In this document: positions 1 to 39,847 of the stretch, in pieces
Numbering within the stretch: position 1 is the first letter of the stretch
How the letters are laid out: every line of letters begins with the position of its first letter
Assembly (NCBI GenBank): GCA_003731685.1
Contig: RCNO01000021.1
Coordinates: forward strand, 2,808 to 42,654
DNA length: 39,847 nt
DNA from: Bacteroidetes/Chlorobi group bacterium MS-B_bin-24
GTDB lineage: Bacteria > Bacteroidota > Ignavibacteria > Kapaibacteriales > UBA2268
Direction of reading: 5' to 3'
The notes under the pieces: model-generated
The model's database searches: none
The model's input: the letters and a program-made list of their open reading frames with translations, nothing else
Told to the model about the DNA's origin: nothing
Translations under genes and position numbers: made by a program

Positions 1-383
1 AACGGAATCGCAAGAAAGCTAAGTAGCCTTAGGAACAGCGTGCCAAGTGGTGAAAGAAATTTCAACGGGGCTTCGGCAAACTTAATTTCTTTAACATAGG
101 AATAAACTTTCCCATCGATTTTTGCAAGAAGTATCTTTTTGGTATTCTTCTCGACATACTTTACCAATTGCCTTACATCTTTAAATGAAATCGTATCGTA
201 GATTTGATTATTTTCGACCACAAGTTGAGCAAAACCAGTAAATGTTATGCGTTCGCTTCGTTGTTTGTCTTCCTGACCATAAGTAATCAACAAACGATTT
301 TCGTTTTTCTTGAAGATTATTCCAACAACGATACCCAACAAAAACGCAATTAAAATCCAGTGGTGAATTTTTAATTTTTTCAT
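1..383 (-). CDS. Dicarboxylate/amino-acid:cation symporter (DAACS/SLC1), N-terminal part
   Basis: This reading frame runs off the left edge, so only about 127 N-terminal residues are present and the ORF track omits it. It begins MKKLKIHHWILIAFLLGI, a first membrane helix typical of sodium- or proton-coupled dicarboxylate/glutamate symporters. About 110 residues in comes SPLGTLFLRLLSFLAIP, which matches the family's second-helix motif (G-lF-LLk-iaiPL). Between them lies an approximately 75-residue soluble insert containing KKILLAKIDGKVYSYVKEI, longer than the usual TM1-TM2 loop. The product would import C4-dicarboxylates or acidic amino acids. It lies 79 bp downstream of ftcD on the same strand; glutamate is an ftcD product, which is suggestive only. 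Confidence 0.7.
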   Translation of the reverse strand, partial: MKKLKIHHWILIAFLLGIVVGIIFKKNENRLLITYGQEDKQRSERITFTGFAQLVVENNQIYDTISFKDVRQLVKYVEKNTKKILLAKIDGKVYSYVKEIKFAEAPLKFLSPLGTLFLRLLSFLAIP

Positions 384-421
384 CTCAAAAAATTTATTCA
401 AAAAATTTTCCCCGAATAATT

Positions 422-478
422 CCAGCGGACAACTACGTAGGACTTTTCGAAATAACGGACAGTTATTGCGTCCGCTGG
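422..478 (-). repeat. Nested inverted repeat at the 3' end of ftcD, possible terminator
   Basis: A 9-bp perfect inverted repeat (CCAGCGGAC at 422-430, GTCCGCTGG at 470-478) encloses a second one (AATAAC at 451-456, GTTATT at 462-467). The outer arm near 470 lies inside the last codons of ftcD and the inner arm spans the stop codon. There is no long U-tract on the minus-strand side, so an intrinsic terminator is only one possibility. Confidence 0.4.
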
Positions 479-2091
479 GCAATTATTTTAAGAATTTCGT
501 CCAGACATTCTTTTGCTCGATTTGAAATCATTTCCGCTTCGGTCTTAACTTTCGCCACGAAATCAGCATCTGTAATTGATGGTAAATTGATTAGCACATT
601 TCGATAGGCTCCCCAAATTCCTGTTTCAAGTGCTTTGGCTCCAACTTCAATGTCCGAACGGGAAGCAAAATTCCCTATTCGTGCCACTGCCTTCATCGCA
701 TCCCAACAAGAATCAGCCATACGCATTGTAGTCAATGGAACATTTATTGCCTTTTTCAAGCCTTCCTGCATTGCTTTTTCTCGCAATTCGATTTCCTCGA
801 GTGTGTTCTTTGGCAATCGTAATGCATCCATATACTCATTGAAGGCATTTGCATCGGCGTCTATCTTTGAAATCAATTCTCTAGTGGTATGATATAAAGG
901 CGGAATGACTTTCCGAAGTTCATCCGTAAGATGCTCAAACTTACGGACACCATAGGTCAGCTGTGCAACCATACAACCGAGGGCAGTACCAATAGCCGAA
1001 ATTGCCGCCGAGGCTGAACCTCCACCCGGCGCCGGCGTTCGAGCCGATATCTTTTCGATAAACTCCCGAACTGTGCTCCCAGCCAAAGGTTCATTGGGCT
1101 CTTCTTTAATCATATACTCGATGATTTTCTTTTTTGGGTCGAACGGCGTTATTGAATTTAGCCCCAACCTATCGACAACTAACTTTACCTTTTGGTCTTC
1201 ATGCAAAATAAAAAGATTCTCTCGCTCAATATAATATTCAGCAGCCATCAGAATTGCTTCCAGCGGAATTAAACCGACAAGTTCGGAGCCAACGACACCG
1301 ACTTTCAACTTCGCTGCCTGTCTTTTAATCTCCTCGAAAACTATATGGGGGGGTGTAACCTTGAAATTTGTTAAGTTTATCGAAACTTGGGCCATATTAT
1401 TTTCTTCGACCCACCATCCAATTGCCCTAACTTCCTTGAAAAGCCCGGGCTCGTTCGGTCCCCGTCCTGCTTCCCTAATGTTCAAAGCAATTCTGTGCGC
1501 CTGCTCTTTTGTCCCCAAAATATTAACATTGTAAGCGATTAGAAAATTCCGAGCACCAGCAACAGTCGCTCCCCACTCGGGAATAAATTCTGCTGGACCG
1601 AAATCGGGCTTCCATTCAGGCTTCTTTATCTTTTCGGCTAAACCTTCGTACTCCCCTTCGCGAATTTGCGACAGTTTCTTCCGATACTCCAACGGCTGGG
1701 CAAATTCATAAAGGTAAACAGGGATGCCAAGCTCCTCGCTGGCTCGGCGAGCAAATTCTTTTGCACACTCTACACATTCATCCATTGTAACATTTGCTAC
1801 AGGAACAAATGGGCACACATCAAGGGCACCAATCCGAGGATGCTCGCCCTTGTGATGTCGCATATCGATTAATTTGCGGGCAACGCGAGCTGCATTCAAA
1901 GCCCCTTGCGCAACTGCCGAAGGTTCCCCAACAAACGTATAGACCGTGCGATTCGTCGATTTTCCCGGATCTACATCAAGAAGAACACATCCCGGGGTCT
2001 GCCTGATTGCTTCTGCAATTTCTTCGATTACCTTTTCGTTCCGTCCTTCCGAAAAGTTCGGAACGCATTCTACAATCTTTTTCCCTTTCAT
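463..2091 (-). CDS. ftcD: Bifunctional glutamate formimidoyltransferase / formimidoyl-THF cyclodeaminase
   Basis: The 542-residue protein has the full length of the fused vertebrate-type enzyme (about 540). The N-terminal formiminotransferase half opens with ECVPNFSEGRN and contains NILGTKEQAHRIALNIREAG; the C-terminal cyclodeaminase half (from about residue 340) carries the glycine-rich TPAPGGGSASA motif. It moves the formimino group of N-formiminoglutamate to tetrahydrofolate and then deaminates it to 5,10-methenyl-THF, joining histidine breakdown to one-carbon metabolism. No hutH, hutU or hutI is in the window. Its ATG overlaps the stop of the upstream secreted-protein gene by 4 nt, so the two are probably co-transcribed. 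Identification is secure. Confidence 0.95.
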   Translation of the reverse strand: MKGKKIVECVPNFSEGRNEKVIEEIAEAIRQTPGCVLLDVDPGKSTNRTVYTFVGEPSAVAQGALNAARVARKLIDMRHHKGEHPRIGALDVCPFVPVANVTMDECVECAKEFARRASEELGIPVYLYEFAQPLEYRKKLSQIREGEYEGLAEKIKKPEWKPDFGPAEFIPEWGATVAGARNFLIAYNVNILGTKEQAHRIALNIREAGRGPNEPGLFKEVRAIGWWVEENNMAQVSINLTNFKVTPPHIVFEEIKRQAAKLKVGVVGSELVGLIPLEAILMAAEYYIERENLFILHEDQKVKLVVDRLGLNSITPFDPKKKIIEYMIKEEPNEPLAGSTVREFIEKISARTPAPGGGSASAAISAIGTALGCMVAQLTYGVRKFEHLTDELRKVIPPLYHTTRELISKIDADANAFNEYMDALRLPKNTLEEIELREKAMQEGLKKAINVPLTTMRMADSCWDAMKAVARIGNFASRSDIEVGAKALETGIWGAYRNVLINLPSITDADFVAKVKTEAEMISNRAKECLDEILKIIAQRTQ

Positions 2092-2663
2092 TTTCTTTCT
2101 TTTTTATTTAACATTTCTTCTCGAACAATAACAATTTTGCTTATTTCAGGAATGAGACTTATTAACTTTTTCCCCTCGAAAATCAACAAAGTATGTTCCA
2201 AGTTCGCAGCCGATAAATTCTTGTCATTAGTCTTTATCGTTATCTTAATTGGATTAAGGTACTTGTAGCCTTGGTAAACTTTTGAATAATCAATCTTCCG
2301 GGTAGTTTTCGATTCCGAAAATCGAAGAGTATCGTGCCACTGGTATCGTTCCTTTTTAACTAACAGGACAAAATTGGTATCCGATTGATTCGAAACACCA
2401 AAAACCAAACTGTCGCCAACGAAAAATTCAATCCTCTGCCAAGCAAAGTCGTCACGGGAATACAAATCGCCCAAAGCCTGTGAATCGAATCCCCGAAAGT
2501 ATCTGGAACTTGTGCTTTTTCCCGACTTCAAAATGATATTGTAGTAGTTTAGTTCATCGAGGATTTTTCGTGGGAAATCCGAAATGACAAGTGTGTCGGT
2601 ATCACTTGCCTGTAAAAGATTTAATCCAAAAGTTAGAGTAAAAAAAATAACAAAAATTCTCAT
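2088..2663 (-). CDS. Secreted protein of unknown function (191 aa)
   Basis: I do not recognise a family. The start MRIFVIFFTLTFGLNLLQAS is a plausible Sec signal peptide without a lipobox cysteine, so a periplasmic or outer-membrane-associated protein is expected. The mature part is mixed charge and rich in beta-prone segments (e.g. VLLVKKERYQW). No catalytic motif is evident. It shares an ATGA overlap with ftcD, implying translational coupling, although the functional link to folate chemistry is unclear. A TAATTTTG box lies 18 bp upstream of the start. Confidence 0.6.
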   Translation of the reverse strand: MRIFVIFFTLTFGLNLLQASDTDTLVISDFPRKILDELNYYNIILKSGKSTSSRYFRGFDSQALGDLYSRDDFAWQRIEFFVGDSLVFGVSNQSDTNFVLLVKKERYQWHDTLRFSESKTTRKIDYSKVYQGYKYLNPIKITIKTNDKNLSAANLEHTLLIFEGKKLISLIPEISKIVIVREEMLNKKERK

Positions 2664-2681
2664 TTTGCAACTTCAAAAAAG

Positions 2682-2689
2682 CAAAATTA
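2682..2689 (-). promoter_or_regulatory. Possible -7 element (TAATTTTG)
   Basis: The box matches the FCB -7 consensus TAnnTTTG and sits 18 bp upstream of the 2088-2663 gene. A TTTG lies only 10 bp further upstream, so the -33 spacing does not fit. Confidence 0.25.
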
Positions 2690-2818
2690 AGAAAACCGCC
2701 AAACTCAACCACCTCGAACCTCAAGAGATCGTACTAAAATCACTACGAAATGTCTCTTGTTTAAAAACTTTAAGCAGACATTAATTTTAATACAAGTTCA
2801 ACAATAGCAATAAACAAT

Positions 2819-5065
2819 TTAAAATGCATAGCCGAGGCGGATGTGGAAAACGGGGGACGCGAAGGCTCTTTTTTCGCCGTTCGGGTCGTAAACCGGAAAG
2901 CCTACATCAAGAAAGAAGGGTCCAGCAGGTGTAATAAACCCAATTCCAAAGCCGGTTGCACAAGCAATGCCACGAATGTAGTCGCCCAGTGTATATTTCA
3001 CATAATAGTCACCCTTTTCGTTTTGAATCAGCCATTGGTAAGCATTCCCCGCATCGAAAAATAAAGTTACGGTAAAAAGTTCAAGTATATCGGCAAAAGT
3101 TTTACCAATATACGAAGGTCTGCCAAACCGAAAACGAGCCTCGAGCGAAGTTTCAAAAAGTGTCGAGTTGCCTACAAAGTCCCGCAAAAAGCTATTCACA
3201 ATGGCACTACTGCTGGTGTCGAGCCGAAAACCCTTGAAGTAGCGAAGTTGGCGCGAAGCCCAACCCCGAACACTATTGGCACCACCAGCGAAAAAGTGTC
3301 TTTCAAACGGGACGAAGCTGTTTTTCTTATCGAACCAGTAAATGTAGCCCGTTTGGACTCGCGCCCCAAGAACAAAGAAATTCGTCAAATCCCAGAACCA
3401 ACGCGACGAGAAGTTGAACCGATAATATTTTGCCATACCAAAGAAGAAGTACCCATCGAAGCTCAAATTGGTCAGCCGACCGCGTCGGGGAATCAGTGGA
3501 TTATCGCGCGTATCGCCCGTAAAATTAATCCCAAAGATTGAAGTTGTCAACAACGGATGGTATGTATTAATGTATCTATCCAAGTTGCCAAAAATTGCTA
3601 TCGACTGCTGAATTCGCAAAGAATCCTCGAAGGAGTTGGCATTGGAAAAAAAACTTTGCGAAGCAGTCGCAAAATTTTTGGGAACTTGCCGCTCGAAGTA
3701 AAAATCGAAATCGATGTAATTGAAATAAGTCCACAAAGGCAGCCTCGAGGAAAATTTCAGCGGGAAAGTAAAAGTATTCAGCTGCAAAGAACCGAACACT
3801 TTCCTTCGGGAATAAAGTATTGAACTCGAAAGCCCTACCCTTGTATTACCAATAATCCAAAGCAATGGTTGAAGAAAATTCACTCCTGTTTGAAATTCAT
3901 ATTCAAGAGATTTCCGCTCGAAGATTACCCTACTTATATCGATTCCAAAGGCTCGCAGGAAAAAACTCGCCGATTGAGCACCACCGAAAATATTCCTGTC
4001 CGATATTGTAAACTCGAAACCAATGTTGATGGCTTTTTCTGCTGTTGTTCTGTTTGTAAATAACCCAACTCCGTAGTCCCGGAGTTTTCGATAATTCAAA
4101 AGAACAGCGAGATTAATTGTCGAATCGGTGAAAGGATGAAATGCACTCGAAGTATCAATACGAACAAGTTCAAAAGTTCCGAGCGAGCTTAAATTAATTT
4201 CTGAACTTAAAAGCTTCTTCTGGCTGAATAAATCTCCGGGCTTAATATCCAAGTTGTTGTACTTAACATTAAAGCCTACCCTTTTTTGGTTCCCAACGCT
4301 GTCGATGAAATTAATATGCCCAATCCTGACAGGTTTCCCCGTTCGAAACTCAATATAAACAGAATCGATTTTCTTTAAAGTATCGATGACAACTCTCGGA
4401 GATAGAAAATCTGCATAAAAATAGCCATTGTTTCTTAAAATCACTCGGATTGCGGTTAATTCCTCTGCTAAAAGTTCTTCGTTGAAAGGTTCGCCAACAC
4501 TTACTTTTTTCACACTCCGAATTTCTTTTTCCACCTCTGGGCTTAATGAATCGAGCCCTTGAACAGCGATGAAATCAACCCGATATTGAACGCCTTCGGA
4601 AATCGAAAACTCAAGAACATTGATTTTTTCAATAGAATCCGGATAAAAGCGATAATCCACCGCAACATCGTGAAAACCATTTTGAAAGTAAAAATTGTAA
4701 ATTGTTTGCTTATCGTTTTCAGCCAGGGGCTCTTTGAAAAAAGAAATTTCATTCGCAAGAGAAAGGACAATAGATTTCAGCGACGAAGCAAGCAATTTCG
4801 GAGCCGCTCGATTGCGGGCTACATTTTCGTAGTAGAAAAAAAGGGCTCTATGGGGAAGGCTCTTCTTTGTTGGTTTCGAAGAAATCAAGCCCTGCAATTT
4901 TTCGGAAGAAACAAAAGAATTCCCCTTGAAAACTACTTTATTAATTTCAAATAAGTCGGGATGATAGAAAGAATGGAACAACTTTTTATTGTTTTCAATC
5001 GAGAGAGAATCAGTCGCCCAAAACAACAAGCCAAAAAGCAAAAAGCAGAATCTTTGAAACCACAT
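2819..5065 (-). CDS. Omp85-family outer-membrane assembly protein (BamA/TamA-like)
   Basis: The ORF track gives 775 residues, but the start is better placed at internal Met28 (MWFQRFCFLLFGLLF), a clean signal peptide, because the preceding 27 codons run through the terminator of the upstream gene. The resulting 748-residue protein has N-terminal POTRA-like segments (KVVFKGNSFVSSEKL; YNFYFQNGFHDVAVDYRF; RVDFIAVQGLDSL) and a C-terminal barrel. The barrel has the Omp85 signatures GDTRDNPLIPRRG and GGANSVRGW, the latter being the loop-6 VRGW/F motif. It should insert or translocate outer-membrane proteins. No Skp or other Bam gene adjoins it, so it may be an accessory paralogue (TamA-like) rather than the main BamA. 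Confidence 0.88.
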   Translation of the reverse strand: MWFQRFCFLLFGLLFWATDSLSIENNKKLFHSFYHPDLFEINKVVFKGNSFVSSEKLQGLISSKPTKKSLPHRALFFYYENVARNRAAPKLLASSLKSIVLSLANEISFFKEPLAENDKQTIYNFYFQNGFHDVAVDYRFYPDSIEKINVLEFSISEGVQYRVDFIAVQGLDSLSPEVEKEIRSVKKVSVGEPFNEELLAEELTAIRVILRNNGYFYADFLSPRVVIDTLKKIDSVYIEFRTGKPVRIGHINFIDSVGNQKRVGFNVKYNNLDIKPGDLFSQKKLLSSEINLSSLGTFELVRIDTSSAFHPFTDSTINLAVLLNYRKLRDYGVGLFTNRTTAEKAINIGFEFTISDRNIFGGAQSASFFLRAFGIDISRVIFERKSLEYEFQTGVNFLQPLLWIIGNTRVGLSSSILYSRRKVFGSLQLNTFTFPLKFSSRLPLWTYFNYIDFDFYFERQVPKNFATASQSFFSNANSFEDSLRIQQSIAIFGNLDRYINTYHPLLTTSIFGINFTGDTRDNPLIPRRGRLTNLSFDGYFFFGMAKYYRFNFSSRWFWDLTNFFVLGARVQTGYIYWFDKKNSFVPFERHFFAGGANSVRGWASRQLRYFKGFRLDTSSSAIVNSFLRDFVGNSTLFETSLEARFRFGRPSYIGKTFADILELFTVTLFFDAGNAYQWLIQNEKGDYYVKYTLGDYIRGIACATGFGIGFITPAGPFFLDVGFPVYDPNGEKRAFASPVFHIRLGYAF

Positions 5066-5092
5066 TCTAAATTTTACAGCGAAATAAATTTG

Positions 5093-5136
5093 CAAAATAA
5101 AAAGACTGCTCCGAATAGCAAAGGATGGAGCAGTCT
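5093..5136 (-). terminator. Intrinsic terminator of the DUF2795 gene
   Basis: A 10-bp perfect stem (AGACTGCTCC 5103-5112 with GGAGCAGTCT 5127-5136, 14-nt loop) is followed on the minus strand by TTTTTATTTT. It starts 15 bp after the DUF2795 stop codon. Confidence 0.85.
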
Positions 5137-5150
5137 TGTGTTGCAAAAGG

Positions 5151-5390
5151 TTAGGCGTATTGCTCTTCTTCGTCGTCGTTGTAGAAATAATCCTCGGAAC
5201 TTATTTCCTCGTATTCAGGCCAGAGGTCTTCGATGCCCATAATCAAAGCTTCCTCGTCCTCGATTTCCATCAGATTATCTATAACCTGCTGAGGGCAACC
5301 AGTTCGGTTAGCATAATCAATCAACTCCTCCTTTGTTGCTGGGAACGGTGCATCTTCGAGATATGCAGCAAGTTCTGGTGTCCAAAACAT
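5151..5390 (-). CDS. DUF2795-domain small acidic protein
   Basis: The 79-residue protein has the DUF2795 pattern near its N-terminus: YLEDAPFPATKEELIDYA followed by PQQVIDNLMEIEDEEA. Members of this family are small helical proteins of unknown function. The C-terminus is strongly acidic (SSEDYFYNDDEEEQYA). The start is fixed by a very strong ribosome binding site, AAAGGAGGTGAAAT, immediately upstream. The gene is followed by its own terminator and separated by 74 bp from the upstream operon, so it may be expressed alone and strongly. Its role cannot be inferred from the sequence. Confidence 0.8.
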   Translation of the reverse strand: MFWTPELAAYLEDAPFPATKEELIDYANRTGCPQQVIDNLMEIEDEEALIMGIEDLWPEYEEISSEDYFYNDDEEEQYA

Positions 5391-5464
5391 ATTTCACCTC
5401 CTTTTTTGTTTATAATTCCAATTTCCAAAATAATATCCAAAATTTTATCGAAAAAACAAAAATA

Positions 5465-6196
5465 TTATTTTATTTCTTGGTAATAAATTTCATCAAAATT
5501 GTGCTGAATTATTAAAACCGAAGGCGAGCCAATCCCCGAGGCAACTTTAAAATCGCCACGCAAAACAATTGTGTATCCTTTGCCGGGCAAAAAGCTGTAA
5601 CTTTTGTAAAAGAACAAAACCGAATCTTTCTCGGCATCCCGAATTTCGATATTGTACTTTTCGGGATAAGTTGTAAAAAACTTCGTAAAGCTCCGAAAAC
5701 GTATACCCACTGCCACTGGATATTGTTGCTCAACCTTGAAAACCAAACTCCCCGACGAGTTATTAGCAATATTAACAAATCGAAAGTAAGAATTTGTAAA
5801 TGAATATGAGCTTAATGTATCGTAAAGAAGTAGTGGCTGAATCCTTTTTTGAAGCTGATAAATAAGGAAAGTATATGGTACCGCTTTTCGTAAACTCACC
5901 ATTCCATTGAAAAGAGTCGAATCGGATTTGTACAAAACAACAAAGTTTATAACCCCGGGAAGAACATTAATATATCGGAATCCCTCTTCCATACCGTAAT
6001 AAAGAGCAGAATGCAACAGGAAGTCCCCAGCGTAAATTTTCAACTTTTCGAATTGTGGTGCGCAATTCACACACATCACTTTGGAATATTGGGACGGAGT
6101 TATTTCCTGCTCGGTGTCCAAACTCGGTATACACTGACACCCAACCAAAATGCATAGTGCCAAAAAGTAAAATTTATATAGAATATATTTCCGCAT
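5465..6196 (-). CDS. DUF4397-like lipoprotein
   Basis: The N-terminus MRKYILYKFYFLALCILVGC ends in a lipobox (LVGC), so the protein should be lipidated at Cys20. The mature part resembles DUF4397 repeats: VMCVNCAPQFEKLKIYAGD, then YGMEEGFRYINVLPGVINFVV (the sGY..vpaG element) and YFRFVNIANNSSGSLVF starting a second unit. DUF4397 proteins are Ig-like beta-sandwich envelope proteins of unknown role. It begins 5 nt after the anti-sigma gene stop and is probably the last gene of that sigma-factor operon, hence a candidate ligand, partner or target of the signalling pair. Confidence 0.65.
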   Translation of the reverse strand: MRKYILYKFYFLALCILVGCQCIPSLDTEQEITPSQYSKVMCVNCAPQFEKLKIYAGDFLLHSALYYGMEEGFRYINVLPGVINFVVLYKSDSTLFNGMVSLRKAVPYTFLIYQLQKRIQPLLLYDTLSSYSFTNSYFRFVNIANNSSGSLVFKVEQQYPVAVGIRFRSFTKFFTTYPEKYNIEIRDAEKDSVLFFYKSYSFLPGKGYTIVLRGDFKVASGIGSPSVLIIQHNFDEIYYQEIK

Positions 6197-6201
6197 ATCT
6201 T

Positions 6202-7458
6202 TTAATATTTCACACTAACCCCATAAGTTATACCATTCTTTCGAGTTTGATACAAATTGTTTTGAACTTTGTACCAAAGGATAGTTCCTTCCCAACCAAG
6301 GAAAAGCGAAACTCTACGGTCGGGCGTGTATTGCAAACCTATTGTACCACGAGCGAGAGGTCCAACTGGCGTTCCACCAACGAAAATTTTAGCAAAAGGT
6401 TTAAGCCACTCGAAACTGAACAAATTGCTAACAGCCTGCTGATAATACAAACCATACCACCAAAGCAGGGGATTCTGTTTGTAAAACATCTTGTCGTCAT
6501 CACGAATCAAAGTAAACCTCTGCGGGAACTTTTCCTGTCCGAACTCGAAGCCAATTGTGCTATTTTTCCCAAGCTCGTAACCAATTCCAATGCCAGCATT
6601 ATTCAAAAGGCTTGTCTGAGTTGTGTTAATGTTGACTTCTGGCTGAGAATTAAGCATATACCCACGGAAAGTAAGAGTAAATTTACTTAAATGATTTAAA
6701 ATTGGTTCAATGTGATTAACTGGAACCTCAAAATTCTGATTGATTGGGATATTAGATTTAATCTTTCCATCCTGAACGAATATTTTATTAAAAGCAATCG
6801 GAAGCTGGTTCAAAGTATTACGAGAAGTTGTAACAGGCTCAAAAGTCCTGGATGGCTCTGTTGCGTTCGAACTAATTGAATTGTCCGAAGGTAAATTGTT
6901 AGCTTGCAAATTGAACTGCCGTAGCCACTTCTCGAAAGCGGATTGGAAAGCCCTTTCCAAATTTGCAACAGGCATAGTGTATGTCTTATTCTCGGTTGCA
7001 ACAATTTTAGGAACTTCGACAGCACTACCCACTGGAATCCCGGGCTGAGAGACGACTTGGATTCCTCGCTGAACGGGCTCCGCAGTTCGCTGCCAAGGAA
7101 TGAAAATCCAGAGCAAAACAAAAGAAACCAACCCACCGAAAATACTCGATGCAACAAAAGGAAAATACTTGGCTACAATTTGTTTGAAATTGTATAAAAG
7201 ACCAAGCGGAGCAGGACTTGTTCGCGGATATGCAGAGTTTGGTATTTTAAAGTCCAAGCTCGAGAAGATATAATTTGTTGCATCGAGCGGCGGAGCAATT
7301 GATTGCATATCTTTTTGGAAGAGTTGATTGAATTGCATTTGCTGGTCGAAATATTCCCTCAACTCTGGATTTCGGGAAAGTTCGGCAAACAGCAAATCCT
7401 TTTCAACCTGATTCAATTCCCCTTCCAAATACAAGTCAATTAATTTGATATAATCCAT
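6202..7458 (-). CDS. Putative dual-membrane-spanning anti-sigma factor (N-terminal anti-sigma, TM helix, C-terminal beta-barrel-like domain)
   Basis: Residues 1-55 (MDYIKLIDLYLEGELNQVEK...) resemble the cytoplasmic helical domain of anti-sigma factors, with the typical LYLEGEL and 'LxxNPELREYF' phrases but no zinc-binding HxxxCxxC. A single strongly hydrophobic helix follows at about residues 98-122 (FVASSIFGGLVSFVLLWIFI). Residues 125-255 are a low-complexity Ser/Asn/Pro-rich linker. From about 256 to the end alternating beta-strands appear (GIGIGYELGKNSTIGFEFG; RGTIGLQYTPDRRVSLFLGW), closing with an aromatic C-terminus (YGVSVKY) like small outer-membrane barrels. The gene lies 17 bp after an ECF sigma gene. 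This layout matches the Dma class reported in Bacteroides. Barrel assignment is inferred from pattern only. Confidence 0.72.
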   Translation of the reverse strand: MDYIKLIDLYLEGELNQVEKDLLFAELSRNPELREYFDQQMQFNQLFQKDMQSIAPPLDATNYIFSSLDFKIPNSAYPRTSPAPLGLLYNFKQIVAKYFPFVASSIFGGLVSFVLLWIFIPWQRTAEPVQRGIQVVSQPGIPVGSAVEVPKIVATENKTYTMPVANLERAFQSAFEKWLRQFNLQANNLPSDNSISSNATEPSRTFEPVTTSRNTLNQLPIAFNKIFVQDGKIKSNIPINQNFEVPVNHIEPILNHLSKFTLTFRGYMLNSQPEVNINTTQTSLLNNAGIGIGYELGKNSTIGFEFGQEKFPQRFTLIRDDDKMFYKQNPLLWWYGLYYQQAVSNLFSFEWLKPFAKIFVGGTPVGPLARGTIGLQYTPDRRVSLFLGWEGTILWYKVQNNLYQTRKNGITYGVSVKY

Positions 7459-7475
7459 AGCATTTATCCCATTTA

Positions 7476-8039
7476 TTATTTCTCATTTCTTAAAAAAGGA
7501 ATTAAATAATTACGAAGTTTTTCTTTTGCACGATAGTAACGAGTTTTAACCGTCGCAAGTGATTCACCTGTAATCTCTGCAATCTCTGCAAATGTTAAAC
7601 TCTGGTAATGGTGGAGCACAAAAATTTCTCGGACAGGGAAGTCGAGCAAAGCTAAGGCGTTCGCAATGATTTGTGAAGTTTCGCTCCGTTCAAGTTCTTC
7701 ATCGAAAACCGAAGTGCGATTATCTTCGAACGGGACAATCATCTTCTTGTCACGAAACCGATTCAAACACAAATTTCGGGCAATTTTCAACAACAAAGGC
7801 AAAATGTTGGTGACCTTTGCTCCACCCACACAGCTGGAATAAAATTTCAAAAAAGTTTCCTGAAAAACATCTTTGGCATCAGTCCGATTCCCCAATATTC
7901 TTAAAATAAAAGCAAAAAGCATCTGGCTGTATCGGTTATATATCTCGGTGAAAGCCAATTCGGCAATTTCCTTTCGGCTCGTAAGAGCCTGACAAAGTTC
8001 AAAATCGGACATCTGACCAAAGTTATCGAAACTTTCCAT
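7476..8039 (-). CDS. ECF-subfamily RNA polymerase sigma factor
   Basis: The 187-residue protein carries sigma region 2 (YNRYSQMLFAFILRILGN, then DAKDVFQETFLKFY) and region 4 (REIFVLHHYQSLTFAEIAEI followed by the TVKTRYYRAKEKLRNYL recognition helix). It lacks regions 1 and 3, as in the ECF group. It would direct RNA polymerase to envelope-related promoters and be held inactive by the product of the next gene. Its ATG overlaps the stop of the upstream lipoprotein gene (TAATG), so translation is likely coupled to that envelope protein. Confidence 0.93.
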   Translation of the reverse strand: MESFDNFGQMSDFELCQALTSRKEIAELAFTEIYNRYSQMLFAFILRILGNRTDAKDVFQETFLKFYSSCVGGAKVTNILPLLLKIARNLCLNRFRDKKMIVPFEDNRTSVFDEELERSETSQIIANALALLDFPVREIFVLHHYQSLTFAEIAEITGESLATVKTRYYRAKEKLRNYLIPFLRNEK

Positions 8040-9142
8040 TATCTCTTATATTTATTCCAAAATGCTCTATAAACATTGCTACTAATTATCGTTGGTTTAA
8101 TAGTCTTATCCTTTAAAGTGTTTAAATCAACAATTTCCAAAGTCCCGTGAAACAAATTTAAATCATCCTTGTAATATCTTGTGTAAAGTATTTTAGAGTT
8201 CTGGAAATTAACTTGAGGGAATAAATTATAGGAATAACCGGAACCAGGGGAGAGGAACTGATATTTGCTGACAGGCTCAGCAAAGTTTACAAACCAAAGG
8301 GAGCCTTCGCGTCCGGTAATGTAAAATTTCCCATCCTCGAGTGTTGGAACAACTTCGACGCAACCAATTAAATCCACTGGGGAAGCATTTTCGTAATTGC
8401 CTTCGTAACTTGCAGAATAAATCAAGTCGTAATTTTCCTCGTTCGAAATAGAAAGGTAAACGAAGACCCCTTCTTCGCTCCACGAAAGACTTGGCTCACC
8501 AAAAATTTCATTGATTTGCCCGGGCAAAAGCTTCGTAGATATTTTTATTGGTCTATCGGCTTCGCAATAGTACACAACAAGTTGTTGTGGGGAAGTATAA
8601 ATATCCTTCCCTTCGACAAAAGCAATTTTGGTTCCGTCGGGTGAAAATGCTGGAAGAGTTCCTTTACAGAAATTGCTACTCAATTTAAAAAATTCACTTT
8701 CGTTACGAACCAACCACAATTCATTTCCATTGGCTCCAATAGCAATAGAGCGACCATTGCTCGAAAGTATAGCAAAATCTCGCGAGTACCATTTGTAATC
8801 GCCGGCGATTATTCTTTGCTGAGTCCCATCGATTTTGGCAAGCACAATATCTTGCGAACCCGATGGATTATTTCGAACAAACACAATTTTTTTATCGCGC
8901 GATGGAGGTGAATACAAAATTCCGTTCTCAACAATATATCGCGGTTTCTTCTCTTGAAGGTCGATTTGGAAGATTCCAGGTTGGTTTGTATTAAAGGGAA
9001 GTGCAGTAAAATAAATATCTCCTTCGGGAATAGAAAAAACATCATCGTAACGGCAGGGGTCGCACGAAGCAAAGGCAAAAATCACTAATGCCAACACTCC
9101 GATGCTTTGTATTATTTTCTTTATACCCTGCCTCACAATCAC
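8039..9142 (-). CDS. Lipoprotein with PD40/TolB-like beta-propeller repeats
   Basis: The N-terminus has a hydrophobic stretch ending in a lipobox-like FAFASC (Cys27), predicting a lipoprotein. The mature part contains WD40-like PD40 repeats, most clearly FSPDGTKIAFVEGKDIY, with weaker copies around SRDFAILSSNGRSIAIG and YSPPSRDKKIVFVRN. Such propellers act as periplasmic or surface scaffolds, as in TolB. The ORF-track start is GTG with a weak ribosome site, so the exact start is uncertain. It is the first gene of the ECF sigma operon and overlaps sigma by 1 nt. It could be a sensor component or simply a co-regulated envelope protein. Confidence 0.75.
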   Translation of the reverse strand: MIVRQGIKKIIQSIGVLALVIFAFASCDPCRYDDVFSIPEGDIYFTALPFNTNQPGIFQIDLQEKKPRYIVENGILYSPPSRDKKIVFVRNNPSGSQDIVLAKIDGTQQRIIAGDYKWYSRDFAILSSNGRSIAIGANGNELWLVRNESEFFKLSSNFCKGTLPAFSPDGTKIAFVEGKDIYTSPQQLVVYYCEADRPIKISTKLLPGQINEIFGEPSLSWSEEGVFVYLSISNEENYDLIYSASYEGNYENASPVDLIGCVEVVPTLEDGKFYITGREGSLWFVNFAEPVSKYQFLSPGSGYSYNLFPQVNFQNSKILYTRYYKDDLNLFHGTLEIVDLNTLKDKTIKPTIISSNVYRAFWNKYKR

Positions 9143-9237
9143 TTTTCAAAAATTTGCAACTTCTACAAAGTAATAGACACATAAAACTTAAAAAAGTTCC
9201 AAAAATTTCAAAAAAATTTTAAAATTTTTTAAATATT

Positions 9238-9732
9238 TTAATTTTTTGTTCCAGATGAGATATTAAAAACTTTGAACAAATCGAGCAGAATTACGAGTCT
9301 ATCGGGCAAATTTACAACCCCCACAATGTAATTCTCCCCTACTTTGGAGTTAGTGTCGATTGGATTGGTCTCTATCATATTCTTGTTGACCCAAAGAACT
9401 TCGTTCATCCTATCGACAAGAATTCCAATTATTTTGTCATCCAAATGAAGAACAATAATTCGAGAGTTGGAACCATAGGTTCCCGGTTCGAGGTTTAAAA
9501 TTTTTCGAAGGTCGACAACTGGAATAACTTTGCCACGAAGATTAATTACGCCTTCGACGTAATGTGGGGCGTTTGGCACACGGGTTATTTTCGTCATTGT
9601 CGTGATTTCCTGAACCTTTAAGATGTCGATTCCAAAGTGTTCATTCGCAAGCTCAAATGTTACCAGTTGAACCATTTCGCCAACCTGAGCTTCTTGGTTA
9701 ATCAAACTCGATGATTTTACGACCTCTTCCAT
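9238..9732 (-). CDS. cheW: CheW-like chemotaxis coupling protein
   Basis: The 164-residue protein is a single CheW domain: QLVTFELANEHFGIDILKVQE, then the conserved VEGVINLRGKVIPVVDLRK and the closing IVGVVNLPDRLVILLDLFKV. CheW bridges chemoreceptors and the CheA kinase beneath the inner membrane. A good ribosome site (TTGAGGAGAAT) fixes the start. It begins 12 bp after era on the same strand, so it is likely co-transcribed with a housekeeping GTPase gene, and no cheA, receptor or flagellar gene is in the window. A solitary CheW could serve a remote chemosensory array or gliding/pilus system. Confidence 0.92.
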   Translation of the reverse strand: MEEVVKSSSLINQEAQVGEMVQLVTFELANEHFGIDILKVQEITTMTKITRVPNAPHYVEGVINLRGKVIPVVDLRKILNLEPGTYGSNSRIIVLHLDDKIIGILVDRMNEVLWVNKNMIETNPIDTNSKVGENYIVGVVNLPDRLVILLDLFKVFNISSGTKN

Positions 9733-9744
9733 ATTCTCCTCAAT

Positions 9745-10638
9745 TTAATAACCAAAAAATTTTAAATAATTCTTATTGTTTCGCCAATTTTTTCGAACTT
9801 TTACGAAAAGTTCAAGATAAACAGGAACCCCAAGATGATTTTCGATTTCCTTTCGTGTGATTTCTCCAAGCTTCTTAATCCTGCTTCCACCAGCCCCGAT
9901 TATTAACGGTTTCTGTGTTTCCTTCTCGACAATTATTTCGGCAGAAATATACCACTTTCCCTTTTCTCGCTCCTTGAAATCGACAATTTGCACTTCGGTA
10001 GAGTATGGAACTTCATCCTTGAACATTGTGAACAACTTTTCTCTTATTAATTCCGAGACAAAGAATCTTTCCGATTGAGTGCTCAGAACATCTTCCTCGT
10101 AAAGGAATTCCCCTTCGGGAAGATATTGTTTAAAAACTTTAATCAACTCGTCAACTCCAGCAAGTTTAGTTGCAGAAATTGGAACAAATTCTCGAAAAAG
10201 CCCAAGCTTGTTGTATTCTTCAATAATAGGTAGAACCTCTTTCGAATCTTTTAATAAGTCAATTTTGTTCAAAATCAAAATCAAAGTCTTGTCGAAAGTT
10301 TTCAGTCGCTCTTTAACTTGTTCGGTTAAAGCCACAGCAGGATCTTTATGGATAGCCACATCAATCATAAATCCAATAATATCGGCTTCGGCAATAGCAA
10401 AATCAACATATTGCATCATCACACGATGAAGTTCATACCGAGGTTCCACAATTCCCGGGGTGTCGAGAAAAATCATCTGGGAATCTTCGTCGGTTCGAAC
10501 TCCAACAACTCTCTTCCGTGTTGTTTGTGGCTTTGGCGTAACAATACTCAACTTGGTTCCAACGAGTGCATTCAAAAGGGTCGATTTCCCTACATTTGGC
10601 TCACCAATTAAAGCCACATATCCACATTTAGTTTCCAT
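9745..10638 (-). CDS. era: GTPase Era, 16S rRNA maturation
   Basis: The 297-residue protein shows the Era GTPase motifs GEPNVGKST (P-loop), FLDTPG (G3) and LNKID (G4), and a C-terminal KH domain (IIGAGGSRIKKLGEITRKEIE). Era binds the 3' end of 16S rRNA and checks 30S assembly. The ORF track begins at TTG (10641), but the adjacent ATG at 10638 is the more natural start. The region around this start is duplicated 67 bp upstream (see the repeat entries), creating a decoy start. cheW follows after 12 bp. Identification is secure. Confidence 0.95.
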   Translation of the reverse strand: METKCGYVALIGEPNVGKSTLLNALVGTKLSIVTPKPQTTRKRVVGVRTDEDSQMIFLDTPGIVEPRYELHRVMMQYVDFAIAEADIIGFMIDVAIHKDPAVALTEQVKERLKTFDKTLILILNKIDLLKDSKEVLPIIEEYNKLGLFREFVPISATKLAGVDELIKVFKQYLPEGEFLYEEDVLSTQSERFFVSELIREKLFTMFKDEVPYSTEVQIVDFKEREKGKWYISAEIIVEKETQKPLIIGAGGSRIKKLGEITRKEIENHLGVPVYLELFVKVRKNWRNNKNYLKFFGY

Positions 10639-10654
10639 CAACCTACTGCTCTTT
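10626..10654. repeat. 29-bp direct repeat, copy overlapping the era start
   Basis: This copy covers the era start region. It is identical over 29 bp to 10693-10721, 67 bp away (core TTTCCATCAACCTACTGCTC). On the minus strand it reads AGAGCAGTAGGTTGATGGAA. The 38 bp between the copies are not repeated, so this is not a simple tandem duplication. Confidence 0.9.
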
Positions 10655-10692
10655 TTTCGAACAACATCAAGTATTCTTTTCTCAATTCCGCT

Positions 10693-10721
10693 ATTTAGTT
10701 TCCATCAACCTACTGCTCTTT
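10693..10721. repeat. 29-bp direct repeat, copy overlapping the DUF3098 gene stop
   Basis: This copy contains the last codons and TAG stop of the DUF3098 gene, followed by a duplicated ribosome-site-like stretch and ATG GAA ACT AAA. Directly after the repeat the frame closes at TAG, giving a 4-codon minigene (M-E-T-K) that copies the first residues of Era. Confidence 0.9.
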
Positions 10722-10994
10722 CTTAAAGGTATTCAAAATTGCATACGGAATAATCACGCAATAGCCAATAACAATGATAACGGGAGCCACGTAAATTACT
10801 AATGGGTTGTTCCATTTTCCTTGTGGCAGGGCTGGTTCTTCGGTGATTCCTGTGGTCATCAAAATATAGCCCAAAACAATAACCCCGATACCCACGAAAA
10901 ACCAAACCCAATTCTTCTTTTCAATTGGAAAATTCCATTCCACAACTGCTTTCTTTTTCCCTCTTTGCGAGGTTTTCTTCACTTGTCGAGCCAT
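10710..10994 (-). CDS. DUF3098-like small two-helix membrane protein
   Basis: The 94-residue protein has a basic N-terminus (QVKKTSQRGKKKAVV) and two hydrophobic helices (VWFFVGIGVIVLGYILMTTG; VIYVAPVIIVIGYCVIIPYA). The KKNW..FFVGIGVIVLGYILM phrase matches DUF3098, a small inner-membrane family widespread in Bacteroidota; no function is known. It is the first gene of the era-cheW transcription unit. A TAATTTTG box lies 33 bp upstream of the start. Confidence 0.65.
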   Translation of the reverse strand: MARQVKKTSQRGKKKAVVEWNFPIEKKNWVWFFVGIGVIVLGYILMTTGITEEPALPQGKWNNPLVIYVAPVIIVIGYCVIIPYAILNTFKKEQ

Positions 10995-11027
10995 CTTACA
11001 TTTCTATTTAAAATCACATAATCAATT

Positions 11028-11035
11028 CAAAATTA
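11028..11035 (-). promoter_or_regulatory. Possible -7 element (TAATTTTG) for the DUF3098-era-cheW unit
   Basis: The box matches TAnnTTTG and lies 33 bp upstream of the DUF3098 gene start. No TTTG is found at the -33 position. Confidence 0.28.
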
Positions 11036-11107
11036 ACGAAAAAAATTCAATATTCATTTCTCATTTGCAAACTTTTATCCTCGAAATCAATTTTTGTTTA
11101 TAACTAT

Positions 11108-11139
11108 TTTGGTTTAAAAATATATTTAAATTATTTTTG
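11108..11139 (+). promoter_or_regulatory. Bacteroidetes-type promoter (TTTG-N20-TATTTTTG)
   Basis: TTTG at 11108-11111 and TATTTTTG at 11132-11139 are separated by exactly 20 bp. This fits the Bacteroidetes primary-sigma consensus TTTG / 19-21 bp / TAnnTTTG. The box ends 33 bp before the aldolase start, leaving a short leader containing a GGAGGAG ribosome site. Confidence 0.6.
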
Positions 11140-11172
11140 TATATCTGTTTTTCAAAAAACATTGGAGGAGAT

Positions 11173-12237
11173 ATGTTCGAAAAAATTCAATCATTGCTGG
11201 GCAACGATGCCGAATATCTTTTAGGCTTCTCTAATCCCAAAGTTCCAAAGGAAATGTTAACTCTCCCCGGACCGGATTTTATCGATAGAGTTTTCGCAAA
11301 CTCAGACCGAAATAATCGTGTCCTTGCCAATTTACACAGGCTTTTCAACCACGGACGACTTGCAGGCACCGGCTACCTTTCGATTTTGCCTATCGACCAA
11401 GGTGTGGAACATTCTGCTGGTGCAAGTTTCGCTAAAAATCCAATTTACTTCGACCCGGAGAATATTGTTAAGCTTGCAATCGAAGGCGGATGCAACGGCG
11501 TTGCCTCGACTTTTGGCGTTCTGGGTATGGTCGCTCGCAAATATGCCCACAAAATTCCCTTTATTGTTAAAATCAATCACAATGAACTTCTTACTTATCC
11601 AAACAAATACGACCAAATACTTTTTGGAACAATCGAAGAAGCGTATAATATGGGCGCTGTTGCAGTTGGAGCCACAATTTACTTCGGCAGCCCCGAAAGC
11701 AACAGGCAAATAGTCGAAATTTCCGAAGCTTTCGCTTATGCACACGAACTTGGTATGGCTACCATCCTTTGGTGCTATCTGCGAAATTCCGCATTCAAAA
11801 AGGACAAAGATTACCACGTATCGTCAGACTTAACTGGCCAAGCAAACTATCTTGGAGCAACAATTCAAGCGGACATCATCAAGCAAAAATTACCAGAAAA
11901 TAACGGCGGCTATCTTGCATTAAACGCCGAAGGTAAATCCTATGGAAAATATGACAAAAGAATGTACTCCGAGCTCACTTCTGAACACCCAATCGACCTT
12001 TGCAGATACCAAGTGGTTAACAATTTTATGGGCAAAGTTGGGCTTATCAATAGCGGCGGTGCTTCGGGCGAAAACGATTTAGCCGAGGCAACCAAGACTG
12101 CTGTAATCAACAAGCGCGCCGGTGGTATGGGATTAATCTCGGGAAGGAAGGCTTTCCAAAAACCGATGAACGAAGGCATTCAGCTTTTGAATACAATCCA
12201 AGACGTTTACCTTTGCAAAGAAGTTACCATTGCGTAA
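11173..12237 (+). CDS. fbaB: Class I fructose-bisphosphate aldolase, DhnA/archaeal type
   Basis: The start is set at ATG 11173 ([10 protein letters not shown]), directly after GGAGGAGAT, rather than the ORF-track start 12 codons upstream. The 354-residue protein resembles the DhnA/FbaB family: [18 protein letters not shown], then [27 protein letters not shown] and a late phosphate-binding stretch [13 protein letters not shown]. It catalyses reversible aldol cleavage of fructose 1,6-bisphosphate through a Schiff base in glycolysis or gluconeogenesis. It stands alone with a promoter and a terminator and converges on the dsr operon. The family is secure; the sugar substrate is inferred from family membership. 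Confidence 0.9.
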
Positions 12238-12245
12238 ATAAACTC

Positions 12246-12286
12246 TGCCTCACTCCTGTCCAATTTTGGGAGTGAGGCAATTTTGT
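12246..12286 (+). terminator. Intrinsic terminator after the aldolase gene
   Basis: An 11-bp perfect stem (TGCCTCACTCC 12246-12256, GGAGTGAGGCA 12269-12279) with a 12-nt loop is followed by ATTTTGT on the plus strand. It lies between two convergent genes and may also serve dsrO from the other side, although the minus-strand U-tract is weaker. Confidence 0.8.
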
Positions 12287-12302
12287 ATATAAGGATTAAA
12301 AT

Positions 12303-13067
12303 TTACACGAGATAAAACACTTCCGGGCTGGTTCCCAATTCAGGTTTTCGCCGTATTGAAAATCTTTCGGAAAGCACTTGTCGAACCTCGGAGCCGGGGT
12401 CTTCGAGGTCGCCAAAAATCAATGCTTTCGACGGACAAGCTTCTACACAGGCGGGCATCATCCCTCGGGCTAATCTTTCTGCACAGAAAGTACACTTTTC
12501 AACCACACCACGAGTACGAGTTGGAAATTCAGGATTCTGCTCTTTTATAAAAGGCCTTGGGTCACGCCAATTGAAACTTCGTGAACCATAAGGGCATGCA
12601 GCAACACAATACCGACAACCAATGCACCTATGCCAATCCATCATCACAATCCCATCTTCACGCTTCCAAGTTGCTTGGGTGGGGCACACATTCGTACACG
12701 GAGGATTATCACAATGATTGCAAAGAAGTAGCACCGTGGAAAAATTCATTCCTTTCGGCAAAAATTCATTCTCCTGGGTAATGAAAGCATTTCTAAATTG
12801 TTCTTTCCAAATCCATTTTATTTCGTCTTTGGGATTGTCCAATTTTGGCACATTATGGTAAGAATGGCAAGCTTCGATACACTTGTTGCAATTGGGATTC
12901 TGCTCGCATTTCTTCACATCGATTGCCATTGCCCAACGATGGGCTTTCAACCCTTGCTGGGGATGTTCCACAACAGTTTGTGAGATAGACTCATAGGTCC
13001 ATTTCCCAGCAAGAGCAATACCTCCAGCAAAACTCACTATCTTCAAAAAGTTTCTTCTATCAATCAT
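12303..13067 (-). CDS. dsrO: DsrO-like periplasmic iron-sulfur protein
   Basis: The start is moved to Met14 of the ORF-track protein (ATG at 13067), which follows the ribosome site AGGAGGCCTTAAA. The N-terminus DRRNFLKIVSFAGG is a twin-arginine signal, so the folded protein is exported. Four cysteine clusters for [4Fe-4S] centres follow: CEQNPNCNKCIEAC, CNHCDNPPCTNVCP, CIGCRYCVAACP and CTFCAERL...CVEACP. DsrO is the periplasmic electron-transfer subunit of the DsrMKJOP complex. It is the last gene of the dsr operon; 66 bp downstream the convergent aldolase ends, so there is no room for dsrP. Confidence 0.88.
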   Translation of the reverse strand: MIDRRNFLKIVSFAGGIALAGKWTYESISQTVVEHPQQGLKAHRWAMAIDVKKCEQNPNCNKCIEACHSYHNVPKLDNPKDEIKWIWKEQFRNAFITQENEFLPKGMNFSTVLLLCNHCDNPPCTNVCPTQATWKREDGIVMMDWHRCIGCRYCVAACPYGSRSFNWRDPRPFIKEQNPEFPTRTRGVVEKCTFCAERLARGMMPACVEACPSKALIFGDLEDPGSEVRQVLSERFSIRRKPELGTSPEVFYLV

Positions 13068-13474
13068 TTTAAGGCCTCCTTTGGTTGAACGTGACAATCC
13101 CAGCAATATGGCTTTACTTGGAGATAATTATGGCACTGGTCGCAGAAATTCTTTTTGTCGCTATGACACTTCAAGCAAGTCAAAGTCAGGCTCATTTCAA
13201 GCTTCTGTCCATTATGCGTCAGCACAACTCCGTTTCGAACAACGTAGCGCATATTCAAACGGACTACACTATCGCGCCAATAATTGAGCAAATCCATATG
13301 GTAATGATTCATATAATCTTTATCGTCGATACATTGCCGTGCATCAGTGGGATAAACCAGTTTAGGCTTTACTTTGCTTTGGGCAGAAGACAAATTGAGC
13401 CAGATAGGCATTGTAAAAAATGCAATTCCGATTACTATACCCAAAATAATTTTCCATCCATCGTAAATTTTCAT
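13064..13474 (-). CDS. dsrJ: DsrJ-like triheme cytochrome c
   Basis: The 136-residue protein has an uncleaved-looking N-terminal membrane anchor (IILGIVIGIAFFTMPIWL). Three CxxCH heme c motifs lie near the C-terminus: CLKCH, CDQCH and CWDCH. It also keeps Cys48 in the ARQCID...YMNHYHMDLL region, the position that in DsrJ supplies an unusual His/Cys heme ligand. DsrJ is the periplasmic cytochrome of the Dsr membrane complex. A strong ribosome site (GAGGAGG) precedes it. Its start overlaps the dsrK stop by 4 nt and its stop overlaps the revised dsrO start by 4 nt, so translation across M-K-J-O is tightly coupled. Confidence 0.9.
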   Translation of the reverse strand: MKIYDGWKIILGIVIGIAFFTMPIWLNLSSAQSKVKPKLVYPTDARQCIDDKDYMNHYHMDLLNYWRDSVVRLNMRYVVRNGVVLTHNGQKLEMSLTLTCLKCHSDKKNFCDQCHNYLQVKPYCWDCHVQPKEALK

Positions 13475-15084
13475 TGGTTTTCCTCCTCTTTTAACAAAGG
13501 ATTAAGTCGCAAATCAACTTCACGGGGCTTTTCCCCAGTCATAATCAATGCATTTCCAACCATTTCGTGAACTCCACCAACTTCGAGACCAGGTACCCAG
13601 AAATCAAAAAGCGGTGGGAGATTGGCTTTATCGATTGCGCAGATACACAAGCAAATGTTCACCCCGTATTTATCTTTGACATATTTTGCTGCGTTTGCTC
13701 GCGGGAAACCTCCCCGCATCCGCATTTCAAAATTCTCTTCGGTTCCTAAGCCAGCGCCACTACCACAGCAGAATGTCTGCTCTCGAATCGTATTATCGGG
13801 CATCTCGGTGAACTTCCTCATAACATTTTTAATTATGTACCTCGGCTCTTCGAGCAAGCCCATTCCCCTGGAAGGATTACAGGAATCGTGGAATGTAGCG
13901 TGCCAATGGTCATTACGGCTTGGGTCGAGTTTTAACTTATTATGATAAATCAAATCGGCAGTAAATTCACAAATATGAACCATTTTCGTCGACTTAGCAT
14001 TTTCGAAAACTGTTCCTGTGATTGGGGACTTCGGAACTTCGAGGAAATCCGCTGGACCATTCATTGTATCCATATATTGATGAATAACACGCCACATATG
14101 TCCGCATTCCCCGCCCAATATCCATTTTACTTTTAGCCTTTTTGCCTCGGCATAAATCTTATGGTTCAATCGTTTCATTAAGTCGTGTGAAACGAACGAA
14201 CCGAAATTTCCACCTTCGGAAGCATAAGTACTGAATGTATAATCCAGTCCTATCTCGTGAAAGAGCATTATGTAGCCCATCAAAGTGTAGTAGTGCGGTG
14301 TTCCAAAATAATCTGCCGATGGTGTAACAAAAAGAAATTCTGCCCCTTTCTTGTTAATCGGTATCTCTACACGAATTCCTGTGATTTCTTCGATGTCGGC
14401 TGCTGCCATTTCCAAACTATCTTTCATACCATGCGGCTGAACCCCAAGATGATTCCCTGTTCTATATGAGTTTTTTACGGGGGTCATTATCCAATCGATA
14501 TTGACGCCAATTAGATTCATCAAGTCCCGTGTAAGAAATGTAATCTCGGCTGTATCAATTCCATAGGGACAGAAAACGGAACATCTTCGGCACTGGGTAC
14601 ATTGATAGAAGTAATAGAACCATTCGCGAAGAACATCAAATGTCAGCTCCCGAGCGCCAACCATTCTACCCATAATCTTACCTGCCGTTGTGAACTCACG
14701 GCGATAAACAGAGCGTAGCAATTCTGCTCGGAGAACTGGCATATTTTTGGGGTCGCCCGAACCAAGGAAGAAGTGGCATTTATCGGCACAAGCACCGCAG
14801 CGAACGCAAATATCCATAAAGATTTTAAGTGACCGATATTTTTCCAATCGCTCCCGCAAACCCTCGAGAATTATCTCCTGCCAATTCTCAGGCAATTTCC
14901 AATCGGGGTCGGTCGGTTGCCATTTCCTTGGGTTCGGTTGGTCAAGATAAATCAATGCATCTTCGCTTCCCGCATAATTAAATGTTCCCTTTTGAAATTC
15001 AACAGGAACATCCATCCAGTTTACAAACTTGGGCTTGTAAGTTACATTCTTTAAAAGTTCCTCTGGTTTTATCTTTATCGACAT
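13471..15084 (-). CDS. dsrK: DsrK-like HdrD-type iron-sulfur subunit
   Basis: The 537-residue protein is the normal length for DsrK. Two [4Fe-4S] clusters are seen at residues 93-103 (CVRCGACADKC) and 162-172 (CTQCRRCSVFC). CCG-type elements for the catalytic noncubane cluster follow: GGECGHMWRV, HDSCNPSRGMG and FCCGSGAG. It resembles the heterodisulfide reductase subunit D and is the cytoplasmic catalytic subunit thought to reduce the DsrC trisulfide using quinol electrons from DsrM. A strong ribosome site (AAGGAGGAGTAAT) precedes it. dsrM ends 1 nt before the dsrK start codon. Confidence 0.95.
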   Translation of the reverse strand: MSIKIKPEELLKNVTYKPKFVNWMDVPVEFQKGTFNYAGSEDALIYLDQPNPRKWQPTDPDWKLPENWQEIILEGLRERLEKYRSLKIFMDICVRCGACADKCHFFLGSGDPKNMPVLRAELLRSVYRREFTTAGKIMGRMVGARELTFDVLREWFYYFYQCTQCRRCSVFCPYGIDTAEITFLTRDLMNLIGVNIDWIMTPVKNSYRTGNHLGVQPHGMKDSLEMAAADIEEITGIRVEIPINKKGAEFLFVTPSADYFGTPHYYTLMGYIMLFHEIGLDYTFSTYASEGGNFGSFVSHDLMKRLNHKIYAEAKRLKVKWILGGECGHMWRVIHQYMDTMNGPADFLEVPKSPITGTVFENAKSTKMVHICEFTADLIYHNKLKLDPSRNDHWHATFHDSCNPSRGMGLLEEPRYIIKNVMRKFTEMPDNTIREQTFCCGSGAGLGTEENFEMRMRGGFPRANAAKYVKDKYGVNICLCICAIDKANLPPLFDFWVPGLEVGGVHEMVGNALIMTGEKPREVDLRLNPLLKEEENQ

Positions 15085-15085
15085 A

Positions 15086-16087
15086 TTACTCCTCCTTTTC
15101 TACTGGAATACCTGCAGCTTTCATTTTTTCACGAAATTCATCTTCATATTCTTCGTAAGTATGAACCGCAACGACTGGATTCCAAGGATTGATGTGTCGC
15201 TTCATTCGATTGTTATTGGCTAAATTTCGTGTTGGGCTCATAAATATTCCACCCAAATGAACAAGCTTGCTCATTGGGAAATAAATCAGCAAGGTACAGA
15301 CAAATGTGAAATGAATCATAAACAATGGGCTAAGTTTGTTCAGCAGTTCATTGCTTATTGGTTGAAAAGATAGAATCGACACTGCAAATTCTTTAACAGC
15401 AACCAAATCCGTCTTCAAAAAATATCGCATCAAAACCCCTGTTACAGCAATACCCAAAATCAACAATAAAGGGAAATAATCGGAAGGGAGCGAGACAATT
15501 CTAACTTTTGCATTGAAGATTCTGCGCAGGAAAAGATATGTTAAAGCAACAAGTATCGCAACGTCGGTAATGTAAATTATCGGCAATCCAACTTGGAAAA
15601 AGCCATCAATATCTTGAAGAAACCCAACAAAGAATGGTATTGGCTCGGTAAAGAATCGAAAATGCCGTAAGAAAATAATTAAAAAAGACCAATGGAAAGC
15701 CAAACTGAAAAACCACAGCCATTTGTCAACGGAATAAACCAAGCGGTCATCTTTTAGCGAGGCTTTCGTGTTTCGGAAAAGAGAACGGAAGAAGAGCACT
15801 TCCAACGCCATTCTGCCCAAAGTTCCTAAAGCTGAACTTGGGTTGTCCAATTTGTTCTGCTTAATCCAAGGCAAGGATTTCTCCTGCCCGCAAGTTGTAG
15901 TAATTCGGAAAGGTACAGGCGAACGAGCCCAACGAAGCACACGAACAATAAGCCCAATAGCAAATACTGCCAAAGCTACATATGGCAGAATCACTCCAAA
16001 AATAAATTTCAAAAAGGGCAGGACTCCTGCCACCCATCCCGCAAGCAATATCACGACAGTAACCAAAAGCGATAGCTGAATACCCAT
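15086..16087 (-). CDS. dsrM: DsrM-like membrane cytochrome b
   Basis: The 333-residue integral membrane protein has about six hydrophobic segments and belongs to the NarI-like cytochrome b group. DsrM-specific phrases are visible: VPFRITTTCGQEKSLPWI in a cytoplasmic loop and HLGGIFMSPTRNLANNNRMK then HINPWNP near the C-terminus. Histidines in the helices (e.g. LAFHWSFLIIFLRHF and FMIHFTFVC) are candidate heme b ligands. It would exchange electrons with menaquinol and pass them to DsrK. It begins 1 nt after the RsbRD-like gene stop. Confidence 0.94.
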   Translation of the reverse strand: MGIQLSLLVTVVILLAGWVAGVLPFLKFIFGVILPYVALAVFAIGLIVRVLRWARSPVPFRITTTCGQEKSLPWIKQNKLDNPSSALGTLGRMALEVLFFRSLFRNTKASLKDDRLVYSVDKWLWFFSLAFHWSFLIIFLRHFRFFTEPIPFFVGFLQDIDGFFQVGLPIIYITDVAILVALTYLFLRRIFNAKVRIVSLPSDYFPLLLILGIAVTGVLMRYFLKTDLVAVKEFAVSILSFQPISNELLNKLSPLFMIHFTFVCTLLIYFPMSKLVHLGGIFMSPTRNLANNNRMKRHINPWNPVVAVHTYEEYEDEFREKMKAAGIPVEKEE

Positions 16088-16088
16088 A

Positions 16089-16631
16089 TTACTCTTCTAT
16101 TTTGTTGGCAAAACTTTCACCCAAAATGTTATCCATCAACTTGTATTTTTCGTTAAGTTTTTCCAAAAACTTACCATAACGATTCCGAATCTCTTCCCTT
16201 TGAATTTGGGCTATTTTCTCCCGAATGTTGATAAAAGACTCGAATGCTTTTTCCGAGATTGTCATATAGTAATCAACATCAGTCCTATACGATTCTACTT
16301 TGGTATCAGTGGGCAACGAGTTGTTGAACTTATCCCACAAAAATCGAAATATATTTGCCGATTGCCAATAGGACAAATCTTGAACAGCTCGAATTTTGAG
16401 AATATCCTCCAACGAATCGTTGAACTCGGTGCAATCTATTTCACTGGAACAAATCAACGAGAGCAATTTCCCAAGATTTTGATAAAGATTGTATCCCACA
16501 GGGTTTGTAAAAGGTTCCTCTTTTTTGGAAATGAATTTTTTCGAGGGTTCAGGATAATGGTCAATTAACCACAGGAACCATTCCTCTAATAAGTTTTCTT
16601 TGTTCTCATTTAAAAAATCTTTAAAATTCAT
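16089..16631 (-). CDS. RsbRD N-terminal-domain-like protein, first gene of the dsr operon
   Basis: The 180-residue soluble helical protein matches the RsbRD_N pattern: LLEEWFLWLIDHYPEPSKKF, then PFTNPVGYNLYQNLGKLL and ILKIRAVQDLSYWQSANIF. This domain resembles non-heme globin-like sensor modules of stressosome proteins. Stand-alone versions are commonly found directly upstream of dsrM in sulfate and sulfur metabolisers, which fits here since dsrM starts after 1 nt. It probably has a regulatory or assembly role for the complex; that is inferred from position. The start codon has no clear ribosome site. Confidence 0.8.
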   Translation of the reverse strand: MNFKDFLNENKENLLEEWFLWLIDHYPEPSKKFISKKEEPFTNPVGYNLYQNLGKLLSLICSSEIDCTEFNDSLEDILKIRAVQDLSYWQSANIFRFLWDKFNNSLPTDTKVESYRTDVDYYMTISEKAFESFINIREKIAQIQREEIRNRYGKFLEKLNEKYKLMDNILGESFANKIEE

Positions 16632-16790
16632 TATTAATCATAAATTTAACCATTCTAATTTATTATTGTTTTATCGAAGCGATATAGAATAAAAGATATT
16701 TTGTATTTATTTTGTTGATTAAAATATTCCTATCCCCCTTTTTACTAATTCAGTGGTCTGGTAGGCAATAACTATCTTGTAGTTTTTTCG

Positions 16791-16798
16791 TAATTTTG
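16791..16798 (+). promoter_or_regulatory. Possible -7 element (TAATTTTG) for guaB
   Basis: The box matches TAnnTTTG 26 bp upstream of the guaB start. No TTTG lies at the expected -33 position. The 193-bp divergent region between the dsr operon and guaB otherwise shows only AT-rich sequence, and I saw no promoter for the dsr side. Confidence 0.3.
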
Positions 16799-16824
16799 CA
16801 AAAATTATTTTGTAAAAGAGGGAT

Positions 16825-18300
16825 ATGATGTTTGAAAATGAAAAGATTGTTGACGAAGCATTAACATACGACGATGTTCTTTTGATACCTCGATATTCGG
16901 AAGTACTTCCCCGAGAGGCAGACCTTCGGACCAAACTTACCCAGAGTATCACTTTAAACATTCCCATCCTTAGTGCTGCAATGGATACTGTTACCGAAGC
17001 CCCAATGGCAATTGCAATTGCCCGCGAAGGTGGGTTAGGCGTGATACACAAAAATATGTCCATCGAAGAGCAGGTCGACCAAGTCGATAGAGTGAAACGC
17101 TCCGAAAGCGGGATGATTATGAATCCAATTACTCTGGGTCCGAAGAATACAATTCGCGAGGCTCTTGAACTGATGGCTAAATTTCATATTTCTGGAATTC
17201 CAATTGTCGACGAAAACAACAAATTAATTGGCATTGTTACCAACCGCGATTTGCGTTTTAATCCTGCACTGGACACGCTCATCGAAGACATTATGACCAA
17301 AGAAAATCTTATAACTGCATCGGTTGGAACTACTCTCGAAGAAGCAGAAGCAATCTTGCAAGCCCATAAAATTGAAAAACTCCCCGTTGTTGACGAGAAT
17401 TTTATACTCAAAGGTTTAATAACTGTAAAGGACATTCAAAAGAAGAAACAGCATCCAAATGCTTGCAAGGACGAACTGGGCAGGCTTCGAGTTGGTGCCG
17501 CTGTTGGAGTTAGTTCCGATACTCTCGATAGAATTGCTGAACTAAAAAAAGTCGGAGTGGACGCAATATTTATCGACACTGCCCATGCCCACTCCCGTGG
17601 AGTTATTGAAATGATAAAAAAGGTAAAATCAAAATTTCCCGAGATACCTTTAATTGCGGGAAATATTGCAACCACCGAAGCAGCTGAAGATTTGGTTCGT
17701 ACTGGCGTCGATGGAATTAAAGTAGGCATCGGTCCCGGCTCTATTTGCACCACTCGTGTAATCGCTGGGATTGGGGTTCCACAACTTACAGCAATATTCA
17801 ACGTGGCAAAAGTCACCCAAAAAGCAGGAATTCCAATAATCGCCGACGGCGGAATAAAGCAAACGGGCGATATTGCAAAGGCTCTGGCTGCTGGTGCAGA
17901 TTCTGTTATGATTGGCAATCTACTTGCCGGACACGAGGAAAGCCCCGGAGATAAAATCCTTTACGAAGGTCGAGCATATAAAATCTATCGTGGGATGGGC
18001 TCGCTGGAAGCAATGAAAAAAGGCTCCGCCGACAGATATTTCCAAGATGTCGAAGATGAAATTACCAAACTTGTTCCCGAGGGCATCGAAGGCAGAGTTC
18101 CCTACAAAGGGAATGTAGCCGACACGATTTTCCAAATTGTTGGCGGGCTTCGCTCTGCAATGGGTTATTGTGGATGCAGAACAATTGCTGAACTACAGAA
18201 ATATGGAAAATTTGTTCGCATCACTGATTCAGGGCTTCGGGAATCGCATCCCCACGATGTTAGCATAACAAAGGAATCACCAAACTATTTTGTTAAATAA
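16825..18300 (+). CDS. guaB: Inosine-5'-monophosphate dehydrogenase
   Basis: The 491-residue protein starts with [20 protein letters not shown] and contains two CBS domains (about residues 95-210) inserted in the TIM barrel. The catalytic loop is [11 protein letters not shown] with the nucleophilic cysteine; a later IP(I)[21 protein letters not shown] segment binds phosphate. It oxidises IMP to XMP with NAD, the first step toward GMP. Two adjacent ATG codons occur (16825 and 16828); the second has better spacing from the AGAGGG ribosome site. It is followed after 18 bp by the M24 peptidase gene, probably in one transcript. Confidence 0.97.
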
Positions 18301-18318
18301 TCTTTAAAAGGATACAAT

Positions 18319-19452
18319 ATGGCAAAAAAATCTAACTCAATTACGAACGAACCTGTTAAAACTTTTCCAGAAAAGATTACCCAAAGATTAACACAAATTC
18401 GATTCCGAATCGAGGAACTCAAAACCGATGGCTTATTTGTTAATTATCTGCCCAATATCCGCTACCTGACAAATTTTTCGGGGTCATCTGCTTCGATGAT
18501 TATTTTTCAGGACTCCATCTGGTTTTTTACCGATGACCGATACGAGGAACAGGTGCAAACAGAACTTTATCCTCTCCCAAATCTACAAATTCATATAACC
18601 CGTGATATTTGGAACTACTTAATCGAGAAAAAGCTACTCAAAGACATTAATGCACTGGCTTTCGAAGCCGAAAAATTAAGCTACCAAGAGGTAATCAACA
18701 TACGCAATCTCATTCGCCCTGTAAAATTTAAACCCGGGGAAACCATCGTTGAACCCTACACTATGCCAAAATCCCCAGAGGAATTAGAAAATATCAAAAA
18801 AGCTTGTGCGATGAGCGAAGAAGTATTCAACATTGTTTTAAAAAATTTCAAACCCGGTATGACAGAAAAGGAATTGGCAGCCGAAATTGTTTACTACGCT
18901 CGCAAACTTGGCTCCGAAGGCGAACCATTCCCAACAATCGTAGTTAGTGGTAAACGCAGCTCAATGCCCCACGGCAGTCCCACCGATAAGCAAATCAAAG
19001 CCAACGAGGTTGTTACCGTCGACTTCGGCTGCGTTGTAAATGGATTTTGTAGCGATATTACAAGAGTTTTTGCTGTTGGCAAATACACGAAAGAACAAAA
19101 AAGCATTTACGAGCTGCTTATCAAAGCCAAAGAGAATGCAATTGCCCAAATTCGACCCTTCGTAAATGGTAAATTGGTGGACCAAGCCGCTCGCTCTATG
19201 ATTGCCAAAGCTGGATATGGCGATTTCTTCCAGCATTCGCTTGGACATGGTATTGGCATTATGCCTCACGAAATGCCTTTAATTACTTTTCGCAAAGAAA
19301 ACGAGATTATCCCCGAAGGATGTGCCCTTGCTATTGAACCCGGCATTTATATACCAAATAAATACGGAATGAGAGTCGAAGACAATGTCTATGTTGCCAA
19401 AGACTCTGCAAAACACTTAACAAAAGCACCCGAAGAACTTATTGTAATTTAA
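18319..19452 (+). CDS. M24 family Xaa-Pro aminopeptidase
   Basis: The 377-residue protein has a creatinase-like N-terminal domain (ITQRLTQIRFRIEELKTDG...NIRYLTNFSGSS) and a pita-bread catalytic domain from about residue 150. All five metal ligands of the M24 family are visible: two Asp in VTVDFG and GFCSDITR, His in HSLGHGIG, and two Glu in AIEPGIYIP and MRVEDNVYV. It removes N-terminal residues before proline. A ribosome site AAGGAT precedes the ATG. PepP and PepQ cannot be told apart from the sequence alone. Confidence 0.93.
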   Translation: MAKKSNSITNEPVKTFPEKITQRLTQIRFRIEELKTDGLFVNYLPNIRYLTNFSGSSASMIIFQDSIWFFTDDRYEEQVQTELYPLPNLQIHITRDIWNYLIEKKLLKDINALAFEAEKLSYQEVINIRNLIRPVKFKPGETIVEPYTMPKSPEELENIKKACAMSEEVFNIVLKNFKPGMTEKELAAEIVYYARKLGSEGEPFPTIVVSGKRSSMPHGSPTDKQIKANEVVTVDFGCVVNGFCSDITRVFAVGKYTKEQKSIYELLIKAKENAIAQIRPFVNGKLVDQAARSMIAKAGYGDFFQHSLGHGIGIMPHEMPLITFRKENEIIPEGCALAIEPGIYIPNKYGMRVEDNVYVAKDSAKHLTKAPEELIVI

Positions 19453-19480
19453 TTTCGGTAAAACATTGTCTGTTTCTGAT

Positions 19481-20740
19481 ATGAACAATAAAAATGTTCT
19501 GATAATATCTTATTATTTTCCACCAATGGGATTGAGCGGAGTTCAACGAACTTTGAAGTTTGTTAAATACCTCCCCGAGTTCAACTGGAAGCCAATCGTT
19601 TTAACTACTTCACCAAAGTCATATTATGCTTTCGACGATGAACTGCAAAAAGATTTAGAAACATTGGACGTCGAAGTTTATAGAACAGGCGAATACTCGC
19701 CAGAACAGCGAAAGGTCAAACCATTTCCCCCAAGTTATAGATTGCAAAACTTTTTCCGTTTCCTTGCAAGCTTCTTTTTGCAACCCGATACAAAAATTTT
19801 ATGGAAGAAAAAAGCATTGAATTTGGGGCGCAAAATACTGCAAGAGAATAAGATTGATGTAATTTTGGCTACCGCCCCTCCTTTTACAGATTTCCTTGTT
19901 GCCTCAACATTATCCGAAGAGTTCAAAGTCCCTTTCGTTATCGATTATCGCGACATTTGGGTGGATAATCCTTTTCATTTTTTCCCTACTTTTTTCCACA
20001 AAAACTATGTGAGAAAATTAGAAGAATCTATTTTAAAGAAAGCTAAAAGGATAATTGTTACATTTCGTGGAACAAAGGATGTTCTCCTAACTCGCTATCC
20101 CTTTTTGAAAAGCGACGAAGTGGTTATAATCCCTCACGGATTTGATGCAAGCGATTTTTCGAGCTTTGAAAACCTCAAGCCTGTTCCCGGGAAATTTGTT
20201 GTAACGCACTCAGGACTGTTTCAGGACAATAGAACACCAAAATACTTTCTAAAAGCTTTTTCCGAGTTCGTCAAAACTCGAAACGATGGCATCCCCAAAG
20301 AAGCTTGGTTCATAGGAATTATGAGAAAGTCACATAAAAAATACATCAAACGATACGGAATAGAAGAAAGTGTCAAATTGTTTGGCTATCAGCCTCATAA
20401 TCAAGTAATTCGGCTACTGAAAATGTCGAACATTCTTTGGCTAACTTTCGAGGATAATGTGCGCTCCCCTGGCAAACTCTTCGAATACTTTGGTGCACGA
20501 AAGCCAATCTTGATTTGTGCTCCCGATGGTTATATGAAGAATTTGGCACTCGAATCCAAAGCTGCAATCGGAACTAACCCTCGTGATGTCGATGGTATCA
20601 ATCGTGCTTTAAATACTTTTTACGACCTGTGGCAAAAGGACATATTGCCAGTGCCTGCAAATGATTTTGTTGAACAATTCGATAGAAAAAAACTAACACA
20701 AGAGCTTGCATATCAATTGGCTCTTGCCTGCGAAGTTTAA
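19481..20740 (+). CDS. GT4-type glycosyltransferase
   Basis: The ATG at 19481 is preferred to the ORF-track TTG five codons upstream, giving 419 residues starting MNNKNVLIISYYFPPMGLSG. The N-terminal Rossmann half has YYFPPMGLSGVQRTLKFVKYL, typical of GT-B enzymes of group 1. The C-terminal half contains FGYQPHNQVIRLLKMSNILWL and the sugar-nucleotide site region NVRSPGKLFEYFGARKPIL with the conserved Glu. It probably adds a sugar to a surface polysaccharide. It follows the M24 peptidase by 28 bp and may be read from the guaB promoter. No ribosome site is visible. Confidence 0.87.
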   Translation: MNNKNVLIISYYFPPMGLSGVQRTLKFVKYLPEFNWKPIVLTTSPKSYYAFDDELQKDLETLDVEVYRTGEYSPEQRKVKPFPPSYRLQNFFRFLASFFLQPDTKILWKKKALNLGRKILQENKIDVILATAPPFTDFLVASTLSEEFKVPFVIDYRDIWVDNPFHFFPTFFHKNYVRKLEESILKKAKRIIVTFRGTKDVLLTRYPFLKSDEVVIIPHGFDASDFSSFENLKPVPGKFVVTHSGLFQDNRTPKYFLKAFSEFVKTRNDGIPKEAWFIGIMRKSHKKYIKRYGIEESVKLFGYQPHNQVIRLLKMSNILWLTFEDNVRSPGKLFEYFGARKPILICAPDGYMKNLALESKAAIGTNPRDVDGINRALNTFYDLWQKDILPVPANDFVEQFDRKKLTQELAYQLALACEV

Positions 20741-20815
20741 TTTAAAATACAATCGTTATATTGTCGTTTCTTAATTTTAATTTTTCTGTTTTGTTAAACA
20801 AATTAAGGTTCTACT

Positions 20816-21736
20816 ATGAAAATCAAAAGTTTCTTTGCGTTTGCAAGTTTCTTTTTAGCGCTGTTGCTTTTTGTTTCTTGTGAAGAGAGCACAACAACCG
20901 AGCCCACTCCAACAGTCACCGGTCCCGATAGTATGAAAGCTACATCAATCGATTCGGCAACGGTTCGGCTTCGTTGGAAACTCTCGCCCGATGAAAGCAA
21001 AACCTACTTCAAAGACTACGTGCTCTATATCTCTCCCGGTGCTTTCAGCCCCAAGATTATCTCCAAAGGTACCAATACTATCGATATCAAAGGCTTAACC
21101 GACGGAACAATCTACACCTTTGAACTTCGTGCACGCAATACCGAAGACAAAGAAAGCATTGGTAGTGCAAAAATCCAATGGTCGCCTGCTTTCCGCTTCA
21201 CCACAAATATCAACGACGAGCCAATTCGTGTTTACGAAACTGCTTCGTCCTTTGGTAGCGGTCTCCAACTTTATGACCCAACAAATGGCAAACCAAAGAC
21301 TCTGAAAGTTGCCAGCGGGGAATTCTGGAATCTTGGACTCTATACCAAATTGGGGGAAGTAAGCCTTTACAGTGCAAATTACATTGCAAACAACAATCTT
21401 TATAATTTCCCGAAAGCTCCAACTTGGACTACGGAAATTAGCGAAGATGTATTCTTGACAAATACTTTGGATAATGTTTTCGATAGTCAAGCCCTTAGTG
21501 CACGGAAATTCTCTACTAACTATTATATTGACCTTACTGAGCCTAGCTTCCAAAATGGTATCGTTATCATTGTCCGAACAAAGGCACCAAATGCCACCGA
21601 TTGGAACTATGCCAAGGTTTTGATTAAGCCGGGAGCTAATGGCTTGCTCCAGGGCACACCCGATAACCGCTACATTGAATGCGTCATCTCGTACCAAAAG
21701 AAAGCTGGTGTTCCATACGCAAAACCTATTAATTAA
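20816..21736 (+). CDS. Fibronectin type III-domain lipoprotein
   Basis: The 306-residue protein has a lipoprotein signal peptide ending LLFVSC (Cys22), followed by a Thr/Pro-rich spacer. Residues of about 40-125 form an FN3-like domain: MKATSIDSATVRLRWKLSPD, with GLTDGTIYTFELRARN near its end. The C-terminal 170 residues contain a beta-rich region with no family I recognise (ETASSFGSGLQLYDPTNGKP, then GVIIVRT-like strands). It is expected at the outer or inner membrane facing the periplasm or surface. Substrate or partner is unknown. The next gene, also exported, begins 17 bp downstream. Confidence 0.78.
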   Translation: MKIKSFFAFASFFLALLLFVSCEESTTTEPTPTVTGPDSMKATSIDSATVRLRWKLSPDESKTYFKDYVLYISPGAFSPKIISKGTNTIDIKGLTDGTIYTFELRARNTEDKESIGSAKIQWSPAFRFTTNINDEPIRVYETASSFGSGLQLYDPTNGKPKTLKVASGEFWNLGLYTKLGEVSLYSANYIANNNLYNFPKAPTWTTEISEDVFLTNTLDNVFDSQALSARKFSTNYYIDLTEPSFQNGIVIIVRTKAPNATDWNYAKVLIKPGANGLLQGTPDNRYIECVISYQKKAGVPYAKPIN

Positions 21737-21753
21737 TAATTGAGGAGGCAAAG

Positions 21754-22227
21754 ATGAAAAAATTATTTTTGGCAACAGTCTCGTTGTTATTAGTTTTTGG
21801 GCTAACGTTTGCATTCTCGCAGGAAGCTGCTCAAAAGAAAGCTTCGGCAAAAACAGCCGAACCAGCAAAAGTTGAACAAAAGCAAAAGCCCGAAACCAAA
21901 GCAGATGAAAAAAAAGATGCAAACAAGAAAGCTGACAAACCTTTGAAAGGTCGTGTCATCAGCCTTACAAAATATATCATCGATAATAACGGCACAGTTT
22001 CGAAAGACGAAGCTATGAAAGAAGCCGACGAAGGCAAGCCTATTGTCCTGCTTGTTGGCGAAGGTAAAAAAGCCAAAATCTACTTCGTTTTTAACGAAGA
22101 TGGCTCCTTCGCTGGCAAAAAACTTGCTAAATATGCAAGCAACAAATATGTTGGCATCATTGGAAAGCAAAAAGTTGTCGGCGGCTTGAACATAATCATT
22201 GCCGAAATGATTGAATCAATGGATTAA
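21754..22227 (+). CDS. Secreted lysine-rich protein with C-terminal OB-like domain
   Basis: The 157-residue protein starts with a Sec signal peptide (MKKLFLATVSLLLVFGLTFA). Residues 25-65 are an Ala/Lys/Glu-rich disordered stretch (KKASAKTAEPAKVEQKQKPE). The rest (GRVISLTKYIIDNNG ... VVGGLNIIIAEM) resembles a class of small periplasmic domains that normally read GxVVDxxCYxxxG..CAxxCxxxGxPvgLL, but here every Cys is missing. The resemblance is by eye and tentative. A strong ribosome site (GAGGAGGCAAAG) precedes the ATG and a terminator follows, which indicates robust expression together with the FN3 lipoprotein gene 17 bp upstream. Confidence 0.65.
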   Translation: MKKLFLATVSLLLVFGLTFAFSQEAAQKKASAKTAEPAKVEQKQKPETKADEKKDANKKADKPLKGRVISLTKYIIDNNGTVSKDEAMKEADEGKPIVLLVGEGKKAKIYFVFNEDGSFAGKKLAKYASNKYVGIIGKQKVVGGLNIIIAEMIESMD

Positions 22228-22237
22228 TCTTTTCCAA

Positions 22238-22274
22238 GAAGGGGACTTATCCATAGTCCCCTTCGACTTTTATT
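22238..22274 (+). terminator. Intrinsic terminator after the lysine-rich secreted protein
   Basis: A 10-bp perfect stem (GAAGGGGACT 22238-22247, AGTCCCCTTC 22255-22264) with a 7-nt loop is followed by GACTTTTATTTT. It lies 11 bp after the stop codon and excludes the ORF-track start (22211) of the next gene as the natural start. Confidence 0.85.
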
Positions 22275-22285
22275 TTGGTAAGCCT

Positions 22286-22711
22286 ATGGTAGAATTTTCG
22301 GAACAAAACATTTCAGCAATTAGTAAATTTTTGGGAACAGAACCAGAAAAAAACGAAAATTCTTGGTGCTGGAAGCTCGTCGACCCAGAAACGAAAAATT
22401 TTCTTTTCTTAACCATTTACCAAAATATTGAGTTAAACGGCTCGAAAATTAATTTGGCTTCTGTCCAAACCAGCTTCGGTTATTTCGAACTTCACAACTT
22501 TTCGAAAATAATTTTTGTCGAACCCAACGAAATTGCATTTCTTCAATACGACACGCAAAAACTAAATTGCCTTATTGTCGGGAAAAATTGCACTTGTTCC
22601 CTTTACTCCAACATCCAAAGAGAAATAATCAAACACAACTTTGCCGAGCTCGACAGTGCTCTCCTGCTCTCTGCTCTGCAGCTTGCCCTTTTCGAAGAAA
22701 CCCTTTCGTAA
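22286..22711 (+). CDS. Hypothetical protein (141 aa)
   Basis: I do not recognise this protein. The start is placed at the internal ATG (MVEFSEQNISAISKFLG), because the longer ORF-track form would begin inside the preceding gene and read through a terminator. It is a soluble-looking mixed alpha/beta protein with KNFLFLTIYQNIELNG and a helical C-terminus ending AELDSALLLSALQLALFEET. It has no signal peptide. It lies 87 bp before ybeY on the same strand. Confidence 0.55.
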   Translation: MVEFSEQNISAISKFLGTEPEKNENSWCWKLVDPETKNFLFLTIYQNIELNGSKINLASVQTSFGYFELHNFSKIIFVEPNEIAFLQYDTQKLNCLIVGKNCTCSLYSNIQREIIKHNFAELDSALLLSALQLALFEETLS

Positions 22712-22798
22712 TTTTTAAAACTTGCCCTCTCCCAAAACCTTTATTTCCATTTTGGCATTTCGTTTGATATTCCCTTTTTTCTTTATAATTTTATTTTT

Positions 22799-23221
22799 AT
22801 GGAAAAAATAACAATTAGAATATATAACGAAACGGAGCAAAAGGGAATTCCCCGCAAGGCTTTGCAGACTTCGATAACAAATGTTTTAAAACACTTTGGC
22901 AAGCGAAACGCACAGATTAACATTATCCTTACCGATGACAAAACCATATTGGAGATGAACAAAAAATTTCTTAACCACAACTACATCACTGATGTCATCA
23001 GTTTCGATTTAAGCGATAGCGAAGAGCTGATTCTTGGTGAGATTTACATTTGTCTGCCCCAAGCCGAAAGACAAGCGAAAGAATATAAAACAACATTCAA
23101 AAACGAACTGCTTCGGCTTGCAATTCACGGAATTCTTCATATTTTAGGATTTGATGATCGTACTTCGAAAGAGAAAAAAGAAATGACAAGATTAGAAAAT
23201 TATTTTCTAAATCATCAATAG
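22799..23221 (+). CDS. ybeY: Endoribonuclease YbeY, rRNA maturation factor
   Basis: The 140-residue protein is typical of YbeY: INIILTDDKTILEMNKKFLNH, then ITDVISFDL and LGEIYICLPQAERQA, followed by the metal site HGILHILGFDD. The usual motif is HGxLHLxGYDH; here the third histidine is Asp, a substitution I associate with Bacteroidota forms. YbeY is a single-strand endoribonuclease involved in 16S 3'-end processing and ribosome quality control. No ribosome site is seen before the ATG. The smg-like gene starts 3 nt after the stop. Confidence 0.93.
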   Translation: MEKITIRIYNETEQKGIPRKALQTSITNVLKHFGKRNAQINIILTDDKTILEMNKKFLNHNYITDVISFDLSDSEELILGEIYICLPQAERQAKEYKTTFKNELLRLAIHGILHILGFDDRTSKEKKEMTRLENYFLNHQ

Positions 23222-23224
23222 AAA

Positions 23225-23671
23225 ATGGAAAGAATAATAGAAATACTAATTTTTATCGCAAGCGAATTGACCAAGAAAAAGCAAATCGATGAAGTCGATT
23301 TGAAAATGCTTTTGAACAAAGGATATTCCCGTTCGGAAATTTCGGTCGCTTTAAGTTGGATTGTAGAAAAACTTGAAGATGGGAAATCGACATTATTCCA
23401 AAATCTTCATTCTGGCAATAAATCCTTTCGCTATCTTCACGAGGCAGAAAAGGATTTGTTCAGCCCAGATGGTTGGCAGGAGTTGAATCAGCTTTATTCG
23501 CTTGGAATTCTTCCACTCGAAGTTATGGAAACATTTATCGACAGAGCGATGCTCATTGGTCTACGAAACATCAATGCCCAGCAAGTTCGAAGATTTATCG
23601 CCGGCTTGATTTTCGAAACAAACATCCACCAAAACATTTTCCCCCCAAACAACGAGGATATTATTAATTGA
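23225..23671 (+). CDS. Smg/DUF494-family protein
   Basis: The 148-residue protein matches the Smg (DUF494) family: LLNKGYSRSEISVALSWIVEKL, then SFRYLHEAEKDLFSPDGWQEL and SLGILPLEVMETFIDRAM. Smg proteins are small and uncharacterised, often encoded near def, dprA and topA in Proteobacteria. Here the partner is ybeY, 3 nt upstream, giving a two-gene operon. A cytoplasmic location is expected because no signal or membrane segment exists. Confidence 0.82.
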   Translation: MERIIEILIFIASELTKKKQIDEVDLKMLLNKGYSRSEISVALSWIVEKLEDGKSTLFQNLHSGNKSFRYLHEAEKDLFSPDGWQELNQLYSLGILPLEVMETFIDRAMLIGLRNINAQQVRRFIAGLIFETNIHQNIFPPNNEDIIN

Positions 23672-23863
23672 ACGAAAACGATTAGTACTGAAATGTGAGT
23701 GCCCGTATTTCTTGTCAATCATACTACTCATTAATGTTTTACTTTTGACAAATCCACTTTCATAATCTTTAAGTCGCCAAAGACGATTTATTTTTATAAC
23801 TTCCTTCGGAAAGCTTCTAATTTATTGTTATTTACATAATTTAGTATTTTTTTATTCTGAAAA

Positions 23864-24481
23864 ATGAATATTATTCGAACAAAAATTGACGGTGTTCTTA
23901 TTTTAGAGTCCCAGCTTTTTAGGGACAACCGTGGTTTCTTTGCCGAACTTTTAAATCAAAAGGAACTTGACGCAAACTCAATCGATTTTAAAATTCTTCA
24001 AGTTAATCATTCCCTTAGCACCCAGATGGGGACTTTGCGAGGGCTACATTTCCAAATCAAACCATTCCAGCAAAAGAAAATCGTTTGCTGTCCGAAAGGT
24101 GTTCTGTTCGATGTTGCAGTCGATTTGCGACCACAAAGCCCCTCTTTCCTTCAATACCTAACCTTCGTTATGGTTGGCTCCGAAAACCATATTGATTCGA
24201 TAGGCTCGCTTGCGAACATTCCTAACGATTACATAATCCACTTCCCGAATAAAGTCCTAATTCCCGATGGTTTTGCACATGGATTCCTCACTTTGACCCC
24301 CAATTCCGAAATATTGTATCTTCTCGACAATTTTTATTCAAAGGAATGTGAACGAACCATCAGATACGACGACCCAAACATCAACATCCAATGGCCCAAT
24401 CTCGGAAGAAATTTTATTTTGTCCGAAAAAGACAAAAATGCACCCTATTTTGTTAATTTTGATATTTCAGAATTACTTTAA
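23864..24481 (+). CDS. rfbC: dTDP-4-dehydrorhamnose 3,5-epimerase
   Basis: The 205-residue cupin-fold enzyme opens MNIIRTKIDGVLILESQLF and contains GTLRGLHFQIKPF with the catalytic histidine, VLFDVAVDLRPQSPSF, and LIPDGFAHGFLTL. It epimerises C3 and C5 of dTDP-4-keto-6-deoxyglucose in dTDP-L-rhamnose synthesis. It is the first gene of the rhamnose cluster, in the order C-B-D, after a 192-bp AT-rich gap in which I saw no RNA gene or firm promoter. Its stop is 2 nt from the rfbB ATG. Confidence 0.93.
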   Translation: MNIIRTKIDGVLILESQLFRDNRGFFAELLNQKELDANSIDFKILQVNHSLSTQMGTLRGLHFQIKPFQQKKIVCCPKGVLFDVAVDLRPQSPSFLQYLTFVMVGSENHIDSIGSLANIPNDYIIHFPNKVLIPDGFAHGFLTLTPNSEILYLLDNFYSKECERTIRYDDPNINIQWPNLGRNFILSEKDKNAPYFVNFDISELL

Positions 24482-24483
24482 AA

Positions 24484-25542
24484 ATGAAACGAATTCTTGT
24501 CACAGGAGGGTGTGGTTTCATAGGTACAAATTTCATCAAGTTCCTCTTCAACAATGTTTCAGGAGAACATACTGTTGTAAATGTCGACAAATTAACCTAT
24601 GCAGCCAACCCCGAAAATTTAATGGATATTGAGCAGAATTTACCGACTCGCTATTTCTTCGAAAAAGCAGACATTTCCGATATTGAAAAAATCGAAAAGA
24701 TAATCGACAAATACGAAATTGATACAATTGTCAACTTCGCAGCAGAGTCCCACGTCGACCGCTCAATTATTGGTCCACAAGATTTTATTCAAACAAATAT
24801 AATTGGAACATTTTGCCTACTGGAGTTAGTAAGAAAATTCCAAAAGATGGGCAAAGAAATTCGTTTCCACCAAGTTAGCACCGACGAAGTCTATGGTTCG
24901 CTCCAAGGAAGCGAATTTTTCAGCGAAACCGCTCCATATAATCCCAGTAGCCCATATTCTGCTTCCAAAGCCTCTGCCGACCTTCTCGTTAAATCCTATG
25001 TCAACACTTACAAAATACCCGCAACAATCTCTTTATGTTCAAATAATTACGGACCATACCAATTCCCCGAAAAACTTATCCCCCTAATGATTTTGAATAT
25101 GCTCGAAGGGAAAGAACTGCCAGTTTATGGCGACGGGCTCCATATTCGAGACTGGTTGTTCGTCGAAGACCATTGTTCTGCAATTTGGATGATTTTGCAG
25201 GAAGGCAAAATTGGTGAATCATACAACATTGGTGGAAACAACCAATGGGAAAATCTAAAACTTATACAATTTCTGGCAACAATTCTGGCTGAAAAAACTG
25301 GCAGAAACATCGAAGATTTTACCAAACTAATACGATTTGTAAAGGACCGACCCGGACACGACCGCCGTTATGCAATAAATAGCGACAAAATCAGAAATGA
25401 ACTTAGATGGAAAGAATCGTTCGACTTCACCACAGGCTTGCGATTAACCGTCGACTGGTACCTGAATAATCTCGATTGGGTCGAGAAAGTTCGCTCTGGG
25501 GACTATCTAAAATGGATTGAAATCAATTATAGGAATAGATAA
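24484..25542 (+). CDS. rfbB: dTDP-glucose 4,6-dehydratase
   Basis: The 352-residue short-chain dehydrogenase begins with the NAD site GGCGFIGTNFIKFL. It carries FAAESHVDRSI, HQVSTDEVYGSL and the catalytic YSASKAS, followed by NNYGPYQFPEKLIPLMI, all standard for RmlB. It converts dTDP-glucose to dTDP-4-keto-6-deoxyglucose. Its stop overlaps the rfbD ATG by 1 nt (TAATG), so the two are translationally coupled. No rfbA thymidylyltransferase accompanies it. Confidence 0.96.
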   Translation: MKRILVTGGCGFIGTNFIKFLFNNVSGEHTVVNVDKLTYAANPENLMDIEQNLPTRYFFEKADISDIEKIEKIIDKYEIDTIVNFAAESHVDRSIIGPQDFIQTNIIGTFCLLELVRKFQKMGKEIRFHQVSTDEVYGSLQGSEFFSETAPYNPSSPYSASKASADLLVKSYVNTYKIPATISLCSNNYGPYQFPEKLIPLMILNMLEGKELPVYGDGLHIRDWLFVEDHCSAIWMILQEGKIGESYNIGGNNQWENLKLIQFLATILAEKTGRNIEDFTKLIRFVKDRPGHDRRYAINSDKIRNELRWKESFDFTTGLRLTVDWYLNNLDWVEKVRSGDYLKWIEINYRNR

Positions 25543-26384
25543 TGAAATTCCTACTAATAGGAAGATTAGGTCAACTTGGTAATGAGTTCAAGCATTACTT
25601 CCAAAAAAATAATATCGAATTTTACGAAACCGACTTGCCCACTCTCGATGTTTTTAATCTCGATGATGTTTTGGAAATCTTTTCGAACATTAAACCAGAA
25701 ATTGTAATAAATTGTTCAGCATACAATTTTGTTGACCGAGCCGAAGAAGACCGATGGAATCCGATAAAGGTTAACACAATAGGGGTGAAAAATCTTGCTT
25801 ATGCCTGCGAAAAATACGATTCCTTTTTGGTTCATTTTAGTACGGATTATGTTTTCGATGGAGAAAAGCCAACCCAGTATACCGAAGAAGACGAACCCAA
25901 CCCGATTAACTTCTATGGATTGAGCAAATATCTTGGCGAGCAAGCAATTTCCGATATTTTAGATTCCTACCTGATTTTCCGTGTTAGCTGGCTCTATGGT
26001 TATGGCACCCAGAACTTTATCGTCAAGTTCTTGCATTGGGTCGAAGACACTGATATTGTCCGGATTGCAATCGATGAAGTTTCGGTTCCTACATCTACCT
26101 TTACAGTTGTCGACGCTGTAATGAAATCTCTCGACGAAGGTCTGTGTGGACTTTATCATTTAACAAATTCAGGATTCGCTTCACGCTATGAGTGGGCTTT
26201 GGAGATAAAGAAGAATCTCGGATTGCGAATCAACATAGTTCCCGTAAATTCCGAAGAATTCCATTTGCCAGCCCGCCGTCCCAAATTTTCCGCAATGAGC
26301 AATCAAAAAATCTCCTCCGATTTAAATATCGAAATTCCCTCGTGGCGAGAGGAACTCGAAAGATTTTTGAACTGCTGTAAGTAA
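25542..26384 (+). CDS. rfbD: dTDP-4-dehydrorhamnose reductase
   Basis: The 280-residue protein starts with the Rossmann motif MKFLLIGRLGQLGNEF and has VINCSAYNFVDRAEEDRW, HFSTDYVFDGEKP and catalytic YGLSKYLGEQ, the RmlD hallmarks. The C-terminal RRPKFSAMSNQKI also matches the family. It reduces the 4-keto group with NAD(P)H to complete dTDP-L-rhamnose. A 98-bp gap without clear signals follows. Confidence 0.94.
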   Translation: MKFLLIGRLGQLGNEFKHYFQKNNIEFYETDLPTLDVFNLDDVLEIFSNIKPEIVINCSAYNFVDRAEEDRWNPIKVNTIGVKNLAYACEKYDSFLVHFSTDYVFDGEKPTQYTEEDEPNPINFYGLSKYLGEQAISDILDSYLIFRVSWLYGYGTQNFIVKFLHWVEDTDIVRIAIDEVSVPTSTFTVVDAVMKSLDEGLCGLYHLTNSGFASRYEWALEIKKNLGLRINIVPVNSEEFHLPARRPKFSAMSNQKISSDLNIEIPSWREELERFLNCCK

Positions 26385-26482
26385 TCAAATCCTCGTTTAC
26401 TGGAACGCCTTAAACGCAATCCAATGTTTCGAGTTCTTAATACCTTGTTTTTGCTTAATTTTACTTTTTTTGTTTTGAGTAA

Positions 26483-27460
26483 ATGAGCAAAATCGAAGTA
26501 GTTAATTTTGAACCAAAGTATAGGCAAATCTGGGACGATTTTGTCGAAAAGTCGAATAACGGAACACTTTTCCATTTACAATCTTTTTTGGATTATCACC
26601 CTGCGGGCAAATTTAATTTCCATCATTTAATGTTTTTCGAAAACCAGAAACTTCTTGCTGTTCTGCCCGGTGGAATTGTCGACAATAACATTTTCTGGTC
26701 GCCAGTTGGGGCAAGTTATGGCTCATTGGTAACCGAAGCCCTACCTTTCGAAAAGGCTTTGCAACTTGTAGACACAATGATGGAATATTTCGACAACGCT
26801 GGCTTTAAAGAGATTTTCTTAATCCCGCCCCCGATAATTTACAACAAAGTAATCACGCAAAATATTGAATATGCGATGCTTTACAGGAAGTTCGATTTCG
26901 AACTTCATTATATCAGCCATGCTATAAATCTTCGCTTTAACGGCGATTTCTTGTCTTCGTTCGATAAAACTGCAAGGAAAACAATTCGCAAAATCTTCCT
27001 CGAAGGTAAAATCAAAATCGAGCCAAGCGACGATTACCAAACCTTTAATGAAATACTCTTGAAAAATAAGGCAAAACACAATGCCCGCCCCACCCACTCA
27101 TTGGAAGATATGATTAGACTATCGAAACTTTTGCCCGATAAAGTTCGACTTAATATGGTATATTACGAAAACAAAGCAATTGCAGGTTCGTGGCTGTTCC
27201 TGTGCAATTCCAAAGTAGTACTTTGCTTCTACAATATGCTTCTCTACGAATATGAACACCTTAAACCTGTTTATTTAATTATGTACGAAACAGTTCGTTG
27301 GGCAATCGAAAACGGCTATGAATGGGTCGATATTGGTGTCTCGCAGGACACTAAGGCTGCGGACCCAATGACCCCAGCAATAAGTTTAATCAACTTCAAA
27401 GAGCGGTTTAATTCGCACGGCATCTTGAGAAGCACATACCACTACAAGTTCCGCGATTAA
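26483..27460 (+). CDS. FemAB/GNAT-like acyltransferase
   Basis: The 325-residue protein resembles FemAB-related double-GNAT proteins of exopolysaccharide loci. It has NGTLFHLQSFLDYHPAGKF near the N-terminus, a central TARKTIRKIFLEGKIKIE helix pair, and a C-terminal GNAT-like half with KAIAGSWLFLCNSKVVLCFYN and AIENGYEWVDIGVSQDT. Gram-positive FemAB transfers aminoacyl groups to lipid II; relatives outside Firmicutes are thought to acylate surface glycans or lipid carriers. It sits between the rhamnose genes and a glycosyltransferase gene 1 nt downstream, which favours a polysaccharide-modifying role. Confidence 0.72.
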   Translation: MSKIEVVNFEPKYRQIWDDFVEKSNNGTLFHLQSFLDYHPAGKFNFHHLMFFENQKLLAVLPGGIVDNNIFWSPVGASYGSLVTEALPFEKALQLVDTMMEYFDNAGFKEIFLIPPPIIYNKVITQNIEYAMLYRKFDFELHYISHAINLRFNGDFLSSFDKTARKTIRKIFLEGKIKIEPSDDYQTFNEILLKNKAKHNARPTHSLEDMIRLSKLLPDKVRLNMVYYENKAIAGSWLFLCNSKVVLCFYNMLLYEYEHLKPVYLIMYETVRWAIENGYEWVDIGVSQDTKAADPMTPAISLINFKERFNSHGILRSTYHYKFRD

Positions 27461-27461
27461 T

Positions 27462-28574
27462 ATGGACACAATCCGAGTTGATGTTCTTATCGTTGCTCTT
27501 AACAAAATTGAATTCGACGCCCGATTAACAAATTTTATAAACACCTTGTCTTCCAACAAATTTTCGATTGCCACTGTAACTTTGGATACAACTTATTCAT
27601 TGAATGTAATTTATTCAATCGGAATTGAACTCAACGAAAAGCTTAAAACAATTGAAAAAGCTTTGCTTTTCAACCGAAAAGCTTCGAAGTATTTTCATAA
27701 AATCATCCCACGATTTGTTCTCTGTTCCGATGTTTATTCTTTACCAGCGGGGAAATATTTCAAACAAAAGCACAATAGCCAGATAATTTACGATTCACGG
27801 GAAATTTACTCCGCATTAGCTTCCCTTCGCTCGAAAAAGTTCAAACAATTTATTTTAAAAACTTTCGAGAGCTATTTCGTGAAGTTTGTGGATAAAATCA
27901 TTGTAACGGGCGAACTCGATAAAGAAATTCTTGGAAAATTATTTCCTACGAAATCATTTGTAGTGATAAAAAACTATCCGTCCAGTGCCATTTTTCAATT
28001 TCAGAATAAAATTAATATACGCAAAGAATTGAACTTGCCACAGAGCTCCATCCTAATGGTTTACCAAGGCGTATTGCTCGAAGGACGGGGAATTGAACTC
28101 GGCATACAAGCACTAAAGTATAATGAACAACTCCATTTCATTATCCTGGGGAGCGGTGGAATGGAAACAAAATATAAGGCTTCTGCCAAATTGCTTGGTG
28201 TTGATGATAGAACTCATTTCCTTGGCAGCGTTCCCTACCGCCAACTTTACGACTACACATCAGATTGCGATGTCGGGTTGTGTATTATCGAGCCACTTTC
28301 TCTTTCCTATCAGTTAGCTTTGCCCAATAAGCTCTTTGAATATTGCCATTCTGGTCTCCCCGTCATCGCAACCAAGCTTCCTGCAATCGAGGATGTCTTC
28401 AAAAAATTCTCGCTTGGAGAACTTGTTTCCACCGACATCTCCCCCGATGAACTTGCAGAAAAAGCAGTGCTACTTGCAGAGCGAAAATCAGAATTCATTC
28501 CTCAATTGAAAATGGCTTCGCAAACTTTCTCTTGGGAACAACAAGAGCAAACAATTCTGGGCATCTTCCAATGA
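27462..28574 (+). CDS. GT4-type glycosyltransferase
   Basis: The 370-residue GT-B protein has an N-terminal half with DVLIVALNKIEFDARL and YDSREIYSALASLRSKKF. The C-terminal half has YQGVLLEGRGIELGIQAL, HFLGSVPYRQLYDYTSDCDVGL and the donor-site segment LPNKLFEYCHSGLPVIATKLP with the conserved Glu. It is likely part of rhamnose-glycan assembly. It is immediately followed by the EamA transporter gene through an ATGA overlap. Confidence 0.88.
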   Translation: MDTIRVDVLIVALNKIEFDARLTNFINTLSSNKFSIATVTLDTTYSLNVIYSIGIELNEKLKTIEKALLFNRKASKYFHKIIPRFVLCSDVYSLPAGKYFKQKHNSQIIYDSREIYSALASLRSKKFKQFILKTFESYFVKFVDKIIVTGELDKEILGKLFPTKSFVVIKNYPSSAIFQFQNKINIRKELNLPQSSILMVYQGVLLEGRGIELGIQALKYNEQLHFIILGSGGMETKYKASAKLLGVDDRTHFLGSVPYRQLYDYTSDCDVGLCIIEPLSLSYQLALPNKLFEYCHSGLPVIATKLPAIEDVFKKFSLGELVSTDISPDELAEKAVLLAERKSEFIPQLKMASQTFSWEQQEQTILGIFQ

Positions 28575-29458
28575 TTTATCTCCTTCTAATTTTCCAGCAA
28601 TTCATTGCTTCGACAACGCACATCTTTGCCAAAAACTTAACATTCGAGCTACCTCCGGGCGTAATTCTGCTTCTACGAAGCTTTTTTGCTGTGCTTTTCT
28701 TTATCCTTTTACTCATACTCCGAAAACAAAAGCTATTTGTAATCCAACGTGAAGACTTTTACAAGTTCGTTGTCTTAGGGATTCTAAACATTCCGTTGAA
28801 CCAATATTTATTTTTTGTAAGCATAAAATTCACAACTGCACCAAACGTTGCCCTCGCTTACGCATTGAGTCCGATATTTATTTTGATTATTGCAGTGGCT
28901 TTTTTTCGGGAAAAAGCCGATTTAATTAAACTCATTGGAATAATTGTTGCATTCTTTGGTATATCGATAATTCTCATTGAAAAAGGAGTTTCGTTCAAGA
29001 GCGAATATTTTGTCGGGAATCTTCTTGCCCTTGTGGCAAGCATCTGCTGGGCATTATATTCAACTTACGGGAAAAATTTGATAAAAAAATATGGAAGCAT
29101 CTATACAACCGCAATGGCAATGACTTTTGGTTTTATCCTTTACTTGCCAATTTCACTTGTCCAAGAGGATTTTGTGAAATTAAACATTGTTCATCTTGTG
29201 CATCTTGCACAAATTCTTTACCTTGCATTGATGACCTCTGGCTTGGCATATTTGATTTGGTACCATGCATTGAAAAGGCTGCCTGCAAGCAATGTTGGTG
29301 TTTTCAACAACTTACAACCAGTTTTCACTACCATTTTGGCAGTGATATTTTTCCAACAAAAAATTTCGGCAACCTACATCGTTGGCGGTTTGATGGTAAT
29401 CATTGGCGTTATTTTGACCCAAAGGAACCACGCTGACGAAGAATCTCGTAAAGAATAA
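28571..29458 (+). CDS. EamA/DMT-superfamily transporter
   Basis: The start is moved to ATG 28571 (MIYLLLIFQQFIAS), which overlaps the glycosyltransferase stop as ATGA; the ORF-track start lies 13 codons inside the upstream gene. The 295-residue protein has about ten hydrophobic helices in two EamA repeats, e.g. LLLRSFFAVLFFILLLIL and LPASNVGVFNNLQPVFTTIL. DMT proteins export metabolites, and some transport glycolipid or sugar-phosphate compounds. The position in a glycan locus suggests transport of a lipid-linked or nucleotide-sugar intermediate, but that is inferred. Its last 50 bp overlap rlmB on the opposite strand. Confidence 0.85.
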   Translation: MIYLLLIFQQFIASTTHIFAKNLTFELPPGVILLLRSFFAVLFFILLLILRKQKLFVIQREDFYKFVVLGILNIPLNQYLFFVSIKFTTAPNVALAYALSPIFILIIAVAFFREKADLIKLIGIIVAFFGISIILIEKGVSFKSEYFVGNLLALVASICWALYSTYGKNLIKKYGSIYTTAMAMTFGFILYLPISLVQEDFVKLNIVHLVHLAQILYLALMTSGLAYLIWYHALKRLPASNVGVFNNLQPVFTTILAVIFFQQKISATYIVGGLMVIIGVILTQRNHADEESRKE

Positions 29459-30179
29459 TTCCAGCCGAAACCGAGGCGTTCAAAGACTCTACTTTGCCGA
29501 AAACCGGAATTTCAACAATGTAATCGCAATGTTTTAATACACTTTTGCTAAGCCCTTTCCCTTCGCTCCCAATAGCAACAACTATGGGTTGGTCGTAAAT
29601 CCCTTCGGTATAGATTCTACCACCTGTTGGTGCAGTTCCAACAATCCAAAAGCCTTTGGACTTCAAAAACTCCAATGCTTGGGAAGAACTGCTTACCCTT
29701 GCTACTGGTATGTTCAAAATCCCGCCAGCACTGGCTTTGATGACCGTGGCATTAACAGGTGCGGTTTCCTTTGTGGTCATAACCAATCCACCAACGCCCG
29801 CACATTCCGATGTCCGGGCAATGGCTCCAAGATTCTGCGGGTCCTGAATTCTGTCCAAAAACACCAGTACAGGATTATCTTGCCGCGAAAAAGCAATCTG
29901 GACAAGTTCTTCAAGTTCAAGATAATTTATTGGACTTATTAGAGCAATAACTCCTTGAGTATCTTCGCTCCTTACAAGTTCTTGTTCAAGACGATTGAAA
30001 TTCGTCTTTTCCAGCATCGAAACAGGAACATTGTTCTTTCGTGCAATCTGCACAATTCGGTCAATTTGATAGCCTTTCGAGCCAAACCGAATGTAAATTT
30101 TTTCAATCTTGATATTCCCAAGCCGTAAAGCTTCGACAACTGGATTTCTGCCGTAAATAATATCGGTCTTAATTTCCAT
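29409..30179 (-). CDS. rlmB: 23S rRNA guanosine-2'-O-methyltransferase RlmB (TrmH family)
   Basis: The 256-residue protein has the RlmB N-terminal substrate-binding domain (IIYGRNPVVEALRLGNIKIE) and a C-terminal SPOUT knotted domain. The SPOUT motifs are FLDRIQDPQNLGAIARTSEC (motif 1), VVAIGSEGKGLSKSVL (motif 2) and VESLNASVSAGIILYEILRQ (motif 3). It would methylate a guanosine of 23S rRNA using SAM. Its 5' end overlaps the preceding methyltransferase by 11 bp and its 3' end overlaps the convergent EamA gene by 50 bp, so both ends are compressed. Confidence 0.92.
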   Translation of the reverse strand: MEIKTDIIYGRNPVVEALRLGNIKIEKIYIRFGSKGYQIDRIVQIARKNNVPVSMLEKTNFNRLEQELVRSEDTQGVIALISPINYLELEELVQIAFSRQDNPVLVFLDRIQDPQNLGAIARTSECAGVGGLVMTTKETAPVNATVIKASAGGILNIPVARVSSSSQALEFLKSKGFWIVGTAPTGGRIYTEGIYDQPIVVAIGSEGKGLSKSVLKHCDYIVEIPVFGKVESLNASVSAGIILYEILRQRGSFGSK

Positions 30180-31005
30180 ATTTTCGCTTTTTTTTCAACA
30201 AATACGAGGCTTCGGATGCAAAAATTTCCTTTGCCAAATTGAAATTGATAAATCTTGGTATTTCTACCGAATTTAACCCAAATTTATATTTATACACAGG
30301 ACGTATCAAAAAATACCGCTCATCAACAATTTCAAATGCAGTTGTGGAAACGATGTCCATAAATTTCTTTATGGTTAAGTTGATGGATTTCAAACGGCGA
30401 ACTTCCTCGGCGTCTGCCGGTCTGCCGTTTTTAATCACAAGATGAAAAAGTTTGCGTGGCATCCAATGAATATATGGGATTTTGCTGGCGAAATTCCCAA
30501 GTTGATGTTGATGCCCGCCAAATGGTGAATAATATGGCGGAAAAGTTACATACAAATAACCATCATCGTTCAGAAGTTCAGAAATCCGTCGCAATGCTAA
30601 TGATGGATTATCCAGATGTTCTATTACATCTCGCAGCAACACTAAGTCGAATTTTCCTTGCCAGTTAGGAGGTATTGGGTCGTTTAAAATATCGTGCCTT
30701 TGAAAATCAATATTAAAAGCAAACTCATCGGCAATTCTTTTGCCCGCCTGCAAACGACTTTCGGCAATATCTGTTGCTAAGCATACTTCGGCAGATTCTT
30801 GTGCAAAAGCGAAAAGAACACCGCCTTCGGCGCTGCCAATTTCGCAAATTGCTTTTCCAGCAATTCGTATTCCCAACGATTTCAAGTAGGGAATTATATA
30901 ATCCAAAGCAAGTTGATACTGGTATTTCCAAAAATAGGAATTATACCAGCTCAAACCCATTTCGTCTATTTTCTTTAAAACTTCTTCTTTTTTCAATTTT
31001 TCCAA
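30169..31005 (-). CDS. Class I SAM-dependent methyltransferase
   Basis: The 278-residue protein has SAM motif I at AICEIGSAEGGVLFAF and the downstream motif DLVLLRDVIEHLDNPSLALR, followed by GYLYVTFPPYYSPFGGHQHQ. The latter phrase is typical of methyltransferases acting on sugars or lipid-linked glycans, often near polysaccharide genes, and less like rRNA enzymes. It shares 11 bp with rlmB and lies divergent to a glycosyltransferase gene 57 bp away. Substrate cannot be decided. Confidence 0.83.
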   Translation of the reverse strand: MEKLKKEEVLKKIDEMGLSWYNSYFWKYQYQLALDYIIPYLKSLGIRIAGKAICEIGSAEGGVLFAFAQESAEVCLATDIAESRLQAGKRIADEFAFNIDFQRHDILNDPIPPNWQGKFDLVLLRDVIEHLDNPSLALRRISELLNDDGYLYVTFPPYYSPFGGHQHQLGNFASKIPYIHWMPRKLFHLVIKNGRPADAEEVRRLKSINLTIKKFMDIVSTTAFEIVDERYFLIRPVYKYKFGLNSVEIPRFINFNLAKEIFASEASYLLKKKRKYGN

Positions 31006-31062
31006 ATTTTATAACTTAAATTTTTTAAATTAACGACTTTATTGATGTAAAATTTTGAGAAT

Positions 31063-32208
31063 ATGAAAATTGCATATTTATCGACTTTTTATCCGTTTCG
31101 GGGTGGCATTGCCCAATTTAACGCTCGTTTGCTGAAAGCCCTTTCTCGCTATGCAGAAGTCACAGCATTCACTTTTAAGCGGCAATATCCATCCTTGCTT
31201 TTTCCGGGCAAAAGCCAGTACGTCCAAGAAGGAGATAACCCCGAAAAAGTCAATTCAATCCCGCTTCTGGATACAATCAATCCTTTTTCATACTTTAAAA
31301 CGGCTAAAATAATCAGAAAATATAATCCAGACATAACCATTACAAAATATTGGATGCCTTTTTTCGCTCCTTCGCTTGGTTATGTCCTACGGAAATTAAA
31401 GAAAACATCTTTCAATGTCTCAATTCTCGATAATGTTGAACCTCACGAGAATTTCCCCTTTTCACGCACTCTGACGAAATTCTTTTTGACTCAAAACCAT
31501 TTGCTAATTGTGATGAGCGAGGCAGTTGAAAAAGATTTGCTGAAAATTTTCCCCGAAGCACGATACATCCGCTTGCAACATGCTTTGTACGACAATTTTG
31601 GCAATAAAGTCGACAAACAAGAAGCAAGAATTCAACTTGGCTTGCCTTTGGACAAAAAAATCTTGCTGTCTTTTGGATTCATTCGGGAGTACAAAGGTCT
31701 CGATATCCTCTTGGAATCGCTTTCTCTTCTTCCCAATGAGTACCATCTGGTTGTTGCTGGCGAACCTTATACCAATTTTGAAAAGTATAGCAAAATAATT
31801 CAAAGCAATAACTTAAGCGAAAGGATTAGTTTGTTCGTGCGATTCATTGCCGAGCAGGAAGTGCCATTATTCTTCTCTTCGGCTGATGTTTGCGTTTTGC
31901 CTTACAAGTCTGCAACACAAAGTGGGATTGTTGGCATTGCTTACAACTTCGATTTGCCTGTTATTGCTTCTTCTGCTGGGGGGCTTGCAGAAATGATTAC
32001 ACCTTTTGGTTCAGGTTTGGTTGTTGAAAAATGCACTCCTCAAAACCTCGCAAATGCTATCGTTCGATTTTTTTCGATGGACAGAGAAAATTTTATCTCT
32101 GGAATTAACAAGTACAAAGCAATTGCTAACTGGGACTACTTTGCCAAAAAGATAATTGACGAGTATAATTTTTTCGTTTCGAGCAAAACTAAATCGAACT
32201 TCGCATAA
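31063..32208 (+). CDS. GT4-type glycosyltransferase
   Basis: The 381-residue protein begins MKIAYLSTFYPFRGGIAQFN, the acceptor-domain start of GT4 enzymes. The C-terminal half has LLSFGFIREYKGLDILLESL (nucleotide-sugar domain start) and DVCVLPYKSATQSGIVGIAY with the loop normally carrying the EGfG-type donor site. It is encoded between methyltransferase and kdsD genes, so a role in lipopolysaccharide or another surface glycan is likely. Its last 20 bp overlap kdsD on the other strand. Confidence 0.88.
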   Translation: MKIAYLSTFYPFRGGIAQFNARLLKALSRYAEVTAFTFKRQYPSLLFPGKSQYVQEGDNPEKVNSIPLLDTINPFSYFKTAKIIRKYNPDITITKYWMPFFAPSLGYVLRKLKKTSFNVSILDNVEPHENFPFSRTLTKFFLTQNHLLIVMSEAVEKDLLKIFPEARYIRLQHALYDNFGNKVDKQEARIQLGLPLDKKILLSFGFIREYKGLDILLESLSLLPNEYHLVVAGEPYTNFEKYSKIIQSNNLSERISLFVRFIAEQEVPLFFSSADVCVLPYKSATQSGIVGIAYNFDLPVIASSAGGLAEMITPFGSGLVVEKCTPQNLANAIVRFFSMDRENFISGINKYKAIANWDYFAKKIIDEYNFFVSSKTKSNFA

Positions 32209-33166
32209 TATCGTGCAATCGAATCACACCAATACACTTATTTTCGTCATCGACAACAGGCAGAACATTTATCTGGCTCTCGCGTTGCTCCATCAAAGCC
32301 AAAGCCTCGCCCAATAGAGCGGAAGGATGCACTTTAACAGGATTCGGGGTCATCACATCCGAAACTTTCAGCTGATTTATGTCCTCGAACCTTTGGAGAG
32401 TTCGGCGAACATCCCCATCGGTTATAATGCCTTTTAATTTCTGATTGTCATCGACAACACAAACGCATCCAAGTTTCTTGTTAGTTATTTCAATCACTGC
32501 TTCACGGAAAGAATTTTCGGGCTTGATCAATGGTAAATGGTTATCCTTATGCATCACATCTTCGACACGAAGAATAAGGTTCCTCCCAAGCTGACCAAGA
32601 GGATGCTGTCGTGCAAAATCTTCGAGCGTAAAATTCTTCAACTTCATCAAGCAAGCTGCAAGCGCGTCGCCAACTGCAAGAGCAACCATTGCACTGGACG
32701 TTGGAACAATATTCAGTGGACAAGCCTCTCGCTCCACTTGGGCTATTATCGAAACATCCGACTCTTTGGCAAGAAACGAATTCGGATTACCAACGATAGA
32801 AATAATTTTAGCCCCTCGATTTTTCAAAAAAGGAACCAACTGGACAATTTCTTCGGTCGAGCCACTTTTAGAAAGCAAAATCACAAGGTCATCTTTCGAA
32901 ACTATACCAATGTCCCCATGCAAAGCATCGACCGAATGCATAAACACACAGGGGAAACCAATGCTCAACAATGTGCCCGCAATTTTTCGCCCGATGATTC
33001 CGCTTTTACCAATTCCCGAGACAATGATTTTCCGTGCATCGAGTATGTATTCAATAGCTCGAACAAAGCTCACGTCGAGCGATTTTTGCAGTTGAACAAG
33101 AGAATCAATTTCAATTTGCAAAGTTTCCCTTGCAAACTTTAAAATATCGTCTTTTGATATGTTCAT
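32189..33166 (-). CDS. kdsD: D-arabinose-5-phosphate isomerase (KpsF/GutQ family)
   Basis: The start is placed at ATG 33166 (MNISKDDILKF), after a GGAG site, 15 codons inside the ORF-track call. The 325-residue protein has an N-terminal SIS domain (IIVSGIGKSGIIGRKIAGT; LLSKSGSTEEIVQL) and two C-terminal CBS domains (LILRVEDVMHKDNHLPLI; LKVSDVMTPNPVKVH). It makes D-arabinose 5-phosphate from ribulose 5-phosphate, the first step to Kdo of lipid A cores. kdsC is also in this window. The gene is 13 bp after the HIT gene. Confidence 0.93.
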   Translation of the reverse strand: MNISKDDILKFARETLQIEIDSLVQLQKSLDVSFVRAIEYILDARKIIVSGIGKSGIIGRKIAGTLLSIGFPCVFMHSVDALHGDIGIVSKDDLVILLSKSGSTEEIVQLVPFLKNRGAKIISIVGNPNSFLAKESDVSIIAQVEREACPLNIVPTSSAMVALAVGDALAACLMKLKNFTLEDFARQHPLGQLGRNLILRVEDVMHKDNHLPLIKPENSFREAVIEITNKKLGCVCVVDDNQKLKGIITDGDVRRTLQRFEDINQLKVSDVMTPNPVKVHPSALLGEALALMEQRESQINVLPVVDDENKCIGVIRLHDIMRSSI

Positions 33167-33179
33167 AATCACTCCAGAA

Positions 33180-33524
33180 TTAACCTGGTGGCCAAGCAAA
33201 CTTCCGCCCACCGAGTAGATGCAAATGGAGATGATAAACAGCTTGTCCTGCGTCCTTGTTGCAGTTAATCACAAGACGGTAGCCCGAGTCGGCAACGTCA
33301 AAATCCCGAGCAAGTTTCTTTGCAACAACAAACAACTTGCCAATCAAAGGAGCATCTTCATCGGCAATATCATTTGAAGTTGGTATCTCCTTCTTTGGTA
33401 TTATCAAGATGTGAACTGGGGCTTGTGGTGCAATATCTTTAAATGCAAGAACTTCGTCATCTTCGTAAACAATTTCTGCTGGAATTTCCTTTTTGATGAT
33501 TTTGCCAAAAATTGTCTCGCCCAT
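33180..33524 (-). CDS. HIT family protein (HinT-like)
   Basis: The 114-residue protein starts [20 protein letters not shown] (ATG 33524; the ORF track extends 22 codons further with no family match). It contains [11 protein letters not shown] and the histidine triad [10 protein letters not shown]. HinT-type proteins hydrolyse adenosine phosphoramidates and acyl-adenylates in the cytoplasm. The C-terminus FAWPPG is the standard HinT end. A weak ribosome site (AAAGAATAACG) precedes it. Confidence 0.93.
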
Positions 33525-33690
33525 CGTTATTCTTTCTTTTTGAATTTGCAAATTAAAAAAACTTTGCGAAATAGAAATGTTTGGGAACATTTTTCATTAA
33601 AGTAGGGGCGAATAATTATTTGCACATAAAAAATAATAAATCATTATCTGGTGTTACTCGAAAACCAGATTTCCTGACTCAAACGGAATT

Positions 33691-33733
33691 CATTATAAAA
33701 AGACATCGGATGTTTTTTAAACATCCGATGTCT
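33691..33733 (-). terminator. Intrinsic terminator after tsaE
   Basis: A 15-bp perfect stem (33701-33715 with 33719-33733, core AGACATCGGATGT) and 3-nt loop is followed on the minus strand by TTTTTATAATG. It lies 63 bp after tsaE in a 271-bp intergenic region between tsaE and the HIT gene. That region also holds a smaller 7-bp hairpin at 33646-33670 and no gene I would support. Confidence 0.75.
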
Positions 33734-33795
33734 GGAAAAGTTTTTAGGTTCAATTCATCAATTACCCCAACAAGAGAGCAAATTATGATAAAATT

Positions 33796-34245
33796 TTAGC
33801 TTTCAACTCGGCTGATAATCACAATCCTGTGATTTTCATTTTCTTCCACATTTTTAAACTCCACAATGTAATACGGAGGCGAAAGTAAATCAATCACTTT
33901 ATCTGCCCACTCGATTAAGAAAATGGAGTTTGGCGTACCTAAAAGTTCATTGAAACCAAGTTCAACAAGTTCTTCACGATTTTTAATCCGATACAAATCA
34001 ATATGTATTAGATTGAATTCCTTATTAGCAAGGTTACCTGTATATTGATTCATTATCGTGAATGTAGGGCTGGTAACAATTTCGTCAACTTTAAAATACT
34101 TGCATATTGCCTGAATAAAAAGGGTTTTCCCCGAGCCGAGTGGTCCAATAAGCCCAACGACATCGCCGGGCAATAAAATTCTTGCAAAATCCGTTGCGAT
34201 TTGAATTGTTTCGGATTCACTTTTGGATAAATGACTTCCTAACAT
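33796..34245 (-). CDS. tsaE: tRNA threonylcarbamoyladenosine biosynthesis ATPase TsaE
   Basis: The 149-residue protein has the P-loop GPLGSGKTLFIQAI and the family phrase VTSPTFTIMNQY, then LIHIDLYRIKNREELVELGF and FLIEWADKVIDLL, all diagnostic of TsaE. It works with TsaB and TsaD to form t6A37 in ANN-decoding tRNAs. It begins 3 bp after the DUF4139 gene stop, so it shares that transcript, and a strong hairpin terminator follows. Confidence 0.94.
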   Translation of the reverse strand: MLGSHLSKSESETIQIATDFARILLPGDVVGLIGPLGSGKTLFIQAICKYFKVDEIVTSPTFTIMNQYTGNLANKEFNLIHIDLYRIKNREELVELGFNELLGTPNSIFLIEWADKVIDLLSPPYYIVEFKNVEENENHRIVIISRVES

Positions 34246-34248
34246 ATT

Positions 34249-35607
34249 TTATCTTTTAATTTGAACAGTAAAAGCAAAATTAAATGAAGACTGTGGTTTC
34301 CAAGGTATTTCGAATAGTAATCGTTGCGGTTGCTTTTCTTTGGGCTTAATGTTCGAATTGACCAACTCGAAGGAGGAGTTTTCTAAATACTCAATTTCAC
34401 ACGATGTCTCGCTCTTTTTGAAATTTTTTATCAACAATTCCATTCTTACTTCTTGGAGATTTTCCGAAATGGTTCGCGTTTCGTTGGAAATTACCTGAAT
34501 CGAAATATCGGTTGCCTTCCCGACAAATGTTTCTACTTGTTCCCCTTCCAACGAACTGCGAATGTTGTTTTGTCCAACAAATTCAACATCATTTTTGCTG
34601 GTGAAGTAAAAATCGGCTTGGCCACGAGGAATAAGAAAGCCAAGATTATTTGCTTTTGAATTGACAAAGGAAACTAAAATATAAGGATTATCACGAGTGT
34701 TTGGCTGTGTCCAAGTATTTAAAGTATATCTAAATGTTTTTTTGTATGGAACATTGCTCGCAGAAAAGATCTTAAGCAGCTTGGTTTCGCCATCATTCAA
34801 ACTCACGCTTTGAGGGAAGTCGTATTTGTAGTACTCAAACGAAGGTGTTTCGGCAACCGACCTACTAAATTCGGACGTTGCGGCGAGCTTTTCCATTCTG
34901 TAATCATAAGTTGGAGCACTTTTTGTCAAAATTTCCCCTTCGACAATGCTGAGCCGGACATTCGTAAAATCCATCCCCGAAAAATTTTGCAAATTAGCAT
35001 AAGCAGAGATTGAAAGCTTTTGGTTCTGTTCGTCGAGATAGATGAAATACTTTGTTGTCCAAGAAAGGCCACGGGTATGATAAACAAGGAATGCAGAGTT
35101 TAAACCCGACCTACGAGGCTTTAAAATCCATTTCGCAATAGGCTTGGCTTGATAATCCAAAGGATAATTGTTTATCAAAATCGAATAGCCTTCGAGGTCT
35201 TTGACGAAAAGGGAGCTTCCATCGTCAAGGTTCAAAGCGATTTCGTCTTCGCCAACTAAAACCAGTTTCCCCTTTTGGCTAAGTTTTTGCGGCTGAATCA
35301 AATTCACTTCTTTCCCAATTGCATTTCGTAGTGCTGTGTTGAAATCAACTTTCTTTAAGTCGATAGATTGCTCCAAAATTTCTCCATCGAACAACAAATT
35401 GAAAGAATTTTCCACAAGGTCTTTGGGAAATTTATCGAAAACGAGCCGAGTATAATCGGCAGAGGCATTAAATTCGATTTGCTGCTTTACAATTGCATAG
35501 TTGCTCTGGTAAAGGGTCAAACTCGTGGAATTAATTTTGACCTCTTGCGAAAAAATTGCAATGCACACCAACGGAATTATTGCTAACGATAAAAAAGAAC
35601 TCTTCAT
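34249..35607 (-). CDS. DUF4139-domain exported protein
   Basis: The start is taken at Met17 of the ORF-track protein (ATG 35607, MKSSFLSLAIIPLVCIAIFS), preceded by a GAGGTGGCT ribosome site. The 452-residue protein has a Sec signal peptide and a DUF4139 region: FLVYHTRGLSWTTKYFIYLD, then QNFSGMDFTNVRLSIVEGE and a beta-rich C-terminal part ending FNFAFTVQIKR. DUF4139 proteins are exported beta-sandwich proteins of unknown role. The region to kdsC is only 51 bp, so divergent promoters must be compact. Confidence 0.8.
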   Translation of the reverse strand: MKSSFLSLAIIPLVCIAIFSQEVKINSTSLTLYQSNYAIVKQQIEFNASADYTRLVFDKFPKDLVENSFNLLFDGEILEQSIDLKKVDFNTALRNAIGKEVNLIQPQKLSQKGKLVLVGEDEIALNLDDGSSLFVKDLEGYSILINNYPLDYQAKPIAKWILKPRRSGLNSAFLVYHTRGLSWTTKYFIYLDEQNQKLSISAYANLQNFSGMDFTNVRLSIVEGEILTKSAPTYDYRMEKLAATSEFSRSVAETPSFEYYKYDFPQSVSLNDGETKLLKIFSASNVPYKKTFRYTLNTWTQPNTRDNPYILVSFVNSKANNLGFLIPRGQADFYFTSKNDVEFVGQNNIRSSLEGEQVETFVGKATDISIQVISNETRTISENLQEVRMELLIKNFKKSETSCEIEYLENSSFELVNSNIKPKEKQPQRLLFEIPWKPQSSFNFAFTVQIKR

Positions 35608-35628
35608 AGCCACCTCGAAATTGTTTAA

Positions 35629-35636
35629 TAATTTTG
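35629..35636 (+). promoter_or_regulatory. Possible -7 element (TAATTTTG) for kdsC
   Basis: The box matches TAnnTTTG and lies 22 bp upstream of kdsC in the 51-bp gap to the divergent DUF4139 gene. No TTTG is seen at -33. Confidence 0.28.
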
Positions 35637-35658
35637 TACTTACAAAAAAAAGCAATTT

Positions 35659-36177
35659 ATGGAAAGTAATTTAAAAGAAAAATTAAAAAAAATTAAATTA
35701 GTTGTTATGGATGTAGATGGAACATTAACCGATGGTCGGGTTTACTATTCCAAAAATGGCGAAGAGCTCAAAGCTTTTTCTATACGAGACGGGATGGGCA
35801 TTGAACTGCTTCATCACAACGGAATTGCCACTGCTATAATCACAACAGAAACATCGCAAATAGTAACCGCTCGTGCGATGAAATTAAAAATCGAGCACGT
35901 TATCTTGGGGTCAAAGAACAAATTGAAAGACTTGATTGCATTGTGCGAAGAAATTCAAATAAATTTAGACGAAGTTGCCTTCATTGGCGACGATATCAAC
36001 GATATTCCTGCTCTCCAATCTGCTGGTTTTTCTGCTTGTCCCAACGACGCAATAAAATATGTTAAAGAGAAAGTCGACTTTATTAGTGCGTACAATGGTG
36101 GCAACGGAGCAGTACGCGAAATTATAGAATTAATTTTGGAAGCAAAAGAAAAGGAAATTGTTTTCCCAGTAAGTTAA
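35659..36177 (+). CDS. kdsC: 3-deoxy-D-manno-octulosonate-8-phosphate phosphatase (KdsC)
   Basis: The 172-residue HAD phosphatase has the nucleophile motif VVMDVDGTLTDG, then FSIRDGMGIELLHHNGIATA, motif III lysine in LGSKNKLKDLI, and motif IV FIGDDINDIPAL. The C-terminal GGNGAVREIIELIL is characteristic of KdsC. It removes phosphate from Kdo-8-P on the route to lipopolysaccharide Kdo. With kdsD, 2.5 kb away on the other strand, it indicates a Kdo-containing outer membrane. Confidence 0.93.
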   Translation: MESNLKEKLKKIKLVVMDVDGTLTDGRVYYSKNGEELKAFSIRDGMGIELLHHNGIATAIITTETSQIVTARAMKLKIEHVILGSKNKLKDLIALCEEIQINLDEVAFIGDDINDIPALQSAGFSACPNDAIKYVKEKVDFISAYNGGNGAVREIIELILEAKEKEIVFPVS

Positions 36178-36196
36178 ATAAATAAAGGAGGAAAAG

Positions 36197-36616
36197 ATGG
36201 CAAACAACGGGAAAGAATATGTAAAAGGCTTTTTGGTAGGTTCATTAGTAGGTGGTGCGGTGGGCGCTGTTGTGGCGCTTCTATTTGCCCCAAAGAGCGG
36301 TAAAGAACTTCGCCAAGACATTGCCGAAAAGACCAGCGACTTATATCAAAAAGCATCAAACTATTTCACCGATGTTCAACAAAAAGTCGATGAACAAGTT
36401 TGGGAAACAGTGAACGAAGGCAAACAGCGAGCCCAAACAATTATCGACTCGGCAAAAGCCCAAGCACAAAAAATTTTGGAAAATGCCGAAAAAATAATCG
36501 AAGAAGCAAAAACCAAAGCTAAAGCCGTCCAAGAAAATGTTGAATCGAAAATCGAACAGGTAAAGGAAGCTGCAAAAGCTGGGGTCGAGGCGTTTAAATC
36601 CGAAATGAAGCAATAA
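36197..36616 (+). CDS. YtxH-domain protein
   Basis: The 139-residue protein has an N-terminal glycine-rich transmembrane segment (FLVGSLVGGAVGAVVALLFA) followed by PKSGKELRQDIAEKT, the YtxH signature. The rest is a long charged amphipathic helix (AKAQAQKILENAEKIIEEAK) with coiled-coil character. YtxH proteins are stress-associated in Firmicutes and of unclear role elsewhere. The start follows TAAAGGAGGAAAAG, a very strong ribosome site. The DUF948 gene, another membrane-plus-coil protein, starts 27 bp later. Confidence 0.85.
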   Translation: MANNGKEYVKGFLVGSLVGGAVGAVVALLFAPKSGKELRQDIAEKTSDLYQKASNYFTDVQQKVDEQVWETVNEGKQRAQTIIDSAKAQAQKILENAEKIIEEAKTKAKAVQENVESKIEQVKEAAKAGVEAFKSEMKQ

Positions 36617-36643
36617 AACACATTAAAAATAAAAGGTCTTACT

Positions 36644-37087
36644 ATGGAATTCGATATAATATTGAAGGTTGCAGGTATTGTGCTACTTGTGGCTCTGACT
36701 TTTCTCGTTATTTACTTAATCTTCTACTTCAATTCGCTGAATAAGATGATTAAATCGATGACCGAAAATATTTTCCAATTGTCTCGCTCAATTCAGGATA
36801 CTTTGGCTGATGTTTCAAAAGACATCGATTCGTTGAAAGTGAAATTGGAAGTGAGCCTGAGCAATTTGGATTCAACCTCTGTCCAGATAAAAAAATCTTT
36901 CGAAAATATTGACCAGAAAGTCGATGCGTTGGAGTCTATCTACAAGCCTTTCGTAGAATTGTCGGAATATGTTTACCAAAGGGTCGCTCCCCCATTGCAA
37001 ACTACATCCCGTATTATCAGCGGGATTTCAAAAGGTGTTAATGTATTTGTCGATATTTTATCACGAAAAAATAGAGGTGCACAATGA
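36644..37087 (+). CDS. DUF948-like membrane-anchored coiled-coil protein
   Basis: The 147-residue protein has one N-terminal membrane helix (GIVLLVALTFLVIYLIFYF) followed by heptad-like repeats (LSRSIQDTLADVSKDIDSLK), matching DUF948. Such proteins often neighbour YtxH genes, as here. The function is unknown; a cytoplasmic-facing or periplasmic rod is possible. The stop overlaps the CoA-binding gene's start by 4 nt (ATGA). Confidence 0.78.
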   Translation: MEFDIILKVAGIVLLVALTFLVIYLIFYFNSLNKMIKSMTENIFQLSRSIQDTLADVSKDIDSLKVKLEVSLSNLDSTSVQIKKSFENIDQKVDALESIYKPFVELSEYVYQRVAPPLQTTSRIISGISKGVNVFVDILSRKNRGAQ

Positions 37088-37494
37088 ACTACGAAAAAGC
37101 AAAAGAGTTCTTAAAGCAATATAAAACAATTGCAGTCTATGGGTTTTCGAAAAATCCCGAAAAACTTGCCCATTCCATTCCCGTTTTCTTAAAAAGTCGC
37201 GGATACAACATAATTGGCATTAATCCCCAAAAATTTGAAGTCAACGGAATTCCCGTCTACACTAAGCTCGAAGATGTTGCCGAAACTATCGAAATTCTTA
37301 ATGTTTTTAGGCCTTCGGAATATTGCCTTGATGTTGCAAAGGAAGCAGTGGAACGAAAAAACAAACGCGGCGATATTAAAGTAATTTGGTTGCAGGAAGG
37401 AATTGTCAACGAAGAGGCTCGAAAACTCGCCGAAGAAAATGGAATAGAATTCATTCAAGATACTTGTATTTATAAAGTTTATCATATGTTGTAG
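37084..37494 (+). CDS. CoA-binding domain protein (YccU-like)
   Basis: The 136-residue protein is a lone Rossmann CoA-binding domain: KTIAVYGFSKNPEKLAHSIP, then GYNIIGINPQKFEVNGIPVY and VIWLQEGIVNEEARKLAEEN, ending FIQDTCIYKVY. It resembles the CoA-binding domain of succinyl-CoA synthetase. The family is small and uncharacterised. It is coupled by overlap to the DUF948 gene and spaced 4 nt from the cupin gene. Confidence 0.88.
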   Translation: MNYEKAKEFLKQYKTIAVYGFSKNPEKLAHSIPVFLKSRGYNIIGINPQKFEVNGIPVYTKLEDVAETIEILNVFRPSEYCLDVAKEAVERKNKRGDIKVIWLQEGIVNEEARKLAEENGIEFIQDTCIYKVYHML

Positions 37495-37498
37495 AACT

Positions 37499-37768
37499 AT
37501 GGAAAAGATTAAAGTTGAGAAACTAACACAGGAAGAACTCGAAAACCGCGGTGTTAAAAGCTGGCCTATTTGGGAAAAAGAAGTCTCCGAATTCGATTGG
37601 TATTACGACGAAACCGAACAATGCTATTTCCTCGAAGGTAAAGTTATTGTCGAAACCAAGGATATGCAACTCGAAATCGGGGCAGGAGACTTCGTAACTT
37701 TCCCTGCAGGTTTGTCTTGCGTTTGGAAAGTGCTTGAACCTGTTAGGAAACACTATCGATTCCTGTGA
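37499..37768 (+). CDS. Cupin-domain protein (DUF861/Cupin_3)
   Basis: The 89-residue protein matches the Cupin_3 (ureidoglycine aminohydrolase-like) family: WPIWEKEVSEFDWYYDETE, then CYFLEGKVIVETKDMQLEIG and AGDFVTFPAGLSCVWKVLEP. Members are small single-barrel proteins, mostly unassigned. The stop overlaps the GTG start of the next gene. No purine catabolism gene is nearby, so a ureidoglycine role is not indicated. Confidence 0.87.
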   Translation: MEKIKVEKLTQEELENRGVKSWPIWEKEVSEFDWYYDETEQCYFLEGKVIVETKDMQLEIGAGDFVTFPAGLSCVWKVLEPVRKHYRFL

Positions 37769-39666
37769 TTAAGAGGTTCGGCTTGTCTAACCGCTTGGAA
37801 ATTTGTATTCTTCTTTATTTTTTTATTTTTTCTAATCTTTTTTCTCAAAGCGATACATCTTCGACCACAAAAAACGACACAATCATTTATCACACTCCAA
37901 TCAGATTGTTGGGTACATTTTATCCCGAAAGAGATGTTTACACAAAACACATCCTACCTTTTGGCGACAATGTTTCTGCATTTGAAATAATCGAAAGAGC
38001 AAGCGAGCAGAAATTTTTAACTCTCGGTGCCATTGGAAACACACCATTTACGATTGAGTACGGATTTGTTTCCCGACCTTCAATCTATTCCAATGGACGC
38101 ATACATCGACAACTGCCCGACCAAGCCTCTTCGTTCGAATTCTTCCCTCTCCTTGCTATCGAAAATATCGAGATATTCAAAGGGAGCGAAGCAATTGCTC
38201 GAAGCGGCAACTCGAACGGACTGCTTTTCAATTTCACTTCTCGGATTCTGAATACCAAATATCCATACACTCAAATTTGGATTGGACAGGCGGGCTACGA
38301 ATATCTCGGTTCCAGCGGTTTATTCTCGCAAAACATTTTCCCAAATTTGAACTTCTTCCTTCTCTACCAGCGATATTGGAGTGCTGGAAGATATACTAAC
38401 TCCAATGCAGACCGATGGAACTTGCTTGGGGGCGTCCGCTGGTATTTCAAAAATAACTTGAATTTCCTTTTCCAAAACCAATATACAATTGTAAACAATG
38501 GTTTATATGGTGGCTTGAACCCTGAAAAATCCATAAGTTTGTTCGATAACACTTTTTCGGTGCCAAATTTCGAAAAGTTAAACCGCATCGTCAGACAAAA
38601 TGATTTTTCAATCAATTATACATACCTTGCTTCCCCCGACACTGCGATTGTGATTTCTGGCGGATGTCTTTTCTCCTATGCAAAAAATGACATAGACTTG
38701 GACAAATTTTTGTCGAAAAATGGCGAAGAAACCGAAAAAACCGAAGCCAAAATGGTTAGTGTCGATACCAAGGTGCGAATAAAGTCCCATAAATTCGATT
38801 TCCTATTTGGAACAGAAATCCAGAAGAATTGGTTTGAAAAGAATTTACTCGCTGAAAAGAACGATGATTTTATCCCTTCCCTTTTCGCTATTACCAAAAC
38901 CATCTTGGGTTCTAAATTAAGACTAACCCTTGCTGGGCGAGTGGACAAACTACCAGAAACTTTCGGCTTTTCCGCTGGTTCCAAACTTGGCTATTCGCTC
39001 GATAGCGCCACTGAATTTTACGCTGATTTATCATATAAAGCCACTGGTAATGGTGAACTCTACAAAAATTGTTTCTTGGCGATTTTCGGCAACGAGATTC
39101 TAAAAGCAGATTTTCGCCTGACAGCGGAAGTTTTCGCTCGTTTCGCCCGCGACTATTCCATCTACAACATCATTCCCGATAGCGCTGGAAACATTGTTGG
39201 AGTTTCAAAAATTTATAGTCAGAACATCAACTTTTTGGGCACAAATGTTTCGGTTTCAATTCCGTTTCTTTTAGGAAGCCGCTTCTATACCAAAGCCAAC
39301 ATTAATTACGCCACTGCCAATGGTAAATCGAAAGAATGGCTTCCGCTTTTGGTTTCAAAAAACGGAATCTCATACAAGTACACTCGCGGTGCAAGTTCTT
39401 TGGATATTGGACTTGAATTTGAATTGCTTTCGCAATTCAAAGGGCTCTACATTGTGCCTTTTTTTGGCTACCCCGTGGAATACAACAAAGAGCGAACAAG
39501 CTGGCAAACCAATGGGTTGAACCTTTTTGCTTCTGCTAAACTTGGCAATGCCTATCTTAATCTTTCGGTCAGAAATATCCTTTCCACCAATTTTTATTAC
39601 TTACCAATTTATCCCGAATACGACAGGTCAATAAGAATCACGGTTTTTTGGTCTTTTAACGACTGA
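37765..39666 (+). CDS. TonB-dependent receptor-like outer-membrane protein
   Basis: The 633-residue protein has an N-terminal signal peptide (ICILLYFFIFSNLFSQ) and no recognisable carboxypeptidase-like extension. A plug-like segment follows: SYIFEFF-type strand, then AIENIEIFKGSEAIARSGNSNG, which mirrors the plug 'iErIEVlkGp.s.lyGs' motif. The remaining 480 residues alternate as barrel strands, ending RSIRITVFWSFND. The GTG start overlaps the cupin stop (GTGA), unusual for an outer-membrane protein. A clear TonB box is not seen, so it may be TonB-independent. The plug and barrel assignment comes from pattern only. Confidence 0.75.
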   Translation: MIKRFGLSNRLEICILLYFFIFSNLFSQSDTSSTTKNDTIIYHTPIRLLGTFYPERDVYTKHILPFGDNVSAFEIIERASEQKFLTLGAIGNTPFTIEYGFVSRPSIYSNGRIHRQLPDQASSFEFFPLLAIENIEIFKGSEAIARSGNSNGLLFNFTSRILNTKYPYTQIWIGQAGYEYLGSSGLFSQNIFPNLNFFLLYQRYWSAGRYTNSNADRWNLLGGVRWYFKNNLNFLFQNQYTIVNNGLYGGLNPEKSISLFDNTFSVPNFEKLNRIVRQNDFSINYTYLASPDTAIVISGGCLFSYAKNDIDLDKFLSKNGEETEKTEAKMVSVDTKVRIKSHKFDFLFGTEIQKNWFEKNLLAEKNDDFIPSLFAITKTILGSKLRLTLAGRVDKLPETFGFSAGSKLGYSLDSATEFYADLSYKATGNGELYKNCFLAIFGNEILKADFRLTAEVFARFARDYSIYNIIPDSAGNIVGVSKIYSQNINFLGTNVSVSIPFLLGSRFYTKANINYATANGKSKEWLPLLVSKNGISYKYTRGASSLDIGLEFELLSQFKGLYIVPFFGYPVEYNKERTSWQTNGLNLFASAKLGNAYLNLSVRNILSTNFYYLPIYPEYDRSIRITVFWSFND

Positions 39667-39786
39667 CGTCCCTCAATTCAAAAAACTTTTTCACTTTTTA
39701 CTTTTTTATTTTCAAATTATTTTTTAATTTTCTTTGCCAATTTAAATGGAAATAAGTTATTTTATTGATAAATAAGGAGAAATGCA

Positions 39787-39847
39787 ATGAAAAAAGGCTT
39801 TTTTTCTTTTCTTTTCTTTTTCTTTGTTTCTCTTTCGGTATTTTCCA
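39787..39847 (+). CDS. N-terminal signal peptide of a truncated secreted protein
   Basis: Only about 20 residues are present before the window ends (MKKGFFSFLFFFFVSLSVFS). They form a typical Sec signal peptide. An AAGGAG ribosome site lies 8 bp upstream of the ATG. Family is unknowable from this piece. It is too short and too close to the edge for the ORF track. The 120 bp before it are AT-rich with no gene. Confidence 0.65.
   Translation, partial: MKKGFFSFLFFFFVSLSVFS

Follow-up and report, generated by a model that had tools for sequence, protein, structure and literature searches.

The window, as we call the whole 39,847-nucleotide stretch of DNA analysed here, carries a gene module encoding a PD40 lipoprotein, an extracytoplasmic function (ECF) sigma factor, an anti-sigma factor and a second lipoprotein. 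Modelling confirms that the anti-sigma factor combines an anti-sigma domain, one transmembrane (TM) helix, a disordered linker and an eight-stranded β-barrel, a layout that would allow one polypeptide to span both membranes. This layout is already known from the Dma proteins of Bacteroides; here it is apparently built of unrelated parts, present in many copies and usually paired with a lipoprotein. As judged from profile comparisons, the Kapabacteria family to which the protein belongs is most likely, but not proven to be, an independently evolved, Dma-like family of dual-membrane anti-sigma factors and not a member of Dma. The features of the locus are as follows.

9177..9200, minus strand: candidate promoter GGAACTTTTTTAAGTTTTATGTGT, 35 to 58 nt 5′ of the PD40 start, conserved in relatives
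8039..9142, minus strand: lipoprotein with a PD40 beta-propeller, whose gene opens the putative operon in this subclade (Pfam PD40, 3.3e-05; lipobox FASC)
7476..8039, minus strand: ECF sigma factor (Pfam Sigma70_r4_2, 3.6e-14; Sigma70_r2, 9.5e-11)
6202..7458, minus strand: Dma-like, putatively dual-membrane-spanning anti-sigma factor, 418 aa (open reading frame, AF2, Foldseek, hhalign)
7249..7458, minus strand: its class I-like non-zinc anti-sigma domain, residues 1 to 70 (four-helix AF2 model; hhalign; RseA_N in relatives)
7102..7200, minus strand: predicted inner-membrane helix, residues 87 to 119, hydrophobic core at about 102 to 120 (AF2 helix; hydropathy)
6694..7098, minus strand: predicted disordered periplasmic linker of about 135 residues, 121 to 255 (pLDDT mostly below 50)
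6205..6693, minus strand: predicted 8-strand outer-membrane β-barrel, residues 256 to 418, with a C-terminal Tyr (AF2 pLDDT; Foldseek)
5465..6196, minus strand: DUF4397 lipoprotein, gene 3 of the core module, with the post-Cys peptide CQCIPSLDTEQEITP (Pfam DUF4397, 3.2e-10)

The anti-sigma open reading frame starts 17 nt past that of the sigma factor and lies 5 nt ahead of the DUF4397 lipoprotein gene. A first-pass annotation of this DNA had described both the preceding ECF sigma gene and the two flanking lipoproteins, and the Pfam matches listed above bear it out. Orthologs of the PD40 lipoprotein lie 5′ of the sigma gene at loci L059 to L063, L175 and others. Beyond the operon, a CheW-like protein (9238-9732, minus strand) is encoded directly 5′ and a large Omp85/TamA-BamA-like protein (2819-5146, minus strand) just 3′ of the module, both identified by reading only.

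An AlphaFold2 (AF2) model of the 418-residue protein, made with an input of 29 aligned sequences, places four helices in residues 3 to 67, with pLDDT values of 89 to 97 up to about residue 50 and 73 to 75 beyond it. The membrane segment falls within a long helix (residues 87 to 119), and hydropathy reaches its maximum of 2.29 in the 19-residue stretch starting at residue 102. From about residue 121 to 250 pLDDT is mostly below 50, with one predicted helix at 164 to 182, and eight strands follow across residues 260 to 417, mostly at 93 to 98. All 28 Foldseek hits in the PDB at E≤0.001 are outer-membrane or designed membrane barrels; the best alignments are to the 8-strand barrels NspA, OmpA and Ail (TM 0.5 to 0.6 on target). 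By sequence, the window protein has no Pfam, NCBIfam or PDB match above cut-off. The single TM helix, the linker of roughly 130 residues and the aromatic last residue described in the first-pass annotation all stand, and the C-terminal barrel, which it had read from sequence pattern and proposed to check by structure prediction, is modelled with high confidence, as that check called for. Its N-terminal anti-sigma-like domain likewise holds, with the limit corrected from residues 1 to 55 to residues 1 to about 70.

The same layout is widespread in related genomes. Family matches occur in 57 of 60 of them, many of the homologs being full length, and the linker keeps a length of 112 to 199 residues (median 139) with 0% Cys across the family, which together indicate that the layout is beyond chance. 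We compiled 100 unique members, each of which has an anti-sigma domain as well as a barrel. An ECF sigma gene lies directly 5′ of every one of the 100 (median gap, 21 nt) and was not detected at three further loci outside this set. The C-terminal residue is F, Y or W in 74 of the 100, and the last or next-to-last residue is F, Y, W, L or I in 99. Among 396 sampled genomes of the phylum, matches that cover anti-sigma domain and barrel together are restricted to the window's order, and the family has at least 12 distinct loci in one genome (G050). Three members (L067, L068, and L077) have the same architecture but are more distant and come from another taxonomic family of the same class. The nearest named relatives, from a scan of genome contigs with a six-member alignment, come from Candidatus Kapaibacterium, Kapabacteria and "Ignavibacteria" metagenome-assembled genomes. 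They place the protein in Kapabacteria, an FCB lineage outside Bacteroidia, in keeping with the earlier assignment; Kapaibacteriia are now Eximiradiia within Bacteroidota at NCBI, and GTDB also has them in Bacteroidota. An IP-x-x-S-like motif is enriched at about residues 138 to 150, some 25 residues past the TM helix, and is a candidate protease or partner site. Taken as an [IVLMF]P..S-like pattern, it is present in 38 of 100 members against 13 expected, an excess that we judged too weak to name it a site-1 protease motif.

The anti-sigma domain is class I-like and, by profile comparison, clearly homologous to ordinary short anti-sigma factors. Compared by hhalign with short inner-membrane anti-sigma factors, mostly from sister lineages, the Kapabacteria domain aligns with a probability of 99.6% (E, 5e-24). 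Pfam RseA_N matches 4 of 29 relatives (best, 8.8e-5), NCBIfam "anti-sigma factor" models match 4 of 29 and RseA matches one, and the zinc motif HxxxCxxC is absent from all 100 members. The class I anti-sigma factors RseA and RsiW (PMC7406223) likewise have a three-helix bundle followed by a fourth helix, with RseA further resembling the Kapabacteria domains in its RseA_N sequence similarity, but they lack an attached outer-membrane barrel. The main text of that paper contains no occurrence of "outer membrane" and does not mention a barrel on a class I domain.

In about one-third of relatives the sigma and anti-sigma genes are in-frame with each other, and read-through translation of such pairs yielded a paired alignment of 26 rows. 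The AF2 model of one pair, from relative L090, has a pTM of 0.78 for the sigma factor plus anti-sigma domain, although the closed form may be open to the sigma factor on its own as well; the linker joining the chains is an artefact of stop-codon read-through. The modelled sigma part closely matches some anti-sigma-bound structures (TM 0.83 to 0.85 for SigW/RsiW, 0.83 for CnrH/CnrY and 0.78 to 0.80 for RpoE/NepR), as opposed to only 0.35 to 0.45 for ECF sigma factors bound to RNA polymerase. Because the match to the RseA arrangement is just 0.43 to 0.46, the predicted closed complex is RsiW-like rather than RseA-like. Distance matrices correlate at 0.60 between sigma factor and anti-sigma domain, 0.51 between sigma factor and barrel and 0.52 between anti-sigma domain and barrel. 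The corresponding partial correlations with the sigma factor are 0.46 for the anti-sigma domain and 0.28 for the barrel, and the resampling interval for the difference between the two sigma correlations (-0.02 to 0.19) just includes zero.

A lipoprotein is the next gene 3′ of the anti-sigma gene at 72 of 97 loci (about 10 more by eye), compared with 13 lipoproteins among 279 open reading frames in a 400-kb control stretch of a relative's chromosome. The same relaxed lipobox test was used for loci and controls; a stricter one (58 of 99) undercounted. The lipoprotein bodies fall into about 30 clusters without detected mutual similarity (DUF4397, Ig-like, TIG, META, and unknown), and these unrelated bodies have in common a pattern just past the lipidated cysteine, approximately C-x-[SD]-P-x-D-[LIV]-D-[TA]-[PN]-R. 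When a matrix built from the four largest clusters is applied to the 26 held-out ones, it scores 5.4, against -7.2 for shuffled sequences (sd, 1.1; maximum, -3.1) and -9.7 for control lipoproteins. The motif is missing from several clusters, and the DUF4397 lipoprotein of the window is atypical for it (score, 2 of 5). Since the conserved peptide is attached to unrelated bodies, these sequences suggest that the lipoproteins are interchangeable sensors docking on one signalling chassis, and we infer that the post-Cys peptide is a docking peptide. The main alternative is a lineage-specific lipoprotein sorting signal, though most of the 13 control lipoproteins do not have the peptide.

We then compared the family with Bacteroidia Dma, drawing on PMC13088901 and on retrieved Bacteroidia loci (Dma2-type loci located via the DUF4943 neighbour and other Dma loci via search). 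Both place an anti-sigma domain, a TM helix, a long disordered tether and a C-terminal barrel in one chain next to an ECF sigma gene, and the Dma2-type loci examined also have a lipoprotein within the operon. The first-pass annotation had gone further and found the layout to fit the Dma class itself, but membership in that class is not supported: the family HMMs gave no cross-hits in either direction (100 versus 19 proteins), and by hhalign no homology was detected between the anti-sigma domains (probability, 0.4%) or between the barrels (23%, partial and off-register). As a control, halves drawn at random from either family align with a probability of 98.7 to 100%. We rejected a family match with Dma at the domain level. 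Dma barrels match Pfam OMP_b-brl in 14 of 18 cases and OMP_b-brl_2 in 16 of 18, whereas 0 of 29 Kapabacteria barrels match either. The Kapabacteria anti-sigma domain is also longer, about 70 aa and class I-like, compared with a Dma N terminus of only about 45 residues. Further differences are the many paralogs in Kapabacteria genomes and the common post-Cys peptide of their downstream lipoproteins. In a sigma tree, the sigma factors linked to Dma group in a separate clade with a support of 100/100, but a joint Kapabacteria and Dma sigma clade is also compatible with the data (AU p, 0.29), so the sigma tree alone is no proof of independence. Among the Bacteroidia proteins, two Dma3-like ones (L127 and L128; 547 and 567 aa) have a sigma domain fused N-terminally to the anti-sigma part. 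Lipoproteins 3′ of Bacteroidia Dma (L113, L114, L117, and L120) have another N-terminal pattern, charged residues followed by Y-x-A-N-x-P, which is perhaps a parallel partner peptide.

Taken as a whole, the locus is probably best explained as a dual-membrane anti-sigma module with lipoprotein docking, release by proteolysis of the tether and an origin separate from Dma. A single anti-sigma polypeptide would reach from the cytoplasm through the inner membrane and periplasm to the outer membrane, with its N-terminal domain holding the sigma factor in an inactive state at the inner membrane and its barrel serving as the outer-membrane anchor of the other end. The gene-3 lipoprotein would dock on the barrel or tether via its post-Cys peptide and display a sensing body that can be exchanged. 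The trigger would be a change at the outer membrane: the lipoprotein might be lost or shifted, the barrel might fail to assemble, or spacing or tension might be altered. The tether would then be exposed to proteolysis in the periplasm; the anti-sigma domain would be freed and destroyed, and the released sigma factor would activate its targets. The family most likely arose, separately from Bacteroidia Dma, by addition of a linker and barrel to an ordinary short anti-sigma factor. In a bolder form, which we offer tentatively, the dual-membrane anti-sigma factor was invented at least twice, and Kapabacteria use theirs as a plug-in signalling chassis: the sigma/anti-sigma/barrel core stays constant and has expanded to a dozen or more copies in certain genomes, and mutually unrelated lipoprotein sensors plug into it via one N-terminal peptide docking in or on the barrel.

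Known systems offer partial parallels. In E. coli, the lipoprotein RcsF is threaded through OmpA and signals via IgaA and a phosphorelay. It resembles the proposed docking in pairing a lipoprotein with an 8-strand barrel as envelope sensor, but it acts without a sigma factor. Cell-surface signalling anti-sigma factors (PMC11637429) likewise connect an ECF sigma factor with an event at the outer membrane; their receptor is a TonB-dependent protein distinct from the anti-sigma factor, whereas the barrel described here is built into it. Deleting dma2 in B. thetaiotaomicron lifts repression of the operon that encodes it, das2 included, and the vesiculation phenotype of the mutant requires Das2 (PMC13088901), which backs the general logic by analogy only. 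If the proposed mechanism is true, a direct physical connection from outer membrane to transcription has evolved repeatedly, and such signalling, far from being peculiar to Bacteroides, is a major mode in a lineage that has been little studied. With the paralogs and the peptide conserved among the lipoproteins, it would become testable what dual-membrane anti-sigma factors sense and how the signal crosses the periplasm.

Other readings of the same protein account for part of these data. Were its C-terminal region a soluble periplasmic β domain, the protein would be a conventional single-membrane anti-sigma factor, which would agree with the lack of a Pfam barrel family above cut-off and of a solved relative by sequence. 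We consider this highly improbable in view of the confident AF2 barrel, the restriction of significant PDB hits to membrane barrels, the conserved hydrophobic C terminus and the long tether of kept length. A true but highly diverged Dma, sharing its origin with the Bacteroidia family but eroded in similarity, would explain why the four parts come in the same order beside an ECF sigma gene, on tethers of similar length (median, 126 in Dma versus 139 in Kapabacteria), and why a lipoprotein adjoins Bacteroidia dma at several loci (DUF4943 protein; L085/L086). Outer-membrane barrels may all have a remote common ancestry missed by profile methods, and the joint sigma clade noted above is compatible with such an origin. 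The gulf between the cross-family hhalign values and those of within-family halves, the zero cross-hits among 119 proteins, the short Dma N terminus and the homology of the Kapabacteria domain to short class I-like anti-sigma factors instead make it unlikely.

A different signal within the same architecture has somewhat better prospects, though we still doubt it. The barrel might be a mere anchor or quality probe reporting outer-membrane barrel assembly, that is, a sensor of BAM load, with the lipoproteins as products of the regulon and not partners. A terminal aromatic or other hydrophobic residue is what a BAM substrate should have, operon products could be merely co-regulated, and operon neighbours rise in the B. 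thetaiotaomicron dma2 mutant (PMC13088901). What speaks for a physical partnership is the far higher score of the common post-Cys peptide than of shuffled sequences, together with the frequency of a lipoprotein as the next gene; the dozen or more loci in a single genome argue against one common assembly signal.

The candidate promoter GGAACTTTTTTAAGTTTTATGTGT is kept in most orthologous operons for which the upstream region is available. Its pattern, GNRACYTTTT-N7-TATGTGT, has 6 sites in the window genome and 0 to 6 per genome across seven genomes, with zero occurrences of the reversed pattern in the same seven, and it is not enriched 5′ of ordinary genes (400 kb). In five genomes such a site lies 5′ of orthologs of one oxidoreductase-like gene (L218, L219, L221, L223, and L227); others precede another ECF sigma gene in two genomes (G000, L228; G001, L224), a NUDIX-like gene in two, and several secreted proteins, all these gene identities being by reading. 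These mixed targets could reflect a shared regulon or a sigma cascade. The genus has a second paralogous sigma/anti-sigma/lipoprotein operon (L076, on G000 contig C2:30000-36000; L089, L093, L096, and L104), in which a conserved promoter, GTAAC-N16-TGTTA, lies about 36 nt 5′ of the sigma start. GTAAC-N16-TGTTA was rejected as the promoter of the window operon because it marks this second operon instead. In several genomes it also occurs 5′ of genes for large secreted proteins, vWA-like or of the "GxEFWIAIPPNE" type, and these sites mark a candidate regulon.
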